DNA of 64,000 bases from Actinoplanes sp. NBC_00393 (GTDB taxonomy: Bacteria > Actinomycetota > Actinomycetes > Mycobacteriales > Micromonosporaceae). The translations under genes and the position numbers were made by a program. The notes under the pieces were generated by a model. The model saw only the letters and a list, made by a program, of their open reading frames with translations, had not been told where the DNA came from and made no database searches. Positions within the stretch are counted from its first letter, which is position 1; every line of letters starts with the position of its first letter. The DNA lies in assembly GCF_036053395.1 (NCBI RefSeq), contig NZ_CP107942.1:4430501-4494500 (forward strand), in the 5' to 3' direction. Shown piece by piece: positions 1 to 64,000 of the stretch.

Positions 1-783
1 GGAGCCCTGGCGGGCAGCACACAGGCCAGCGCCACGCGGGCGGGCGCCACGCAGGCGGGCGCCACGCAGGCCGGCGCCACGCAGGCCGGCGCCACCCAGG
101 CGGGCGCCACGCAGGCCGGCGCCACGCAGGCCGGCGCCACGCAGGCCGGCGCCACGCAGGCCGGAGCCACGCAGGCCGGCGGAGTCTTGGTCGGCGGCGT
201 GCAGGCCCGCAGCGTGCACTGCGGCGCGCTTGAGGTGCGCCTCGTGTCGGCGGAAGGGGCGCGCCGGGTGGTCAGTGGCACGCTTGGTCTCGCGTTGGAA
301 GCGACCGCGGTCCTGGATCCCGACTTGCCCGGCTACGTCGTCGTGCCGGGGGCCTCGGGGCCGATCGCGGGGGATCCGGAGCTGGTGGACACCATTCCGG
401 TGCTGCTCGCCCGGGTCGGTGACACCGCGCTGCCGGGTCTGATCGGCAAGGCGATGGCGCGGCCGGACGTCACGGTCGCCACCGTGTGCGGCGGGTCGCT
501 GGCACTGGCGATGGCGGGGCTTCTGGAAGGGCGGACGGCCGTCACCCACGCGCAAGGGATGGACGTTCTGGAAGCGACCGGGGTGACCGTCGTGGATGCC
601 CGTGTCGTCGACGACGGCGACCTGGTCAGCGCGGCCGGCGTCACCTCCGGGCTCGATCTGGGGCTGCACCTGCTCGAGCGGTCCTTCGGGCCGCGGGTCG
701 CGCACGCTGTGGAGCAGCTGTTCCAGTACGAGCGTCGCGGCATCGTCTGGCGCAACGCCGGCCTGGAACCGGTCGCGGCATGA
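1..783 (+). CDS. DJ-1/PfpI-family protein, 5' end outside window
   Basis: The reading frame is open from base 1 to the TGA at 781-783, so the start lies upstream of the window; 260 residues are visible. From about residue 76 the protein follows the DJ-1/PfpI (class I glutamine amidotransferase-like) fold: a strand LEVRLVS, then YVVVPGA, then the nucleophile elbow VATVCGGSLALA with the expected Cys, the AGLLEGRTAVTHA segment, and GVTSGLDLGLHLLE near the end. These are family hallmarks of PfpI-type and AraC-associated DJ-1 proteins; substrate is unknown. The oddity is the N-terminal part, where about ten ATQAG pentapeptides encoded by a 15-bp tandem repeat precede the second core strand. An internal TTG at 187 could be taken as a start, but it would discard the first part of the fold. 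The stop overlaps the next start (ATGA). Confidence 0.8.
   Translation, partial: GALAGSTQASATRAGATQAGATQAGATQAGATQAGATQAGATQAGATQAGATQAGATQAGGVLVGGVQARSVHCGALEVRLVSAEGARRVVSGTLGLALEATAVLDPDLPGYVVVPGASGPIAGDPELVDTIPVLLARVGDTALPGLIGKAMARPDVTVATVCGGSLALAMAGLLEGRTAVTHAQGMDVLEATGVTVVDARVVDDGDLVSAAGVTSGLDLGLHLLERSFGPRVAHAVEQLFQYERRGIVWRNAGLEPVAA
16..180 (+). repeat. 15-bp minisatellite coding for ATQAG
   Basis: Ten consecutive 15-bp units of consensus GCCACGCAGGCCGGC run from 31 to 180, preceded by one diverged unit at 16-30. The unit length is a multiple of three and is in frame with the DJ-1/PfpI gene, so each copy adds Ala-Thr-Gln-Ala-Gly. Variants are limited to single bases (for example ACC for ACG at 94-96 and GGA for GGC at 163-165). 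Confidence 0.95.
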
Positions 784-1112
784 CGGGGCCGATCGCCGAG
801 GTGGCCGGCACCTGGGCGTTGATCCTCGCCACCCCGATCGGCCGGCTACCGGTCACCCTCGTGCTGCATCACGAGCAGGGAACGCTCAGTGGCACCGCCA
901 CCGGCCGCGAGGAAACCGTGCCGCTGCGGAACATCACGGCGGATCCAGAATCCGGATCCGGATCGGCTGTCCGGCTCACCTGGCAGCAGGCCATCACCAG
1001 GCCGATGCGGCTCAATCTCGACTTCGACGTGCTGGTCACCGCCGACAGCATGACCGGTTTCTCCCGGGCCGGGCGGCTCCCGCGCACGACCGTGACGGGT
1101 ACACGCCGATGA
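780..1112 (+). CDS. hypothetical protein, 110 aa
   Basis: The ATG at 780 overlaps the stop of the DJ-1/PfpI gene by four bases (ATGA), so the two are almost certainly translationally coupled. The 110-residue product begins MTGPIAEVAGTW and alternates short hydrophobic stretches with polar turns (LPVTLVLHHEQGTLSGTATG, LNLDFDVLVTADSMTG), as in a small beta-barrel or lipocalin-like ligand-binding protein. It has no signal peptide, membrane segment or cysteine pair. I do not recognise the family with certainty; the beta-rich reading is inference. Pairing with a DJ-1-type protein suggests a shared stress or metabolite role, but nothing in the sequence proves this. Confidence 0.65.
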   Translation: MTGPIAEVAGTWALILATPIGRLPVTLVLHHEQGTLSGTATGREETVPLRNITADPESGSGSAVRLTWQQAITRPMRLNLDFDVLVTADSMTGFSRAGRLPRTTVTGTRR

Positions 1113-1173
1113 CCGATAGGAAATTTGCACTCGGGGTGTCAAAATCGGGGCACCCGTCGCTGTGGAGGCCACC

Positions 1174-2412
1174 GTGGTGTTCAAGATCGACGTTCCGTCC
1201 GACCTGGTAAGCGGCGATGTGGACGAGGGGTACGGTCCGGTCGCCGACGCGTTCCGCCGCAACTTCGCGGAGCGCGGGGAGGTGGGCGCGGCCTGCGCCG
1301 TCTACCGCGACGGGCGCAAGGTGGTCGATCTGTGGGGCGGCTACCGCGACGGCCGCAACCGGGCGCCGTGGCGCGAGGACACCCTGGTCACCGTCTTCTC
1401 CTCGACGAAAGGGGTTTCCGGGCTCGCCATCGCCGTAGCGCACTCCCGCGGGCTGCTCGACTACGACGCCCCGGTGAGCACCTACTGGCCCGAGTTCGCC
1501 GAGCACGGCAAGCAGGCGATGACCGTACGCCAATTGTTGTCTCATCAGGGCGGCCTCGCCGCCATCGACCGGCCGCTCAGCGTGACCGACCTGGCTGATC
1601 TCGACGTGGTCGCCGCGGCCCTGGCCGCACAGCGCCCGGCCTGGCAGCCGGGGACGCGGCACGGGTACCACGCGATCTCCCTCGGCTGGTACGAGGGTGA
1701 GCTGATCCGCCGGGTCGATCCGGCCCACCGGTCGCTGGGCCGGTTCTTCGCGGACGAGATCGCCGCGCCGCTCGGTCTCGACTTCCACATCGGCGTGCCG
1801 GACACTGTCGACCCGGAGCGGATCGCGCACGTCCACGGCTACAAGCCGGCCGAGTTGCTGCTGCACATGGGGACGATGCCGCGCGGTTTCGTGCTGAATT
1901 TCCTGAATCCGCGCAGCGTCACTGCCCGCTCGTTCGCTAATCCGAAGGTGTTGTCGCAGACCGGCAACTACAACCTGCCCGAGGTGCGCCGCCTGGAGTT
2001 GCCCGCCGCCAACGGCACCGGCGAGGTACGGGCCATCGCCCGCGCCTATGGCGACGCGGCAACCGGCGGTGCCACGCTCGGGCTGACGCCGTCCACGCTG
2101 GACGCGTTGATCCGCCCGGCCGAGCCGCCGTCGCAGGGCCTGCGGGATGTCGTGCTGCGCGTTGACACCGCGTTCTCGCTCGGCTATCTCAAACCGTTCC
2201 CCCGCTTCCGTTTCGGCGCGGGCGGCAATCAGGCGTTCGGCACACCCGGCGCCGGCGGCTCGTTCGGGTTCGCCGATCCGGAGACCGGCGTCGGCTTCGC
2301 CTACGCGATGAACCGCACCGGCTTCCACATCTGGGACGATCCGAGGGAGGTGGCCCTGCGCGAAGCCCTTTACCGGACTGTCCTCGGCGAGCGCTCGCAG
2401 AGCCCGGACTGA
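1174..2412 (+). CDS. class C beta-lactamase-related serine hydrolase (EstB type)
   Basis: Product of 412 residues with the serine beta-lactamase/penicillin-binding-protein fold used by EstB-type esterases. The SxxK motif is visible as SSTKG, followed by the TVRQLLSHQGGL segment typical of this family, a YHA element where the YxN motif is expected, and GAGGSFGFADPETG near the C-terminus in the position of the KTG-like box. No signal peptide is seen, so it is probably a cytoplasmic esterase or amidase rather than a resistance enzyme. A GGAGG at 1164-1168 lies 5 nt before GTG 1174 and 8 nt before GTG 1177; the GTG at 1162 precedes it and is a less likely start. The last codons and stop lie inside the tandem repeat that follows. 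Confidence 0.88.
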   Translation: MVFKIDVPSDLVSGDVDEGYGPVADAFRRNFAERGEVGAACAVYRDGRKVVDLWGGYRDGRNRAPWREDTLVTVFSSTKGVSGLAIAVAHSRGLLDYDAPVSTYWPEFAEHGKQAMTVRQLLSHQGGLAAIDRPLSVTDLADLDVVAAALAAQRPAWQPGTRHGYHAISLGWYEGELIRRVDPAHRSLGRFFADEIAAPLGLDFHIGVPDTVDPERIAHVHGYKPAELLLHMGTMPRGFVLNFLNPRSVTARSFANPKVLSQTGNYNLPEVRRLELPAANGTGEVRAIARAYGDAATGGATLGLTPSTLDALIRPAEPPSQGLRDVVLRVDTAFSLGYLKPFPRFRFGAGGNQAFGTPGAGGSFGFADPETGVGFAYAMNRTGFHIWDDPREVALREALYRTVLGERSQSPD

Positions 2413-2517
2413 GAGCGAACGCCCGGACTGAGTAAAACCCGGACTGAGAGCGAGCGCCCGGACTGAGAGCAAACGCCCGGACTGAGAGCGAACGCCGGAC
2501 TGAGAGCGAGCGCCGCG
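2403..2517. repeat. tandem repeat of about 19 bp between convergent genes
   Basis: About six imperfect copies of a unit containing CCCGGACTGAGAGCGA fill the space between the serine hydrolase and the convergent GGDEF/EAL gene. The first copy contains the last codons and TGA stop of the serine hydrolase; one copy is shortened (CCCGGACTGAGTAAAA). The array seems to have grown from the 3' end of that gene. Simple slippage is enough to explain it. Confidence 0.9.
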
Positions 2518-2518
2518 A

Positions 2519-5071
2519 TCAAGCGAGCATGGCCTCCAGGCGCTCCGCCGGCATCGGACGCCCGAGCAGGTCGCCCTGGCCCAGCCGACAGCCCGCGGCC
2601 TGCGCGGTCTCCAAATCGGCCTCCTCCTGCACGCCGTGCGCGACGACCTCCAGGCCCAGCCGGTGCCCGAGCGTCACCGCCACGTCGAGCAGCGCGCCGG
2701 ACTGGTCGATCTTCAGCAGGTCGATCGGCAGGATCCGCAGCCGGCTCAGCGAGGTGGGGCCCGCACCGAAGCTGTCCACCGCGGTCCGCAGGCCCTGCGC
2801 CCGCAGCCGGCCGAGTTGGGCGGCCACGTCCTCCACGTCGGCGAGGTCCTGTTCGTCGATCTCGATGACCAAAGCCGACGGCGGCAGCTGGTGTTTCTCC
2901 AGGGCCGTGTGAAGGCTGGCTTCGAACGCCGGGTCGAGCAGCTGGCGCGGTCGCACGTTGACGGCCAGCCACAGTGACTCGTGCAGCCGCCGCCAGTCCG
3001 CGAGCAGCCGGCAGGACCGGTGCAGGACCCGGTGCCCGATGTCGGCGAGCAGGCCCAGGTCCTCGGCGAGCCGGCACAGTTCGCCGGCCGGCACCGGGCC
3101 GAGCGTGGCGTGCCGCCACACCGGCGTGACCTCGATGCCGACCGGCTGCCGGCCGGGCAGCTCGACGATCGGCTGGTAGTGCAGGTCGATGTGGCCGCGT
3201 TCGATCGCCTGGGACAGGTCCTGTTCCAGTGTGGAGCGGCGCAGCAGGCGGGTCTCCATCTCGGCGTCGTACCATTCGACCGCGCCCGGCGCCCCGGACC
3301 GCACCGAGCGCAGGGCCAGGCCTGCACGCCGGATCACCTCGTCGGTGCTGTCGTCGGCGGCGACGTCGTCCAGCCCGGCCCACGCGGACAGGTGCGACAC
3401 CGTGCCGGCCACCGGGTACGGCGCGGACAGGGCGTTGACCAGCTGCGAGGCGAGCAGGTGGGCGCGTACCGCCCCGCAGTGGGTGAGCACCGCGAACCGC
3501 GCCTCCCCGATCCGCGCCGGCACGTCCGCCTCGGCCACCGCGGCCCGCAGCCGACGGGCGGCCTCCACCAGCACGAACTCGGCGTGGTCCCGGCCGTGCA
3601 CGTCACCGGTCGCGGTCAGCCCGTCGAGCTCGATCACGATCATCGCGCCGGCGTCCGGGATGAGTTCGGCGGCGCAGAGCAGGCCGTCCCGGTTGGCCAG
3701 GCCGGTCTGCCGGTCAAGATGGGTGCTCTGCCGCAGCGCCTCTTCGAGTCCGCGCACGTTGGTGACGTCGCGGATGTGGATGACCAGCGTGTTCTCCGGG
3801 TCGGCCGGGTCCGCGGCGGTGATGGCCCACTCCGTCTCCCGCCACCGCCCGAATCCATCACGCAGGCGCACCGCGAAACCGTCGCCGGTGCCCGAGCCGC
3901 GGAAACGCCCGATCAGGTACGCGTGCACCGCATCGACCTGATCAGGATGCACCAGCGCCGACACCGTACGGCCGAGAACTTCCTGGTCGGAGAGCCCGAA
4001 CTGGCGTGCCGCCGCCGGTGACTGCCAGCGCACCGCCAGATTCGAGTCGAGCACCATCGCCACGTCCGCCGACCCGTACATGAGCGTCCGCAGCCGGTTG
4101 CCCTGAACGGTGAGTCGCCCGGCCTGCCGGCGCAGCGCGACCGCCGTCACCCATTCCCGGGTCGCCACCGCCGACAACGCCACTGTGCCCAGCAGGATCG
4201 ACGTGGCGTCCATCCGCCCGCCATTGATCAGGTGGAACGCGGTGATCAGCGCCGAGCCGAGGATCAGCAGGGCGAGCAGCGGGAAGCTCGCCGGCGGTTC
4301 GCTGCCGGGCGCCGGCATCGACCCCACGTCGGGCGAGACCCGCACCGAGCCGTACCAGAGCAGCCCGGCGGCCACGTTGACCGCGCCGGCCGCGACCAGC
4401 GCGCCGATCGCGGCGTTCGGCTTGCCCGGGTAGTCCATGGCGATGACCAGCGCGGTCAGCCCGATCAACGACAGCGCCGCGGCGGGCGCACACCATTGCA
4501 GCGCGGCCCGGTGCCGGATCGCGTGCACGCCGGCGACGGCAGCCGTGGCCGCGGCGCCACCACCGAACACCAGCGCGGTCATCGCGGCGCCCCGCCGGTC
4601 ACCGCCGCTGAACAGCGGCACCCACGACGCGTAGATCAGGCAGGCGGTCACGCCGAGCACGTCCAGGCCGAACCGCAGCCGGCCCAGCTGGTCGCGGCGC
4701 TGCGACGGGCGCAGCACCGCGGGCAGGTACAGCGCGGCCACCAGGAAGAGCGTGACCAGCGGGATCTCCGCCGGCAGCGGCACACCGTCGACCAGCACGT
4801 GCGGCGCCAGCAGCGCGGCGATCCCGCTGCCCAGCCCGGCCAGCGCGGCGAGCCCGGCGCCACCGGCCAGGGTCAGGGCACGCAGGCGCGGCCCGGCAGC
4901 ACGTCCGCCGACGGCGGCACGCGCCATCACCACCGCGATCGCGGCGGAGCAGCCGGTGAGCAGCCCGGCCAGACCGGCTGCCGGCAGCGTGCCGAGAGCA
5001 ACGATCAAGACCACCAGCACGGGTACGGCGTACAGCACCCGCCGCGAGCGGAGGAGGGATCCGCCTGCCAT
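2519..5071 (-). CDS. membrane PAS-GGDEF-EAL protein with degenerate catalytic motifs
   Basis: Product of 850 residues: about eight hydrophobic segments in the first 315 residues, a PAS domain at roughly 330-440, a GGDEF-type domain at 455-605 and an EAL-type domain at 615-850. In active proteins the first makes and the second breaks cyclic di-GMP. Here the GGDEF signature reads IGEARF and the EAL signature reads EVT (GIEVTPVW). Further phosphodiesterase boxes are also changed: EIDE for EITE, DSFGAGPTSL for DDFGTGYSSL, and VAHGVQ for VAEGVE. The protein therefore looks like a c-di-GMP or nucleotide receptor and not an enzyme. The start at 5071 is preferred; an upstream TTG at 5122 adds 17 non-conserved residues. 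No clear ribosome-binding site marks either start. The 3' end faces the repeat at 2403-2517. Confidence 0.88.
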   Translation of the reverse strand: MAGGSLLRSRRVLYAVPVLVVLIVALGTLPAAGLAGLLTGCSAAIAVVMARAAVGGRAAGPRLRALTLAGGAGLAALAGLGSGIAALLAPHVLVDGVPLPAEIPLVTLFLVAALYLPAVLRPSQRRDQLGRLRFGLDVLGVTACLIYASWVPLFSGGDRRGAAMTALVFGGGAAATAAVAGVHAIRHRAALQWCAPAAALSLIGLTALVIAMDYPGKPNAAIGALVAAGAVNVAAGLLWYGSVRVSPDVGSMPAPGSEPPASFPLLALLILGSALITAFHLINGGRMDATSILLGTVALSAVATREWVTAVALRRQAGRLTVQGNRLRTLMYGSADVAMVLDSNLAVRWQSPAAARQFGLSDQEVLGRTVSALVHPDQVDAVHAYLIGRFRGSGTGDGFAVRLRDGFGRWRETEWAITAADPADPENTLVIHIRDVTNVRGLEEALRQSTHLDRQTGLANRDGLLCAAELIPDAGAMIVIELDGLTATGDVHGRDHAEFVLVEAARRLRAAVAEADVPARIGEARFAVLTHCGAVRAHLLASQLVNALSAPYPVAGTVSHLSAWAGLDDVAADDSTDEVIRRAGLALRSVRSGAPGAVEWYDAEMETRLLRRSTLEQDLSQAIERGHIDLHYQPIVELPGRQPVGIEVTPVWRHATLGPVPAGELCRLAEDLGLLADIGHRVLHRSCRLLADWRRLHESLWLAVNVRPRQLLDPAFEASLHTALEKHQLPPSALVIEIDEQDLADVEDVAAQLGRLRAQGLRTAVDSFGAGPTSLSRLRILPIDLLKIDQSGALLDVAVTLGHRLGLEVVAHGVQEEADLETAQAAGCRLGQGDLLGRPMPAERLEAMLA

Positions 5072-5141
5072 CGTCGTCGTCCAAGTATTGCGAGGGGGGT
5101 GTTCCTCGAACTCCCCTATCAACGAGGCAGACCCGATCCGG

Positions 5142-6125
5142 TTACGGCCGAACGTCGTCCAGACCCACCCGATACCAGTCGCCGCCGTGCACGACGTGCA
5201 GGTCCGGCCCGCGCCCGATCATCCACACCTGGTCCGGCAGGGCGTCTCCGTCCGGGAGCACGAGCCGGAACTCGCGCCCGTCGCCGAGCCGCCCGTCGCC
5301 CAGCTCGCCCACGACGAGCCGGTCGCGATGCGGGCTGTAGCCACCGGCCAGCCCGACGGTGCCGGCGCCGACGATCAGGCTGGTCGCGCCGGCGGCCAGG
5401 CCGTTGTCCCACACGTCGACCCGGTCGCCCTCGATACGCACCACCGGGAAGTCCGAGTAGTAGCACGCCCAGGCGGTCTCGCCGACGACGTTGAGTGCGT
5501 AGCAGTCGTCGATGAACGGCGCGTCGTCCGCCGGGAACCGCCACTGCGGCTGCCCGTCGGCGCCGAACCGGATCAGCCCGCAGTCTCCCATCGGCTGGGC
5601 GCCGGATCCGCCCCAGCCGTAGTTGCCGTAGACGCCCTCGTCGAAGTAGCCGACCCAGGCGTCGCCGGACGCGGTGGTGAACACGTTCTGGATGCCGTCG
5701 CCGAAGGTGTGCTCGGCAAGCGCGGTCCCGTCCGGTCCGTACACGATCGCGTTGCGGTCGGGTCCGTCCGGCCGCCACCGGCAGCGGGCGCCGACCAGCA
5801 GGAACCGGCCGTCCGGCAGCGGCTGCACGGTGGCATGCGCGATCGGCAGAGCCGCGATCGGTACGAGCGCGGACGGTTCCGGCGAGTGCACGGTGATGCG
5901 CGCGGCCGCCGGTTGCGCCGCCCGCGAGTCGGGGAACGAGGCCCAGCCCGGCTGCACCGTCACCGAGGTCAGCGCCTCCCGGTCCGCCGGTGCCGACCAC
6001 AGTGCGACGGCCTCGCCGGCCGGACCGATCGACACCGACAGCAGCACGTCGCCGCCGACGGCGGGCGCGATCCGGCCGTGCCGGCGCAGCGGCAGCACCG
6101 GCGCCTTCATCTCCCGTCCACTCAT
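5142..6125 (-). CDS. hypothetical protein, possible beta-propeller
   Basis: A 327-residue protein with repeated short strands of the type DGRFLLVGARCRW, GDAWVGYFDEGVYG, ETAWACYYSDFPVVRI and GPDLHVVHGGDWYRV. The spacing of Trp/Tyr-rich strands and Gly-Asp turns resembles a WD/YncE-like beta-propeller. No signal peptide or membrane segment is present. Similar proteins of unknown role are common in actinomycetes. An alternative ATG lies five codons inside (6110), but a GGACGGGAG abuts it directly, so the spacing favours the first ATG only weakly. It is encoded in the same direction as the GGDEF/EAL gene. Confidence 0.7.
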   Translation of the reverse strand: MSGREMKAPVLPLRRHGRIAPAVGGDVLLSVSIGPAGEAVALWSAPADREALTSVTVQPGWASFPDSRAAQPAAARITVHSPEPSALVPIAALPIAHATVQPLPDGRFLLVGARCRWRPDGPDRNAIVYGPDGTALAEHTFGDGIQNVFTTASGDAWVGYFDEGVYGNYGWGGSGAQPMGDCGLIRFGADGQPQWRFPADDAPFIDDCYALNVVGETAWACYYSDFPVVRIEGDRVDVWDNGLAAGATSLIVGAGTVGLAGGYSPHRDRLVVGELGDGRLGDGREFRLVLPDGDALPDQVWMIGRGPDLHVVHGGDWYRVGLDDVRP

Positions 6126-6176
6126 TGCGCCATTCGATCACTGCGGCGAGCGCACAGCCACCGATATGTGCAGCGG

Positions 6177-6800
6177 TCAGTTGGCGGGCGGGCGCTCGCC
6201 GAGCAGCGTGAACCAGCTTTCGGCCAGGACGTGGACGACCTGCTCGCGGTCGACTCCCCAGCGGCCCTCGGTCCAGTGTTGCCCGAGGTAGTCCAGCTGG
6301 GCGAAGGCGAGCACGGCCCGGGAGTGCCGGATCTCCGGCGGGAACCGGCCGGCCTGGTCGAGGCCGTCCTTGATGTCGGCGATGACCTCCTCGAACCAGC
6401 TGTCGACGAGGTCGCGCAGGTCGGGGTCGACGTGGGCGGCCTCGCTGATCGCGTTGAGGTAGGGCCGGATCTGCACCCACGTCCGGGACCGCTGGCCGAG
6501 CCACCCGGCCATCGCCTCGTAGCTGCCGTCGCGGACGACGTCGACGAGCTCCGGCGCCGTGGTCCCGTGCTGCTCGGAGGTGGTGCGCTCGAGCACCTCG
6601 TTCAGCTCGGCGAGCAGGGCACGCGCCAGGTCGCTGCGGGATTTGAAGTACGCATAGAAGGTCACGCGCGTGGTGCCGGCGGTCGAGGCGATGTCGTCGA
6701 CCGTGGTCGCGGCGTAGCCCTTGGTCCGGAACAGCTCGAGCGCTGTGGAGACCAGCAGCTTACGGGTCATCTCCTTCTGCACTGCCCGCAAATTCGCCAC
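6177..6800 (-). CDS. TetR-family transcriptional regulator
   Basis: A 207-residue TetR-type repressor: the N-terminal helix-turn-helix is seen in LVSTALELFRTKGYAATTVDDIASTAGTTRVTFYAYFKSRSDL split over residues 15-57, and the rest is a helical ligand-binding domain rich in Trp and aromatic residues (RTWVQIRPYLNAI, LDYLGQHWTEGRW). It diverges from the MFS gene and the catabolic island. The start is GTG 6800; a TAAGCT box lies six bases upstream with no Shine-Dalgarno sequence, so the message is probably leaderless. The -10 box overlaps the GTAAGC element found in two other promoters of the island, which fits autorepression. Confidence 0.93.
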   Translation of the reverse strand: MANLRAVQKEMTRKLLVSTALELFRTKGYAATTVDDIASTAGTTRVTFYAYFKSRSDLARALLAELNEVLERTTSEQHGTTAPELVDVVRDGSYEAMAGWLGQRSRTWVQIRPYLNAISEAAHVDPDLRDLVDSWFEEVIADIKDGLDQAGRFPPEIRHSRAVLAFAQLDYLGQHWTEGRWGVDREQVVHVLAESWFTLLGERPPAN

Positions 6801-6806
6801 GTCGGC

Positions 6807-6812
6807 AGCTTA
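6807..6812 (-). promoter_or_regulatory. predicted -10 box of the TetR gene, overlapping operator motif
   Basis: On the minus strand TAAGCT is followed by six bases and the GTG start at 6800, a leaderless arrangement. It overlaps the GCTTAC motif at 6808-6813 (GTAAGC on the minus strand), so a repressor bound there would cover the -10 box. Confidence 0.55.
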
Positions 6813-6849
6813 CGCCACACCCCTCAACGCATACACGGCGAGTTTTTTC

Positions 6850-6879
6850 TTGACACGACGTAAGCGTTAATGACAGGTT
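6850..6879 (+). promoter_or_regulatory. predicted promoter/operator of the MFS gene
   Basis: TTGACA at 6850-6855 is a perfect -35 hexamer. The spacer holds CGTAAGCG at 6859-6866 followed by TTAA, sharing GTAAGC with the TetR promoter and, inverted, with the promoter at 8487. The best -10 is a weak CAGGTT at 6874-6879 (18-nt spacer). The arrangement suggests a TetR operator between the -35 and -10. Confidence 0.5.
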
Positions 6880-6924
6880 GCGTGCCACCCGAACGTGACC
6901 CCGATCACCTGAAGGAGTTCCGAC

Positions 6925-8475
6925 GTGGTCTCAAAGACCCGGGCGACACTGATCGCCAGTTGCACCGCGGTTCTGGTCGCCCAACTCACCAACGCGCTGC
7001 CCGGCGCGCTCAACGGCACGTTCCAGCAGGAGTTCCAGACCGCCGGCACCGAGCTGACCTGGATCACGGCCGCGTTCATGATTCCGCTGGTCGTCTTCGA
7101 GCTGACGTTCGGCCTGATCGGCGACATGTGGGGCCGCAAGAAGCTGCTGATCGGCGGCGCCGGCCTGCTCGTCGCCGGCGCGCTCGTCTGCGCCACCGCA
7201 CCGACCGTGCAGGCGATGTGGGCCGGTCAGGCGCTCAGCGGTCTCGGCGCCGGCATCCTGTTCCCGATCTCGCTGACGCTCAGCGCCGCGATCACCCCGA
7301 CCGCGCACGCCCGGGCCCGGGTCATCGCGATCTGGGCCGGGTTCCTGTCGCTCGGCGCGGCGATCTCCCCGCTGCTGGCCGGTTTGTTCGCCGAGTACAG
7401 CTCGTGGCGTGGCGCGTACATCGTGGTTGCTGTTCTCGCGGCGGTCGCCGCGCTGTTGACCCTGGGCGCGCAGGATTCGTCCGCACCCTCCGGCCGCAAG
7501 GTCGACATCCCCGGCCAGGTCACCCTCGCGCTCGGCCTGATCGCGGTCCTGTACGCCGCGGTGCAGGGCGCCGAGGTCGGCTGGAGCCGGCCGGAGATCG
7601 TCGGCGGCTTCGTGGCCGGCGCGGCGCTGCTCGCGGCGTTCGTGGTGATCGAGCTGCGCACCGACCCGCCGCTGCTGGACCTGCGGCTGTTCCGCAACCG
7701 GTCGTTCAGCATCGCCTCAGTCGTCGCGGTGGTCGGCATGTTCAGCTTCCTCGGCATCTGCTTCTCGACGAGCATCTGGCTCGGCGCCGTCCAGCACCAG
7801 AGCGCGCTGAAGATCGGCATCCTGTTCCTGTTCATCCAGGGCCCGGCGTTCGCGCTGATCCCGCTGATCTCCTACCTGCTGCGGCACGTGCCGCCGCGCT
7901 GGGTGCTGACCGGCGGTTTCGCGCTGATGGCCGTCGGCGGTTTCTGGTGCTCGCGGTTCGACGTGCAGGACCTGGGGTGGACGCGGTTCATCGCGCCGCT
8001 GCTGCTGGTCGGGATCGGCTTCGCGCTGACCGTCGGCTCGATCACCGCGGTCGCCATCAACACCGTGCCACTGCACTACGCGGGCATGGCCAGCGCGACC
8101 ACGAACCTGCTGCGTGACCTCGGATTCGCGCTCGGCCCGGTGATCGTCGGCGCGATCGCGCTGAGCAGCGCCGGCGCGCGCTTCGCCGAGGCGCTGCCGG
8201 GTTCCGGGCTGCCACCGGCCGAGCTGGGCGCGGCCACGGCGATCGGCGAGGCCGCCGGACCGATCGCGGTGAACAGCCTGCCGCCGGGCGTACCCGGTTC
8301 GGGCGCGCACGCCGTCGCGATGGACGCGCTCGGCAGCGGCTTCCAGCTGGCGTTCCTGGTGTGCGCGATCGGGGCGCTGGTGGCTGCCGCGCTCACCCTG
8401 TTCGGCCTGCGCAACACCCGCGACACCACGCCCGAGGAGCAAATGATGGAGTCGGCGCAAAGTTTTTCATCATGA
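6925..8475 (+). CDS. MFS transporter, DHA2-like 14-TM family
   Basis: A 516-residue integral membrane protein with about fourteen hydrophobic segments. The conserved loop between segments 2 and 3 reads GLIGDMWGRKKLL (motif A, GxxxDxxGRRxxL), and LSGLGAGILFP matches the segment-4 motif. The family exports small hydrophobic compounds with proton exchange. GTG 6925 is chosen because GAAGGAG at 6911-6917 lies 7 nt upstream. The gene opens the TetR-controlled island and is followed by a second promoter before the phosphotriesterase-like genes. It may import the island's substrate or remove a toxic intermediate; the sequence does not decide. Confidence 0.9.
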   Translation: MVSKTRATLIASCTAVLVAQLTNALPGALNGTFQQEFQTAGTELTWITAAFMIPLVVFELTFGLIGDMWGRKKLLIGGAGLLVAGALVCATAPTVQAMWAGQALSGLGAGILFPISLTLSAAITPTAHARARVIAIWAGFLSLGAAISPLLAGLFAEYSSWRGAYIVVAVLAAVAALLTLGAQDSSAPSGRKVDIPGQVTLALGLIAVLYAAVQGAEVGWSRPEIVGGFVAGAALLAAFVVIELRTDPPLLDLRLFRNRSFSIASVVAVVGMFSFLGICFSTSIWLGAVQHQSALKIGILFLFIQGPAFALIPLISYLLRHVPPRWVLTGGFALMAVGGFWCSRFDVQDLGWTRFIAPLLLVGIGFALTVGSITAVAINTVPLHYAGMASATTNLLRDLGFALGPVIVGAIALSSAGARFAEALPGSGLPPAELGAATAIGEAAGPIAVNSLPPGVPGSGAHAVAMDALGSGFQLAFLVCAIGALVAAALTLFGLRNTRDTTPEEQMMESAQSFSS

Positions 8476-8486
8476 AGTCAGTTTCA

Positions 8487-8516
8487 TTGACACTCTGTAA
8501 AGTTTTCGCTTACGGT
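8487..8516 (+). promoter_or_regulatory. predicted promoter/operator of the phosphotriesterase operon
   Basis: TTGACA at 8487-8492 and TACGGT at 8511-8516 are separated by 18 nt. GCTTAC at 8508-8513 overlaps the -10 box and is the inverse of GTAAGC in the two upstream promoters; a partial second half-site TGTAAAG lies at 8496-8502. The A/T-rich block 8458-8515 contrasts with its surroundings. Confidence 0.6.
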
Positions 8517-8550
8517 GATGGCCATCACGATCGAACGAAAGGAAGTGCCG

Positions 8551-9483
8551 ATGACGGGCACCACGGTCAACACCGTCCTCGGCCCGGTTCCCGCTGATCA
8601 GCTGGGCGTCGTCTCGGTTCACGAGGCCCTGCTGTCGGTGGTTCCGGGCGCCGAGCACGCGTTCGACGTCGTCATCGACCGCGCCGAGATCTTCGAGACC
8701 CTGGCCGCGAAGCTGACCGCGTTCCGGGAGCACGGCGGCGGGACGATCGTCGACAGCACCGGCATGTTCCACGGCCGCGACGTGCGGCTGTACGAGGCAT
8801 TGTCCGCGAAGACCGGCGTGCACATCGTCGCCTCGACCGGGATGGGTCCCGAGGAGATGCTCGGCGGCTACTTCCTGACCCCGCAGACCAACCCGCCGAC
8901 GCCGTGGCCGGCCGAGAAGTTCGCCGACCTGTTCGCCAAGGAGGTCACCGAGGGCATGGTCGTCCCCCGGGTGGAGCGGCGCGCCGCCGCCGGCCTGGTC
9001 GTCACGGCCGCCACGCGCGAGGGCATGACAGCCACCGACGAGAGCCTGTTCCGCGGCGCCGCCCGCGCCGCGCTGGCCACCGGCGTTCCCGTCTCGATCC
9101 GTTGCGGTGATCTCGGGGTGGTCCTGGACGAAGGGCTGCCGGCGGACCGGGTCGTCGTCGGCGAACTCGACCGCCGCGATGCCAAACCCTTCGAAGCGGC
9201 CCGGCACGGCGCGTTCGTCGCACTGGACCACGTGGGCCTGAACGACGACGACGCCTACCTCGACGACGAGGAGCGCGTCGCCCTCGTGCTCGGCCTGATC
9301 GAAGCCGGACACGGCCACCAGATCCTGCTCTCCAGCAACGCCGTCGGGGTCGCGAAGGGGCACCCCGAACATGACCTGCCGTTCGAGTTCGTCCTGCGGA
9401 CGTTCGCGCCCCGCCTGCCCGCCGCCCATACCCGGCAGATCCTGGTGGACAACCCGCGCACCCTCTTGTCGAAAGAGAACTGA
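8551..9483 (+). CDS. phosphotriesterase-like protein lacking the metal centre (predicted pseudoenzyme)
   Basis: A 310-residue member of the amidohydrolase/phosphotriesterase superfamily, clearly paralogous to the next gene (shared VNTVLGP start, LSAKTGVHIVASTG, RAALATGVPV). Metal-binding positions of the family are nearly all replaced: the first HxH is H24-E-A26, the carboxylated Lys is Val151, the later His ligands are Arg184 and Glu205, and the last Asp is Asn263. The rest of the barrel looks intact, so this is not a decayed pseudogene but a protein under selection for something other than classical hydrolysis. AAAGGAAG at 8538-8545 places the start at ATG 8551. The next gene starts 2 nt after the stop, so a paired or heteromeric role is plausible (inference). 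Confidence 0.88.
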   Translation: MTGTTVNTVLGPVPADQLGVVSVHEALLSVVPGAEHAFDVVIDRAEIFETLAAKLTAFREHGGGTIVDSTGMFHGRDVRLYEALSAKTGVHIVASTGMGPEEMLGGYFLTPQTNPPTPWPAEKFADLFAKEVTEGMVVPRVERRAAAGLVVTAATREGMTATDESLFRGAARAALATGVPVSIRCGDLGVVLDEGLPADRVVVGELDRRDAKPFEAARHGAFVALDHVGLNDDDAYLDDEERVALVLGLIEAGHGHQILLSSNAVGVAKGHPEHDLPFEFVLRTFAPRLPAAHTRQILVDNPRTLLSKEN

Positions 9484-9485
9484 AG

Positions 9486-10442
9486 ATGTCGAGAGTGAAC
9501 ACCGTCCTGGGCCCGATCCCGGCCGAGGAGCTGGGCATCGTCGCCGTCCACGAGCACATCGGGTACGGCATGCCCGGCTCCGAACTCGACACCCGCTGGT
9601 GGAAGACGCCCGAGCAGCGCTACGCGGAGACGGTTCCGAAACTGCGGCAGTTCCATGAGTACGGCGGCGGCACCTTCGTCGACGCCACCGGCATCTGCAA
9701 CGGCCGCGACGTCGACTACTACCGCTCGCTGTCGGCGAAGACCGGCGTGCACATCGTCGCCTCCACCGGCTTCGTCGGCGGTGACACCGCGCTGCCGTTC
9801 TTCGCCCGCGCCACGGTCGACTACCTGGCCCGGCACTTCGTCCACGAGATCACCGTCGGCATCGGCACGAGCGGCGGCCGGGCCGGGATCATCAAGGTCG
9901 GGGTGAGCCGCGGCGGCAAGATGACCGACCTGGACAAGCGGATCTACCGCGCCGCCGCCCGGGCGGCGCTGCAGACCGGTGTGCCGGTGCTGACCCACCT
10001 CGCGATCGACGCGGAGAACGCGATCGCGATCTTCCGCGAGGAGGGCCTGCCGCTCGACCGGGTGCTGTTCGGCCACGTCGACGACGGCGTGAACGCCGAC
10101 AAGACCCGCGACGTGTGGATCGCCGAGCAGGGCGGCCGGATCGGTTTCGACACGTTCGGCTACGAGACCGAGCTGCCTGACCCGCCGTTCTGGGCCCGGC
10201 CGCGCCAGGAGCGCCTCGACCACTTCCTGCGCTTCATCGGCGGGGACGGCCGCATCTCGCAGGTCCTCGCCTCGGCCGACGCGAACTGCAGCCCGCTGGG
10301 CTGGCCCGGCGTGCAGGGCCACACCGTCAACTACATCTTCGAGCAGCTCATCCCGGATCTGCGCGCGGCCGGCCTGGACGCGGCCGCGATCAAGACGATC
10401 TTCGTCGACAACCCCGCAGAATTCCTGACCATTCAGAACTGA
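9486..10442 (+). CDS. phosphotriesterase-family metal hydrolase (lactonase/esterase)
   Basis: A 318-residue binuclear-metal hydrolase with the full ligand set: H22 and H24 (VHEHIGYG), carboxylated K137 (AGIIKVGVSRG), H171 (LTHLAID), H197 (FGHVDDG) and D265 (ASADANC). Members act on lactones, phosphotriesters or related esters. The size is usual for the family. It is the intact partner of the preceding ligand-poor paralogue, only 2 nt downstream, and 10 nt before the monooxygenase. The neighbourhood (monooxygenase, two serine hydrolases, MBL-fold hydrolase) suggests ring-opening or ester cleavage of an aromatic or macrocyclic lactone; the actual substrate cannot be read from sequence. Confidence 0.92.
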   Translation: MSRVNTVLGPIPAEELGIVAVHEHIGYGMPGSELDTRWWKTPEQRYAETVPKLRQFHEYGGGTFVDATGICNGRDVDYYRSLSAKTGVHIVASTGFVGGDTALPFFARATVDYLARHFVHEITVGIGTSGGRAGIIKVGVSRGGKMTDLDKRIYRAAARAALQTGVPVLTHLAIDAENAIAIFREEGLPLDRVLFGHVDDGVNADKTRDVWIAEQGGRIGFDTFGYETELPDPPFWARPRQERLDHFLRFIGGDGRISQVLASADANCSPLGWPGVQGHTVNYIFEQLIPDLRAAGLDAAAIKTIFVDNPAEFLTIQN

Positions 10443-10452
10443 GAGAGCACCC

Positions 10453-11565
10453 ATGGACATCAACGGCTTGAGAATCGCCATTGTCGGCGCGGGGTACGGG
10501 GGCGCCGCGGCGGCCAAGGCCCTCAGCCTGCTCGGCGCCGATGTCACCGTCTACGAGCAGGCGCCGCGGATCACCGAGGTCGGCGCCGGGATCGGCCTGC
10601 GCCCGTCCACCATGGCGCTGTTCCGCCGGTGGGGAATCCGGGACGCGATCGCCAGGGTGAGCTCGCCCAGCGACTACTTCCAGATCCTGACCGCCACCGG
10701 CGAGCCGATCATGCAGGAGGAGTGGCCGGAGAAGGACGTCTTCGACCACACCACCCACCTGATCCACCGCGGCGACTTCATCGACGCCCTGCTCGGTGAG
10801 CTGCCCGACGGCATGGTCCGGCTCGGCCACCGGCTGGAGCGCATCGACGGCAACGAGCTGACGTTCGCCGTCAATGGAGCGGACGGCGAGACCGTCACCG
10901 CCGACCTGATCATCGGCGCCGACGGCATCAAGTCGGTGGTGCGCCGGATGATCGGCGAAGAGAAGGAGCCGGTCTTCTCCGGGGAGCACGCCTACCGCGT
11001 GGTGATCGACATCGACGCCGCTCACGGCATGTGCACCGACGACAACCTGCGCATGTACATCGGCCGCGGCACCAAGGTCTACCTGCTACCGCTGCGCCAC
11101 CGCGACCAGGTGTCGTTCGACATCACCGCGCTGTGCCCGGACAGCACCTGGAACCCGGTCGTCACCAAGGACGACCTGCTCAAGACGGTCGAGGGCTTCG
11201 ACGAGCGGATCGTGAACATCACCCGCGACCTCGACATGACGACGGTGAACGTCAAGGCGGTCTACGACATCGACCCGATCGACACCTGGCACACCGACTC
11301 GGTCGTGCTGATCGGCGACGCTGCGCACTCGATGCTGCACCACCAGGGTCAGGGCGCCAACTCGGCGATCATGGACGCCGGTGCGCTCGCCGACGCGCTC
11401 GTCCGGGCCGATTCGGTCACGGAGGCGCTCGCCGCCTTCCAGGCCACCCGCAAGCCGGTGACCGACGAACTGCAGCGCATCTCGCGCCAAGGCTGGTCCG
11501 CCGACGAGGTCAATGATGTCTTCCCCGGCCAGAAGCCGGCGTCGCAGCAGCCGCGGGAGGCGTGA
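10453..11565 (+). CDS. FAD-dependent aromatic-ring monooxygenase-like protein
   Basis: A 370-residue group A flavoprotein monooxygenase. The N-terminal Rossmann motif is VGAGYGGAAAAKAL, the DG motif is IIGADGIKSVVR, and the GD motif with its following helix is VVLIGDAAHSMLHHQGQGANSA. These three motifs define the salicylate hydroxylase/PHBH-like class, which hydroxylates aromatic substrates with NAD(P)H and O2. In the usual class the GD motif is followed by a Pro (HxxxPxxGQG); here the Pro position is occupied by His (MLHHQGQG). The gene lies mid-operon with short gaps on both sides (GAGAG ribosome-binding site before ATG 10453), so it is probably co-expressed with the hydrolases and provides the oxidative step. 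Confidence 0.9.
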   Translation: MDINGLRIAIVGAGYGGAAAAKALSLLGADVTVYEQAPRITEVGAGIGLRPSTMALFRRWGIRDAIARVSSPSDYFQILTATGEPIMQEEWPEKDVFDHTTHLIHRGDFIDALLGELPDGMVRLGHRLERIDGNELTFAVNGADGETVTADLIIGADGIKSVVRRMIGEEKEPVFSGEHAYRVVIDIDAAHGMCTDDNLRMYIGRGTKVYLLPLRHRDQVSFDITALCPDSTWNPVVTKDDLLKTVEGFDERIVNITRDLDMTTVNVKAVYDIDPIDTWHTDSVVLIGDAAHSMLHHQGQGANSAIMDAGALADALVRADSVTEALAAFQATRKPVTDELQRISRQGWSADEVNDVFPGQKPASQQPREA

Positions 11566-11567
11566 CG

Positions 11568-12434
11568 ATGCCGCTGCATCCCGAGATCGCCAAGGTTCTC
11601 GCGACCCTGCCGGCGCCGCCGCCGGGTCCGCTCGACCCGGTCGCCATGCGCGCGGCCGAAGCCCGGCCGGAAGTGACCACGACGTTGCACGGGGTCGAGG
11701 ACACCACCGTGGGCGAGGTTCCGATCAGGATCTACACACCCGATGATCCGTACGGAAAAATTGTCTTCTTTCATGGCGGCGCCTTCTTCCTCGGCAGCCT
11801 GGACACTCACGACCACGTGGCCCGGTCCCTCGCGAAAGCGACCGGCTTCCAGGTGATCTCCGTCGGCTACCGGCTCGCCCCCGAGGCAGCCTTCCCGGCC
11901 GGCCTCGACGACTGCTACGCGGTGGTGCGCTGGGCAGCCGGCGAAACCGGAACCGTGGCGATCGCCGGTGACAGCTCCGGCGGCACCTTCGCCGCCGCCA
12001 TCGCCGCGATGGCCCACGACGACGGCTTCGACCGGATCAGCCACCAGATCCTCTACTACCCATCGCTCGACCTGGACTTCGACGAGGACCGCTACCCGTC
12101 GCTGCGGGAGAACGCCGTCGGCTACGGCCTGGAGACCGCCGGTCTGAAGCCGTTCAACGCCTTCTACCTCGCCAGCGGCGCCGACCCGGCCGACCCGCGG
12201 GTCTCCCCGATCAAGCGCACCGACCTCACCGGCCTGCCGCCGGCGCTGATCGTCACCGGCGAACTGGACCCGCTGCGCGACGAGGCCGAACTCTACGGTC
12301 TGCGCCTGCGCGCCGCCGGAGTCCCGGTCACGGTGAGCCGCTACGCCGGCGCCGGCCACGGCTTCGTCCAGCACTTCTCCTGGATCCCGGAATATCACCG
12401 GGCGTTCGAGGAGACCGCGGAGTTCCTGCGGTGA
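11568..12434 (+). CDS. alpha/beta hydrolase, hormone-sensitive-lipase type esterase
   Basis: A 288-residue esterase of the HSL family (family IV). The oxyanion-hole motif is FHGGAFF, the nucleophile lies in GDSSGG, the acid is in ELDPLRDE, and the catalytic His is in GAGHGF. GGGAGG at 11555-11560 sits 7 nt upstream of ATG 11568; the GTG at 11562 is too close to it to be the start. The gene begins 2 nt after the monooxygenase stop and its own stop overlaps the start of the MBL-fold gene. It probably cleaves a short-chain or aromatic ester made in the preceding steps (inference). Confidence 0.92.
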   Translation: MPLHPEIAKVLATLPAPPPGPLDPVAMRAAEARPEVTTTLHGVEDTTVGEVPIRIYTPDDPYGKIVFFHGGAFFLGSLDTHDHVARSLAKATGFQVISVGYRLAPEAAFPAGLDDCYAVVRWAAGETGTVAIAGDSSGGTFAAAIAAMAHDDGFDRISHQILYYPSLDLDFDEDRYPSLRENAVGYGLETAGLKPFNAFYLASGADPADPRVSPIKRTDLTGLPPALIVTGELDPLRDEAELYGLRLRAAGVPVTVSRYAGAGHGFVQHFSWIPEYHRAFEETAEFLR

Positions 12435-13315
12435 ACGTCCATCCGCTCTACTCGCCGTGGGGACGGTTCGGGCTCTACAGCTTCTACCTCGACGCCCCGG
12501 AACCGGCGATCGTCGACACCGGCATCGCCTCCTCCCCCGCCGAGGGCATGGCCCCCGCGCTGGAGCAACTCGGCCGCCGCATCGAGGACGTGCGCTGGAT
12601 CCTGCTCACCCACGGTCACATCGATCACATCGGCGGCGCGTACGCGTTGTGGGAACTGACCGGCCGCCGCGCCCGGCTGGTCATCCACGAGGCCGATGCG
12701 CCGCTGCTGCGCTCGCGCCGCGCCCACGTGCGGGAACGGGACGACGCCGGCAAGGCTGCGGCGCAGCTCGCGACGGCGGAGACGGTCATCTCCGGCGAGA
12801 TGGAGCCGACGCTGCTGGTCAAGGGCGGCGAGACCCTGTCGCTGGGTGGTGACGTGACCGTTTCCGTGCACGCGATCCCCGGTCACACGGCCGGATCGGT
12901 CGCCTACGTCGTCGACGGGCAGGGCGACGTGTTCGTCGGTGACGCCGTGCAGATCCACGGGGCGGCGAACCACTTCCCCGGATACGAGAACCCGGCCGCC
13001 TACCGGGAGAGTCTCCGCTACCTGCGGGACACGGTTCGTCCGCGTCACCTGTATCTGGGCCATCCCTACCGGCGGACCGACGGCACGGCTTACGGCGTAC
13101 AACTCAATGCTGATGAAGCGCGTGCGGCGCTGCAGGAAAGTCTCGACATCGAAGCCCGCGTCGCTGCCGCGGCCGAAGGCCCGCGCGGGCCGAGCGACTC
13201 CCCCTACTCCCCGTTCGCCGGCGCCGCCGGCCAACTCGGCTACCGCGGCGACCCCACCCTGGAACCGTCGCCGTTCTTCACGACGATGCACGGATACGTC
13301 AAGGACAAAGCATGA
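12431..13315 (+). CDS. metallo-beta-lactamase-fold hydrolase
   Basis: A 294-residue MBL-fold protein with the complete zinc set: THGHIDH (HxHxDH), H in PGHTAGS, D in VFVGDAV, and H in LYLGHPYR. The layout resembles AHL-lactonase or glyoxalase II-like members, and no signal peptide is present. The GTG start overlaps the preceding stop (GTGA) and the stop overlaps the following ATG (ATGA), so translation is coupled through the operon. Two different metal hydrolases capable of lactone cleavage (this and the phosphotriesterase) in one operon make a lactone or thioester intermediate a reasonable guess. Confidence 0.9.
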   Translation: MNVHPLYSPWGRFGLYSFYLDAPEPAIVDTGIASSPAEGMAPALEQLGRRIEDVRWILLTHGHIDHIGGAYALWELTGRRARLVIHEADAPLLRSRRAHVRERDDAGKAAAQLATAETVISGEMEPTLLVKGGETLSLGGDVTVSVHAIPGHTAGSVAYVVDGQGDVFVGDAVQIHGAANHFPGYENPAAYRESLRYLRDTVRPRHLYLGHPYRRTDGTAYGVQLNADEARAALQESLDIEARVAAAAEGPRGPSDSPYSPFAGAAGQLGYRGDPTLEPSPFFTTMHGYVKDKA

Positions 13316-14991
13316 TCAAGGTACGCAAGGACCTGCGGATCCCGATGCGCGACGGCGTCGAACTGGCCGCCGACGCCTACCACGACGGCTCGGACGAGCG
13401 GCCGCGCCCGGCGCTGATCGCGATGAGCGCCTACGGCAAAAAGCTGCAGGCGCTCGCGCTGACCACGCCGCCGCAGCGGCGGCCGAGCCCGATGTGGGAC
13501 GGCTGCATCGAGGCCGGCGACATCGCCCGGGTGGTCAGTGAGGGGTACGTCCACGTCATCGGCGACATGCGCGGCACCGGCGACTCCGGCGGCGTGATGA
13601 TCGGCAACTACAACTTCGGCGGTGTCCCCCAGGGCCAGGACCTGTACGACGTGATCGAGTGGGTCGCCGCGCAGCCGTGGTGTGACGGCAACGTCGGCAT
13701 GATCGGCATCTCCTACTTCGGGTCGATGCAGGTCCTCGCCGCCGCCGAACGCCCGCCGCACCTCAAGGCGATCTTCGTCAGCGGCGGCCACTTCGACTTC
13801 TACGAGACCACGTACCACGGCGGCGTCATGTGGTTCATGCCGCGCGCGGCCCGCGAGGGACGCGGCGGCGACTCCGGCATCGCGCACACCAACGTCCAGT
13901 CCCGGATGCTTTCTCAGTTCTCTGCGGACGAGATCGAGAAGTTGGTCGCGAAGCGGCTCCAAGATCCGGACGTGGCCGCCTGGCCCAACCTGGTGCACGT
14001 CCTGCGCTACCCGAAGAACCGCGAACTCTGGTTCGACATCGTCATGAACGAGCTCGACGGTGACTGGTACGAGCAGCGCAACCCGATCACCCTGGCTGCG
14101 AACATCGACATCCCGGTCTACCTGCAGATCGACCAGGGCCGCGGCTGGACCGTCGACGGCCACATCGAGCTCTTCGACGTGCTGACGGGCCCGAAGAAGC
14201 TGGACATCGGCTCCTACCCGCCGATGCAGTCGCGCCCCTGGATCGAGGAGCACGACAAGATGTTCCGCTGGTACGACTACTGGCTCAAGGGCATCGACAA
14301 CGGGATCATGGACGAGCCGGCGGTCAGCGTCTTCGTCGAAGGCTCCCGGTCCGTGGTCACCGGAAGCCAGTGGCCGCCTCGCCCGGTGGCATACCGATCG
14401 CTCTACCTGCGCCCGCGCCACAAGATCTCCAGCGAGCCCGAGCTGATGGAGGACGTCGCGCCCGACGGCTTCTACCAGGCCCCGCTGACCGTGACCGACA
14501 CCGTGCAGGTCGTCACCTGGACCAGCGAGCCGTTCGAGCAGGCGGTGGAGATGATCGGCACCGGTGCCGCCCACCTGTTCGTCGAGATCGATCAGGAGGA
14601 CACCAACCTCATCCTGCGCCTGTGGGACACCGCCCCGACCGGGACCCGCCAGCTGATCACCACCGGCTTCCTCAAGGCGTCACACCGCGAACTCGACGAA
14701 CGCACCACCGAGGGCAACCCCTACCACCCGCACACCCGCGCGGTGCCGGTCGAGCCGGGCAAGATCGAGGAGTACGTGGTACGCCTCTACCCGTTCGCCA
14801 GCACCTTCCGCCCCGGCCACCGCCTGGTCGTGGAACTCTCCAACGACGAGCCCCTCGCCGACGCGCACAACGCGCTGCTGCCCCCGGACGCCTTCCACCT
14901 GCCGGTGGGCCGCCCGGTAACCCACAAGATCTACCGAGACGCCCAGCACCCGTCCCGGCTGGTCCTGCCGTTCACCGCGGACAGGGTTTGA
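13312..14991 (+). CDS. CocE/NonD-type alpha/beta hydrolase (X-Pro dipeptidyl-peptidase fold)
   Basis: A 559-residue serine hydrolase of the CocE/NonD family: an N-terminal alpha/beta-hydrolase domain with the strand VIGDMRGTGDSGG and the nucleophile elbow GISYFG, followed by a C-terminal jelly-roll domain (from about residue 350, with RLVVELSN near the end). Relatives cleave cocaine, cephalosporin esters or nonactin. Where cocaine esterase has a clear GPW-H catalytic-His segment, this protein reads YPPMQSRPWIEEHDKMF, so the catalytic His is not obvious. The ATG overlaps the MBL-fold stop. It is the last gene of the island and is followed 3 nt later by a strong hairpin. Confidence 0.9.
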   Translation: MIKVRKDLRIPMRDGVELAADAYHDGSDERPRPALIAMSAYGKKLQALALTTPPQRRPSPMWDGCIEAGDIARVVSEGYVHVIGDMRGTGDSGGVMIGNYNFGGVPQGQDLYDVIEWVAAQPWCDGNVGMIGISYFGSMQVLAAAERPPHLKAIFVSGGHFDFYETTYHGGVMWFMPRAAREGRGGDSGIAHTNVQSRMLSQFSADEIEKLVAKRLQDPDVAAWPNLVHVLRYPKNRELWFDIVMNELDGDWYEQRNPITLAANIDIPVYLQIDQGRGWTVDGHIELFDVLTGPKKLDIGSYPPMQSRPWIEEHDKMFRWYDYWLKGIDNGIMDEPAVSVFVEGSRSVVTGSQWPPRPVAYRSLYLRPRHKISSEPELMEDVAPDGFYQAPLTVTDTVQVVTWTSEPFEQAVEMIGTGAAHLFVEIDQEDTNLILRLWDTAPTGTRQLITTGFLKASHRELDERTTEGNPYHPHTRAVPVEPGKIEEYVVRLYPFASTFRPGHRLVVELSNDEPLADAHNALLPPDAFHLPVGRPVTHKIYRDAQHPSRLVLPFTADRV

Positions 14992-14994
14992 TTC

Positions 14995-15030
14995 GCGGGG
15001 TCGCAGGCGGGCGCCCGCCTTCGACCCCGC
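14995..15030. terminator. bidirectional terminator hairpin
   Basis: A perfect 16-bp palindrome AGGCGGGCGCCCGCCT (15005-15020) is extended on both sides by GCGGGGTCG (14995-15003) and CGACCCCGC (15022-15030), separated from it by single mismatched bases. It sits between the convergent ends of the catabolic operon and the STAND regulator. Confidence 0.85.
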
Positions 15031-15035
15031 TCGGC

Positions 15036-17540
15036 CTAAAGCCCGATCCGGGCGCGATCGGGTAGGTCCTGCTCAACGGCGTAGTCCAGGGCGGCCCTCC
15101 GGTGCGTGCCGGCAGCGGCCGGGTCGCCCTGTGCGGCCAGCGCCCGGCAGAGCAGAACGTGTAGCCGCATGGCTGTCAACTGGTGACCGGCCCGCTCATA
15201 GCGGTCCAGCGCCGGAGTGCCGACGGCAAGCACCTCGTCGAGCCGGCCGGACCGTAGGTGGGCCTCGACGATGGCGGCATGTGCCCAGTCGTCGCCCGAG
15301 GAGCTGTAGAGCCCTCGGTCCATGAGTTCGGTCAGCGTGTTCGCCCAGGTGAGGGCCTCGTCATGGCGCCCGGTGCGTGCGCAGGTGAGGACCAGCCCGG
15401 CCACCGCGTCGTACAGGTCGACTTCGCTGCCGATGGCGGCCGCCGCCTCGTGGGCCTGGCGGAGCAGCGGATCGGCGGCTCTTGGATCACCCATTTCCAG
15501 ATGCGTCATGCCCAGGCTGGTCTTGACCATCGCCGTCAGCTGGACGGCGCCACTGCGCTCCGCGAGGGCCAGGCATTCCGCGTTGAGGCGCAGCGCCTCT
15601 CTGTACTCCCCGCAGATCCGATGGACGACAGCCAGATTGCAGATGTGGCTCGGGTTGATCTTCGACGGGTCGACCGGGATCCCCGTGAGGTGCCGCCGGG
15701 CACGCACAATGTCACCGAGCCGGATGCAGATGTCGCCCAGATTGTTCGCGGCTGCTTCCGCACCCCGGTCATGGCGGACGTCGACGAACTGTTCCCGTGC
15801 AGTCTCCAACTCGTGCGCCGCCGCTCGAAGATCGTCCATCGTGACCGCCACCATGCTCAGGAACATGTGGCACAGGGCTTGCCCCAGGGTGTGCCCGGCG
15901 ACTTGAGCTGCCCGCAGGCCGGCCCGGGCGACGGCGAGCTTCTCGGTGCTGGAGCTTCGGGTATGCAAAAACCCACGCAGGCCATGGGCGAGATGCCATG
16001 CGAACGGCGCCGGCCCGAACTCGGCCGCGTACGTGACCGCTTGGGTGAGATTGGGCAGCTCAGCTGCCAGCCATGCCTGTGCCTCGCCGACATCCTTGAA
16101 GTCATACGGCGTGCCGTTGAGGGAGAGTTCCGTGCGGTCTTCGATCCAGAAGGTGGGCAGCATGACGCGGGTCGCCGCGTCCGTGTTGACGACATACCAG
16201 GACAGGAGTCGATGCAAAGCGTCCGGATCGGCTTCCCGGCGGCGCCGTGCATAGAGCGTCAGCAGGTCGTGCATGCGGTAGCGACCGGGGCCGGCCTCGA
16301 ACAGCAGGTGTGCGGTGAACAACTGCTCCAGCTCGGGCACGGGGTCTGTCGGAGCCCTGCCCAGAAGGACTGCTGAGCCATCGCGCGTCATCTCCGGCCC
16401 GGGTGCGAGGCCGAACAACCGGAAGAGGCGTTGCGTCTCCGATGGCAGAAGCCGGTACGACATGTCGAGGGCCGCGGCCACCGCGCTCTCCGGGTCGCCA
16501 ACAACATGAAGTTGCTCGAGCAGATCTGCGCTCTCCAGCTCACGGACCACGCCGGCGATCGTCTGGCTGGGCCGCCCGGCGAGGTTGGCGGCCGTGATCC
16601 GGAGCGCGAGGGGCAGGTGTGCGCAGAGATCGGCGAGTCGTGCGGCGGCTTCGGGGTCGGCTGCCACCCGGTCGGCCCCGAGGTGGACGGCGAGCAACTC
16701 GACGGAGTCGGCCAGGTCGAGGGTGCCGAGAGTGATGCGGGCTGCCCCGTCGCGGACCACCAGTCCGGTGAGCGCGTCACGGCGGGTTATCACAGCGTGG
16801 GAATGCGGGCCGCTCGGCAGCATCGGTCGTACCTGTGCGGCATCCAGCGCATTGTCGAGGACGATCAGTACGCGGCGCTCGGCCAGCACCGAGCGGTACA
16901 TACCGACGAGCAGGTTCAGGTCGACGGGTATGCGCTCGCCCGGGACGTCCAGCGACTGCAGCAGAAAAGACAGCGCCTCCCCGAGCCCGATCACCGGATC
17001 GCCGGTGTGCCCGCGCAGGTCGAGGTAGAGACGGCCGTCCGGATAGCGGTCGGCGATTCGATAAGCCCAATGCACGGCCAGAGCCGTCTTGCCGACACCC
17101 GCGGTACCGGTGATCAACGTTGCGGGCGCTGCTCCCTGCAAACCGGTCAGCGCAGCGAGTGCTTCGGAACGGCCCACGAAGCCGGTGACGTCCGACGGGA
17201 GCTGGTGAGGCACCCAACTCTTCGGCACCCGAGTGGATGTCGAGGCGCTGTCGATCCGCTGACGCAGCGAGTACCAGGCCCGTTCCCACCGCGCGGCCTG
17301 CGACGAATCCGCACCGCAGGCCCGGACAAGCGCCCGAACGATCTCCAGAGGCGGCAACCGGCGGCGTCGCGGGTTCAGCGCGTCGGACAGAGTGCTCGTA
17401 GCTATCCCGGTGCGCCGGTGCAGAACCTCGAGGGAGGGATCTCCGGCCCACAGCTTGACCGTCCGCAGCGCCCGTACGAAAGCCGCGATGTCCTCCGCCT
17501 CGCCAGGATCGGGAAAGCCCTCGTCGTCAGCCGAGCTCAT
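15036..17540 (-). CDS. STAND-type regulator: HTH, NB-ARC ATPase, TPR
   Basis: An 834-residue signal-transduction ATPase. Residues 15-95 form an N-terminal helical DNA-binding-like region (EVLHRRTGIATSTLSDAL, XRE-like). The NB-ARC domain has Walker A GTAGVGKT at 145-152, Walker B as VLIVLDNA, and an LPLALR segment where GLPLAL is expected. From about residue 480 come TPR-like helical repeats to the end. Related regulators in actinomycetes control secondary metabolism or stress genes. ATG 17540 is taken as the start because the frame upstream (to 17861) has no conserved content. The gene converges on the island's terminator and diverges from a small gene at 17640. Confidence 0.9.
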   Translation of the reverse strand: MSSADDEGFPDPGEAEDIAAFVRALRTVKLWAGDPSLEVLHRRTGIATSTLSDALNPRRRRLPPLEIVRALVRACGADSSQAARWERAWYSLRQRIDSASTSTRVPKSWVPHQLPSDVTGFVGRSEALAALTGLQGAAPATLITGTAGVGKTALAVHWAYRIADRYPDGRLYLDLRGHTGDPVIGLGEALSFLLQSLDVPGERIPVDLNLLVGMYRSVLAERRVLIVLDNALDAAQVRPMLPSGPHSHAVITRRDALTGLVVRDGAARITLGTLDLADSVELLAVHLGADRVAADPEAAARLADLCAHLPLALRITAANLAGRPSQTIAGVVRELESADLLEQLHVVGDPESAVAAALDMSYRLLPSETQRLFRLFGLAPGPEMTRDGSAVLLGRAPTDPVPELEQLFTAHLLFEAGPGRYRMHDLLTLYARRRREADPDALHRLLSWYVVNTDAATRVMLPTFWIEDRTELSLNGTPYDFKDVGEAQAWLAAELPNLTQAVTYAAEFGPAPFAWHLAHGLRGFLHTRSSSTEKLAVARAGLRAAQVAGHTLGQALCHMFLSMVAVTMDDLRAAAHELETAREQFVDVRHDRGAEAAANNLGDICIRLGDIVRARRHLTGIPVDPSKINPSHICNLAVVHRICGEYREALRLNAECLALAERSGAVQLTAMVKTSLGMTHLEMGDPRAADPLLRQAHEAAAAIGSEVDLYDAVAGLVLTCARTGRHDEALTWANTLTELMDRGLYSSSGDDWAHAAIVEAHLRSGRLDEVLAVGTPALDRYERAGHQLTAMRLHVLLCRALAAQGDPAAAGTHRRAALDYAVEQDLPDRARIGL

Positions 17541-17639
17541 CCGGGTCTGTCCGAGCTCGGCCGCGCGGCTGGCCGACAGCCGGTGGACGGAGTGGAATCG
17601 CAGCGGCGGAATCACCCATCGACACCTCCGGAGGCCTCC

Positions 17640-17879
17640 TTGAACCCCGACGCCTGCGCGTCGCCGTCGGTGCGAAAGCACGGCGGCGGCGCAACCAGCG
17701 ACAACGCCCTGCCGCTGCGCCAGACTCTCACGGCGCTGGTCGAGATCGCCATCGCCATCGATCGAGCGCAAGGCGCGATCGACAGGCTGGTCGATGATCT
17801 GGACATGCGCGGACTGCTGCCGGCCGACCAGGCGGCACGCGCACGACACCGTGGCCGGCACCGCGCGATCGTCGAATGA
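17640..17879 (+). CDS. small hypothetical protein, 79 aa, TTG start
   Basis: A short open frame starting with TTG 17640, preceded 5 nt upstream by GGAGG (17630-17634), and ending at TGA 17877-17879 just before a hairpin. The product has a helical, alternating hydrophobic/charged middle (LTALVEIAIAIDRAQGAIDR, LVDDLDMRGLLPADQA) and an Arg/His-rich tail. The ribosome-binding site lies in two overlapping palindromes (CCTCCGGAGG and GGAGGCCTCC), which could fold and limit initiation. It is divergent from the STAND regulator and fills the space before the terminator. I do not recognise the family; the case rests on start signal, position and a coherent helix. Confidence 0.45.
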   Translation: MNPDACASPSVRKHGGGATSDNALPLRQTLTALVEIAIAIDRAQGAIDRLVDDLDMRGLLPADQAARARHRGRHRAIVE

Positions 17880-17903
17880 CGCGGCGGGGCTCGGCCGCCG
17901 CGT
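17879..17903. terminator. terminator hairpin between convergent genes
   Basis: ACGCGGCGG (17879-17887) and CCGCCGCGT (17895-17903) form a perfect 9-bp stem with a 7-nt loop. It lies at the stop of the small gene and just beyond the stop of the glycosyltransferase, so it can serve both strands. Confidence 0.75.
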
Positions 17904-17906
17904 TCA

Positions 17907-19058
17907 CTACCGTGCCAGCTGCGCGAACAGGTCGTTCCACTGGGCGGCGACCACCGGCATCTCGTAGCCGGTGGCGGTCTGCCGGGCGGCCCCGCCCATT
18001 CGCTCGCGCTCGCCGCGGTCGGCGATCAGGCGGGACAGCCCGGCGGCCAGGCCGGCCACGTCCTCGGGCGGCACGAGCAGACCGTTCACCCCGTCCGCCA
18101 CCACCTCGGCCGGGCCGGTCGGGCAGTCGAACGAGACCACCGGCAGGCCGGCGGCCATGGCCTCCAGCAGCACCATCGGCAGGCCCTCCCGGCGGGAGCT
18201 GAGCGCGAAGATCGACGCCTGGGCCAGCTCGGCGTCCAGGGTGCGGGTGAGGCCGCGCAGGCGTACCGCCCGGTCCAGGCCGCGTCGGGTGACCTGGGCG
18301 GCCAGCCTCGGCCGCCAGTTGCCCGCGCCGTGGATGTGCAGCTGCCAGTCCGGATGCTTCGCGTGCACCTCGGCCCACGCGTCGATGAGCAGGTCGAAGC
18401 CTTTCTGCCGGGTCAGCCGTCCGGCGGCCACCACGATCGGGGCGCGCTCGCCCGGCGGTACGGGAGGCCGGGCCGGAATCCCGTTCGGGATGCGGGCCAG
18501 GCGAACCGTGTCGCCGAGCGCCTCCTGATAGGCGGCGAGGTCGGCCCGGGTCAGCACGGTGACGGCGTCGAGCCTCGGGTAGGCGCGGGCGATCGCTCGT
18601 TGCAGCCGCGGACCGTAGCTGCCGAAGTTCATGTGGTCCTGCCCGATCCGTACCGCGGCGCGCGGGGCGAACCACGCCGCCAGCAGGTTGAGCCCGGGCC
18701 GCGTGGTCACCAGGATCGTGTCCCGCTGCGCCCGGAAGTAGCGGACCACGTGCCAGTCGACCACCGGATCCCACCGCCGGTACCGGAAGTCCCATCGGTG
18801 CGGCAGCGGATTGGGCAGACGCCGGGTCTTACGCCAGAACCGTGACGTGCCGTCCCAATTCGTCCCGTTCGACCGCAGGCCGGTCAGTGGGACCAGACGC
18901 ACCCGCGAATCCAGGGTGAACGCCGGCGCCGCCGCCGACCGGTACACACTGGCGATCTCCACGTCATGCTCGGCACACAGCGCGTTGGCCTGGTTGAAGA
19001 CGGTACGGATCGTGCCTCCGACCCCATAGGCGTTGTGCAGGACATACCGAACCTTCAC
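17907..19058 (-). CDS. GT4-family glycosyltransferase
   Basis: A 383-residue glycosyltransferase with the GT-B fold. The N-terminal half begins with a Rossmann-like strand (VRYVLHNAYGVGG), and the C-terminal half carries the nucleotide-sugar site: AAGRLTRQKGFDLLIDA, then the EX7E motif in REGLPMVLLEAMAAGLPVV. Members transfer sugars from NDP-sugar donors to lipids, glycans or proteins in the cytoplasm. The start is GTG 19058; a TAGGTT box on the minus strand lies exactly six bases upstream and there is no ribosome-binding site, so the mRNA is probably leaderless. The acceptor is unknown. Confidence 0.9.
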   Translation of the reverse strand: MKVRYVLHNAYGVGGTIRTVFNQANALCAEHDVEIASVYRSAAAPAFTLDSRVRLVPLTGLRSNGTNWDGTSRFWRKTRRLPNPLPHRWDFRYRRWDPVVDWHVVRYFRAQRDTILVTTRPGLNLLAAWFAPRAAVRIGQDHMNFGSYGPRLQRAIARAYPRLDAVTVLTRADLAAYQEALGDTVRLARIPNGIPARPPVPPGERAPIVVAAGRLTRQKGFDLLIDAWAEVHAKHPDWQLHIHGAGNWRPRLAAQVTRRGLDRAVRLRGLTRTLDAELAQASIFALSSRREGLPMVLLEAMAAGLPVVSFDCPTGPAEVVADGVNGLLVPPEDVAGLAAGLSRLIADRGERERMGGAARQTATGYEMPVVAAQWNDLFAQLAR

Positions 19059-19064
19059 CAGTTC

Positions 19065-19070
19065 AACCTA
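19065..19070 (-). promoter_or_regulatory. predicted -10 box, leaderless start of GT4 gene
   Basis: TAGGTT on the minus strand, then six bases, then GTG 19058. No Shine-Dalgarno sequence could fit in the gap. Confidence 0.5.
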
Positions 19071-19132
19071 TGCGTTCAGTCAATCCACAGTGACCTGTCA
19101 TGTCGGCGCCCGGAAGGCTCGCCCGGTCCTGT

Positions 19133-19138
19133 TAGCTT
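19133..19138 (+). promoter_or_regulatory. predicted -10 box, leaderless start of 19146 gene
   Basis: TAGCTT followed by seven bases and ATG 19146. No ribosome-binding site is present between them. Confidence 0.5.
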
Positions 19139-19145
19139 GACGCCC

Positions 19146-19556
19146 ATGAAGATCGCTCGCCGCCGGCTCGCCGTCGCCGGGCTGGCCGCGCTGGCTGTCA
19201 CCGGGCTCGGCCTGGTCGCCGCCGCCCATCACGGCGTCGGACCGCTGGTCCCGGAGCAGGAACTGCGGCCAGAGAAGGCGGCGCTGCTGGGCGAGGGCGG
19301 TGACCCGCTGGTCCTGATGGTCGGCGTGCCGTGGTCGGAGGACGGCTACTGCGACGGCCAGTTCACCGCGCGGGCCATTGAGACGGCGACCGAGGTCCGC
19401 GTCGGCGCGGTGATCAGCCGCGTGTTCCCCGGGCAGTTCTGCGACGGCCTCGGCACCATCGACGACACGGCCTGGGTCGGCGTGCACCTGGCCGCGCCGG
19501 TGGGCAACCGGACGGTCGTCCGCGCCGACGACAACTCCACCCTGCCGGTCCGCTGA
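19146..19556 (+). CDS. small exported hypothetical protein
   Basis: A 136-residue protein with a basic N-terminus (MKIARRRLAVAG) and a hydrophobic stretch to about residue 27, ending in LVAAAHH, which reads as a signal peptide or a single N-terminal anchor. The mature part has two cysteines, in GYCDGQF and GQFCDGLG, that could form a disulphide, and ends in a beta-rich region (WVGVHLAAPVGNRTVVR). I do not recognise the family. The gene diverges from the GT4 gene, with the two -10 boxes about 60 bp apart, and is followed 63 nt later by the diguanylate cyclase. Confidence 0.75.
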   Translation: MKIARRRLAVAGLAALAVTGLGLVAAAHHGVGPLVPEQELRPEKAALLGEGGDPLVLMVGVPWSEDGYCDGQFTARAIETATEVRVGAVISRVFPGQFCDGLGTIDDTAWVGVHLAAPVGNRTVVRADDNSTLPVR

Positions 19557-19619
19557 CAACCCGGTGAACAGTTCTCGGGTTTGCCCGTCGCGTGCCGATA
19601 TGATCCACGGGGAGGGCCG

Positions 19620-21215
19620 ATGCGGGAGATCACGCGGCAGGCGGTGCGCCTGCTCGAGCAAGCGCAGACCGGCGACGCGCACACCGCGCTCGCCGAGGCC
19701 GAGGTTGAGCTCCGGGCGGTGACCGGCGACATCGCTGACGGGCCGGCCTGCATGCATTTCGTGCGCGCGGTCGCGTACCTCACCCGGGGTGAACCACGCC
19801 TGGCCATCGCCGCGACCGAGCTGATGCTGCACGCCGCCATCCGGGAGGCCAGTGGTGGCTGGCAGGCCGCCGCCCTGGCCACCCGCGCCTCCCAGCGGCT
19901 GCGGCTCGGCGAAGCCGACGCCGCCGAACACAACCTGGACGCCGTGCTGCACGACCTGGTGGCCGCCGAGGCCGTGGTCGCCGGCGAGCCGGACCCGGTG
20001 GCCGCCGTCAACGGCCGTGTCGCGATCGCCATCGGCTACTACGAGTTGCGGCTCTACGAGCTGGTGGTGCCGCAGTTCCGCACCGCCTACGAGATGAGCA
20101 GCGCCGACGCCGAGCAGAACGGCAACCGCGCGATGTGGCTGCTCAACCTCGCCGAGATCCACCTGCGGTGGGCCCTGGAGCTGTACCAGGTGGGCCAGGT
20201 CGGCGAGGCCGAGTCACACACCGCCGAGGCCGAGGCGTACGCAAAACGCGCGGCCGCCGAGGTCGACGGGCCCGACGCCGACGCCTGGCGCGACAACGCC
20301 CTGCTGTTCGAGGCCTGCTCGCGCGCCGACCGGCGGGATCCGGCCGGTGCCGCGATCGACATCGCCTACTACACCGAGCGGCTGGAGAAACGCGGCTTCA
20401 CCGGCCCCGCGATGATGCTGGCGCGGGTTTTCCACGGAGTGGCGCTGAGCCGCTCCGGCTACGCCGAGGAGGCGCTGCGGGTGATGGAGGCGGCGGTCGC
20501 CGCACTCCCGCCGGACGTCGAATGGCTGGTCGCCGCCAGCACCTACCGCACTCAGGCGGTGCTGATGGCCAACCGCGGCTCGCCCGAAGCGAAAGCCACC
20601 CTCGCCTACGGCGACACCCTGGCCGCCGCGCTGTGGCGGCAGCGGCTCAACAACCTGCAGGCCGCCCGCACCATGCACGACCTGGAGGCGCTGCGCGAAC
20701 AGCACGAGCAGATGGCGCGCGCCGCCGAGCTGGACCCGCTGACCGGCATCGCGAACCGGCGCGCCTTCGACCGGGCGCTGGAGGAGGCCCGGTCCCGGCC
20801 GGAGGCGGCGAGCACCCTGACCGCGGTGCTGATCATCGACACCGACGGCTTCAAACAGATCAACGACACGTACGGCCACGCGGCCGGCGACACCGTGCTG
20901 CGCGCCATCGCCACCACCCTCGCCGGCCAGGTCAGCGGCCCGGGGCTGATCGCCCGGCTGGGCGGCGACGAGTTCGCGGTGCTGCTCGACGACGCCGGTG
21001 CGGCGGAAGCGACCGAGATCGCGATCCGGATGGTGCGGGCCGTGCACGAGCTGCCCGACTGCCCCGCCACGCTGAGCATCGGCGTCGCCGACGGCGCCGC
21101 CGCCGACCTGCCGGATACCGTGGGACGTGCCGACGACGCCATGTACGAGGTCAAGCGTGCCGGCGGCGACGGCGTCGGCGTGTTCGACCACGACGGCACC
21201 GAGCTCGCCGCCTGA
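19620..21215 (+). CDS. diguanylate cyclase with N-terminal TPR-like region
   Basis: A 531-residue soluble protein. The first about 350 residues are helical and Ala-rich with TPR-like pairs of helices, then a short coiled coil leads to a GGDEF domain. The catalytic site is intact (RLGGDEFAVLL), as are the DPLTGIANRRAFD and DTDGFKQINDTYGHAAGD segments, so it should make cyclic di-GMP. No RxxD product-inhibition site is seen upstream of the GGDEF motif. GGGGAGGG lies just before ATG 19620, and a TATGAT box at 19599-19604 could be its -10. The TPR-like part probably senses a protein partner. Confidence 0.92.
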   Translation: MREITRQAVRLLEQAQTGDAHTALAEAEVELRAVTGDIADGPACMHFVRAVAYLTRGEPRLAIAATELMLHAAIREASGGWQAAALATRASQRLRLGEADAAEHNLDAVLHDLVAAEAVVAGEPDPVAAVNGRVAIAIGYYELRLYELVVPQFRTAYEMSSADAEQNGNRAMWLLNLAEIHLRWALELYQVGQVGEAESHTAEAEAYAKRAAAEVDGPDADAWRDNALLFEACSRADRRDPAGAAIDIAYYTERLEKRGFTGPAMMLARVFHGVALSRSGYAEEALRVMEAAVAALPPDVEWLVAASTYRTQAVLMANRGSPEAKATLAYGDTLAAALWRQRLNNLQAARTMHDLEALREQHEQMARAAELDPLTGIANRRAFDRALEEARSRPEAASTLTAVLIIDTDGFKQINDTYGHAAGDTVLRAIATTLAGQVSGPGLIARLGGDEFAVLLDDAGAAEATEIAIRMVRAVHELPDCPATLSIGVADGAAADLPDTVGRADDAMYEVKRAGGDGVGVFDHDGTELAA

Positions 21216-21313
21216 CCCCGAGCTGTCCACTGCGGATTCACAGGAACGTCGCTCTCTGCTCGTTCGTACGCTGTGCGCTGCCCGCAGGCTGACGCCGTCG
21301 AAGGGAGACGAGC

Positions 21314-23302
21314 ATGTCGGGTACGGGCAGGTGGGCGACAACGCTGTTGGCGACCGGGGCCGTGGCGGCCGCACTCGCCGTTCCGGGCGTGGCCACGGCC
21401 GGCAGCAGGGACCGGCAGTTCGACCTGCAGGCGCACCGCGGTGGCCTGGGCCTGCGGGTGGAGAGCACCCTCGCGTCGTTCGGCAACGCGCTGCAGCTGG
21501 GGGTCAGCACTCTGGAACTGGACGTGCAGATCACCGAGGACGGGCAGGCGGTGGTCACCCACGACCGCCGGGTCAGCGGCGCCAAGTGCACCGACACCGC
21601 TCCGGCAACCGCGGGCGACCCCGAGTTCCCGTACGTCGGCAAGTACGTCAACACGCTGTCACTCGCGCAGGTCCGCACCCTCGACTGTGGTTCGAAGACC
21701 CTCCCCGACCGGCCCGGTCAGCTCGCCGTTCCGGGCGCCCGGATGCCACTGCTGCGTGAGGTCTTCGCCCTGGTCAAGCGCTACCGTGCGGACGGCGTGA
21801 AGCTCAACGTCGAGACCAAGGTGGAGGCCGGCGCGCCCAGTGAGACCGCGCCGCGCGAGCAGTTCGTCCAGGTGACCGCCGCCGAGATCCGCCGGACCGG
21901 GCTGCTGCGGCAGGTCACCATCCAGAGCTTCGACTGGGGCGCGCTGATGCGAATGCGCCAGGTCGAGCCGCGCCTGCCGCTGGTCGCGCTCACCAACTAC
22001 GACTTCCTGCAGACCGGGCAGCCGGGTGCCTCGCCGTGGCTGGGCGGCATCGACATCGACGACTTCGGCGGCGACCCGATCAAGGCGATCCGCAGTTTCG
22101 GCGCGACCACGTTCTCGCCGGTGCACGGCTTCCCGCAGAACGGCACGGTCACCGATCCGGCCTACCGGCCGTACGTGACCAGGGAGATGGTGCGGCACGC
22201 GCACGCCAACGGCATCAAAGTGGTGCCGTGGACGATCAACGACATCCCGACGATGAGCAAGCTCATCTCCGACGGTGTCGACGGCATCATCACGGACTAT
22301 CCAGACCGGTTGCGTACGCTGCTCGCGCACCCGCCCCGGAAGTACGCCTCCCCGTTCGACGTCCAGGCGCACCGCGGTGGCCGCGCCACCCACCCGGAGA
22401 ACACCCTGCCCGCGTTCGCCCACTCCCTGGCCAACCCCGCGATCTCCACTCTGGAACTGGACACCGGCGTCACCGAGGACGGCAAACTCGTCGTCCTGCA
22501 CGACCGGACCGTCAACGGCTCGCACTGCGCCGACACCACACCGGTGCGGCCCGGCGACCCCGAGTTCCCGTACGTCGGCAAGCTGGTCCGCGATCTGAGC
22601 CTGGCCCAGCTCAAGACCCTGGACTGCGGCGCCCGCATTCCCACGCTCGCCGAGGTGTTCGCCCTGGTCAAGCAGAGCGGCCGCGACGAAATCGCGCTGA
22701 ACATCGAGACGAGGATCAGCCCGGTGGTCGCGGACACCGCGCCCTACGACGTCTTCACCCGCACCCTGGTCCGCGAGATCCAGCGGGCCGGATTCGTCGA
22801 CCGGGTGACTGTGCAGTCGTTCGACTGGCGCACTATCCGCTACGCCCGCAAGCTGGACCGGCGCATCGAGACGGTCGCGCTGATCTGGCAGTACGGCCCG
22901 GCCGAATGCGCCGGCCTGGCCGACGAGTGCTCGCTGCAGGCCGTCTACGGCAACCCGGCGGTCAAGAGCCCGTGGACCGGCGGGCTGGACTGGTGGAAGT
23001 TCCGGGACGTGGGCGCGCTGGTCCGCGCCGCCGGGGCCGGCACGGTCTCGTCGAACTGGCAGGTCCACGACCCGGAGCAGGGCACCGTCGCCTCGGACGA
23101 CTGGTACCTGCGGGAGAACCCGGCCTACTTCCACGGGCCGGAGGTTTCGGTGCTGCAGCGCCGGTACGGCCTCAAGGTGGTGCCGTACACGATCAACGAC
23201 GCGGCCGTGATGCAGCGGGTGATCGACCTCGGGGTGGACGGCATCATCAGCGACGACCCGGACCTGCTGATCAGCGTGGCGATCCGCAACGGACTGCGGT
23301 GA
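21314..23302 (+). CDS. secreted glycerophosphodiester phosphodiesterase with two tandem domains
   Basis: A 662-residue protein with a signal peptide (hydrophobic stretch to about residue 29, ending in VATAGS) and two GDPD domains of about 300 residues. Each begins with FDLQAHRGG or FDVQAHRGG and carries the LELD metal ligands and a following HD (TEDGQAVVTHD, TEDGKLVVLHD). Each ends with the DGVDGIITDYPD or LGVDGIISDDPD pattern of the family. Domain 1 reads VEST where domain 2 and most relatives read PENT, so one active-site Asn is replaced by Ser. These enzymes hydrolyse glycerophosphodiesters from lipids or teichoic acids outside the cell. AAGGGAGA precedes ATG 21314. Domain duplication within one gene is uncommon. 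Confidence 0.93.
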   Translation: MSGTGRWATTLLATGAVAAALAVPGVATAGSRDRQFDLQAHRGGLGLRVESTLASFGNALQLGVSTLELDVQITEDGQAVVTHDRRVSGAKCTDTAPATAGDPEFPYVGKYVNTLSLAQVRTLDCGSKTLPDRPGQLAVPGARMPLLREVFALVKRYRADGVKLNVETKVEAGAPSETAPREQFVQVTAAEIRRTGLLRQVTIQSFDWGALMRMRQVEPRLPLVALTNYDFLQTGQPGASPWLGGIDIDDFGGDPIKAIRSFGATTFSPVHGFPQNGTVTDPAYRPYVTREMVRHAHANGIKVVPWTINDIPTMSKLISDGVDGIITDYPDRLRTLLAHPPRKYASPFDVQAHRGGRATHPENTLPAFAHSLANPAISTLELDTGVTEDGKLVVLHDRTVNGSHCADTTPVRPGDPEFPYVGKLVRDLSLAQLKTLDCGARIPTLAEVFALVKQSGRDEIALNIETRISPVVADTAPYDVFTRTLVREIQRAGFVDRVTVQSFDWRTIRYARKLDRRIETVALIWQYGPAECAGLADECSLQAVYGNPAVKSPWTGGLDWWKFRDVGALVRAAGAGTVSSNWQVHDPEQGTVASDDWYLRENPAYFHGPEVSVLQRRYGLKVVPYTINDAAVMQRVIDLGVDGIISDDPDLLISVAIRNGLR

Positions 23303-23347
23303 TTCGCCGCTGCGCTCATTCAACGGGCATATGTGCGCAGCGGCGAA
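23303..23347. terminator. inverted repeat across convergent gene ends
   Basis: TTCGCCGCTGCGC (23303-23315) and GCGCAGCGGCGAA (23335-23347) form a perfect 13-bp stem with a 19-nt loop. The right arm lies inside the last codons of the MFS gene and the left arm starts one base after the GDPD stop, so the hairpin can act as a bidirectional terminator. Confidence 0.75.
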
Positions 23348-24516
23348 CACGCCATCACCAGCGGCGACAGCAGCATCCCGGCGGCCGTGACCAGCAGCGC
23401 CGGCCGGATCCCCCAGCTCGCCACGAGCAGGCCACCGGCCAGTGATCCGACCGGCGCCAGCCCCATGCCGGCGAAGGTGATCGTCGACGCGACCCGGCCC
23501 TGCATCGCCAGCGGGGTCACGGCCTGCCGGATCGTCATGACCATGACGCTGACCAGCTGACCGACAGCACCGAACACCAGGTTGATCGCCACCAGCGCGA
23601 CGATCGTCGCCGCCGAGTCACCATGCAGTGCCGGCACGAACACCATCACCCCGTCCCCCAGGGCCGCCGTGACCAGCACCGTCCCGCGTATGGGCACGCG
23701 GCCCGCGAGCAGCGCACCGGCCAGCGCGCCCGGCCCGACCGCAGCGAGCACCAGCCCGATCTCAGCGCCCGACAACCCCAGCTCACGCGGCAGAAAGACC
23801 AGGTAGGCGGTCATCGTCGCGGCCAGGAAAAGATGGAACGCCGCCGCGGCGAGACACACGGCACGCAGCCTCGGCTCACCTGCCACGAACCGCAGACTCT
23901 CGCCGAGCTGCCGCCGCAGGCCACGCCGTCGCACCGGGGGCTCGCGGTGACGGATCCCGGCGATCGACCCGAACGACACGACGAACAAAAGCGCGGTCGC
24001 CGCGGCGGCGACCGGCACGGACAGCAGCGACGCCATCGACCCGGCCAGCGCCGGGCCGGCGATCTGCGCCGCGGACCGGCTTCCCTCGATCGCGCTGTTG
24101 CCCTGCAGCAACTCGTCGCGCCGGACCAGGCGGATCAGCGACACCTGGTAGGCGACGTCGAAGAACACCGACAACGTCCCGATCACGAACGCGACCACCA
24201 GCAACGCCGGCACGGTGAGGCCGGCCAGCATCGCCGCCGCAGCGGCGGCCAGCAACGCCACGGCACGACCAAGATCAGCAAGAACCATCACGGTACGCGT
24301 ACGCCAGCGGTCCACCCAGACCCCGGCGAAAAGGGTGAGCAGCAGCAGTGGCGCCTGTCCGACCGCGCGCAGCACACCCAGCTGATCCGCGCCGATGCCG
24401 AGTGACAGGACGGCGATCAGAGGCAGGATCACCAGGCTGGTGTGCTCACCCAGCTGCGAGGCGGTCTGACCCGCCCACAAATAACGAAAATCCGCAGAAC
24501 GCCACAAACTCGGCAC
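23320..24516 (-). CDS. MFS transporter, EntS-like exporter family
   Basis: A 398-residue membrane protein with about twelve hydrophobic segments. The N-terminal LWRSADFRYLWAGQTASQLG and the following VDRWRTRTVMVLADLGRA loop match EntS/MFS-3-type drug or siderophore exporters. GTG 24516 is taken as the start because GAGGAA lies 7 nt upstream on the minus strand; a TTG at 24558 would add 14 residues but has no signal. Its 3' end contains part of a terminator stem shared with the convergent GDPD gene. The substrate cannot be inferred. Confidence 0.88.
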   Translation of the reverse strand: MPSLWRSADFRYLWAGQTASQLGEHTSLVILPLIAVLSLGIGADQLGVLRAVGQAPLLLLTLFAGVWVDRWRTRTVMVLADLGRAVALLAAAAAAMLAGLTVPALLVVAFVIGTLSVFFDVAYQVSLIRLVRRDELLQGNSAIEGSRSAAQIAGPALAGSMASLLSVPVAAAATALLFVVSFGSIAGIRHREPPVRRRGLRRQLGESLRFVAGEPRLRAVCLAAAAFHLFLAATMTAYLVFLPRELGLSGAEIGLVLAAVGPGALAGALLAGRVPIRGTVLVTAALGDGVMVFVPALHGDSAATIVALVAINLVFGAVGQLVSVMVMTIRQAVTPLAMQGRVASTITFAGMGLAPVGSLAGGLLVASWGIRPALLVTAAGMLLSPLVMACSPLRTYAR

Positions 24517-24705
24517 AGGTTGATTCCTCGAGGTCGTTTCCGACGCTGTGCCGCGCAACGGGAGGCAGCACGCGATGACAGGCCGCTCACGGCCGGGACG
24601 TCAACGCGCGCTCGAACGACCGGGCATCCTCAACTCCTCGCCGGGAATCAATCGCCGCCGACCCTAGCCCGCCGCCCGCCCCGACGAAAGCGAATAGCCC
24701 GCCAC

Positions 24706-24711
24706 TAGGCT
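24706..24711 (+). promoter_or_regulatory. predicted -10 box, leaderless start of 24719 gene
   Basis: TAGGCT, seven bases, then ATG 24719; no ribosome-binding site in between. Confidence 0.5.
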
Positions 24712-24718
24712 GCCCGGC

Positions 24719-25951
24719 ATGCCGCTGCCCGCCGCCTTGCAGGCCCGCCTGCACGACCCCGACTTCTGGCGCGCCTACGCCTTCGAGCCCGACCCCGACG
24801 CCGACCCCTTCGAAGACGCGGCCGACGACGAGCCCCCAGCGGTAACCGTGGAATTCCCGGTCGGCGGCGGCTACGCCCTGGTCCTCGACATCGACGTCGC
24901 GCTCAGCATGGTCAACCTCGGGGTGCGCACCCAAGCTCCCGCCGACACCCAGAAGCCCGGCTCCGCCTCCGCCGGCACCCTGGAACACGGCCCGGCTTCC
25001 GCCGACCGCCCGGCGCCCGGCTTGGATTCCGTCGGCACGCTGGAACATGTCCCGGCTTCCGCCGACCGCCCGGCGCCCGGCTCGGATTCCGTCGGCACGC
25101 TGGAGCTCGGCTGGGACGACGAGGCCCACTGGCATCCCGACGCCCTGCGCTGGTCCGAACTCGACCTGATCGGCCGCGCCGCCGCCGTGCTCGACCCGTC
25201 GCTGCCGCACCCGGGCCCGGTCCTGGCGCTCGCCGCCCGGTTCGTCATCCTCGACCCGGGCGACGACCTCGACGCGATCACCCCGCTGATGGACGCCGCC
25301 TACGGCCCTCCCCCGCCCGGCGCCACCTTCTGGCCGCGCACCCGCGACTGGCTGCACAGCGCCGACGGCCGCCACGACGGCGTGCGGTGGCAACGGGACG
25401 CAGCCGGCAATTGGACGGTCGACCAGGAGGAGGGCGCCGACGTCGACCGCACGCTGTACAGCACACGCCGCCCCGACGGCGAGTTCCCCTTCGCCGCCTG
25501 GCAGCAGTTGCTGTCCGCCGCCGAGTCCACCCTGGCGAACGGCACCCTGCCCACCCCGGACAGCCCGATCGAGCAGTACTGGACCGAGGAGGCGCACACC
25601 GGCGTAGCCCGCGGTTCGCTGATCGCCGCCCGTTGCGGCCCCAGCCCCCTACGCGACTCCCGCCGCTACCAGCTCGAGCTGGCGCTACCCGTCGAGGGCC
25701 GCCCGACCGCGCACGCCCGCAACCTGCGCGCCGACCTCGACCGCGTGCTACGCGACGCCGACCGCGGCTGGGCGGAGCATTCCGGTTCCACGTCAGCCCC
25801 CGGCCGCGGCTACACCGAGGAGCATCTCACCGTAGCCATCACCGACGACCTGGACGCCGGGATCGCCTTGATCCGCGAGGCGCTGCACCGTCACGATGCC
25901 GACCCGGGCGCCCAGCTGACCCGAGGCAACCAGCCAGTCCCCCTCAGCTAA
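24719..25951 (+). CDS. hypothetical protein with internal 20-residue repeat
   Basis: A 410-residue soluble acidic protein of unknown family. It begins MPLPAALQARLHDPDFWRAYAF, has an Asp/Glu-rich stretch, then a low-complexity insert (about residues 75-130) of about 2.5 copies of GTLEHxPASADRPAPGxDSV, and resumes with an ordered region (WSELDLIGRAAAVLD, LALAARFVILDPGDDLDAI, TEEHLTVAITDDLDAGIALIREA). The insert comes from a 60-bp tandem repeat and probably forms a disordered loop. No signal peptide or membrane segment is present. The start follows a leaderless-type -10. I do not recognise the function. Confidence 0.75.
   Translation: MPLPAALQARLHDPDFWRAYAFEPDPDADPFEDAADDEPPAVTVEFPVGGGYALVLDIDVALSMVNLGVRTQAPADTQKPGSASAGTLEHGPASADRPAPGLDSVGTLEHVPASADRPAPGSDSVGTLELGWDDEAHWHPDALRWSELDLIGRAAAVLDPSLPHPGPVLALAARFVILDPGDDLDAITPLMDAAYGPPPPGATFWPRTRDWLHSADGRHDGVRWQRDAAGNWTVDQEEGADVDRTLYSTRRPDGEFPFAAWQQLLSAAESTLANGTLPTPDSPIEQYWTEEAHTGVARGSLIAARCGPSPLRDSRRYQLELALPVEGRPTAHARNLRADLDRVLRDADRGWAEHSGSTSAPGRGYTEEHLTVAITDDLDAGIALIREALHRHDADPGAQLTRGNQPVPLS
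24941..25110 (+). repeat. 60-bp tandem repeat inside a coding region
   Basis: Units at 24961-25020, 25021-25080 and a partial unit at 25081-25110 share CCCGGCTTCCGCCGACCGCC and neighbouring bases; a diverged partial copy precedes at 24941-24960. The period keeps the reading frame and adds 20 residues per copy. Confidence 0.9.
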
Positions 25952-25973
25952 CCACCCTCCGCGCCAAACCCGG

Positions 25974-26250
25974 CTGACACCCACTGTCGCCTCCCGCGCG
26001 CCGAAGCAGCAGTCCACGTCAGCCAGCATGCGGCGGCTGACGGCCAGCGTCGCCTCCCGCGCGCCGAAGCAGCAGTCCACGTCAGCCAGCATGCGGCGGC
26101 TGACGGCCAGCGCTGCCTCCCGCGCGCCGAAGCAGCAGTCCACGTCAGCCAGCATGCGGCGGCTGACGGCCAGCGCTGCCTCCCGCGCGCCGAAGCAGCA
26201 GTCCACGTCAGCCAGCATGCGGCGGCTGACGGCCAGCGCTGCTTCGCGCG
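25974..26250. repeat. 63-bp tandem repeat, 4.4 copies, intergenic
   Basis: Units begin at 25974, 26037, 26100, 26163 and 26226 (partial). Each contains CTGACGGCCAGCG, CCCGCGCGCCGAAGCAGCAG and CACGTCAGCCAGCATGCGG, nearly identical between copies. The period is a multiple of three, so both strands stay open through it, but no start signal supports a gene. It occupies most of the 337-bp gap between the gene ending at 25951 and the one ending at 26289; I see nothing else in that gap. Confidence 0.95.
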
Positions 26251-26288
26251 GGTTTATGGAGCGGTGGCGGTCAGCCGGGTGGGCTGGG

Positions 26289-27230
26289 TCAGTGGGGGTC
26301 GTCGGTGGCGGCGGTGGAGCGGTGACGGGCCCGGATCAGCTCGATCACGGTTGCGGCGGTGCGGTCGAGATGGCTGCGCCCGTCGGGGAGCGTGGCGTCC
26401 GGGCTGATGTAGCTGCGCGGCCCCACATGGGTGGCCGGGTCGAGCAGGTGCACGCTGATCTTGCCGGCGCGGACGGCCTGGTTCCAGGGGCTGCGCGGCC
26501 ACAGCCGCCAGCGCTGCGGGAAGATCCGGGCGCCGACGCGTTCGATCCAGTCGACGGTGCTGGTGAGCTGGTCGAGGTGCTCGGCGTGGGTGATGTCGTT
26601 GGCGCCGTTGTGGAAGCCGCCGAGGGTGATCAGCCAGATCGGGCAGCGCAGCTGCGTCCACAGTCCTTCAACCGCGCCGGTGGCCACCTGCGCGCCGCCG
26701 CTGTAGCTCAGCAGCACGACCGGGATGCCGCTGTCCGGCTGGTAGCCGGCGTTGCGCAGGTGGGCGGCGATCTGCGTGCCGACGGCCCGGTTGTAGAACG
26801 GGCGGTAGCGGTGGTCCGCGGCGATGAAGATCTGCATCACGTTGTGCAGGAACAGCATCAGCCCGATGTGGTGCCGCAGCCAGGCCCACACCGGGCGGTC
26901 GGCGAGCGGGTCGGCCAGCGGGGAGTACGGCAGGACCTGTCCCAGCACCCGCATCTCCGGCGCGCCGTCGATCAGGGCGACGACCAGCCGGCCGCCGTCC
27001 CGGGTGTCCCGGAACCGGCGTTTGCCGATGCCGTCCAGATAGACCAGATAGGCGGCGGGTGGGCGGTCCGGGTCGGCGCCACGGGCGTACGGCATGCCGG
27101 TGGGCAGATCGGTGCCCGGCGTCCGCCAGCCGGCGACATAGGACAGCACCTCGTAGCGGGCGAGCAGGGCCTCGGCGAGCAGGACCGGCCCAAGCCCGCC
27201 GAGCAGCAGCAACAACACGAACTCGATCAT
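26289..27230 (-). CDS. membrane-anchored alpha/beta-hydrolase-like protein
   Basis: A 313-residue protein with one N-terminal hydrophobic segment (MIEFVLLLLLGGLGPVLLAEALL) and a globular part with a hydrolase-like nucleophile elbow, VVLLSYSGGAQVATGA. Downstream elements WLITLGGFHNGAND and LLDPATHVGPRSY may hold the other active-site residues, but I cannot assign the acid and His firmly. It is the last gene of a four-gene operon: ATG 27230 overlaps the stop of the preceding membrane-protein gene (ATGA). The context (patatin, glycosyltransferase, membrane protein) suggests a lipid or glycolipid esterase at the membrane (inference). Confidence 0.75.
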   Translation of the reverse strand: MIEFVLLLLLGGLGPVLLAEALLARYEVLSYVAGWRTPGTDLPTGMPYARGADPDRPPAAYLVYLDGIGKRRFRDTRDGGRLVVALIDGAPEMRVLGQVLPYSPLADPLADRPVWAWLRHHIGLMLFLHNVMQIFIAADHRYRPFYNRAVGTQIAAHLRNAGYQPDSGIPVVLLSYSGGAQVATGAVEGLWTQLRCPIWLITLGGFHNGANDITHAEHLDQLTSTVDWIERVGARIFPQRWRLWPRSPWNQAVRAGKISVHLLDPATHVGPRSYISPDATLPDGRSHLDRTAATVIELIRARHRSTAATDDPH

Positions 27231-27709
27231 GCGAGGACCTCCGGTGCACGAGCCGCGGTGAGGCGGGCGACCAGGTGGCGCACGCCCGCGACGGCGACCG
27301 CCAGCCCGATACCGGCGACGGACACGCAGCCGGCCGCGGCCCACCAGCCGATCCCGGTGGACGCAGCGAGCGCCTCCGCGAGCCCGGCGCCGACGCCGAT
27401 CAGGAGCAGCAGGTGCAGGAACGGCCCGAGCAGCGGAAACGCCAGGACCGCGGCGAGCAGCAGCGGGGCGACCAGGGCGGGCGTCCAGGCCGGCACGGGA
27501 TCGTCGGTCTGCGCCAGCGGGATCGCCAGCACCCAGGCGGTCACCGGCCACAGCGCGAACACGGCCGCCTCGACCACGGCGCCACCCAGAACCAGACCCG
27601 CAGCCCGGGTACGGGTGACCCCCGCACCCCGCGCCACCACCGGCAGGACCCGCCCGAGCGCCTCGGACAGGCCCGCCAACAGCAGCAGAATCCCGACCGC
27701 CGGAGTCAT
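27227..27709 (-). CDS. small integral membrane protein, 160 aa
   Basis: Four to five hydrophobic segments spread over 160 residues (GILLLLAGLSEALG, AGLVLGGAVVEAAVFALW, APLLLAAVLAFPLLGPFLHLLLLIGVGAGLA, WWAAAGCVSVAGIGLAVAVAG). No recognised catalytic motif. It overlaps the gene before it (27706-27709) and the gene after it (27227-27230) by ATGA, so it is made in step with the MGT glycosyltransferase and the hydrolase. It could be a carrier, channel or membrane partner for the enzymes on either side. Confidence 0.78.
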   Translation of the reverse strand: MTPAVGILLLLAGLSEALGRVLPVVARGAGVTRTRAAGLVLGGAVVEAAVFALWPVTAWVLAIPLAQTDDPVPAWTPALVAPLLLAAVLAFPLLGPFLHLLLLIGVGAGLAEALAASTGIGWWAAAGCVSVAGIGLAVAVAGVRHLVARLTAARAPEVLA

Positions 27710-28854
27710 GACAGGCGGCGTTCGAGTTCGTCGGCGGCCCGCCGCGCGCCGCCCGCCTGCCGTTGAGCCTGCCGCAGTCCGGCCGCCGCGGCCCGGAACA
27801 CCGGCTCGTCGAGCAGCCGCTGGGCGCGAGCACGCACCGCGTCGACGCTGACGTCAGCGGGGTCGAGCGCGAGCCCGGCGCCGAGTGCGGCGACGCGGGA
27901 GGCCACCAGTGGCTGGTCGGCGCCCTGCGGGACGACCAGCATCGGGACTCCGGCGTACAGGGCTTCGTTGGCGCTGTTCATGCCACCGTGCGTGACGAAC
28001 ATGGCCGCCCGGGCCAGCACCTGCGGCTGGGGTGTGGAATGCAGGGCGAGCACGTTGCCCGGCAGCGGGCCGAGCGCGGCCGGATCGGTCGCCCCGGTGG
28101 AGATGACCACCGTGCCGCCCAGCGGGGCCAGCGCGGCGGCGAAGGTTCGCAGCACCTGCGGGTCGGCAGCGAACACGGTGCCCAGCGACGCGTACAGAAC
28201 CGGGTCCTTCAACTGGTCGGCCGGGAACGACGGGTCGGCCGGGCGGGCGCCGATGCTGGGGCCGACGAACCGGTACGAGTCGTCGAAGTCCGCCGCGCCG
28301 AGCTGGAACTCCGGCGAGGTGAACACCAGGTTGAGCGGCTGGCGGATGTTGCCCAGGTCGAAGAAGGGCAGCTTGCCCGTACGGTAGCGCCGCGACAACT
28401 CCAGCCGCGCCCTCAGGAAAGCGGGTGTGGTGAGCAGTTCCCACGAGGCGCGGGTCGGGCTGGGAGTCCGCCGGTTGTAGGCGAAGGTGGTGAACGACGA
28501 AGCCGCCGGCACACCGAGCTGGGAGGCGGCGACCGAGCCCCACGGGCAGGCGGAGTCGTGCACGATCAGGTCGGGCCGGATGTCGCGCAGTTCGGCGAGC
28601 ACAGTCGGCAGCAGGCTGAGCGCGGTCCGGGTGAGCCCGGTGATCAGCGTGGGCGGGGTCGGCGGGTCGGGCAGCGGCAGGTCACCGCCGGGGTACGGGT
28701 GGACCTTGGCGCCGGCGGCGGCGATCTCCGCGCTGAACGCCGGCGAGGTGTGGTACGTGACGGAGTGGCCGCGGCGGACGAGTTCGGCCACGACCGGCAG
28801 GGTCGGGTTGACGCGGCCGTGCATGCCGATGTTGAGGAAGGCGATGGTGCTCAT
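27706..28854 (-). CDS. MGT/UGT-like glycosyltransferase (GT1)
   Basis: A 382-residue GT-B glycosyltransferase of the MGT (macrolide glycosyltransferase) class. The N-terminus IAFLNIGMHGRVNPTLPV has the expected acceptor-domain His, and the C-terminal donor site shows FVTHGGMNSANEALYAGVPMLVVPQGADQ, the family signature. It uses an NDP-sugar to glycosylate a hydrophobic small molecule or lipid. The start at ATG 28854 overlaps the patatin stop (ATGA); an upstream extension to 28992 would lie wholly inside the patatin gene and is rejected. Coupling to a patatin-type lipase suggests a glycolipid or lipophilic acceptor (inference). Confidence 0.9.
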   Translation of the reverse strand: MSTIAFLNIGMHGRVNPTLPVVAELVRRGHSVTYHTSPAFSAEIAAAGAKVHPYPGGDLPLPDPPTPPTLITGLTRTALSLLPTVLAELRDIRPDLIVHDSACPWGSVAASQLGVPAASSFTTFAYNRRTPSPTRASWELLTTPAFLRARLELSRRYRTGKLPFFDLGNIRQPLNLVFTSPEFQLGAADFDDSYRFVGPSIGARPADPSFPADQLKDPVLYASLGTVFAADPQVLRTFAAALAPLGGTVVISTGATDPAALGPLPGNVLALHSTPQPQVLARAAMFVTHGGMNSANEALYAGVPMLVVPQGADQPLVASRVAALGAGLALDPADVSVDAVRARAQRLLDEPVFRAAAAGLRQAQRQAGGARRAADELERRLS

Positions 28855-29726
28855 CGGGTCACCCCTGTTCCGGTGGCGGTCAATGTGTGCGTCCGGTACA
28901 GGCCGGGTCCGTCGACCTGCAACCGGTCGATGAAGCTGCCGGCCGCCGCGGAGGAGGTGCGGATCAGCCGCTGTGAATGGCCGAAGTCCCACGGCGCGGG
29001 CCAGTCCCGTACGCCGTTCGGCAGCACCACCGTCGGGATCTGCTGGGACACCTCACGCAGGTCACGTTCGATCTGGTGGTGGAAGAGCATCATCCCGGCC
29101 CGCGACGCGATGGCTCCGGGACGCCGGGGCGGCATGATCGGCTGCAGCGGCCAGCTCTCCGGTCCGATCGACAGCACTACGACGCTGGCCGCCCCGGCGC
29201 GCAGCGCGGCCCGCACCGGGACGTAGGCGACCACCCCGCCGTCGACCAGCGTCCGGCCGTCGCGGACCACCGGCGGGAAGATCCCCGGGATGGCGGCGCT
29301 GGCCAGCAGCGCGGATTCCAGGTCACCGCGGTCGAGCAGCACCTCGGCGCCGGTGACCAGGTCCATGGCGACCGCGGTGAACGGGATCGGCAGCTGCTCG
29401 ATCCGCGCCGGCAGCCCGGCCCGGGCGATCAGCCGCCGCAGCCCCCGGTCGGCGCAGAGGCTGACCCGGGTGGCGAGACGCCCGAGCGGGAACACGTCGT
29501 GGCGGCGCAACCTGGTCCACACCCGGTCCAGCCACGGCGCGGCGCTGTCGACGTGGGCGGCGGCGATGGCTCCGGTGAGGGCGCCCACCGACGTACCGAA
29601 GATCATGTCCGGCACGAATCCGCGCTGCTCCAGCGCGTACCCGACGCCGACGTGCGCTGATCCCAGCACTCCCCCGCCGCCCACCACCGCGGCGACCGGG
29701 CGGGGAAGAGCATCCAGGCCACTCAT
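28851..29726 (-). CDS. patatin-like phospholipase
   Basis: A 291-residue patatin-family lipid acyl hydrolase. The glycine-rich oxyanion loop is VVGGGGVLGSAHVGV, the catalytic Ser lies in GTSVGA (GxSxG), and the dyad Asp in LVDGG. No signal peptide, so it acts in the cytoplasm or on the inner leaflet. AAGGTGG precedes ATG 29726. It is the first gene of the operon patatin, MGT glycosyltransferase, small membrane protein, hydrolase, and diverges from a secreted alpha/beta hydrolase through a region containing several inverted GTCACG elements. Confidence 0.92.
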   Translation of the reverse strand: MSGLDALPRPVAAVVGGGGVLGSAHVGVGYALEQRGFVPDMIFGTSVGALTGAIAAAHVDSAAPWLDRVWTRLRRHDVFPLGRLATRVSLCADRGLRRLIARAGLPARIEQLPIPFTAVAMDLVTGAEVLLDRGDLESALLASAAIPGIFPPVVRDGRTLVDGGVVAYVPVRAALRAGAASVVVLSIGPESWPLQPIMPPRRPGAIASRAGMMLFHHQIERDLREVSQQIPTVVLPNGVRDWPAPWDFGHSQRLIRTSSAAAGSFIDRLQVDGPGLYRTHTLTATGTGVTR

Positions 29727-29741
29727 GGTCCACCTTCTTCC

Positions 29742-29813
29742 GTCACGGATCAGGCCTCCTACCGGGTAGACCGGACAGCTTTCGGATCCGTGACATCGGC
29801 GGCGGCTGTCACG
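29742..29813. promoter_or_regulatory. inverted-repeat cluster between divergent genes
   Basis: GTCACGGATC (29742-29751) and GATCCGTGAC (29785-29794) are perfect inverted copies. The right copy overlaps a second inverted pair, CGTGACA (29789-29795) and TGTCACG (29807-29813). CTACCGGGTAG (29759-29769) lies between. These sit in the 147-bp region between the patatin operon and the secreted hydrolase and look like a shared operator; the binding protein is not identified. Confidence 0.55.
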
Positions 29814-29873
29814 TCCGGGGCCGGCGCGCGGTCACTCCAGCGGAACAACCTCGTCACCGAAACGGAGAAGACC

Positions 29874-30671
29874 ATGACCAGGAGAAGAATCGCCGCCGTC
29901 CTGCTCGCCGCGGGACTGCTCGTCTCGCTGCAGCCCGGCCCGGCGCAGAGCGCCACGGCGAAGCCCACCGTCGTGCTCGTGCACGGCGCCTGGGCGGACG
30001 CCTCCAGCTGGAGCGAGGTGATACCGCGGCTCCATGCCGACGGCTACACCGTGGCCGCGGTCGCCAACCCACTGCGGTCGCTGTCCGGGGACGCCGCCTA
30101 CGTGCGTGCCTACCTGGAGAGCCTGACCGGGCCGATCGTGCTGGTCGCGCACTCCTACGGCGGCGCCGTGATCACCAATGCGGCCACCGGCAACCCGAAC
30201 GTCAAGGCGCTGGTCTACGTCAACGCCTTCGCGCCGGATCAGGGCGAGTCGGCGACGCAGCTGGCGGGGCCGGACTCGGCGCTGTCGGTCGACCCGACCA
30301 CGGTGTTCGACTTCGTGCCCGCCACCCTGCCGCCCACCCCGGAGACCGACCTGTACCTGAAGAAGTCGACCGTGTTCGCGTCGTTCGCGACCGGCCTGAA
30401 CGCCAAGGACAAGGCGCTCGTCGCGGCCACTCAGCGGCCGGCCACGCTGGGCGCCCTGAACGAGCCGTCCGGCGTCGCGGCCTGGCGCAGCATCCCGTCC
30501 TGGTACCTGCTCGGCACCAAGGACAAGATCATCCCGGCGAGCGCGCAGCGGGCCATGGCTCAGCGGGCCGGTTCGGCCGTCACCGAGTACCCGGCCGGGC
30601 ACCTCGGCCTGCTGTCGGATGCCAGGACCGTCGCCCAGGGCATCGAACGGGCCGCGCGCGGTAAGCGCTAA
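29874..30671 (+). CDS. secreted alpha/beta hydrolase
   Basis: A 265-residue hydrolase with a signal peptide (MTRRRIAAVLLAAGLLVSL, cleavage near GPAQSATA). The oxyanion strand is VVLVHGAWADASSW, the nucleophile elbow is VAHSYGGA, the likely acid is in LLGTKDKIIP and the His in EYPAGHLGLL. This is the family of extracellular esterases often described as related to salicylate/MenH-like hydrolases. ACGGAGAAG precedes ATG 29874. Its last three bases overlap the stop of the convergent LuxR-type regulator, so the two genes share four bases at 30668-30671. Confidence 0.9.
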   Translation: MTRRRIAAVLLAAGLLVSLQPGPAQSATAKPTVVLVHGAWADASSWSEVIPRLHADGYTVAAVANPLRSLSGDAAYVRAYLESLTGPIVLVAHSYGGAVITNAATGNPNVKALVYVNAFAPDQGESATQLAGPDSALSVDPTTVFDFVPATLPPTPETDLYLKKSTVFASFATGLNAKDKALVAATQRPATLGALNEPSGVAAWRSIPSWYLLGTKDKIIPASAQRAMAQRAGSAVTEYPAGHLGLLSDARTVAQGIERAARGKR

Positions 30672-33415
30672 CCGGTCTCGGACGGGCGCAGTTGCCTGCG
30701 CGAGGTGATCCCCAGCTTGGTGAACACCTTGCGCAGGTGCCACTCCACGGTGTGCGGGCTGAGGAACAGCTGGGCGCCGATCTCGGCGTTCGTCAGCCCG
30801 CTGCCGGCCAGCCGGGCGATGTGCGCCTCCTGCACGGTCAGCGCATCGCTGGCCCGGGTGGCGCGCGGAGCGACCGAGTCGCCGGCGGCGGCCAGCTCGC
30901 GGCGGGCCCGTTCGGCGAACGCGTCGGCGCCACCCGCGGTGAGCATGTCGAAAGCGGTACGCAGATGAACGCGTGCATCCCTGCGCCGGTTCTCCCGCCG
31001 CAGCCACTCGCCGTACAGCAGATGGGTGCGGGCCAGCTCCAGGCGCAGCCGGGTCCGGCCGAGGTGCTCGATCGCCGTACGGTAGCGGGCGTCCGCAGTC
31101 ACACCGGTGCCCAGCAGCGCCTCCGCGCGGGCCTGCACCCCGAGCGCCCAGTCGGTCGCGCTGGCCCGGGTGCGTTCGGCGAGCCGTTCGTACGCGCCGA
31201 GCGCGGTCTCGCGCTGGTCACTGCGCACCGCCGCCTCGATCAGCTCCTGCAGCGCCCAGTAGACGACGCCGGACTCGATCGGATGCGCGGACGCCATCCG
31301 GGCCGCCGGCACCGCCTCCGGATAGCGGCCGAGCCCGTTGAGCAGCAACGCCTGCGCCCAGTGCGTCACCATGATCCCGCTGTCCTCGCCGCGGGCCTCG
31401 ACGTCGCGGCGGCTCGCCTCGATCAGCGGCAGCGCGGCCGCCTCGTCGCCGTGCCAGGCCAGCAGCGTCAGCGCACCGTACGGCGCCAGGGCCACGCCGG
31501 TCGCCTCCTCGATCGCCTGGATCTCGGCGACCGACGACGCGGCGGCCGCCCGGTCACCGGCCAGCATCTGCACCACGACCAGCGAGTTGAGGGTGAGCGG
31601 CAGGGTGCTGAGGTCGCCGAGAGAGCGCGAGACGCGTACATGTTGGGCACTCAGATCCGCCCAGCTCTCGTCGTCGAACATGATGGCGGCGTTCATGGCC
31701 GCCAGCCACAGCCATGGTTGGTCCTGGGCCGCGGGCGTGTCGCGGGCGTGAAACGCCCGCAGCGCCTCGCGGGTCAGCGGCGCCGCCGCCCGGTACCCGT
31801 CGGTGAACAGCACCGCGAGGCAGTCCAGCAGCGCGTCGCCGGGCCGGTACGCCACCGGCTGCGGCCCGGCCCGCACCGTCCGGGCCACCTCGGCGACCCC
31901 GGAGCCGTCGGCCAGCCCGCCCGCGAGGATGGCCGCGCCCATCGCGTCGCGGTACGTGTCGCGGGCCAGCGCGGCGTCCAGCGGTTCGAACCGGCGCCCG
32001 GCGTCGAGCAGCAACCGCGGCGCGGCCATGTCGTGCCCGGAGGCGAAGGCGATCTGTGCCCGGATCAGGTTGATCCGGGCCTGGTGCAGCTCGTCGGCCG
32101 GTCCCTCCTCGGCGGTGAGCAGCAGTTTCAGCGCGATCTCGAAGGCGCCGCAGCGCAGCTGGGCCTCGGCGGCGGCCAGGGCGCGCACCCCACGTGTCGC
32201 CGGGTCGGGGGTCAGCTCGGTGGCGCACCGCAGAAACTCCGCGACCGCCGCCACCCCGCCGCGGCGCTGGGCCCGGTCCGCCGAGTTGATCAGGTCGGCG
32301 GCGACGTCCTCGTCGGTGTCGGCCGTTGCGTGCGCCCGGTGCCAGGCCCGCCGGTCCGGGTCGACGGCCGGGTCGGTCGCCTCGGCGAGGACACGATGGA
32401 CGTCCTGCCGGTCGGCCGGGGTCGCCGCCCGGTAGACCGCCGTGCGCACCAGCGGGTGCCGGAAGCGCACCCGCGAGCCCAGCTCGATCAGCCCGGCTGT
32501 CTCGGCCGGCGCCGCGGCACTCATCGGAAGACCCAGCAGCCGAGTCGCCCGGCGCAGCAGCGCGGCGTCCCCGAGCGGCTCGGCCGCGGCGATGAGCAGC
32601 ACCTTGCGGGTCGGCTCCGGCAGCGACTGCAGGCGCTGGGCGAAACTGCGTTCGATCTTGCCGGCCAGCGGCTGGGCGTCCGGCCGGCCGAAGCCGCCGG
32701 CCATCTCCGCCGCGGTCAGCCCTCGCGGCAGCTCCAGCAGGGCGAGGGGGTTGCCGCGGGTCTCCGCGACGATGCGGTCCCGCACTTGTACGTCGAGACG
32801 GCCGGGCACCGCCGACTCCAGCAGCGCGCGGGCGTCGTCGTCGATCAGCCCGCCGACCCGCAGCTCCGGCAACCCTCGCCAGGCCGGGCCGGCCGCCGAC
32901 TCGCGGATCGAGAACACCACGCCGACCCGTTCGGCGAGCAGGCGGCGCGCGACGAAGGTCAGCGTCTGCGCCGACGTCTGGTCCAGCCACTGGGCGTCGT
33001 CGATCAGACAGAGCAGCGGCCGGTCCTCCGACACGACCGCCAGCAGGTTCAGCACGGCCACCCCGACCAGGAACCGATTGGGCGGGGTCCCCGAGCGGTA
33101 GCCGAACGCGACGGCCAGCGCGTCGTTCTGCGGCTCCGCGAGGCGGTCCCGCAGGTGCAGCATCGGCGCGCACAGCTGGTGCAGCCCGGCGAACGGGAGC
33201 TCCATCTCCGACTCGACACCGGCGGCCCGGGCGACCCGGAAGCCCGTGGAACGGTTACGGATGTAATCGAGCAAAGCCGACTTTCCGACGCCCGGATCAC
33301 CGCGGATCAGCAAGGATCGTCCCTGGCCGGAGCGCACCTCGGCGGCCACTCGATCCAGGACCGCACACTCGGCACGCCGGCCACGGAACGCGCGCGCCGC
33401 AGCACCGCTCGTCAT
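30668..33415 (-). CDS. large ATP-binding LuxR-family regulator (LAL)
   Basis: A 915-residue LAL-type regulator: an AAA-like ATPase at the N-terminus (Walker A GDPGVGKS, residues 39-46; Walker B as LLCLIDDAQWLDQ), a long helical middle with TPR-like repeats, and a C-terminal LuxR helix-turn-helix (LTVQEAHIARLAGSGLTNAEIG, SPHTVEWHLRKVFTKLG). Such proteins activate target genes in response to small molecules or ATP. An ECF sigma factor gene ends 57 bp upstream on the same strand, so both may lie in one transcript. The gene's stop overlaps the stop of the secreted hydrolase by four bases and no terminator is seen between them. Confidence 0.93.
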   Translation of the reverse strand: MTSGAAARAFRGRRAECAVLDRVAAEVRSGQGRSLLIRGDPGVGKSALLDYIRNRSTGFRVARAAGVESEMELPFAGLHQLCAPMLHLRDRLAEPQNDALAVAFGYRSGTPPNRFLVGVAVLNLLAVVSEDRPLLCLIDDAQWLDQTSAQTLTFVARRLLAERVGVVFSIRESAAGPAWRGLPELRVGGLIDDDARALLESAVPGRLDVQVRDRIVAETRGNPLALLELPRGLTAAEMAGGFGRPDAQPLAGKIERSFAQRLQSLPEPTRKVLLIAAAEPLGDAALLRRATRLLGLPMSAAAPAETAGLIELGSRVRFRHPLVRTAVYRAATPADRQDVHRVLAEATDPAVDPDRRAWHRAHATADTDEDVAADLINSADRAQRRGGVAAVAEFLRCATELTPDPATRGVRALAAAEAQLRCGAFEIALKLLLTAEEGPADELHQARINLIRAQIAFASGHDMAAPRLLLDAGRRFEPLDAALARDTYRDAMGAAILAGGLADGSGVAEVARTVRAGPQPVAYRPGDALLDCLAVLFTDGYRAAAPLTREALRAFHARDTPAAQDQPWLWLAAMNAAIMFDDESWADLSAQHVRVSRSLGDLSTLPLTLNSLVVVQMLAGDRAAAASSVAEIQAIEEATGVALAPYGALTLLAWHGDEAAALPLIEASRRDVEARGEDSGIMVTHWAQALLLNGLGRYPEAVPAARMASAHPIESGVVYWALQELIEAAVRSDQRETALGAYERLAERTRASATDWALGVQARAEALLGTGVTADARYRTAIEHLGRTRLRLELARTHLLYGEWLRRENRRRDARVHLRTAFDMLTAGGADAFAERARRELAAAGDSVAPRATRASDALTVQEAHIARLAGSGLTNAEIGAQLFLSPHTVEWHLRKVFTKLGITSRRQLRPSETG

Positions 33416-33472
33416 GGCTCTACCCCCGCATCCGAGGCTAGAGCGGTCGATCGGTTCGCGATAGGGCGTCGG

Positions 33473-34093
33473 TCACGAACGTACGTCGGCGGCCAGCAGC
33501 TCCTCCAACTCGTCGAGGTCACCGGTCTGCGCGGCGGCCAGGAAGGTCCGCACCAGCCGGCGATGGGTGACGGCGTCCACCGGCCGGCGGCGGCTGCCGC
33601 CCATCGCGGCGTGCGCGCGCCGGACCAGCTGCCGGGCATGATCGATGCCGATCTGCAGGACCTCGGAGATCCGCCGGTACGGGTAGTCGAACGCCCGCCG
33701 CAGCAGGTAACTGCCCCGTTCCGTCGCCGTCAGCCGTTCCAGCATCAACCGGATCGCCGCGTCCACCGCCTCCTGACGTTCGGCCGCCATCTCCGGGCCG
33801 ACGCCCCGGTCCACCGTCTCCGGCAGCCACGGGCCGACCGGGGTCTCGTGCCGCCGGCGGGCGGACACCGCAACGTTGATCGCCAGCCGCGACGCGGTCA
33901 CCGCCAGGAAAGCCGGCGGACTCAGCACATCGGAGCGATCAGCCCGCTCCCACCGCAGCCAGGCGTCCTGCACCACGTCCTCGGCGTCACCCACGTCACC
34001 GAGGACGCGCAACGCTACCGCGTACAGCCGCGGCCGCGCCGCGGCGAACACCGCATTGTCGTCTCTCCAGCCCTCCAGCACACTCCCGGTCAC
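33473..34093 (-). CDS. ECF sigma factor, SigJ/ECF41-like but lacking the SnoaL domain
   Basis: A 206-residue extracytoplasmic-function sigma factor. Region 2 is seen in RPRLYAVALRVLGDVGDAEDVVQDAWLRW and region 4 in LTATERGSYLLRRAFDYPYRRISEVLQIG. Members with this layout normally continue into a SnoaL-like C-terminal domain that controls activity. Here the protein stops right after FLAAAQTGDLDELEELLAADVRS, the first helix of that domain. Only 57 bp separate the stop from the next gene, so the missing part was deleted, not frameshifted. GTG 34093 is the preferred start (GGGGG 6 nt upstream); the frame opens further to 34213 without conserved content. Confidence 0.85.
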   Translation of the reverse strand: MTGSVLEGWRDDNAVFAAARPRLYAVALRVLGDVGDAEDVVQDAWLRWERADRSDVLSPPAFLAVTASRLAINVAVSARRRHETPVGPWLPETVDRGVGPEMAAERQEAVDAAIRLMLERLTATERGSYLLRRAFDYPYRRISEVLQIGIDHARQLVRRAHAAMGGSRRRPVDAVTHRRLVRTFLAAAQTGDLDELEELLAADVRS

Positions 34094-34189
34094 GGCAGCC
34101 CCCACTCCGTCCCAAGCGACTGCGAGCACCATCGCCTGCCGGACCCGTGCACCGAACCCTTGGCAGCCCGTGGACCACCCCGTGGTCCC

Positions 34190-34214
34190 GGTGGTACCGG
34201 CATGTACCGCCACC
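34190..34214. promoter_or_regulatory. inverted repeat in divergent promoter region
   Basis: GGTGGTACC (34190-34198) and GTACCGCCACC (34204-34214) are inverted copies differing by one inserted base. The repeat lies 27 bp before the XRE/TPR gene and about 100 bp before the sigma factor gene; it could be an operator for either. Confidence 0.4.
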
Positions 34215-34229
34215 CGCGGACCGCCGGGT

Positions 34230-34235
34230 TACCGT
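34230..34235 (+). promoter_or_regulatory. predicted -10 box, leaderless start of 34242 gene
   Basis: TACCGT, six bases, then ATG 34242, with no Shine-Dalgarno sequence. Confidence 0.5.
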
Positions 34236-34241
34236 CCGGGC

Positions 34242-35450
34242 ATGACGCCACGACTGAGCGGGGACCCCGGCATCGGGGCGCGCATCCAGGCCCGCCGCCT
34301 GCTGCGCGGTTGGAGCATCCGGTACGCGGCCAGCCGCGCCGGCCTCTCGCACGCCACCTGGAGCCGGATCGAGCGTGGCCGGCAGGCCGCCGACAACCGG
34401 TTCACCCTCGCCGACATCGCCGCCGCGCTGGACTGCGCACCGGCGGAGCTGACCGGGGTGCCGGTGCCGGCCGGTGACCGCGACCTGGTCGCCGCGCATG
34501 CCGACGTGCACGCCGTACGGCAGGCGCTGGTCGACATCGACCTGAGCGAACCGGGCGAACATCCGGCCACGCCGGTGGCCGAACTGACCCGCACGGCCGC
34601 CCTGGTCGACTCGCTGCGCCAGGCCTGCGACTACGCCGGCGCCGCACGCCTGCTGCCGGACCTGTTGCGGGGCCTGCACGCCGAGACCGCCGGGCCGGAC
34701 CGCGAGGTCGCGCTGCGGCTGCTCTGCGACGTCACCTTCATCGCCTCATCGGTGCTGCGCAACCTGGGCCGCCCGGCCGACGCCTGGCTGGGCGCCGAAC
34801 GCTGCCGCGACGCCGCCGAAGCCACCGGCGACCCGGTGCTCGCCGGGTACGCCGCCTACGCGCGCGCCACCGCGGCCACCGCCTGCGGCTCCTACCAGCG
34901 TGGACTCACCCTGGCCGAACGCGCGGTGGACGAGTTGCACGGCCACCTCGCTCAGCCCGGCGCGGCCGAGATGCTCGGCTCGCTGCAGCTGGTCTGTGCG
35001 CTGGGCAGCCGTGGTCGCCGGCGCCTGGACGACAGCCGCTCCTGGCTGGCCGAGGCCGCCGACCTGGCCGGGCGCACCGGCGAGACCACCACGATGGGCC
35101 TGTACTTCGGGCCGACCAACGTCGCCTTCTGGCAGATCGGCATCGAGGTGGACGGCGGCGACCCCGGCCGGGCCGCGCAGATCGCCCGCGACACCGACCC
35201 GGCGGCCCTGCCGGTCGGCTTCCGGCAGGTGTTCTACTTCGCCGACACCGCCCGTGCCCTGGCCCGGTTGCGGGGCCGCGACCGGGAGGCGATCCGCTTC
35301 CTGCTCGCCGCGGAACGACTGGCGCCGCAGCACCTGCACACCTCCGCGATGGCCCGGGAGACCACCCGCGCCCTGCTGGACCGCTCGATCCGGCAGGCCG
35401 GTGGCGCCGAGCTGCGGGGCCTGGCCGAACGTCTGCAGGTGGCGGCCTGA
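34242..35450 (+). CDS. XRE-family regulator with TPR-like sensor region
   Basis: A 402-residue regulator. The N-terminal XRE helix-turn-helix is visible in IQARRLLRGWSIRYAASRAG, LSHATWSRIERGRQAADNR and FTLADIAAALDCAPAELTG. The remaining about 300 residues are Ala/Leu-rich helices resembling TPR repeats, as in actinomycete regulators that bind peptides or signalling molecules. ATG 34242 sits six bases after a TACCGT box. It diverges from the sigma factor gene and is convergent with a membrane protein gene (stops separated by a single base). Confidence 0.88.
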   Translation: MTPRLSGDPGIGARIQARRLLRGWSIRYAASRAGLSHATWSRIERGRQAADNRFTLADIAAALDCAPAELTGVPVPAGDRDLVAAHADVHAVRQALVDIDLSEPGEHPATPVAELTRTAALVDSLRQACDYAGAARLLPDLLRGLHAETAGPDREVALRLLCDVTFIASSVLRNLGRPADAWLGAERCRDAAEATGDPVLAGYAAYARATAATACGSYQRGLTLAERAVDELHGHLAQPGAAEMLGSLQLVCALGSRGRRRLDDSRSWLAEAADLAGRTGETTTMGLYFGPTNVAFWQIGIEVDGGDPGRAAQIARDTDPAALPVGFRQVFYFADTARALARLRGRDREAIRFLLAAERLAPQHLHTSAMARETTRALLDRSIRQAGGAELRGLAERLQVAA

Positions 35451-35451
35451 G

Positions 35452-37281
35452 TCAGCCGATCGGGGTCTGGAGCAGCACGATGCGGTCGTAGCGCACGACC
35501 AGCACCCGGCCGTCGTCGGCGACCGCCAGCAGGGCGTCGCGGGCCTCGCCCTCGTACACGTCCAGCGGCGAGCTCACGCAGTCGAAACCGGTGCACCGCC
35601 ACACGGTCTGCCGCCAATGCTGCGCCGCCTCGCCGACACTCACCCGGAAACCCGAGTCCGGCGCGCTGGGCTGGGCACCCGCGACGTACACCTGTTGCCC
35701 GACCGTGGCCAGCCCGCCCGGCTGCGCCGCGACATCGGTGCTGATCAGCGCCGAGTCGGCGCCGTCGTAGAGCTGGCCGGCCCGGAACGCGACGGTCCGG
35801 TCCCCGACGGTCTCCCACACGGCGTCCGGTGGGGCAGCCTCCTGGGTGGCCCGCTGCGGCTTCGCGCAGGTCCCCGGCTCGCAGCTGAACCGGTAGACCG
35901 ACCAGCCGATCCAGAACGACGCCACCGGGCGCCCGTCGGCGCCGATCGACAGCCGGGCACGCCGGCCGTCCTGGTAGCCGTCCTCCGGGGTCCGGTCGGC
36001 GATCCCGAGCTCGTGGCGCTGTGGGGCAGCGCAGCCGAACTGCGCGCACCGGATCAGCGAGAACCGGTATCTGCCGTGTTCACCGCCCTGGACCGGCGCG
36101 GCCACGAAGATCCACAGGGCGCCGTCCGGCGCGGCGGCGCCGGCGACCTCCACCCGGGCCTCCTGGTCCAGCTTCTCCCTCGCGCTCGCGCGCACCGGCA
36201 ACCACGCTTCCCGGCAACCGGAGCGTACGCACGTCGCATAGTGCACGAACGGCCCGCCGTTGTCGGGGCCACCGGTCACCGCGGTCTTCACCACGGTGCC
36301 GTCCGCGCCGATCCCCGCCGTGGCGTAGCCGCCGAACGCGGACGGGCCACCGTTGACGTCGGTGAACGACTCGCACAGGTCGTCGTCGCAGAACCAGACG
36401 CCGGCATCGGTGACGATCACCGGATGCTGCCCGGCCGGCCAGGCCACCGCGACCGGGCCGCTCGGCCGGCCGTCGTTGGTGCGCACCGACGGCACCTGAT
36501 GAGGGTTCACCACGACCAGGGAAATCGAAATCCCGACGGCCACCGTGATCAGGACGGCGCCGGGCCACAGCCGGGCCGGCCGCGACGGCATTGTTTCCGG
36601 TACGAGCGGACGCACCGCCACGCCGACCTGCGCGGCCAGCGCCACGAGTATCACCACCGCCTGGAGCAGAGCCTCGACGTACGGAACCCGGCCCAGCACG
36701 CTGCTGAGCAGCAGCGGAACCACGATGCCGCCCAGCACGAACGAGCCCGCCTCGACCCAGGTCGGCATCCGGTCGGCGGCACCGGCCACCCGGGTCAGCC
36801 CGGTGAGCAGGATCAGCGCCGACATGAGCGCTCCGGCGGCCAGCACCCCGAACACGACGGCCACGCCGAACCAGCCGGTCGCCAGCCCGGCGACCGCCCA
36901 CAACGCCACGAACAGGCCCACCCCGGCCGCCAGCAGCCCGATCACGAAGACCGGCAGATAGGTCGCCGCGCGCCGGAAAGCACCGATCGTGCCCCGGCCA
37001 CCGGTGAGCGCCGCTGTTCCGGCGGTCAGCCCGAGCAGCCACAACAGCACCGCCGTCGCCAGCTTCGCCCAGGCCAGCACGTCCGCCTCGCCGGGCCGGA
37101 CGATCCCGTCCACGATGACCAGCCGGTCCGCGCCCAGCAGCAGATCCAGCAGCGCGGTCGCCAGCAGCAGCACGGCCACCACCGGAAGCAGCACCGCGAA
37201 CAGCGGCCGCCGGTCCCGCCAGGCGACCGCGTAGCCCAGGACCACGTTGCCGAGCAGCCCCGGGGGCGGTGAGGAAGACAT
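35452..37281 (-). CDS. polytopic membrane protein with C-terminal C-x4-C-repeat domain
   Basis: A 609-residue protein. The first about 260 residues contain eight or more hydrophobic segments (LFAVLLPVVAVLLLATALL, LATAVLLWLLGLTAGTAAL, FVIGLLAAGVGLFVALWAV and others); the last part is beta-rich and probably extracytoplasmic. In this part C-x4-C occurs five times at intervals: CDDDLC, CVRSGC, CAQFGC, CEPGTC and CTGFDC, each preceded by an aromatic or basic strand. This looks like a beta-propeller with one small disulphide or metal hairpin per blade. ATG 37281 follows TATCCT by six bases, a leaderless pattern. The function is unknown; a surface sensor or adhesin is possible. It diverges from an ABC exporter operon. 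Confidence 0.82.
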   Translation of the reverse strand: MSSSPPPGLLGNVVLGYAVAWRDRRPLFAVLLPVVAVLLLATALLDLLLGADRLVIVDGIVRPGEADVLAWAKLATAVLLWLLGLTAGTAALTGGRGTIGAFRRAATYLPVFVIGLLAAGVGLFVALWAVAGLATGWFGVAVVFGVLAAGALMSALILLTGLTRVAGAADRMPTWVEAGSFVLGGIVVPLLLSSVLGRVPYVEALLQAVVILVALAAQVGVAVRPLVPETMPSRPARLWPGAVLITVAVGISISLVVVNPHQVPSVRTNDGRPSGPVAVAWPAGQHPVIVTDAGVWFCDDDLCESFTDVNGGPSAFGGYATAGIGADGTVVKTAVTGGPDNGGPFVHYATCVRSGCREAWLPVRASAREKLDQEARVEVAGAAAPDGALWIFVAAPVQGGEHGRYRFSLIRCAQFGCAAPQRHELGIADRTPEDGYQDGRRARLSIGADGRPVASFWIGWSVYRFSCEPGTCAKPQRATQEAAPPDAVWETVGDRTVAFRAGQLYDGADSALISTDVAAQPGGLATVGQQVYVAGAQPSAPDSGFRVSVGEAAQHWRQTVWRCTGFDCVSSPLDVYEGEARDALLAVADDGRVLVVRYDRIVLLQTPIG

Positions 37282-37287
37282 CAGGCC

Positions 37288-37293
37288 AGGATA
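37288..37293 (-). promoter_or_regulatory. predicted -10 box, leaderless start of 37281 gene
   Basis: TATCCT on the minus strand, six bases, then ATG 37281. On the opposite strand GATGAT (37301-37306) stands six bases before a GTG at 37313, a possible second leaderless start for the ABC ATPase. Confidence 0.5.
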
Positions 37294-37435
37294 GGGCTTT
37301 GATGATCTTGCCGTGACCCCGTCAGCGGTCCGTCCGGTCAGCCGATCGGCTGGTTCGGGGCACCCGCCGGGCGACGGACCGAACCCGTCCACCGGTGACT
37401 GCCCGCCGAAGGCCGCCCACGGAAAAGTCGTGGGC

Positions 37436-38341
37436 ATGGCAGTCATCGAGGTCAACGACCTGCACAAGCGCTACGGAGACACCGTCGCTGTCGACGACGT
37501 CTCGCTCGCCGTCGAAGAGGGCGAGATCTTCGGCATCCTGGGCCCGAACGGGGCCGGCAAGACCACGACCGTCGAGTGCATCGCCGGACTGCGGGCCCCG
37601 GACCGCGGCCGGATCACCGTCCTCGGGCTCGACCCGCAACGCGACCGGGCCGAGCTGACCCGGCAGGTCGGCGTCCAGCTGCAGCTCAGCCACCTGCCCG
37701 AACGGCTGCAGGTCGCCGAGGCCCTGGAGCTGTACAGCTCCTTCTACCCCGGCCCGGCCGACTGGCGCACTCTGATGGACGCCCTGGACCTCACGGCCAA
37801 GGCCAAGACCCGGTACGACAAGTTGTCCGGCGGCCAGAAGCAGCGGCTCTCGATCGCGCTGGCCCTGGTCGGCAACCCGAGGATCGCCATCCTCGACGAG
37901 CTCACCACCGGCCTGGACCCGCAGGCCCGGCGCGACACCTGGGAGCTGATCGAGCAGGTCCGCCGCGGCGGCACCACGATCGTGCTGGTCACCCACTTCA
38001 TGGAGGAGGCCGAGCGGCTGTGTGACCGGCTGGCGCTGATCACCGGCGGGCGGGTCGCCACCGTCGACACCCCGGCCGGTCTGATCGAGCAGGCCCGCGC
38101 CGGGCAGCGGATCCAGTTCCGCCCGTCGCGGCCCTTCGACGACGCGCTGCTGACCGACCTGCCCGACGTCATCCGGGTGAGCCGGCGCGACGACCTGGTC
38201 ATCGTCGACGGCACCGACGACGCCATCACCGCCGTCGTCATGGTGCTCGCCCAGCACCAGATCACCGCCCGCAGACTGCGGGTGGAGCAGGCCAGCCTCG
38301 AGGACGCGTTCGTCGCGCTCACCGGAAAGGAACTCCAATGA
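37436..38341 (+). CDS. ABC transporter ATP-binding protein (drug exporter type)
   Basis: A 301-residue ATPase: Walker A GPNGAGKTTT, Q-loop region LQLSHLPE, signature LSGGQKQR, Walker B AILDELTTGLDPQ (Glu for catalysis after Asp), and a switch His in LVTHFMEEA. The C-terminal about 70 residues form the extra domain typical of DrrA/CcmA-like exporters. The next gene (permease) overlaps by ATGA, and a sensor kinase and response regulator follow. ATG 37436 gives the usual family N-terminus. An in-frame GTG at 37313 stands six bases after GATGAT and would add 41 Pro/Ser-rich residues; I rate it less likely. Confidence 0.93.
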   Translation: MAVIEVNDLHKRYGDTVAVDDVSLAVEEGEIFGILGPNGAGKTTTVECIAGLRAPDRGRITVLGLDPQRDRAELTRQVGVQLQLSHLPERLQVAEALELYSSFYPGPADWRTLMDALDLTAKAKTRYDKLSGGQKQRLSIALALVGNPRIAILDELTTGLDPQARRDTWELIEQVRRGGTTIVLVTHFMEEAERLCDRLALITGGRVATVDTPAGLIEQARAGQRIQFRPSRPFDDALLTDLPDVIRVSRRDDLVIVDGTDDAITAVVMVLAQHQITARRLRVEQASLEDAFVALTGKELQ

Positions 38342-39078
38342 CCACGACCTGGCGGCTCATCAGGATCGAGACCGTGCTCTCCGTACGCGACAAGGTGGGC
38401 CCCCTCTGGGGCGTCTGCTTCCCGCTGGTCCTGCTGGTCATCCTCGGCAGCGTCCCGTCCATGCGCGAACCCCAGGCCGTCAACGGCGGGGTGTCCACCT
38501 TCGAGCTGTACGTGCCGGTCCTGGTCCTGTTCAACCTGGCCACGCTGGCGCTGATTGCCCTGCCGAACGTGCTCGCCGGCTACCGGGAGAGCGGGGTGCT
38601 GCGCCGCATGCAGACCACACCCGTCGGCCCGGCCCGGGTGCTCGGCGCCCAGCTCGCCGCCAACCTGGCCACCGCGGTCGTCGCCGCCGGGCTGTTCCTC
38701 GCCGTCGCCCGCCTGGCGTTCGGTGTCGGCCTGCCCGCCGCGCCGCTCAGCTTCCTCATCGCCTGGCTGCTGGTCGCCGCCGCGGTGATGTCCATCGGCC
38801 TGCTCCTCACCGCGCTGGCGCCCGGACGGGCACAGGCCACCGCCCTGGGCACGGTGCTGTACTTCCCGCTGATGTTCTGCGCCGGGCTGTGGATCCCGAT
38901 CACCCAGATGCCGCCGCTGCTGCGCGACATCAGCCACCTCACCCCGCTCGGCGCCGGGATGCGGGCCTTCCAGGACGCCTACGCCGGTGACTTCCCGTCC
39001 GTCCAGCCGCTGCTGATCCTCACCGGCTACGCCGTGGTGAGCGCGCTGGCCGCCGTCCGCTGGTTCCGGTGGGCTTAG
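38338..39078 (+). CDS. ABC-2 type permease
   Basis: A 246-residue membrane protein with six hydrophobic segments and the ABC-2 pattern: an N-terminal cytoplasmic part, LYVPVLVLFNLATLALIALPNVLAGYRESGVLRRMQTTPV, and the LYFPLMFCAGLWIP segment near the C-terminus. The ATG overlaps the ATPase stop (ATGA). The two form a half-transporter set that would assemble as a dimer and export a small molecule or peptide. It is followed 2 nt later by the sensor kinase gene, so all four genes are probably one transcript. Confidence 0.92.
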   Translation: MTTTWRLIRIETVLSVRDKVGPLWGVCFPLVLLVILGSVPSMREPQAVNGGVSTFELYVPVLVLFNLATLALIALPNVLAGYRESGVLRRMQTTPVGPARVLGAQLAANLATAVVAAGLFLAVARLAFGVGLPAAPLSFLIAWLLVAAAVMSIGLLLTALAPGRAQATALGTVLYFPLMFCAGLWIPITQMPPLLRDISHLTPLGAGMRAFQDAYAGDFPSVQPLLILTGYAVVSALAAVRWFRWA

Positions 39079-39079
39079 G

Positions 39080-40315
39080 GTGACGACTGTGGACACCGAG
39101 GTGAGCAGGGAGCTGCCGCGCCCGCCATGGGTGCTGGTGACCGTCGTGCCGTACGCGTTGCTCGCCCTGCTGACCGTTTTCGCGGTCGTCGACACGTACA
39201 CCGAAGGCGGCCCTTGGCAGATCGACCTGGCCCTGTGTGCCTTGACCGCCTTGTGGATGCTGGCGATGTTCCCGCCGCGCCCCGGCCGGCTGAGCCGGCC
39301 GCCGGTGATGACCGTGCTGTTCCTCGGGCTCGTGCTGCTGAACGCCGTGCTCGTGCTGCGCCAGCCCACGTTCGGGTTCCTGACCACCGCCCCCTACATC
39401 TACGCCTTCGCCCTTCTGCCCTGGCCGTGGCGACTGCCGGCGGTCTCGGTCGTGGCGGTGGTCGCCGGGATCGCGCAGGTGTCCGGCGTGGCGAAGTCCG
39501 ACGCGGCCGGCATCGCGATCACCGTGATCGTCATCGCGGTCAACATCGTCATCATGACCGGCATGGCGTGGGTGCTGCGCATCGAGGAACGCTCCCACGA
39601 CGACCTGAGCCGGGCGAACCGCCTGCTGGAAGCCTCCCTCGCGGAGAACAACGCGTTGCAGACCCGGCTGCTCGCCCAGGCGCGGGAGGCCGGCATCCTC
39701 GAGGAACGCCAGCGGATGGCCCGCGAGATCCACGACACCGTGGCGCAGGGCCTGACCGGCATCATCACCCAGCTGCAGGCCGCCGAGCAGCGGCATGAGG
39801 TGCCCGAGCCGTGGCGCCGGCCGTTCGAGGCGGTGAAGCAGCTGGCCCGCGACAGCCTCACCGAGGCGCGGCGCTCGGTCGACGCGCTCCGCCCCGCGAT
39901 GCTGGAGACCGCCCGGCTCAGCGAGGCGCTCGGCGAGGCCGTCGACCACTGGTCCACGCTGCACGGTGTGCCGGTCCAGGTCACCACGACCGGCACGCCG
40001 CGGCCGCTGGCGCCGGAGGCGGAGTTCGCCCTGCTGCGGACCGCGCAGGAGGCGCTGGCCAACATCGCCAAGCACGCGAGCGCGACCCGCGTCGGGGTGA
40101 CGCTGTCCTATCTGGAGCACGAGGTGGCGCTGGACGTGGTCGACGACGGCGCCGGCTTCGATCCGGCCGGCCCCGGCTCCGGCGGCTACGGCCTTACGAT
40201 CATGCGGCAGCGGGTCGAAGCGCACTCCGGCACGCTGCAGATCGAGTCCGAACCCGGCGCCGGCACCGGCATCTCGGCCCGCGTCCCCCTGCTGCCCACC
40301 GGGAGTCACCGATGA
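39080..40315 (+). CDS. sensor histidine kinase, HisKA_3 (NarL partner) type
   Basis: A 411-residue kinase with about five N-terminal membrane segments, the phospho-acceptor box ERQRMAREIHDTVAQGLTGI (His in EIHD), and a HATPase domain with N box NIAKHASAT, G1 DDGAGFDP and G2 GGYGLTIMRQR. GTG 39080 is taken as start, with GGTGGG at 39068-39073 about 6 nt before it; another GTG follows at 39089. The stop overlaps the response regulator's ATG. Placement after an ABC exporter suggests it senses the exported compound or its envelope effect. Confidence 0.92.
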   Translation: MTTVDTEVSRELPRPPWVLVTVVPYALLALLTVFAVVDTYTEGGPWQIDLALCALTALWMLAMFPPRPGRLSRPPVMTVLFLGLVLLNAVLVLRQPTFGFLTTAPYIYAFALLPWPWRLPAVSVVAVVAGIAQVSGVAKSDAAGIAITVIVIAVNIVIMTGMAWVLRIEERSHDDLSRANRLLEASLAENNALQTRLLAQAREAGILEERQRMAREIHDTVAQGLTGIITQLQAAEQRHEVPEPWRRPFEAVKQLARDSLTEARRSVDALRPAMLETARLSEALGEAVDHWSTLHGVPVQVTTTGTPRPLAPEAEFALLRTAQEALANIAKHASATRVGVTLSYLEHEVALDVVDDGAGFDPAGPGSGGYGLTIMRQRVEAHSGTLQIESEPGAGTGISARVPLLPTGSHR

Positions 40316-40956
40316 GCGACCACGACATCCGGCTGCTGATCGCCGACGACCACCCGGTCGTGCGGGACGGGCTGAGCAGCATGTTCGCTTCAGCGCCCGG
40401 GTTCACGGTGGTCGGCGAGGCAGCCGACGGCGCCGAGGCGGTGCGGATGGCCGCCGCGCTGCACCCCGACGTGATCCTGATGGACCTGCGGATGCCCGGC
40501 ACCGATGGGCTGACCGCGATCACCGAGCTGGCCCGCACCGGCAACCCGGCCCACGTGCTGGTGCTGACCACCTACGACAACGACGCGAACGTGCTGCCCG
40601 CGATCGAGGCCGGCGCCACCGGATACCTGCTGAAGGACTCGCCCCGTGAGGACCTGCTGCGCGGGGTGCGCGCGGCCGCGCGAGGCGAGTCCGTGCTGTC
40701 GCCGTCGGTCGCCGTGCGGCTGGTCAACCGGGTCCGCACCCCCGCGCCGCAGCTGCTCAGCCAGCGCGAACTCGAGGTCCTCGAACTGGTGGCGGCCGGC
40801 AACACCAACCGGGAGGCGGCGGCCCGGCTGTTCATCACCGAGGCGACGGTCAAGAGCCACCTGCTCAACATCTACGCCAAGCTGGGCGTCAGCGACCGGG
40901 CCGCCGCCGTGGCCGAGGGCTACAACCGGCGCCTGCTCATCCCCGACTCACGCTGA
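40312..40956 (+). CDS. LuxR/NarL-family response regulator
   Basis: A 214-residue regulator: receiver domain with acidic pair ADDHPVV, phospho-acceptor Asp in ILMDLRMPG, Thr in VLTTYD and Lys in LLKDSP, then a NarL-type helix-turn-helix (LLSQRELEVLELVAAGNTNREAAARLF, EATVKSHLLNIYAKLG). All key residues are present. It is the last gene of the ABC exporter and two-component operon; the ATG overlaps the kinase stop (ATGA). It probably controls the operon itself (inference). Confidence 0.94.
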   Translation: MSDHDIRLLIADDHPVVRDGLSSMFASAPGFTVVGEAADGAEAVRMAAALHPDVILMDLRMPGTDGLTAITELARTGNPAHVLVLTTYDNDANVLPAIEAGATGYLLKDSPREDLLRGVRAAARGESVLSPSVAVRLVNRVRTPAPQLLSQRELEVLELVAAGNTNREAAARLFITEATVKSHLLNIYAKLGVSDRAAAVAEGYNRRLLIPDSR

Positions 40957-40969
40957 GATCCGCATCGGT

Positions 40970-41503
40970 TCAGTCGAAGATCCATCGCGTCGGTTGGACC
41001 TGGTCGGCGGTGGGGAACGCGTACGCCCGTACCGGCACCAGCTCGTAGACCTGATACGGCGGCCCGCCCGAGGTCGGGGCGCCGTAGTCGGCGTCGAGCT
41101 CGTCGCCGGCCACCACGGTGGGCCAGCTGAACACCTCCTGCATGGCCTTCGAAGCAAGCCCGAGCCGGTCGGCGCCGGTGACCCGGGTGACCGCGCCCTC
41201 GACGGTCAGGTGCACCTTGCCCAGGTCGACGCTGATCGTGGCGTGCGGGTGGCGGTTGAGGTGACGCGTCTTCGCGGCCGAACTCTTCGAGGCGATGAAG
41301 AACGACGACCCGCCCCAGGCGGCGAAGACCGGCCGCACATGCGGGCTGCTGTCGTCGTCGCGGACGATGCTGAGCCAGAACGGGCCCACCTCACCGCGGC
41401 GCAGGACCGCGCACACCTCGTCCCAGTCGGCGACCGGCAGCGGGCCCGTCCCGTCCGCCGGCTGAACCCCGCGGCCCCGGCGCGGGATGGCCTGGGCGGT
41501 CAT
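40970..41503 (-). CDS. pyridoxamine-5'-phosphate-oxidase-like FMN-binding protein
   Basis: A 177-residue protein of the PNPOx-like split-barrel family (FMN or F420 binding): GPFWLSIVRDDDSSPHVRPVFAAW, FFIASKSSAAKTRHLNRHPHATISVD and LTVEGAVTRVTG are the family's strands. Actinomycete relatives are often F420-dependent reductases or stress proteins. ATG 41503 overlaps the preceding serine hydrolase stop (ATGA). It converges with the response regulator, with a 13-bp gap and no visible terminator. Confidence 0.88.
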   Translation of the reverse strand: MTAQAIPRRGRGVQPADGTGPLPVADWDEVCAVLRRGEVGPFWLSIVRDDDSSPHVRPVFAAWGGSSFFIASKSSAAKTRHLNRHPHATISVDLGKVHLTVEGAVTRVTGADRLGLASKAMQEVFSWPTVVAGDELDADYGAPTSGGPPYQVYELVPVRAYAFPTADQVQPTRWIFD

Positions 41504-42765
41504 CGCGCCACCCCCGCCGCCAGCCGCTGGAACTCCACGGACGCCCCGTTGAACAGGAAGTCGAACGACTGCGTCAGCGCGATCGCGGTGAGATCGCGGT
41601 GCGGGTCGTTGAACCACGTCGTGCCGTAGCCGCCGTCCCAGCCGTAGCGGCCGGGCGCGGAGATCTCGTCCGGGGTGACACTGACCGCCATGCCGTAGCC
41701 CCAGCCCATGCCGGCCAGCGGGAACTGGCCGGTGTCCGCGATCTGCTGCGGGGTCAGGTGGTTGGTCGTCAGCAGCCGGACCGACGCCGCGGACAGCAGG
41801 CGCCGGCCACGGTGCACACCCCGGTTGAGCAGGAACCGGCCGAACGCGTGGTAGTCGTCGAGAGTCGACGCCAGCCCCGCGGCCGCGGACGGGAAGGCCG
41901 GCGGCCGGGTCCAATCCTCCCGCGGCGAGCCGGGGGCCAGTTCCAGCTCGCCGGTCTGCGGGTTCGCGGCGTACAGGTCGGGCAGCCGCGCGGCCTGCGA
42001 CCGCGGCAGCGAGAAACCGGTGTGCCGCATGCCGAGCGGCCGGAACAGCCGGGTACGCAGGAAGTCCTCCAACGGCCGGCCGGCTGCCCTGGCCAGCAGC
42101 ACCCCGAGCACCAGCGCCCCGGTGTTGTACTGCCAGCGATCGCCGGGCTGGTACATCAAGGGCAGGGTGCCGAAGCGCCGGATCCACTCGTCCGGGCTCA
42201 GCGGCGTACGCGGATCCGGCTGATCCATCGCCAACTGCAGACCGGCGGCCGCGGTGATGATCGGGTACGGCGGCTGGAAGCTCGGCTCGAAGATGATGCC
42301 GTGCCCCATCCGGAAGGTCAGCAGGTCCTCGACCGTGATCGCGCGCCGCGCCGGCACCGTCTGGTCGAGCGGCCCGTCGATGCGGGTCAGCACCCGCCGC
42401 CCGGCCAGCTCGGGCAGCAGCCGGTCGACCGGCTCGTCCAGCGCCAGCTTCCCGTCCTCGACCAGCATCATCGCGGCGGCCGCGACAACCGGCTTGGTCA
42501 GCGACGCCAGCCGGAACGGCGTGCTGCGCCGCATCGGCGTGGCCCCGTCCAGCGTGGCCGCCCCGATCGTCTCGACGTGCACGCGGCCGCGGTGCGCGAC
42601 GAGGTAGACGATGCCGGTCATCTCACCCCGCGCGACGCGGGCCGCCATCGCCCGGCGCAGCTCGGTGAGCCCGGACAGCCCGGCCGACGCCGGGCCCGGA
42701 GGAATCAACGCCGACGCACCCACCGCGCCGGCACCTGCCAACAGTGTTCGCCTTCGCATAGTCAT
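41500..42765 (-). CDS. Tat-exported serine hydrolase, beta-lactamase family
   Basis: A 421-residue serine beta-lactamase/PBP-fold protein with a twin-arginine signal (MRRRTLLAGAGAVGAS, cleavage near GPASAG). The catalytic motifs are SLTK (SxxK) and YNT (YxN), and WGYGMAVSV is near the expected third box. It is probably an exported esterase or DD-peptidase-like enzyme. An alternative ATG lies two codons inside at 42759, with CACTGT 7 nt before it. It overlaps the FMN-binding protein gene, so the pair is coupled. Confidence 0.9.
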   Translation of the reverse strand: MTMRRRTLLAGAGAVGASALIPPGPASAGLSGLTELRRAMAARVARGEMTGIVYLVAHRGRVHVETIGAATLDGATPMRRSTPFRLASLTKPVVAAAAMMLVEDGKLALDEPVDRLLPELAGRRVLTRIDGPLDQTVPARRAITVEDLLTFRMGHGIIFEPSFQPPYPIITAAAGLQLAMDQPDPRTPLSPDEWIRRFGTLPLMYQPGDRWQYNTGALVLGVLLARAAGRPLEDFLRTRLFRPLGMRHTGFSLPRSQAARLPDLYAANPQTGELELAPGSPREDWTRPPAFPSAAAGLASTLDDYHAFGRFLLNRGVHRGRRLLSAASVRLLTTNHLTPQQIADTGQFPLAGMGWGYGMAVSVTPDEISAPGRYGWDGGYGTTWFNDPHRDLTAIALTQSFDFLFNGASVEFQRLAAGVAR

Positions 42766-42801
42766 GACAGTGCAGACCAGCCCAGCGCCGGAAACTCATC
42801 G

Positions 42802-43437
42802 CTATAGGGCGGCACCGAAACAATCAGCCACCTGATCCGCGATCGAGTCTGCGTCGCGATCGCCGTCCACCTCGATCACCGGGATGCCCTGAGCGCGGGC
42901 CTGGCGGGCGGCGTCCGCGGCGAGCAGGCGGTCGCGTTCCAGGCGGTTGCGCCGGGCCCGGTCCGGATCGGGCAGGTCGGCGCCGAACGCCACGGCGCGA
43001 GCGAGGGTGGCGGCCTGGTGCCGGCGCCAGTCATCGGTCGGGACGAGCACCACCATGCGCCGCGGATCGGCCACGGTCACGACCAGGTCGGGCCGCAGGT
43101 TCCACCCGTCGACCACGACCGGGCGTGCCGACACCAGGGCGCGCAGGTCGTCCAGCACCCAGGGGAACTGTTCGGCAACGTTGCCGACGGCCAGATCCGC
43201 CATCTCGCGCGGGGAGAGCTCGAGCCAGTACCGCGTCCAGTCGATCGGCGGCTCGCCACGCCGGACCCGTGCGGCGAAGCGCCGATCCTCGTAGGCCCGG
43301 GAATCCTGGTAATCGCAGTGCATGTGGGTCAGGCCGTGCCGGCCGGTGAGGATGGCCGCGACGGTGGTCTTGCCGGACCACTGCCCGCCACCGATCCAGA
43401 GCGCGTCACGAATGGTCCCGTCCGGAGTCCATCGCAT
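42802..43437 (-). CDS. P-loop kinase-like protein
   Basis: A 211-residue P-loop NTPase with Walker A GGGQWSGKTT at the N-terminus, a likely catalytic DYQDS following, VVVDGWNL in place of a Walker B strand, and an Arg-rich lid-like segment (RARRNRLERDRLL). The size and layout fit small-molecule or nucleoside kinases, but the substrate is not clear. Start is ATG 43437; a CATTCT box 7 nt upstream on the minus strand could be a leaderless -10. An open frame continues upstream to 43959 without conserved content and is not included. Confidence 0.78.
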   Translation of the reverse strand: MRWTPDGTIRDALWIGGGQWSGKTTVAAILTGRHGLTHMHCDYQDSRAYEDRRFAARVRRGEPPIDWTRYWLELSPREMADLAVGNVAEQFPWVLDDLRALVSARPVVVDGWNLRPDLVVTVADPRRMVVLVPTDDWRRHQAATLARAVAFGADLPDPDRARRNRLERDRLLAADAARQARAQGIPVIEVDGDRDADSIADQVADCFGAAL

Positions 43438-43651
43438 GGCGTCAAGAATGCAGCGAATACCGGGTCTGCTGCCGCCACTCCAGGCCTCATCGGGATCCGG
43501 GCCGTCGCCGAACCCCGACGTCACCACCGACGTCGGCGGGCATCTGCGGGTCGGACACGGTAGGCAAGGTGAGCCCGCGCCTTCGCCCGAAGCTTTGCGG
43601 AGCCACCCTACGCTCACGACAAGTAGTTCTGCGACTTCAAGGAGTGAACAA

Positions 43652-43702
43652 ATGCAGCCCGATCTTGAGGACCACACACTCACCCGGGCGTCAGCCCAAT
43701 GA
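43652..43702 (+). CDS. 16-residue leader ORF coupled to DUF6082-like gene
   Basis: AAGGAG at 43639-43644, a 7-nt gap, ATG 43652 and stop TGA at 43700-43702 give a complete small frame, MQPDLEDHTLTRASAQ. Its stop overlaps the ATG of the next gene (ATGA at 43699-43702), and that gene has no ribosome-binding site of its own. This suggests translational coupling. The peptide itself has no recognisable function. Confidence 0.45.
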   Translation: MQPDLEDHTLTRASAQ

Positions 43703-44205
43703 GGTTCCTTGAACAGATCCGGCGACAACGCCTTGCCGCAGTCGCGGCGAGCGGCATCCTCGCAGCGATGTTGTTGGCGCCCACGCTGCTTCTCTTGGTC
43801 GTCGACGGATGGGGCCCAAGACTTTCCGCACTGGCGGCCGCTTATCAGGTAGTGGCAGCGGTTGCCGCCGCAGGAGCGCTCGTGGTGGTGGCACTCGCCC
43901 TCTCGGCCCAGGGAAAACAGGCGGAGGCGGCGCAGCGTACCGCTATCCGCGCGAGCCAAATCGAGATTCTCTCGATCGCAATGAACGACCCCGCGACCTA
44001 TCTTGTCTGCTTCGGCCTGAGCGACAATCCTGAGAACCGCACCCGCTTCAAGCGGCAGGCATACACGACGATGCTCCTGCGCCGGACGTTGGACCTGTAT
44101 CGCATGAGGTGTATGGAAGAGAAGACCATCCGGGCGGAAATCCTGAGACCGCTGTTCTCCACCGGGTTCGGGCTGCAGTACTGGGAGCAGAATCGGACGC
44201 TCTGA
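43699..44205 (+). CDS. DUF6082-like membrane protein, truncated by in-frame TGA
   Basis: A 168-residue product with two hydrophobic segments (LAAVAASGILAAMLLAPTLLLL and VVAAVAAAGALVVVALALSA) and a cytoplasmic tail, as in the DUF6082 proteins of actinomycetes (role unknown). The frame stops at TGA 44203-44205 right after YWEQNRTL. Reading through in the same frame gives 38 more residues, including FGERFVQVVDEEYAAARA, before TAG 44320-44322; this resembles the C-terminal RF-VDEEY segment I recall for this family. The gene is therefore either a nonsense mutant, a stop-codon-readthrough gene, or affected by a sequencing error. Confidence 0.75.
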   Translation: MRFLEQIRRQRLAAVAASGILAAMLLAPTLLLLVVDGWGPRLSALAAAYQVVAAVAAAGALVVVALALSAQGKQAEAAQRTAIRASQIEILSIAMNDPATYLVCFGLSDNPENRTRFKRQAYTTMLLRRTLDLYRMRCMEEKTIRAEILRPLFSTGFGLQYWEQNRTL

Positions 44206-44322
44206 GCCCCCGAAGAGGTCGGCAAACGCTTCGGTGAGCGCTTCGTCCAGGTGGTTGACGAGGAGTACGCCGCGGCACGAGCATCACAATCTGCCGCCAC
44301 ACCTGTGGGCGCGCCGACATAG
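44203..44322 (+). other. in-frame TGA and downstream continuation of the DUF6082-like gene
   Basis: After TGA 44203-44205 the same frame stays open to TAG 44320-44322. The continuation carries a conserved-looking segment GERFVQVVDEEYAAA. The base after TGA is G. Confidence 0.7.
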
Positions 44323-44384
44323 CTAACGGCGCCACCCACTCGAACCCGCCTGCCCGGCGGCTACAAGCCCGCGGTTGAATGGCT

Positions 44385-44870
44385 TCACCCGGACTTCGGT
44401 ACGTAGGTGAGGTCCATGGTGTCGGTCCGGCCGGACCACGTCAGGGTGAGACGCCAGCAGCCGGCCTGCGGCAGGTCGATGATCGACGGCCCGGGGCCGC
44501 CGGCCACGTTCTCGTCGGCGCGCACCTCGGTGCCGTCCAGCACGGCGCTGATCTTCAGGTCGGCGGGCGTGTCGACCGGCTGGCGGGACACCCACAGAAT
44601 CTTGTTGCTGTGGTCCTCGGCCGGCGGGCTGGTCAGCGGCGCACCGAAGAGGATCGCGACGATCTCGCCCTGATCACCGAGGACATGCTTCGTCCCGCTG
44701 CCGTCCCAGCTGAAACCGGCCCGCGCCCACTCCGGCAGCGCCGCAGTGCTGACCGGCGACCCACAGGGCCGCGCCGGCGCCGGCGACGGAGACGGCGGAC
44801 CGGACGGTTCGCTGGTCGCCGTGCAGCCGGCCAGCAGCAGGAGGGCGAAACCAACGGCGAGACGCTTCAC
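44385..44870 (-). CDS. lipoprotein, 161 aa
   Basis: GTG 44870 starts MKRLAVGFALLLLAGCTATS, with a lipobox LLAGC, so the mature protein is lipid-anchored at Cys16. A Ser/Pro linker (EPSGPPSPSPAPARP) follows, then a compact domain with two Cys (CGSP, GCWRLTLTWSG) ending in DTMDLTYVPKSG. The role is unknown. It lies directly downstream of the caspase-like gene on the same strand (36-bp gap) and may be cotranscribed with it. Confidence 0.85.
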   Translation of the reverse strand: MKRLAVGFALLLLAGCTATSEPSGPPSPSPAPARPCGSPVSTAALPEWARAGFSWDGSGTKHVLGDQGEIVAILFGAPLTSPPAEDHSNKILWVSRQPVDTPADLKISAVLDGTEVRADENVAGGPGPSIIDLPQAGCWRLTLTWSGRTDTMDLTYVPKSG

Positions 44871-44906
44871 ATTCGTTTGACACCGCTCGCGCCGCCCGGG
44901 TTCCGC

Positions 44907-46439
44907 TCAAGGGACGTAGTCGTAGGTGAGGCCGAAGGAACCCCCGTCGACGGTCACGTCCACTGGGTTCACCAGGACGAGGGCGTAGCCGCCGATCCGT
45001 GGGCGCACACAGACCCGCATGCGGTCCTCGCCGACGGCCAGGTAGTAGCCCTTCATCCCCTTGCTGGCCCCGGCCATCGACGTCGCGCAGTCCGTGGGAC
45101 GGTCCACGACCGCATCGACCCGGACGGCGGGTGAGGAGAACCAGAGCTGGCGGGAGGCACCGGTGGTAGCCCCGTCCTTCACGGCGATGTCGGCCACGTC
45201 CGCTTCATGAGTGACCCCGGCCTCGGTCGGCCCGAACGCGAACATGACCTCCGCCGCGAGGGTGTTGATCCCGGAGTAAGTGACCGCCGGTGTAGTGCCG
45301 CCCATCTGATGCAATCCCTCGACGAGGGGAAGCGCGGGAAAACTCAGCACACCGGCCAGCACCAGGGTGGCCGCGCTGCGCCAGGTCGCCCGGCTGATGC
45401 CGAGCGACGCCGGAGCTCCCGATGGTAGGGATTCCGGCAGATCGACCACACGCTTCAGCTGACGTACCTGCTTCTCCGCTGCCTGCACCTTGGAATCGGC
45501 TTTGCGCAGCTCGTCCGCGACCTTCTCCGTCTGCTGCGGTGGTGCGCCGAGCCGCCCCAGCATGGAGGTCAACTGGTCGGTCAGCTGCTGACGTTCCTGC
45601 CGGGCGCTGTCCAGTTCGGCCCGCAGCGCGGAAAGCTGGTCGCGAAGCTGTGCGTTCTCCGCCTCCGGGTCCCGCTGCAGGGTGGGCGCCACGAGGTTGC
45701 GGGCGAAGACGAAGTCGTCGGCGGTGTTCGTGGCTCGTCTGGTCGGCTCCGGCTTGGTCGCGCCGAGCAGGCGGGCGCGGACCTCCTGAAAGATCGGGCT
45801 GAGCCGCAGGTATTCGGGCTGTCCGGAGATCCCCTCGTGCAGCACCTCGACGAAGTTGCGGGTGAAGTAGGTCATCGGTTGCGGATCGTCGCCGGGCGTC
45901 TCGGCGTAGGCCACGCCGTGCGGACCGCTGGCCGCCATGATGTAGACGCCGTTGGCGACGGCGAGTTCCGCCAGGTCGGTCGATCCGGAAAGGGTGTGCG
46001 GGCTGGCGGCCATCCCGGAGTAGCAGCAGTCCAGGATCACGATCTTGATCCGGGCCGGGGAGCTGAGAAGGGCGTGGCGCACCGAGTCGTACATCAGGCT
46101 GGTCGCCCGAAGCCGGTAGTTGGAGGTCACGGATCGGCCCAGACACAGGCACAGTTGGAGACTCTCATCGAGCTGGCCGTGCCCGACGAAGTAGAAGAGG
46201 GCAACCTCGGTCGCCTCGCCGAAACGCTGCACCAGTTGGTCGGGCAGATCTCCCAGGACAGCCGGATCCGACACGGTCAGCACGTTGCTCGCCGGCCATC
46301 CGCAGATGTCGCTGGTCAACAGCTCGTGCATCTGCGTCAGGCTGTTGCGGGCCGCCGGCACCTCGGGGAGCCTAGGGTCCCGATAGGTCCAGGCGCCGAC
46401 GAGTACGGCACGCGAGTCGTGAAGGGTCGGCCGGTTCAT
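44907..46439 (-). CDS. caspase-like (peptidase C14) protein with coiled coil and membrane segment
   Basis: A 510-residue protein. Residues 1-230 are a caspase/metacaspase-like domain: His in FVGHGQ (His87) and the Cys of the LDCCYSG box (Cys138/139). Residues about 265-345 are a coiled coil (ENAQLRDQLSALRAELDSAR and following), then a hydrophobic segment around 355-380 (SAATLVLAGVLSFPALPL), and a C-terminal about 130-residue extracytoplasmic domain. Bacterial caspase-like proteins with such fusions are often regulated cell-death or defence effectors. The ATG overlaps the stop of a 13-codon frame (ATGA). A lipoprotein gene follows. Partners are not evident in the window, so the role is inference. 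Confidence 0.9.
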   Translation of the reverse strand: MNRPTLHDSRAVLVGAWTYRDPRLPEVPAARNSLTQMHELLTSDICGWPASNVLTVSDPAVLGDLPDQLVQRFGEATEVALFYFVGHGQLDESLQLCLCLGRSVTSNYRLRATSLMYDSVRHALLSSPARIKIVILDCCYSGMAASPHTLSGSTDLAELAVANGVYIMAASGPHGVAYAETPGDDPQPMTYFTRNFVEVLHEGISGQPEYLRLSPIFQEVRARLLGATKPEPTRRATNTADDFVFARNLVAPTLQRDPEAENAQLRDQLSALRAELDSARQERQQLTDQLTSMLGRLGAPPQQTEKVADELRKADSKVQAAEKQVRQLKRVVDLPESLPSGAPASLGISRATWRSAATLVLAGVLSFPALPLVEGLHQMGGTTPAVTYSGINTLAAEVMFAFGPTEAGVTHEADVADIAVKDGATTGASRQLWFSSPAVRVDAVVDRPTDCATSMAGASKGMKGYYLAVGEDRMRVCVRPRIGGYALVLVNPVDVTVDGGSFGLTYDYVP

Positions 46440-46477
46440 TCCTCGGCAAGGATGCCCCGGATGGCGAGCAACGTCAT
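46436..46477 (-). CDS. 13-residue ORF coupled to the caspase-like gene
   Basis: An ATG at 46477 opens MTLLAIRGILAEE and its TGA overlaps the caspase ATG (46436-46439). GGACAGGTG stands immediately before it. The caspase start itself has GAGGA only one base away, too close for normal initiation, so coupling from this short frame is plausible. Support is limited. Confidence 0.3.
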   Translation of the reverse strand: MTLLAIRGILAEE

Positions 46478-46488
46478 CACCTGTCCCG

Positions 46489-47988
46489 CTAACGGGTGAG
46501 CAGGCGGATCATGTTCCAGGAGAGGGCGGGGAGCGTGACCCTGCTGCGGCCGTCCTCGACGGTCACGGCGCCGACCTCGTGGGGGACCACGCGGTCCGGA
46601 GCATCGGCCGTGTTGACCGCGTCCGGGTCGGCGTCGGCGAGCGCCACATGCGAGCCGGCCACCAGGTCGGGGCAGGCGCGCAGGTCGAGGTCGAGGACAA
46701 GGTCCTGCCGCTGGTCGCGGTTGACGGCGAACACCGTTATGGCCGAGCCGTCGTGGACGGCGACGGCGTCGGCCACCGGGACGGTTCCGTACAGCGTTGT
46801 CTCGTACGCCGGCGCTTGAAGGTCGGTGTGCAGCACCGTGCCGCGGCCGTGCCGGGAGGTGAGCGCGAAAGGATGGAAGATGGTCTGCCGCCAGGCGGGG
46901 CCGCCCGGTTCGCAGCGGATCGGGGCGATCACGTTGACCAGCTGGGCCAGGCAGCCGATCTTGACCCGGTCGGCGTGCCGGAGCAGGGAGATCAGCAGGT
47001 TGCCGACCACGACGGCGTCGGCGACCGAGTACGTGTCCTCGATCAGGCGGGGCGCCTCGGCCCAGTCCAGATTGTCCTCGCCGGGGAAGCGGCTCTGGTA
47101 CCAGACGTTCCACTCGTCGACGGCCAGGTTGATCCGCTTGGTGTGGCCGCCGACGGCGCGGACGTGGTCGCAGGTGGCCACCACGGCCTCGATGAAACGG
47201 TCCAGGTCGACGGCGCTGGCCAGGAAGCTGTCCCGGTCGTCGCCGAACTGCTCGTAGTACGTGTGCAGGGAGATGTAGTCGACCTGGGCGTACGTCTGGG
47301 TCAGCACCTCGGCCTCCCACGCGCCGAACGTCGGCATGCGCCGGTTCGAGCTGCCGCAGGCGGCGAGTTCGACGGTGGGATCGACCCGGCGCATCGCTTT
47401 GGTGGTCTCCGCGGCGAGCCGGCCGTACTCGGTGGCGGTCTTGTGGCCGATCTGCCACGGCCCGTCCATCTCGTTGCCCAGGCACCAGACGCGTACCCCG
47501 TACGGATCTGCTGATCCATTGGCCCGGCGCCGGTCGGACCAGGCCGTGCCGGACGGATGGTTGCAGTATTCGAGCAGGTTGCGGGCCGCGTCGACGCCGC
47601 GGGTGCCGAGGTTGACCGCCATCATCGGCTCGCTGCCGACCTCGCGCGCCCAGCGCAGGAAGTCGTCGACACCGACCTGGTTGGTCTCGATCGAACGCCA
47701 CGCGAGATCCAGCCGCCGCGGCCGCGACGAGCGCGGCCCGATGCCGTCCTCCCAGGTGTAGCCGGAGACGAAGTTGCCACCCGGATACCGCAGGATCGGC
47801 ACGCCCAGCTCACGCACCAGGCCGGCGACGTCGCGGCGGAACCCGGCATCGTCGGCCGCCGGGTGGCCGGGCTCGTAGATGCCGGTGTAGACGCAGCGGC
47901 CCATGTGCTCGACGAACGAGCCGAACAGCCGCGGATCAACCTCGGCGACGGTCACCCGGGGATCGAGGCTCAGGGCTGCACGCTGCAT
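46489..47988 (-). CDS. abfA: alpha-L-arabinofuranosidase, GH51
   Basis: A 499-residue GH51 enzyme. The acid/base Glu is in VWCLGNEMDGPWQ and the nucleophile Glu in VDEWNVWY; FGSFVEHMGRCVYTGIYEPG and LRYPGGNFVSGYTWEDGIGP are the family's N-terminal markers. No signal peptide, so it cleaves arabinofuranosyl oligosaccharides after uptake. It is the last gene of an operon with a binding protein and two permeases, 3 nt after permease 2. The caspase-like gene begins 49 nt further down on the same strand. Confidence 0.95.
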   Translation of the reverse strand: MQRAALSLDPRVTVAEVDPRLFGSFVEHMGRCVYTGIYEPGHPAADDAGFRRDVAGLVRELGVPILRYPGGNFVSGYTWEDGIGPRSSRPRRLDLAWRSIETNQVGVDDFLRWAREVGSEPMMAVNLGTRGVDAARNLLEYCNHPSGTAWSDRRRANGSADPYGVRVWCLGNEMDGPWQIGHKTATEYGRLAAETTKAMRRVDPTVELAACGSSNRRMPTFGAWEAEVLTQTYAQVDYISLHTYYEQFGDDRDSFLASAVDLDRFIEAVVATCDHVRAVGGHTKRINLAVDEWNVWYQSRFPGEDNLDWAEAPRLIEDTYSVADAVVVGNLLISLLRHADRVKIGCLAQLVNVIAPIRCEPGGPAWRQTIFHPFALTSRHGRGTVLHTDLQAPAYETTLYGTVPVADAVAVHDGSAITVFAVNRDQRQDLVLDLDLRACPDLVAGSHVALADADPDAVNTADAPDRVVPHEVGAVTVEDGRSRVTLPALSWNMIRLLTR

Positions 47989-47991
47989 GGG

Positions 47992-48852
47992 TCAGCCTTT
48001 CAGACCGGTTCCGGCGATGCCTTCGACGATGCGGCGCTGGAAGAACAGGAAGAGGAGTACGAGCGGAAGCGCACCGAGGATGGCCGAGGCCATCGTGTCC
48101 GCGTACCGGATGCCGTAGGTGCCCTGCACGGTGGCCAGCCCGACCGGGATGGTCATCAGCTTCGGGTTGGTCATCACCAGCAGCGGCCAGAGCAGGTTGT
48201 TCCAGCTCCAGACGAAGGTGAAGATCGCCACCGCGGCGACCACCGGACGGCTCAAGGGCATGACGACCCGCCAATAGGTACGGAAGAAGCCGGCCCCGTC
48301 CACCCGGGCCGCCTCGTCGAGGTCGCGGGGCACCCCGTCGAAGAACTGTTTGAAGATGAAGACCGCGATGGCCGCCGGCACCTGCGGCAGGACCACCGCC
48401 CAGTACGTGTTCAGCAGCTGCAGCGCCGCGAACTCCCGGAACTGCGCCACGATCAGCGCCTGCTGCGGGATCATGATGCCGATCAGGACGAACCAGAAGA
48501 TCAGCCACCGGAACCGGAACCGCATCCGGGACAGCGCGAACGCGGCCATGCTGCCGGTCAGCACCGTCGCCGCCGCGGTCAGGGTGGAGGTGATGAAGCT
48601 GGAGGCGTACCAGTTCCAGATCGAACCCTGGCTCAACAGCGTGCGATAGGACTCCAGCGTCGGGTCCTGGATCGCCCAGGTCGGGTTCGTGGTCTCCGAG
48701 TTCGGTTTGATCGAGGTGTCCACCGCCCAGGCGATCGGCACCAGCCAGATCACGGCGAAGGCGATGAGCACTCCCGCGCAGGTGGCGTTGAACAGCTTGA
48801 TCCGCCGGTCGACGGACTCGCGGGTGACAGTGGGCGCGGTGATCGTCGTCAT
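47992..48852 (-). CDS. carbohydrate ABC permease (MalG-like)
   Basis: A 286-residue permease with six hydrophobic segments and the cytoplasmic EAA-type loop in DLDEAARVDGAGFFRTYWRVVMPLSRP. It pairs with the upstream permease, and ATG 48852 shares its A with that gene's stop (TGATG). It should import arabino-oligosaccharides from the binding protein. The ATPase is not in the operon, as is usual for actinomycete systems that share one MsiK-type ATPase. Confidence 0.94.
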   Translation of the reverse strand: MTTITAPTVTRESVDRRIKLFNATCAGVLIAFAVIWLVPIAWAVDTSIKPNSETTNPTWAIQDPTLESYRTLLSQGSIWNWYASSFITSTLTAAATVLTGSMAAFALSRMRFRFRWLIFWFVLIGIMIPQQALIVAQFREFAALQLLNTYWAVVLPQVPAAIAVFIFKQFFDGVPRDLDEAARVDGAGFFRTYWRVVMPLSRPVVAAVAIFTFVWSWNNLLWPLLVMTNPKLMTIPVGLATVQGTYGIRYADTMASAILGALPLVLLFLFFQRRIVEGIAGTGLKG

Positions 48853-49793
48853 CACAGCCTCTCTTCCTGCCGCCGGGTGAGCACCACCCACACCGTGGAG
48901 ACGGCCAGTATGAGAAGGAAGAACAGCGTCGAGACCGCGGAGGCGTAGCCCACGCGGAAGTCGGTGAAGCTGACGTCGTAGATGTACTCGAGCGCCGGCC
49001 GGGTGCTGAAGTTCGGCCCGCCGCTGGTCATGATGTACATCTGGTCGAACACCTTGAGCGAGGCGATCACCTGCAGCACCACGACCAGTGAGGTGGTGCG
49101 GCTGAGCATGGGTACGGTGATCCGGCGCACCTGCTGGACCGGCCCGGCGCCGTCCATCGACGCCGCCTCGTACAGCTCGCGGGGGATGTCCTGCAGGCCG
49201 GCCAGGTAGAGCACGAAGTTGAAGCCGAGCGTCCACCAGACGGTGGTCAGGGCGAGGGACCACATCGCCAGGTCCGGGTCGCCGAGCCAGCTGGGCTCGG
49301 CGAAGCCCAGGGCGGTCACCATCCGGCTGAGCAGGCCGAGTTCCGGGGTGTACATCCACATCCAGATCAGGGCGACGACCGCGGACGGCAGGATGTACGG
49401 CAGGAAGAACGCCAGCCGGAAGAACCAGCGGCCGCGGCGCACCCGGTCGGCCATCAGCGCGAGCAGGAACGCCAGGATCACCAGCGGTGGGGTGGTGAGG
49501 ATGGTGAACCACAGGGTGTGCCACATCGACGCCCAGAACGCGGCGTCGCCGAGGGCCTCGGTGTAGTTGCGCAGGCCGGCGAAGCTGCCCAGGCCCGGCC
49601 GGACCAGGCTGGTGTCGAACAGGCTCATCAGGAACATGTAGAGCGTCGGGCCGATGACGAACAGCAGGTAGAGCACCAGGAACGGCGCCATCATCAGCAG
49701 TGCGGGCCGGGTGTGGCCGGGGCTTTCCGCAGTGTCCGGCGGTAGCGGTGTCTCCCCGGTCACCGGGCGGTCCGGTGCGGTGGTCACGGTCAT
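48852..49793 (-). CDS. carbohydrate ABC permease (MalF-like)
   Basis: A 313-residue permease with six hydrophobic segments after a cytoplasmic N-terminus, and the EAA-type loop DIPRELYEAASMDGAGPVQQVRRITVPM. GGAGG precedes ATG 49793. An upstream extension to 49886 would overlap the binding-protein gene and has no support. It lies 10 nt after the binding-protein stop and forms the heterodimeric channel with permease 2. Confidence 0.94.
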   Translation of the reverse strand: MTVTTAPDRPVTGETPLPPDTAESPGHTRPALLMMAPFLVLYLLFVIGPTLYMFLMSLFDTSLVRPGLGSFAGLRNYTEALGDAAFWASMWHTLWFTILTTPPLVILAFLLALMADRVRRGRWFFRLAFFLPYILPSAVVALIWMWMYTPELGLLSRMVTALGFAEPSWLGDPDLAMWSLALTTVWWTLGFNFVLYLAGLQDIPRELYEAASMDGAGPVQQVRRITVPMLSRTTSLVVVLQVIASLKVFDQMYIMTSGGPNFSTRPALEYIYDVSFTDFRVGYASAVSTLFFLLILAVSTVWVVLTRRQEERL

Positions 49794-49803
49794 GTCAACC
49801 TCC

Positions 49804-51120
49804 TCAGACCGGCGAGGGCAGGGCCGCGAGGGCGCTGAGACGGGACCGCAGCTGCTCGATCGCGGCCTGCGGGGTGAGCTGGCCACCTTCGACGGCGCCG
49901 ACGGCCGAACCCATGACGTTCTCGAAGTTGGAGCCGGACCCGGTGTACCAGGCGGGCGGGTCGTAGACGGCGGCGTCGGCCGCGGCCGCGTAGTTCGACT
50001 GCGGCGTGAGCTTCCGGTAGGCCTCGCTGTCGGCGACCGGCAGCCAGGTCGGCACGTGCCCGCCCTCGGCCCAGTTCATGCTCTGGTCGAGCAGCGCCTT
50101 GACGAAGCCGAGCGACAGGTCGAGCTGGCCGGGGGTCTGGTCGTCGCGGCGGGGCAGCACCAGGGTGTGCGAGTCGGCGTGCACCACGTACGTGCCGCCG
50201 AAGACGTTCGGCACCAGGGTCATCCCGAACGGCATCTTGGCGGTCTGGAAGGTGCTGATCTCCCATTCGCCGTTGATGTGGAACCCGGAGGCGCCGGCCG
50301 CGAACAGGGCGATCGCGCCCTGGTAGTCGATGCTGCCGGGCATCAGGCGCCGCTCCACGGTGAGCGACCGCAGATACTCCAGCACCTGCAGCGCCTTGGC
50401 GTCGTCCAGCACCACCCGGGTGCCGTCGTCGGCGATCACCTCGCCGCCGAGCTGGCCGTACAGGGTGTGGAACAGCCGCCAGCAGGTGGCCGGGTCGGCG
50501 TCGATGCCGTGGGTGGCGCCGAACTGGCCGGTGACCTGCTGCGCCTTGGCGAAGGCGTCGGCCAGGGCGTCCGGCCCCTCGATCGGTTTCAGCGCGCCGC
50601 CGGCGTCGAGCAGCCCGGCCTCGCCGCAGATGTCGGTGTTGTAGAACAGCACGATCGGATGGGTGTCGAGCGGGATGGCGTACGCCCGGCCGTCGACCAG
50701 ACCGGCCTCCCACGCCCGTTTGTTGAACATCTCCGGCGCCATGCCGTGCCGGGCCAGGTCCTCGGGGCGCAGTTCCTGCAGCAGGTTGCCGCGCTGCAGG
50801 GTGAGCATCCGGGTCAGGTGCGACACGGCGACGTTCGGCGGCTTCGCGCCGACCGTGGCCAGTGACAACTTCGTGTAGTACGGGTTGCCCCAGGCCAGCG
50901 TGACCGCCTGCACCGGGGTGCCCGGGTTCGCCGCCCGGTAGTTGGCGACCATCTGCTGCATGCGTACGCCGTCACCACCGCCGAACAGGTCCCAGTACTC
51001 GACGGTGCCCTGGTCCAGCGGGGTGTTCGCCAGCCCGGCCACGACCGGTGACGAGCATCCGGCCAGACCGGCGGCCCCGGCGCCGGCCAGCATGCCACGT
51101 AGCAGAGTACGGCGATCCAT
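49804..51120 (-). CDS. sugar ABC transporter solute-binding lipoprotein
   Basis: A 438-residue extracellular solute-binding protein (family 1). The N-terminus MDRRTLLRGMLAGAGAAGLAGCSS combines a twin-arginine-like start with a lipobox LAGC, so it is exported and lipid-anchored. Mature-domain segments such as AYAIPLDTHPIVLFYNTDI, and GASGFHINGEWEI are typical. GGAGGG lies 8 nt before ATG 51120 and a TAATCT -10 box lies at 51162-51167 on the minus strand. First gene of the arabinoside operon. Confidence 0.94.
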   Translation of the reverse strand: MDRRTLLRGMLAGAGAAGLAGCSSPVVAGLANTPLDQGTVEYWDLFGGGDGVRMQQMVANYRAANPGTPVQAVTLAWGNPYYTKLSLATVGAKPPNVAVSHLTRMLTLQRGNLLQELRPEDLARHGMAPEMFNKRAWEAGLVDGRAYAIPLDTHPIVLFYNTDICGEAGLLDAGGALKPIEGPDALADAFAKAQQVTGQFGATHGIDADPATCWRLFHTLYGQLGGEVIADDGTRVVLDDAKALQVLEYLRSLTVERRLMPGSIDYQGAIALFAAGASGFHINGEWEISTFQTAKMPFGMTLVPNVFGGTYVVHADSHTLVLPRRDDQTPGQLDLSLGFVKALLDQSMNWAEGGHVPTWLPVADSEAYRKLTPQSNYAAAADAAVYDPPAWYTGSGSNFENVMGSAVGAVEGGQLTPQAAIEQLRSRLSALAALPSPV

Positions 51121-51161
51121 GCGTCAGCCCTCCTGATCTCGCTGATCGACGGGCGCCACTC

Positions 51162-51167
51162 AGATTA
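51162..51167 (-). promoter_or_regulatory. predicted -10 box of the arabinoside operon
   Basis: TAATCT on the minus strand, about 42 bp before ATG 51120; no convincing -35. Nearby, GTGTTGC and GCACAAC (51195-51216) form an imperfect inverted repeat that could hold a LacI-type operator. Confidence 0.45.
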
Positions 51168-51246
51168 AGACCATGTGACGGGTGGTGACACAGGTGTTGC
51201 ATGGAGCAGCACAACGGGCCGAGATCAAAACCCGGCGGGGAACCCC

Positions 51247-51252
51247 TACGAT
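51247..51252 (+). promoter_or_regulatory. predicted -10 box, leaderless start of 51259 gene
   Basis: TACGAT, six bases, then GTG 51259. No ribosome-binding site can fit. Confidence 0.55.
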
Positions 51253-51258
51253 CGCGGG

Positions 51259-52812
51259 GTGACTACGGCGACAGCTGAGACCGGTATCGATGCCCCGTCG
51301 GGCGCAGCGACCGAGCCCGCGGGCGTACGCGGTGTGCCCGCCATCGTCCGAGAGCGGCTGCGGACCCTCGAGAACTGGCTCGACCCGTACTCGTGGCTGG
51401 TCACCGCGGTCATTGTGGCGATCGCCACGATCCTGCGCCTGTACGGGATCAGCCGGCCCAACAAGCTGATCTTCGACGAGGTCTACTACCCGACCGACGC
51501 CTGGGACATGCTGCAGCACGGCGTCGAGTGGGACCCGGAGAACAACGGCCCGGCGTACGTGGTGCACCCACCGCTCGGCAAATGGCTGATCGCCGCCGGC
51601 GAGCAGATGTTCGGCAACACCCCGCTGGGCTGGCGGTTCCCGGCCGCGATCGCCGGCATCCTGATGATCCTCATCCTGATCCGGGTCACCTACCGGATGT
51701 TCCACTCGATCGTGCTGGCCGGCATCGCGGGCCTGCTGATGACGCTGGACGGCTTCCAGTTCGTGCTGTCGCGCACCTCGCTGCTCGACATCTTCCTGGG
51801 CCTGTTCATCCTGGCGTCGTTCGCCGCGATGGTGCTGGACCGCGACCACTACCGGCGCAGCCTGTTGCGCCAACTCGAAAGCGGTCAGCGGCGCCGGATC
51901 GTACCGTGGTGGATGCTCGCCGGTGGTGTGCTCTTCGGCCTGGCCTGCGGGGTCAAATGGAGCGCGCTGTTCTTCCTGCCCTTCTTCGCCGCGCTGATCA
52001 TCACCTGGCGGGTGCAGGCGCGCCGCTCGGCGGGTCTCCCCCGGCCGGTGCTCTCCGGCATCCTCGGCGGGCTCGGCTGGGGCGTGCTCAGCTTCGTCCT
52101 GACCGCCGTGTTCTACCTGACCACCTGGGCCGGATGGTTCCTCACCGACACCGGCTACTACCGGCACTGGCGCGCCGACAACGGCCTCAGTGAGCCACCG
52201 GTGCTGGGCGCGCTGCTCAACCTGATCCACTACCACGAGCAGGCGTACACCTTCCACAGCGGCCTGACCAAGACCCACCCGTACCAGTCCTGGCCCTGGC
52301 AGTGGCTGCTGCTCGGCCGCCCGGTCGCCTTCGAATGGGTCACCCCGAGCGGCTGCGGCGCTTCCAGCTGCGCCAGCGAGGTGCTGCTGCTGGGCACCCC
52401 GATCCTGTGGTGGTCGTTCCTGCCGGCCCTGGTCGCCCTGCTCTGGCTGGCCGTCTCCCGCCGCGACTGGCGCGCCTACGCCATCCTCACCGGCGCCGTG
52501 GCCGGCCTGGCCCCGTGGTTCTGGTTCGCGGTGGCCGACGGCCGCACCATGTTCTCGTTCTACGCCCTGCCCGCCCTGCCGTTCCTGATCCTCGCCGTGG
52601 TCTACGTCCTGGGCGCCGCCATGACGCCCCCGGACGGCATGGCCGCCGGCTCGCAGCGCACCGACCGCCAGATCATCGGCGCGGTGGCGGTCGGCATCTA
52701 TGTGGCCGCGGTGGCCCTGTGCTTCGCCTACTTCTACCCGATCTTCACCGGCCAGCTGATCCCCTACGACGACTGGCTGTCCCGCATGTGGCTCGACAGC
52801 CGCTGGATCTGA
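51259..52812 (+). CDS. pmt: protein O-mannosyltransferase (PMT, GT39)
   Basis: A 517-residue integral membrane enzyme with about eleven hydrophobic segments. The first luminal loop holds the acidic motif in LIFDEVYYPTDAWDM, and VVHPPLGKWLIAAGEQMFG and HPYQSWPWQWLLLGRPVAF are typical of actinobacterial Pmt. It transfers mannose from polyprenyl phosphate mannose to exported proteins. GTG 51259 is chosen because a TACGAT box lies six bases upstream; the frame extends to 51175 without conserved residues. It diverges from the arabinoside operon. Confidence 0.94.
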   Translation: MTTATAETGIDAPSGAATEPAGVRGVPAIVRERLRTLENWLDPYSWLVTAVIVAIATILRLYGISRPNKLIFDEVYYPTDAWDMLQHGVEWDPENNGPAYVVHPPLGKWLIAAGEQMFGNTPLGWRFPAAIAGILMILILIRVTYRMFHSIVLAGIAGLLMTLDGFQFVLSRTSLLDIFLGLFILASFAAMVLDRDHYRRSLLRQLESGQRRRIVPWWMLAGGVLFGLACGVKWSALFFLPFFAALIITWRVQARRSAGLPRPVLSGILGGLGWGVLSFVLTAVFYLTTWAGWFLTDTGYYRHWRADNGLSEPPVLGALLNLIHYHEQAYTFHSGLTKTHPYQSWPWQWLLLGRPVAFEWVTPSGCGASSCASEVLLLGTPILWWSFLPALVALLWLAVSRRDWRAYAILTGAVAGLAPWFWFAVADGRTMFSFYALPALPFLILAVVYVLGAAMTPPDGMAAGSQRTDRQIIGAVAVGIYVAAVALCFAYFYPIFTGQLIPYDDWLSRMWLDSRWI

Positions 52813-52877
52813 GGCTTCGCAGGATCGCGATAGTCAACTTCTTTACTATGCAACTCGTTACGTATTAGCGTGGCGCG
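52813..52877 (+). promoter_or_regulatory. A/T-rich promoter region of the enoate reductase operon
   Basis: An island of low G+C (52830-52866) contains the inverted pair ATAGT (52830-52834) and ACTAT (52845-52849), and TACTAT at 52844-52849 as a good -10 candidate. No Shine-Dalgarno sequence precedes ATG 52878. The PadR protein encoded downstream is a candidate binder. Confidence 0.45.
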
Positions 52878-54911
52878 ATGACGAGCCGCTACCCCACGCT
52901 GCTGAGCCCGCTGGATCTCGGCCACACGGTGCTGCGCAACCGGGTCGTCATGGGCTCGATGCACACCAAGCTCGAGGACCGGAAGCGGGACCTGCCGAAA
53001 CTGGCGGCGTTCTTCGCTGAGCGCGCCCGCGGCGGGGTGGCCCTGATGGTGACCGGTGGCTACGCGCCGACCTGGCGTGGCTGGCTGGCCCCGTTCGGCA
53101 GCCGGATGACCAGCGAACGCCACGCCCTGGCGCACCGGGTGGTGACCGATGCCGTCCACCAGCACGGCGGCAAGATCCTGCTGCAGGTGCTGCACGCCGG
53201 CCGGTATTCGTACCATCCGTTCAGCCTCGGCGCGTCGGGCCGCAAGTCGCCGATCACACCGTTCCGGCCGCGGGCGATGAGCACCCGGCAGGTCGACCGG
53301 ACGGCGAGCGCGTTCGCCCGGGCCGCGCTGCTGGCCCGCCGGGCGGGCTACGACGGTGTCGAGATCATGGGCTCGGAGGGGTACCTGATCAATCAGTTCC
53401 TCGCCGCGCGGACGAATGACCGCTCCGACGCCTGGGGCGGCTCGGCCGCGAAGCGGATGCGGTTCCCGCTCGAGATCGTGCGGCGCACCCGGGAGCTGGT
53501 CGGCGAGGACTTCATCGTCCAGTACCGGATCAGCCTGCTCGACCTGGTCGACGACGCGCAGACCTGGGACGAGACCGCCGAACTGGCCCGCGAGCTGCAG
53601 ACCGCCGGGGTGTCGCTGTTCAACACCGGCATCGGCTGGCACGAGGCCCGGGTGCCCACGATCGTCACGTCGGTGCCGCCCGCGGCCTTCGCCTGGGCCA
53701 CCGGCAAGCTGCGCGCCGAGGTGTCGGTCCCGGTGATCGCCTCGAACCGGATCAACCGCCCGGAGACCGCCGAGCAGATCCTCGCCGCCGGTGAGGCCGA
53801 CCTGGTGTCGATGGCCCGGCCGCTGCTCGCCGACGCCGAGTGGGTCGCCAAGGCCGCCCAGCAGCGCGAACAGGAGATCATCACCTGTATCGCGTGCAAT
53901 CAGGCCTGCCTGGACCACACCTTCCGCAACGAGCGGGCCACCTGTCTGCTCAACCCGCGGGCCGGGTACGAGACCGAGCTGGTGCTGCTGCCGACCCGTA
54001 CCGTCAAGCGGGTCGCCGTGGTCGGCGCCGGGCCGGCCGGGCTGGCCGCCGCGATCGAGACGGCCGGCCGCGGGCACCGGGTGGAGCTGTTCGAGGCGTC
54101 CGGCACGATCGGCGGGCAGTTCCGGCTGGCGGCGCGGATCCCCGGCAAGGAGGAGTTCGCCCGCACCCTCGACTACTACCGGCACATGCTCGACCTTCGC
54201 GGCGTCGAAGTGCACCTCGGCAGGGCCGCCACGGTCGACGACCTGGCCGGTTTTGACGAGGTCGTAATCGCGACCGGCGTACGGCCTCGGATCCCGCAGA
54301 TCCCCGGCATCGAGCATCCGAAGGTGCTCACCTACCAGCAGTTGCTGGACGGCGCCGAGGCCGGCGACCGGGTGGCGATCATCGGGGCCGGCGGCATCGG
54401 TTTCGACGTCGGCGAGTACCTGCTGCACGAGCCGCACGAACCGCTCGACCAGTGGATGCGCCGCTGGGGCGTGACCGACCCGCAGACCGCGCCCGGCGGC
54501 CTCACCACCAAGGTGAAGTCCCCGCCGCGCCGCGAGGTCTACCTGCTGCAGCGCAAGGCCGGCGGGCTCGGCAAGGGCCTGGGCAAGACCACCGGCTGGG
54601 TGCACCGCACCACGCTGCAGGACTCCGGGGTCACGATGCTGCGCGCCGTGGAGTACCTGCGCGTCGACGACGAGGGCCTGCACATCTCGGTGCCGACCGA
54701 CCCGCGCAACCCCAGGTCGCCGCGCGAGACCCGGGTGCTCGACGTCGACACTGTGCTGCTCTGCGCCGGGCAGACCTCGGTCCGCGAGCTGGTCGCCCCG
54801 CTCGAACAGCGCGGCGTCAGCGTGCACGTCATCGGCGGCGCGGACGTCGCCGCGGAACTCGACGCCAAACGGGCCATCAAGCAGGCCACCGAACTCGCCG
54901 CCACCCTGTAG
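52878..54911 (+). CDS. 2,4-dienoyl-CoA reductase/NADH:flavin oxidoreductase family protein
   Basis: A 677-residue enoate-reductase-like protein. The N-terminal TIM barrel (residues 1-340) is of the old yellow enzyme class, with LQVLHAGRYSY and FLAARTNDRSDAWGGS. A 4Fe-4S site follows, CIACNQACLDHTF with a fourth Cys in ATCLLNP. The C-terminal part has two Rossmann sites, VVGAGPAGLAAAIETA and IIGAGGIGFDVGEYL, for FAD and NAD(P)H. This is the arrangement of FadH and related reductases of unsaturated acyl-CoAs or steroid-like enones. It heads an operon with a crotonase and PadR gene. Confidence 0.92.
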   Translation: MTSRYPTLLSPLDLGHTVLRNRVVMGSMHTKLEDRKRDLPKLAAFFAERARGGVALMVTGGYAPTWRGWLAPFGSRMTSERHALAHRVVTDAVHQHGGKILLQVLHAGRYSYHPFSLGASGRKSPITPFRPRAMSTRQVDRTASAFARAALLARRAGYDGVEIMGSEGYLINQFLAARTNDRSDAWGGSAAKRMRFPLEIVRRTRELVGEDFIVQYRISLLDLVDDAQTWDETAELARELQTAGVSLFNTGIGWHEARVPTIVTSVPPAAFAWATGKLRAEVSVPVIASNRINRPETAEQILAAGEADLVSMARPLLADAEWVAKAAQQREQEIITCIACNQACLDHTFRNERATCLLNPRAGYETELVLLPTRTVKRVAVVGAGPAGLAAAIETAGRGHRVELFEASGTIGGQFRLAARIPGKEEFARTLDYYRHMLDLRGVEVHLGRAATVDDLAGFDEVVIATGVRPRIPQIPGIEHPKVLTYQQLLDGAEAGDRVAIIGAGGIGFDVGEYLLHEPHEPLDQWMRRWGVTDPQTAPGGLTTKVKSPPRREVYLLQRKAGGLGKGLGKTTGWVHRTTLQDSGVTMLRAVEYLRVDDEGLHISVPTDPRNPRSPRETRVLDVDTVLLCAGQTSVRELVAPLEQRGVSVHVIGGADVAAELDAKRAIKQATELAATL

Positions 54912-54924
54912 AACCGGAGCCACC

Positions 54925-55719
54925 ATGAAGTACGTGACCACCGAGGTCGGGAACGGGATCGCGCAGGTCCGGCTCAACCGGCCGGACAAGCTCAACGCGC
55001 TCACCCTCGACACCCTCGACGATCTGATCACCACGGCCCGGGGGTTGCGCCGCGACCGTACGCTGCGCGCCGTCGTGATCGCCGGCGAGGGCGACTCGTT
55101 CTCCTCCGGACTGGACATGGCCACGGTGCTGCGGACGCCCGGCCGCATCGTGAAGGCGTTCCTTCCCGTACCGTGGCGGGGCACCAACCGCTTCCAGGAG
55201 GCCTGCTGGGCCTGGCGGCGGCTGCCGGTCCCGGTCATCGCCGCGGTGCACGGCCACTGCTACGGCGGCGGCCTGCAGATCGCCCTGGCCGCCGACTTCC
55301 GGTACGCCACCCCGGACTCACGCTGGTCGGTGCTGGAGGGCAAGTGGGGCATCATCCCCGACATGAGCGGCATCCGCACCCTCACCGAGGTGCTCGGCCC
55401 CGACGTCGCGAAGCGGCTGACGATGACCGCCGAACAGTTCTCCGGTACCGAGGCCCAGCGGCTCGGCCTGGTCACCGAGCTGCACGACGAGCCGGTCAAG
55501 GCCGCGACCGCCTTCGCCGAGACCCTGCGGACCAAGTCGCCGGACGCGCTCGCCGCCGCCAAACGCCTGATCAACGGCGCGCTGACGGCCAGTGCCCGGC
55601 GAACCTTCGCCCGCGAGCGGCGCGAACAGATTCGGTTGCTGCGCCTGCCGAACACGAAGATCCAGCGCAAAGCCGTCGCCACGAAGAGCACCGCCGAGTT
55701 CGGGCCGCGGGCCCGGTGA
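54925..55719 (+). CDS. enoyl-CoA hydratase/isomerase (crotonase) family
   Basis: A 264-residue crotonase: VRLNRPDKLNALTLDTLDDL, oxyanion strand SFSSGLDMATV, and AAVHGHCYGGGLQIALAADFRYATPDSRW. The usual Glu that follows is seen in LEGKWGIIPDMSG, where the second oxyanion loop is expected. It acts on acyl-CoAs, probably in the same beta-oxidation-like route as the reductase 13 nt upstream. GGAGCC before ATG 54925 is a weak ribosome-binding site. Confidence 0.92.
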   Translation: MKYVTTEVGNGIAQVRLNRPDKLNALTLDTLDDLITTARGLRRDRTLRAVVIAGEGDSFSSGLDMATVLRTPGRIVKAFLPVPWRGTNRFQEACWAWRRLPVPVIAAVHGHCYGGGLQIALAADFRYATPDSRWSVLEGKWGIIPDMSGIRTLTEVLGPDVAKRLTMTAEQFSGTEAQRLGLVTELHDEPVKAATAFAETLRTKSPDALAAAKRLINGALTASARRTFARERREQIRLLRLPNTKIQRKAVATKSTAEFGPRAR

Positions 55720-55730
55720 GCGCACGCCCG

Positions 55731-55736
55731 TAGGAT
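55731..55736 (+). promoter_or_regulatory. predicted -10 box, leaderless start of PadR gene
   Basis: TAGGAT, six bases, then GTG 55743. The gene could be read both from this promoter and from the operon upstream. Confidence 0.5.
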
Positions 55737-55742
55737 GCCAGC

Positions 55743-56303
55743 GTGGCCTTGAGGAACGCGCTGCTGGCGGCGCTGATCGACCGGGAGTCGTCCGGGTACG
55801 ACCTCGCCAAGCAGTTCAGCGTGTCGGTGGCCAACTTCTGGACCGCCACCCCGCAGCAGCTGTACCGCGAGCTGGAGAAGATGCAGGCCGACGGCCTGCT
55901 CTCAGCCCGGGTGGTCAAGCAGGACAGACGCCCGGACAAGCGGCTCTTCTCGGTCACCGAGCAGGGCCGCGCCGCGCTGTACGCCTTCACCCAGCGCGAC
56001 CCGAAGCCGACCACCGTACGCGACGAGCTGCTCATCCAGGTCGAGGCGCTGGCCCACGCCGACGTACCCAGCGTCCGGTCCTCGATCGAAGCCCATCTCA
56101 AGACCAGCCGGCAGCGGCTGGAGACCTACGAACGGTCCCTGGCCGACATCCTCGGCAGCCGCAGCCACGACGAGTTCCTGGCCACCGGCAACCGGATCGG
56201 CCCGTACCTGACCCTGCAGCGGGGCATCAGCTTCGAACGGGAGAACATCACCTGGGGCCGGCTGGCCCTTGACATTCTCGCCCGACGTTTTCCGGACTCC
56301 TAG
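55743..56303 (+). CDS. PadR-family transcriptional regulator
   Basis: A 186-residue regulator: the winged helix-turn-helix LRNALLAALIDRESSGYDLAKQF, WTATPQQLYRELEKMQADGLL, RPDKRLFSVTEQGRAAL is the PadR signature, followed by a C-terminal helical dimerisation domain. It lies 23 nt downstream of the crotonase gene, with its own leaderless-type -10, and probably regulates the reductase/crotonase operon in response to an aromatic or acyl ligand. The A/T-rich inverted pair before 52878 is a candidate target. Confidence 0.92.
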   Translation: MALRNALLAALIDRESSGYDLAKQFSVSVANFWTATPQQLYRELEKMQADGLLSARVVKQDRRPDKRLFSVTEQGRAALYAFTQRDPKPTTVRDELLIQVEALAHADVPSVRSSIEAHLKTSRQRLETYERSLADILGSRSHDEFLATGNRIGPYLTLQRGISFERENITWGRLALDILARRFPDS

Positions 56304-56337
56304 TCATCCAGGGCGGCCGCGGCTCCGAACCATTGCC

Positions 56338-56952
56338 ATGGCTGAGCATGGCATCGGAGGGCGTCGGGAGCATCTGGCCGCTGTGCCCGGCGGCCCGCCC
56401 GTGCAGGACGCGGGTGAGCTGCTGCAGGCCGTGGCCCTCGGCGACGAGAAGGCGTTCGGCACGTTGTACAACCTGGTCGCGCCGCGCGTCTACGGGCTGA
56501 TCCGGCGCGTGCTGCGCGATCCGGCGCAGGCCGAGGAGGTCGCGCAGGAGGTGCTGGTCGAGGTCTGGCGCTCGGCCGCCCAGTTCGATCCGCGGCGGGG
56601 GTCGCCGACCGCGTGGGTCTTCACCATCGCGCACCGGCGCGCGGTCGACCGGGTACGCGCCGAGCAGGCCGCGTCCGACCGGGCGTACCGGGCCGGGGTC
56701 GCCTCGGTGGACACCCCGTACGACGAGGTGGCCGACGAGGTTGCGGTGCGCTGGGAACGCCGCCAGGTGCGGTTCTGCCTGGACAACCTGACCGACCTGC
56801 AGCGCCAGGCGGTGACCCTGGCCTACTACCAGGGCCACAGCTACCCGCAGGTGTCCGAGCTGCTCGGGGTGCCACTGCCCACGATCAAGTCCCGCATGCG
56901 CGACGGTCTCATCCGCTTGCGGGACTGCCTCTCGGCGGGGGTGGCGGCATGA
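56338..56952 (+). CDS. sigK: ECF sigma factor, SigK-like
   Basis: A 204-residue ECF sigma factor: region 2 in AFGTLYNLVAPRVYGLIRRVL, DPAQAEEVAQEVLVEVWRSA and GSPTAWVFTIAHRRAVDRVR; region 4 in LTDLQRQAVTLAYYQGHSYPQVSELLGVPLPTIKSRMRDGLIRLR split over residues 150-195. ATG 56338 gives the usual length; upstream codons add nothing conserved. The anti-sigma gene overlaps its stop (ATGA). The pair precedes the molybdenum oxidase operon, which it may control. Confidence 0.92.
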   Translation: MAEHGIGGRREHLAAVPGGPPVQDAGELLQAVALGDEKAFGTLYNLVAPRVYGLIRRVLRDPAQAEEVAQEVLVEVWRSAAQFDPRRGSPTAWVFTIAHRRAVDRVRAEQAASDRAYRAGVASVDTPYDEVADEVAVRWERRQVRFCLDNLTDLQRQAVTLAYYQGHSYPQVSELLGVPLPTIKSRMRDGLIRLRDCLSAGVAA

Positions 56953-57674
56953 GCGACGAGGTGCACTCGCTGATCGGGCCGTATGCGCTGGACGCCCTGG
57001 ACGACATCGAACGTGCCGCGTTCGGCCGGCACCTGCGCGAGTGCGAGATGTGCCGGATCGAGGCGGACGAGCTGCGCGCGGCCGCGGCCCGCCTGGCCGA
57101 CGGCGCCTGGTCGGTGCCCCCGCCGCGGCTACGCGACAACGTCCTGGCAGCCATCGCGAACACCCGGCAGGTCCCGCCGACCCGTCCGGCGCCGCGCCGG
57201 GGCCGGCAGCACCTGCGCCTGATCGCCACGGCCGCCGCCGTGCTCGCCGCGGCCGGGGTGGGCGCGAGCGTCTACACCGTTCAGGATCAGCGGGTACGCC
57301 GCGCCGAGACGAGCGCCGAGGCGGCGAGCAACCGCGAGGCCCGGGTCCGCGCGATCCTGGCCGCACCCGACGTGATGGTCCGCCAGGAGCCGCTGACCGC
57401 CGGCGGACAGGTCACCGTCGCCAGCTCCCGGCTGTACCAGGCCGGGGTGATCATGCTGGCCGCCGACGGCGCGCCGCGGGACGGCCGGGTGTACCAGCTC
57501 TGGACGATCCGGTCCGGGGCTGCGGCGTCGGCCGGTGCGCTCGGTGAGGGACAGACGGCCGCCGTACAGCTGGTGGACGGTCTGCCGGGGGCGGACGTGG
57601 GGGTGACGATCGAGCCGAGCCCGGGATCCGCGCAGCCGACCGGCCGCCTGCAGGCGCTGGTGCCGTTGACCTGA
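56949..57674 (+). CDS. rskA: anti-sigma factor, RskA-like
   Basis: A 241-residue membrane anti-sigma factor. The N-terminal zinc-binding anti-sigma domain has H-x3-C-x2-C (RHLRECEMC), a single hydrophobic segment lies at about residues 92-108 (LIATAAAVLAAAGVGASVY), and the extracytoplasmic RskA domain ends with VYQLWTIRSGAAASAGAL. Release is normally by regulated proteolysis of such proteins. The ATG overlaps the sigma gene stop. The next gene begins 43 nt downstream. Confidence 0.93.
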   Translation: MSDEVHSLIGPYALDALDDIERAAFGRHLRECEMCRIEADELRAAAARLADGAWSVPPPRLRDNVLAAIANTRQVPPTRPAPRRGRQHLRLIATAAAVLAAAGVGASVYTVQDQRVRRAETSAEAASNREARVRAILAAPDVMVRQEPLTAGGQVTVASSRLYQAGVIMLAADGAPRDGRVYQLWTIRSGAAASAGALGEGQTAAVQLVDGLPGADVGVTIEPSPGSAQPTGRLQALVPLT

Positions 57675-57717
57675 GTGCGCGGGGTTGATCCGGGCCGTAC
57701 GGGGTACCGGGGCGCTC

Positions 57718-58199
57718 ATGCGTCTCACCGTCAACGGCATCGAGCACGATCTGGACATCGATCCGCGTACCACCGTGCTCGACGCGCTGCGCGAGCACCT
57801 CGATCTCACCGGCGCCAAGAAGGGCTGCGACCACGGGCAGTGCGGCGCCTGCACGGTCCTGCTCGACGGGCGCCGGGTGAACAGCTGCCTGCTCCTGGCC
57901 GTCGCCCACCAGGACGCACGGATCACCACGATCGAAGGGCTCGGCGAGGCCGGCGAACCGGTGCAGCGCGGCTTTCTCGACCACGACGGTTTCCAGTGCG
58001 GCTACTGCACGCCGGGGCAGATCTGCTCGGCGGTCGGCATGCTCGACGAGGTGGCCCGCGGCTGGCCCAGCGCCGCGACGCCGGCCGAAGGCGACGATCT
58101 GCTCAGCGATGCGGAGATCCGCGAGCGGATGAGCGGCAACCTCTGCCGCTGCGGCGCCTACCCCAACATGGTGCCGGCGATCCGGCAGGCGGCGGGCCG

Positions 58200-58203
<4 letters not shown>
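57718..58203 (+). CDS. paoA: aldehyde oxidase/xanthine dehydrogenase 2Fe-2S subunit (PaoA-like)
   Basis: A 161-residue iron-sulphur subunit with both 2Fe-2S clusters: the plant-type site CDHGQCGACTVLL with a following C in VNSCLLLA, and the second set CGYCTPGQ and CRCGAYPNM. This is the small subunit of a three-subunit molybdenum hydroxylase that oxidises aldehydes or heterocycles and passes electrons to FAD. Its stop overlaps the ATG of the FAD subunit. Upstream sigma/anti-sigma genes lie 43 nt away. Confidence 0.94.
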
Positions 58204-59170
<967 letters not shown>

Positions 59171-59174
<4 letters not shown>

Positions 59175-61228
59175 CCGCGACGATGCCCGGCGCGGTCGGC
59201 GCGCCGCTGGCGCGCCTGGAGGGTCCGGAGAAGGTTTCCGGCACGGCCCGGTACGCCGCCGAGTATCCGCAGGACGACGTGGCGTACGGATGGGTCGTGC
59301 AGTCCCCGGTGCCGTGCGGCCGCCTGGACGCCGTGCTCGCCGACCCGCTGGCGGACGCGGTCGCGGTGCTCTGGCACGGCAACGCCCCGCAGCTGACCGC
59401 GGTGGAGGACCCCGAGCTCGCTGTGCTGCAGTCGGCGCGGATCAGCTACCGCGGCCAGCCGGTTGCGCTGGTGGTCGCCGACACCCTGGAAGCGGCCCGC
59501 CGGGCCGCGCAGGTCCTGCAGCTCGACATCACCGCGGAGGAGCACGACGCGGTCCTGCGCACCGACCACCCTGATCTGTACGCCCCGGAGACGGTCAACC
59601 CGGGTTATCCCACCGAGACCACGGCCGGTGACGTCGAGGCCGCGCTGGCCACCGCGCCGGTGAGCGTGGACGTCACCTACCGCACACCGGCGCTGCACAA
59701 CAACCCGATGGAACCGCACGCCACCATCGCCCGGTGGGACGGCGACGACCTGGTCCTGCACGACTCCAACCAGCATCCGTCCGGCGTCGCCGCGACCGTC
59801 GGCGAGGTGTTCGGCCTGCCGCCCGAGCGGGTGCACGTGATCACCGAGCACGTCGGCGGCGGCTTCGGCTCCAAAGGCACGGCCCGGCCCAACGCGGTGC
59901 TGGCCGCCCTCGCCGCGAAGGTGACCGGCCGCCCGGTCAAGGTGGTGCTCCCCCGCCAGGCGATGTTCAGCGTCGTCGGGCACCGCACCCCGACCGTCCA
60001 GCGGCTGCGGCTCGGCGCCGAGGCGGACGGGACGCTGACCGCGATCGAGCACGTGGCGTACTCGCAGACCAGCCGGCTCTACGAGTTCGCCGAGCAGACC
60101 GCGGTGACCACCCGGCACATGTACGCGGCGCCGAACCGGCGTACCGCCCACCAGCTGGTGCGGCTGGACATGCCGACGCCGCGCTGGATGCGCGCGCCCG
60201 GCGAGGCGCCCGGCATGCTCGGCCTGGAATGCGCGATGGACGAGCTCGCCGCCGAACTCGGCATGGACCCGATCGAGCTGCGCATCCGCAACGAGCCGGC
60301 CGTCGAACCGGAGGGCGGCACCCCGTTCACCAGCCGGCACTACGTCGAGTGCCTGCGCGCCGGCGCCGAGCGTTTCGGCTGGTCCGGCCGGGATCCGCGG
60401 CCCCGGCAGCGGCGCGAGGGCGACTGGTGGATCGGCACCGGGGTGGCGGGCGCGAGCTATCCGACGATGGCGCAGCCGTCGACCGCCCGGGTGCGGGCGC
60501 TGGACGACGGCACGTTCGAGGTGGCCATCGGCGCCGCCGACCTGGGCACCGGCGCGCGCACGATCCTCACCCAGATCGCGGCGGACGCCCTCGAGGTGCC
60601 GGCCGAGCGGGTCCGGATCCGGATCGGCGACAGCACCCTGCCGAAAGCGTCGGTGGCCGGCGGCTCGTCGGGCAGCGCATCCTGGGGCTGGGCGGTCACC
60701 GGCGCCTGCCGCGAGCTGCGCTCCTCGGGACAGTCCGAGGCCACCTTCGACACCACCGAGCAGGTGCAACAGCAGGAGACCGAGGGACGGCACGCCTTCG
60801 GCGCACACTTCGCCGAGGTACGCGTGGACGCCGTCACCGGCGAGGTCCGGGTCTCCAGGATGTTCGGCATGTTCGCCGCCGGACGGATCCTGAACCCGCG
60901 GACCGCCCGCAGCCAGTTCCTCGGCGGCATGATCATGGGGATGGGCATGGCCCTGCACGAGGAGGGCGTCCTCAACCCGGCCATGGGCGCCTGGGTCAAC
61001 CACGACCTGGCCGGCTACCACATCCCCGCGCACGCCGACGTGGAGCAGATCGACGCCGCCTGGCTCGACGAGACCGACGACCAGATCAACCCGATGGGCA
61101 GCAAGGGCATCGGCGAGATCGGCATCGTCGGCTCCCCGGCCGCCATCGTCAACGCGGTCTGGCACGCGACCGGCGTACGGGTGCGCGACCTGCCGGTACG
61201 CCTCGACAAGCTGCTCGGGAGTGCTTGA
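59171..61228 (+). CDS. paoC: molybdenum aldehyde oxidase catalytic subunit (PaoC-like)
   Basis: A 685-residue large subunit with GGGFGSKG and GSSGSASWGWAV molybdopterin loops, RAPGEAPG (substrate-site Arg) and the catalytic Glu in GIGEIGIVGSPAA near the end. It would hydroxylate an aldehyde or N-heterocycle using water. Compared with the family as I know it (about 730 residues), the segment between ACRELRSS and HAFGAHFAEV is short by about 40 residues. The deletion is in frame and the flanking regions look normal. ATG 59171 overlaps the stop of the FAD subunit. Confidence 0.92.
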
Positions 61229-61240
61229 CAAGCTGTCGGC

Positions 61241-61882
61241 ATGTCAGCCACCGCCCTCGTCACCGTCCTGGAGCTGATCGGGCTCTACGTGTTCGCCACC
61301 TCGGGCGCCCTGATGGCGATCCAGAAGGGCTTCGACGTCGTCGGCATCGCGATCCTCGCACTGCTGACCGCGCTCGGCGGCGGCGTCGTCCGCGACCTGA
61401 TCATCGGAGAGACGCCGCCGGCCGCCTTTCGCGACGTGATCTACCTGGTGATTCCGCTGGTGGCCGCGGCGGTGACGTTCTTCGCCCATCCGCTGATGGA
61501 CCGGCTGGCGTTCACCGTGCTGGTCTTCGACGCCGCCGGGCTCGGCCTGTTCTGCGTCACCGGCACCCTGAAGGCGCTGCACTTCGGGCTCGGCGCGGTG
61601 CAGGCGGTGCTGCTCGGCGTCATCACCGCCGTGGGCGGCGGCGTGCTGCGCGACATCACCGCGCGGGAGACGCCGGCGCTGGTCCGGGTCGAAACTGATC
61701 TGTACGCCATTCCGGCCGCCGCCGGCGCGGTGCTCATCGTCGTCGCCCACCACGCCGGCTGGCCCATGCCGGTGGTGGCGACCGGCGCCGCGGCCGGCGT
61801 CTTCGCCTTCCGCATCGTCGCGATGCTGCGCCACTGGACCGCCCCGGGCGCCTACAACTGGCGGCGCAGTCAGCCCGAGTAG
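61241..61882 (+). CDS. TRIC-type (UPF0126) membrane channel
   Basis: A 213-residue membrane protein made of two halves of three hydrophobic segments. Each half carries the family motif: ALGGGVVRDLIIGETPP in the first and AVGGGVLRDITARETPA in the second. These are the GGGxxRD signatures of prokaryotic TRIC/UPF0126 cation channels. The gene starts 12 nt after the molybdenum enzyme, probably in the same transcript, though a functional link is not known. Its last 13 bases overlap the convergent FAD oxidoreductase gene. Confidence 0.92.
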   Translation: MSATALVTVLELIGLYVFATSGALMAIQKGFDVVGIAILALLTALGGGVVRDLIIGETPPAAFRDVIYLVIPLVAAAVTFFAHPLMDRLAFTVLVFDAAGLGLFCVTGTLKALHFGLGAVQAVLLGVITAVGGGVLRDITARETPALVRVETDLYAIPAAAGAVLIVVAHHAGWPMPVVATGAAAGVFAFRIVAMLRHWTAPGAYNWRRSQPE

Positions 61883-63360
61883 GTGTCGAACAGGGCGTTG
61901 CGGAAGACCAGCCGCGGGTCCAGCCGGGCTTTCGCGGCCATCGCCGCAGTCCAGGCCGGGTACGCGCGACGCAGCTGCGCGGCGGTGGCATGCACCCGGT
62001 ACGGCAGGTAGAAGGTCCCGCCGGCCCGGTCCGCCGCGTCGATCAGCGCCCGGGTCAGCTCCCGCATCCGCCCGTCCGCCGCCGCGGTCCGCTCCTGCCG
62101 GAAGTTCATCACCAGGCCGAACACGTCCTGCCGGGCGTACGCGAGCACGCTGCGGGTGTCCCGCCGCACATCGCGCACGGTGACGTTGAGCAACTCGACT
62201 CCCCCATCAGCGATGAGGGGCCGCGCGGCCTGGACGAACTCCCACAGCCGCTGCCGCGGGACGAAGTACTCGTGCAGGATGTCGCTGGTCTGCTCGGAGT
62301 GGTCGGCGAAGACCGCGGCCGGCTGGTTCTGGATGGTGTTGCGGCTCATCGGGCGCGCCAGCCAGGGCGCGGCCTCCCGCTCCAGGTGCCAGCGCAGCGT
62401 CTTGCCCAGGCCGCTGCCGGCCGAGTTGCGGAACACGGCGCGCTGCAGCTCCGGCGCGGCGGGCCGGGTCAGCGGAAGCACCGCGCCCACGGTTCCCGCC
62501 TCGGGCTCGAACCGCACCAGGATCGCCTCGGCCAGGAAGTTACGCGGATCCACCGACAGCCGGCCGTACGCCATCTCGCTGCCCTCGTCGACCAGCGCCG
62601 CGAACGTGGCGGCGTAGTCGCTGGTCCGCACGGCATGGAAACTCGGCCGGTAGATCGCGTTGGGCCACACCTCCAGGTCGGCGTCAAGGATCACACCGAA
62701 CAGGCCGTAACCGCCCAGCACCAGGCCGAACAGCTCGGCGTTCTCGCCCGGCGAGCAGGTCAGCACGTCGCCGGAGGCGGTGAGCAGCCGCAGCCGCCGT
62801 ACCGTGCCGGCGATCGGCGGGTGCCCGGCGTGCCAGCCGTGGCAGTTGACGCTCAGCGAGCCGCCGACCGAGAAATCGTGGTTCGACTGCATGACCTTCG
62901 GCGACAGGCCGGCGGCGTTGAGCACCGGGATGAGCTCACGCCAGGTGGCTCCCGCGCCGACCCGGACGACCTGGGCGGCGCGGTCCAGCTCGATCCGGTT
63001 CATCGGCCGGGTGTCCAGCACCCAGCCGCCCGCCAGCATGCTCTGGCCGCCCATCGAGTGCCGGACGCCCGCGACGGCCAGCGGCGGGTCCTGGCCGGCG
63101 GCGATCCGGCGCAGCAGCGGGGCCACGGTCCCGGCGGTGTCCTCGGATGACGCGTCGGCGAACAGCACACCGCGTACTGATGTGGGGTTGAGTCTGCTGG
63201 CGTCGTCGAGCAACGCGCCCGGCGCCGCGCTGCCGGAGATCTCCCCCGGCTCAGCCCACCGCGTGGCGGCGAGGGTTCCCGCGCTGCCCAGGGCCAGTGC
63301 GGCGGCCGCGGTCGCGCCGTGGGTCAGGACCTGTCGCCGTGTCGGGCGCTGTCGACCCAT
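61870..63360 (-). CDS. Tat-exported FAD-linked oxidoreductase (BBE/lactone oxidase-like)
   Basis: A 496-residue flavoprotein with a twin-arginine signal (RPTRRQVLTHGATAAAALALG). The FAD-binding domain shows AVAGVRHSMGGQSM, VRVGAGATWRELIPVLNAAGL and SVGGSLSVNCHGWHAG, the PCMH-type pattern of FAD_binding_4. The C-terminal half is the substrate domain, with YRVHATAAQLRRAYPAW. Related enzymes oxidise sugar lactones or alcohols outside the membrane. ATG 63360 is preferred; an ATG at 63366 differs by two codons. It overlaps the convergent TRIC gene by 13 bases. Confidence 0.9.
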   Translation of the reverse strand: MGRQRPTRRQVLTHGATAAAALALGSAGTLAATRWAEPGEISGSAAPGALLDDASRLNPTSVRGVLFADASSEDTAGTVAPLLRRIAAGQDPPLAVAGVRHSMGGQSMLAGGWVLDTRPMNRIELDRAAQVVRVGAGATWRELIPVLNAAGLSPKVMQSNHDFSVGGSLSVNCHGWHAGHPPIAGTVRRLRLLTASGDVLTCSPGENAELFGLVLGGYGLFGVILDADLEVWPNAIYRPSFHAVRTSDYAATFAALVDEGSEMAYGRLSVDPRNFLAEAILVRFEPEAGTVGAVLPLTRPAAPELQRAVFRNSAGSGLGKTLRWHLEREAAPWLARPMSRNTIQNQPAAVFADHSEQTSDILHEYFVPRQRLWEFVQAARPLIADGGVELLNVTVRDVRRDTRSVLAYARQDVFGLVMNFRQERTAAADGRMRELTRALIDAADRAGGTFYLPYRVHATAAQLRRAYPAWTAAMAAKARLDPRLVFRNALFDTYSG

Positions 63361-63471
63361 GATCACGCCGCCGAGTACACCACAGCGGCCCGGGTCACGT
63401 TAGGCCGGCCGGAAGGGTGGGCATAGGAACAAGTGGAACACCGTACTCGAGAGCAACAGGGAAGGCATTCG

Positions 63472-63774
63472 ATGACCACCTACGACAGCACTGTCGGTGC
63501 CCGACAGAACTTCGCCGCAGGTTCCGGCACCGTCGAGGCCACCCAGGACGAGCTCAACGGTTCGCGCCTGGCCTCGGCCGGGCAGGCGGCCCGTAAGCGC
63601 CCCGGCATCACCTCGGCGGCTGTTGCCGCCGTCGCGGCGGTCGCCGCGGCCGGCGTGATCGGCGGCCGCAAGGTCGCGCAGGCGCGCCGCCCGCAGAGCC
63701 GCTGGCAGCGCATCGCGAACCGCGGGCAGAGCGTCCTGCACCGCGGGCAGAGCCTTCTGCGCCGCGGTCGCTGA
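63472..63774 (+). CDS. small membrane protein, 100 aa
   Basis: AGGGAAGG lies 6 nt before ATG 63472. The product has a polar N-terminus, one hydrophobic segment (SAAVAAVAAVAAAGVIGG) and a basic tail with a small repeat (RGQSVLH and RGQSLLR). The tail looks membrane-associated or nucleic-acid binding. I do not recognise the family. A strong terminator follows 12 nt later. Confidence 0.75.
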   Translation: MTTYDSTVGARQNFAAGSGTVEATQDELNGSRLASAGQAARKRPGITSAAVAAVAAVAAAGVIGGRKVAQARRPQSRWQRIANRGQSVLHRGQSLLRRGR

Positions 63775-63786
63775 TACCGGCGTTCC

Positions 63787-63820
63787 GATGGGCCGCAGCC
63801 GATTCCGGCTGCGGCCCATC
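63787..63820 (+). terminator. terminator hairpin
   Basis: GATGGGCCGCAGCC (63787-63800) and GGCTGCGGCCCATC (63807-63820) form a perfect 14-bp stem with a 6-nt loop, just after the small membrane protein gene. Confidence 0.88.
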
Positions 63821-64000
63821 GCCGTCTCCGCCCGGCTGACATGATCCCCCGGTCGATCACCGCACGGCCGCTCGCCGAAAACGTGCCGCCGGTCATGATG
63901 CTGCTGCCGCCGGCCGGCGTGGACTTCGAGGAGATCATCCTGCGCCCGACCGGTGGCCGGTAGCGCCGAAGGGGTGTTCGGCACGTTCGTTCTCCCGTGC
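63821..64000. other. window end, no supported gene
   Basis: Beyond the terminator I see only a 40-codon open frame (63841-63963) without a ribosome-binding site; it is not called. Confidence 0.5.

Follow-up and report, generated by a model that had tools for sequence, protein, structure and literature searches.

A phosphotriesterase paralogue without the family's metal ligands may be a dedicated partner of the metal-keeping protein encoded beside it

The gene pair and its operon

We analysed a 64,000-nucleotide stretch of the genome of Actinoplanes sp. NBC_00393 (the window), in which two adjacent genes, here called A and B, encode proteins of the phosphotriesterase (PTE) family (Table 1). 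Both genes are open and intact, only 2 bases lie between the stop codon of A and the start of B, and a purine-rich stretch in the 3' end of A could serve as the ribosome-binding site of B. The two had been described from the sequence as adjacent paralogues, and indeed the proteins are 34% identical (114/332 columns, E 3e-38), both exceed the PF02126 cut-off of 22.4 bits, and they fall into sister clades in the tree described below. An intact reading frame and a retained fold had also been proposed for A; the frame is as stated, and the predicted model of A is the family barrel. Both proteins score below the cut-off of 500 of the organophosphate hydrolase (OPH) model NF041153 (57.5 bits for A and 116.7 for B). 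In the organism's own genome (11.43 Mb, one contig), A and B are the only PF02126 matches.

Table 1 Features of the A-B locus, with positions in the window.
Feature	Position	Strand	Basis or remark
TetR-family regulator, divergent from the transporter	6177..6800	-	PF00440
MFS transporter upstream of A	6925..8475	+	PF07690
Gene A, metal-less PTE-fold protein, 310 aa	8551..9483	+	PF02126, 94.1 bits; five of six ligands replaced; barrel model pLDDT 82.3
A codons 24-26 (H24, E25, A26), first metal motif, second His lost	8620..8628	+	alignment; coordinates from frame
A residues 99-121, A-specific loop, nine positions without B counterpart	8845..8913	+	fixed positions in 138 A rows, both phyla
A V151, replacing the bridging Lys	9001..9003	+	alignment
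A R184, replacing the strand-5 His	9100..9102	+	alignments; R in 199/199 actinobacterial and 111/121 proteobacterial A rows
A E205, replacing the strand-6 His	9163..9165	+	alignment; relatives mostly G or D
A N263, replacing the strand-8 Asp	9337..9339	+	alignment
Purine-rich stretch, possible ribosome-binding site of B	9471..9479	+	by eye
Gene B, PTE-family protein with all six ligands, 318 aa	9486..10442	+	PF02126, 157 bits; ligands fixed in B rows
FAD-dependent monooxygenase	10453..11565	+	PF01494; downstream of B in 79/80 loci
Alpha/beta hydrolase	11562..12434	+	PF07859; 79/80 loci
MBL-fold hydrolase	12431..13315	+	PF00753; 78/80 loci, inverted in 11
CocE/NonD-family hydrolase	13312..14991	+	PF02129, PF08530 and TIGR00976 over cut-off; 78/80 loci

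A scan of genome contigs from 84,980 species found 184 stretches that encode relatives of A, and we analysed the best 80 of these 184, which are thus the best-scoring loci and not a random sample. The operon (10453-14991 in the window; loci L003-L082 and L103) is common to Actinobacteria and Caballeronia, often together with a CYP199-like P450 and a ferredoxin reductase. Exceptions to the order were a contig that ends in B (L069) and the MBL and CocE/NonD genes, which were not seen in the stretch of L050 that was analysed. The MBL gene is inverted in L005, L006, L009, L015, L017, L024, L025, L030, L047, L059 and L075, and in some of these (for example L006, L009, L017, L024, L030 and L047) an MFS transporter gene separates MBL from the alpha/beta hydrolase gene. 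L016, L033 and L009 show fragmented matches to B or to other genes of the operon, due either to assembly error or to real damage.

Accessory genes were counted with our own ORF calling and clustering and labelled from one representative each, and the counts are lower bounds: among the 80 loci, a P450 and a ferredoxin-reductase-like gene each occur in at least 43, a LysR gene in 25, a second FAD monooxygenase in 19, a gentisate dioxygenase-like gene in 13 and an aromatic acid/H+ symport-like transporter in 6. The P450 is nearest to CYP199, and the second monooxygenase, the dioxygenase and the transporter score below cut-off against the correspondingly named NCBIfam models. The nearest PDB entries to the operon monooxygenase are tropone 2-monooxygenase and 6-hydroxynicotinate 3-monooxygenase, with vanillate 1-, salicylate and hydroxybenzoate hydroxylases also among its matches; the MBL protein had no PDB match at E 1e-10. 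Taken together, the operon probably encodes the breakdown of an aromatic acid or ester. We found no described cluster matching it, with at least four further enzymes beside A and B, and among the open-licence papers listed in literature searches no title or opening lines of an abstract mention this operon or an inactive PTE paralogue. The words amidohydrolase, phosphotriesterase and dihydroorotase do not occur in PMC10211241.

Loss of the metal ligands from A

The metal site was compared in an alignment of 399 rows, which holds A and B of the window with 199 further A rows (119 from database proteins, 80 translated from loci) and 198 additional B rows (119 and 79 from these two sources); some of the database rows may equal locus proteins, and P0122 is the window's own B. 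The ligands H22, H24, K137, H171, H197 and D265 of B correspond to H24, A26, V151, R184, E205 and N263 of A. These are the residues that the preliminary description had given in claiming a complete site in B and a single surviving ligand, H24, in A. By position, the columns also agree with the ligands of a solved lactonase, SisLac (His22, His24, Lys137, His170, His199 and Asp256), as listed in the available part of its report (PMC3468530). All 199 B rows have the ligand at five of the columns and 198 have the Asp, the exception being the frame-broken B of L016. Across the 199 further A rows the first three columns read H 199; A 194, T 3, S 2; and A 143, T 48, V 7, S 1, and the last three R 199; G 178, D 19, A 1, E 1; and N 159, S 22, G 16, R 1, D 1. 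One of six ligands is kept in 198 of these actinobacterial rows and two in one row. Measured against the binuclear site of the family (four His, Asp and carboxylated Lys), A thus retains 1/6 of the residues and B 6/6. The four His and the Asp are present in 19/19 other PTEs sampled from the same order. The Lys position in those 19 is K in 16, G in 2 and E in 1, and the three with Gly or Glu (L091, L093 and L098) have the other five ligands.

A second group of A proteins came from a tblastn search of 72,556 plasmid records at E 1e-20, in which the sole match of A was Caballeronia insecticola p2 (59.7% identity). The gene order there is TetR, P450, ferredoxin, FAD-dependent oxidoreductase, A, B, FAD monooxygenase, alpha/beta hydrolase, MBL and CocE/NonD, with A and B overlapping by 4 bases; this A has none of the six ligands and this B has all six. 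A-B adjacency in Proteobacteria was seen in this one plasmid only. Among the matches listed, 120 relatives of the Caballeronia A are 70-92% identical to it, and those with names belong to Caballeronia, Paraburkholderia, Cupriavidus, Pusillimonas, Marinobacter, Marinobacterium and plain Pseudomonadota; we call the whole clade proteobacterial because the remaining rows resemble the named ones. None of its 121 rows (the 120 and the query) keeps any of the six ligands, and the strand-5 position reads R 111, Q 5, K 2, S 2 and A 1.

Judged from these alignments, the loss of ligands from A is far beyond chance, and A has the marks of a pseudoenzyme, its catalytic residues being gone and the protein conserved. 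We also considered whether ligands had been relocated within A. The conserved E25, D68, D77, H91, D163, E194 and D207 are common to B, and H227 corresponds to a 'DH' in the published alignment for a solved PTE, and these candidates were set aside. Two database A homologues without metal ligands (P0003 and P0007) are recorded publicly as aryldialkylphosphatase, and as a statement of chemistry the names 'aryldialkylphosphatase' and 'phosphotriesterase' on some public A records are doubtful.

At 46 positions a residue fixed in A faces a different, nearly fixed residue or a gap in B. In the 138 A rows from both phyla, Arg replaces the strand-5 His in 128, R208 (Asp in B) is kept in 134 and H227 (Thr in B) in 136. 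The conserved basic residues specific to A are R44, K123, R140, R143, R144, R184 and R208, and its specific acidic residues, conserved in the sequences of both A clades and thus the remaining candidates for relocated ligands, are D39, D43, E82, E101, E131, E142, D210, D239 and D275. Two peptide words from the A-specific loop were used in the scan that supplied the 80 loci, so loop conservation in these loci is partly built in.

The near-fixed Arg, R208 and H227 would fit an A with catalysis of its own, acting without metals on a different intermediate of the pathway in a pocket where arginines take the metals' place. There is precedent in LigI, a metal-independent lactonase of the amidohydrolase superfamily; the LigI type resembles A in being a barrel that requires no metal, but it belongs to another family. 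Furthermore, the active face of A is somewhat more conserved than its helices and opposite-face loops (0.61 vs 0.79 bits, one-sided p 0.02). However, the opposite-face loops taken by themselves (0.64 bits) are about as conserved as the active-face loops, the positions that once held ligands vary among A/T/V/S/C, G/D/S and N/S/G, and indels lie beside R184 both in the window's A and in that of another Actinoplanes (P0114). We consider such an enzyme possible but rather doubtful.

The window's own A is 68-81% identical to its relatives and is shortened in three places. The segment R184-E194 (9100-9132) has 11 residues, compared with 16 in 198/199 relatives and 12 in P0114; D207-A217 (9169-9201) also has 11, tying with the shortest in a range of 11-44; and V281-R296 (9391-9438) has 16, compared with 19-27. 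Each shortening is common to at most one of the 199 relatives, so this A may be a weaker copy. It might even be a decaying relic in this one genome, of a family that functions elsewhere, as two of these segments are the shortest seen. Against this, the frame is open, all three shortenings are in frame, identity to the relatives is 68-81% as given above, the A-specific loop is intact, and the end branch of 0.13 is no longer than those of the relatives, making a relic very improbable. Pseudogene decay of the A family as a whole was ruled out by its conservation and dN/dS. The A of P0114, from Actinoplanes sp. CA-142083, carries a 44-residue version of a 15-residue segment after strand 6, with a repeated proline/threonine/alanine-rich unit.

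Pairing, selection and covariation with B

Genomes were searched for the same pair. A lies directly 5' of B on the same strand in 80/80 of the best-scoring loci, with a gap of 2-60 bases (median 49). In an independent draw of 397 genomes of the order, 11 had a B orthologue (>590 bits, own genome included) and A was beside it in 11/11; in a draw of 396 genomes of the phylum, 2 had A (own included) and B directly followed it in 2/2. Neither A without B nor B without A was found in these three samples, one apparent exception (G641) proving to have an ordinary A. Thus the cluster that contains A and B is rare and the pair was never seen broken up in these samples; A is, like a prozyme, encoded and inherited with its paralogue, here the presumably active B. 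Because A co-occurs almost equally strictly with the rest of the operon, pairing alone is no proof of a complex.

The descent of the pair was examined in a tree of A, B and only 19 further PTEs from the order. The split between A plus B and these 19 has a support of 100/98, and the A and B clades have 100/100 and 100/99, under a midpoint root and with a warning from the program of meeting long branches. For evolutionary rates, 73/81 places (the 80 loci and the window) passed 85% coverage for all six genes. Mean pairwise identity was 0.774 for A, 0.836 for B, 0.761 for the monooxygenase, 0.786 for the alpha/beta hydrolase, 0.800 for MBL and 0.861 for CocE. The corresponding median dN/dS values, which are rough Nei-Gojobori estimates at partly saturated synonymous sites, were 0.276, 0.219, 0.340, 0.226, 0.215 and 0.191. 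A (0.28) therefore lies inside the operon range of 0.19-0.34 and is not relaxed compared with its neighbours, and selection on it is purifying.

We then compared the divergence of all gene pairs. The A-B distance correlation was 0.85 (5-95% of bootstraps 0.79-0.89; partial r 0.75), and A-B was the best of 15 gene pairs in 500/500 bootstraps, the next-best pair having a median of 0.66. The strength of this correlation differed between subsets. In 27 Micrococcales-type places it was strong (0.89), and in the other 46 it was an ordinary 0.70, where the best pair was alpha/beta hydrolase-MBL (0.76) and A-MBL and A-monooxygenase gave 0.69 and 0.68. Although not in every subset, the distance correlation points to a partnership with B, and the closer tracking of B than of any other gene over all loci argues against the metal-free enzyme considered above. 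A tethered A-B model from 17 paired rows (pLDDT 78.0, pTM 0.51) gave no confident interface.

The same correlation is left unexplained if A is a stand-alone ligand binder, which would sense, carry or sequester an anionic substrate or product and make no contact with B. The conserved basic residues specific to A would suit such a binder and TetR or LysR regulators adjoin the operon, but Pfam and NCBIfam profile searches found no DNA-binding or signalling domain in A, and we regard this role as unlikely.

A possible partner subunit

The preliminary description had seen in A and B a conserved pseudoenzyme beside its active twin. This stands in part, at the level of sequence, where ligand loss throughout the A clade, purifying selection, the adjacent B and the sister clades all agree with it, and the fold is kept in the predicted model. 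The assignment of A as putative pseudoenzyme and B as presumably active enzyme is well supported by these sequence comparisons, which also show the loss of the metal site, the occurrence in two phyla, the pairing and the selection on A. The roles suggested there for A, an allosteric partner, a scaffold or a ligand sensor, are candidates, among which the distance correlation favours a partnership with B. As A has lost the metal site yet is conserved in two phyla beside B wherever examined, it is probably a non-metal partner of B. We give about an even chance to the full reading, that A is a functional metal-free member of the PTE fold, derived from an old duplication shared with B, and now the dedicated partner subunit of B.

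We hypothesize that, after this duplication, A would have lost the binuclear metal centre and then become a dedicated partner of B in the manner of a prozyme. The two might form a heteromer in place of the family homodimer, in which B would be the hydrolytic subunit, lactonase- or esterase-like, and A's own loop and arginines might serve the A-B contact or hold substrate. More tentatively, the heterodimer could be obligate, with the metals functionally replaced by R184 and R208 and with A holding the anionic end of the substrate or completing the active site of B through the near-invariant loop 99-121.

Among described PTEs and PTE-like lactonases (OpdA, SsoPox, SisLac and GkaP; PF02126), the lactonases have a binuclear metal centre and A has none. 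The described members are homodimeric, and A has an extra loop. The interface of the lactonase homodimers is close to the active site, and some second-shell residues of that site belong to it (PMC3468530, PMC4323659), so an unlike A-B dimer could tune B. There are parallels outside the family. The pseudo-dihydroorotase (pDHO) of the Pseudomonas aeruginosa aspartate transcarbamoylase complex is, like A, an inactive homologue within the amidohydrolase superfamily and is needed by its partner enzyme, but that partner is an unrelated transferase and not its own active paralogue, and pDHO belongs to another branch of the superfamily (PMC7053772). The trypanosome prozymes of AdoMetDC and deoxyhypusine synthase are dead paralogues with an active relative, matching the joint action proposed for A and B; unlike the putative A-B partnership, they are eukaryotic proteins of other folds whose activation has been shown experimentally (PMC5201418, PMC3663545).

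An A-B heterodimer, if true, would be unlike the homodimeric members described for the family, and the question is testable with two small proteins. The family serves as a standard model in work on enzyme evolution and on bioremediation. Within it, a metal-free clade that occurs in two phyla, beside a metal-keeping sister everywhere examined, may offer a natural experiment in how a barrel enzyme becomes a non-catalytic or differently working partner.
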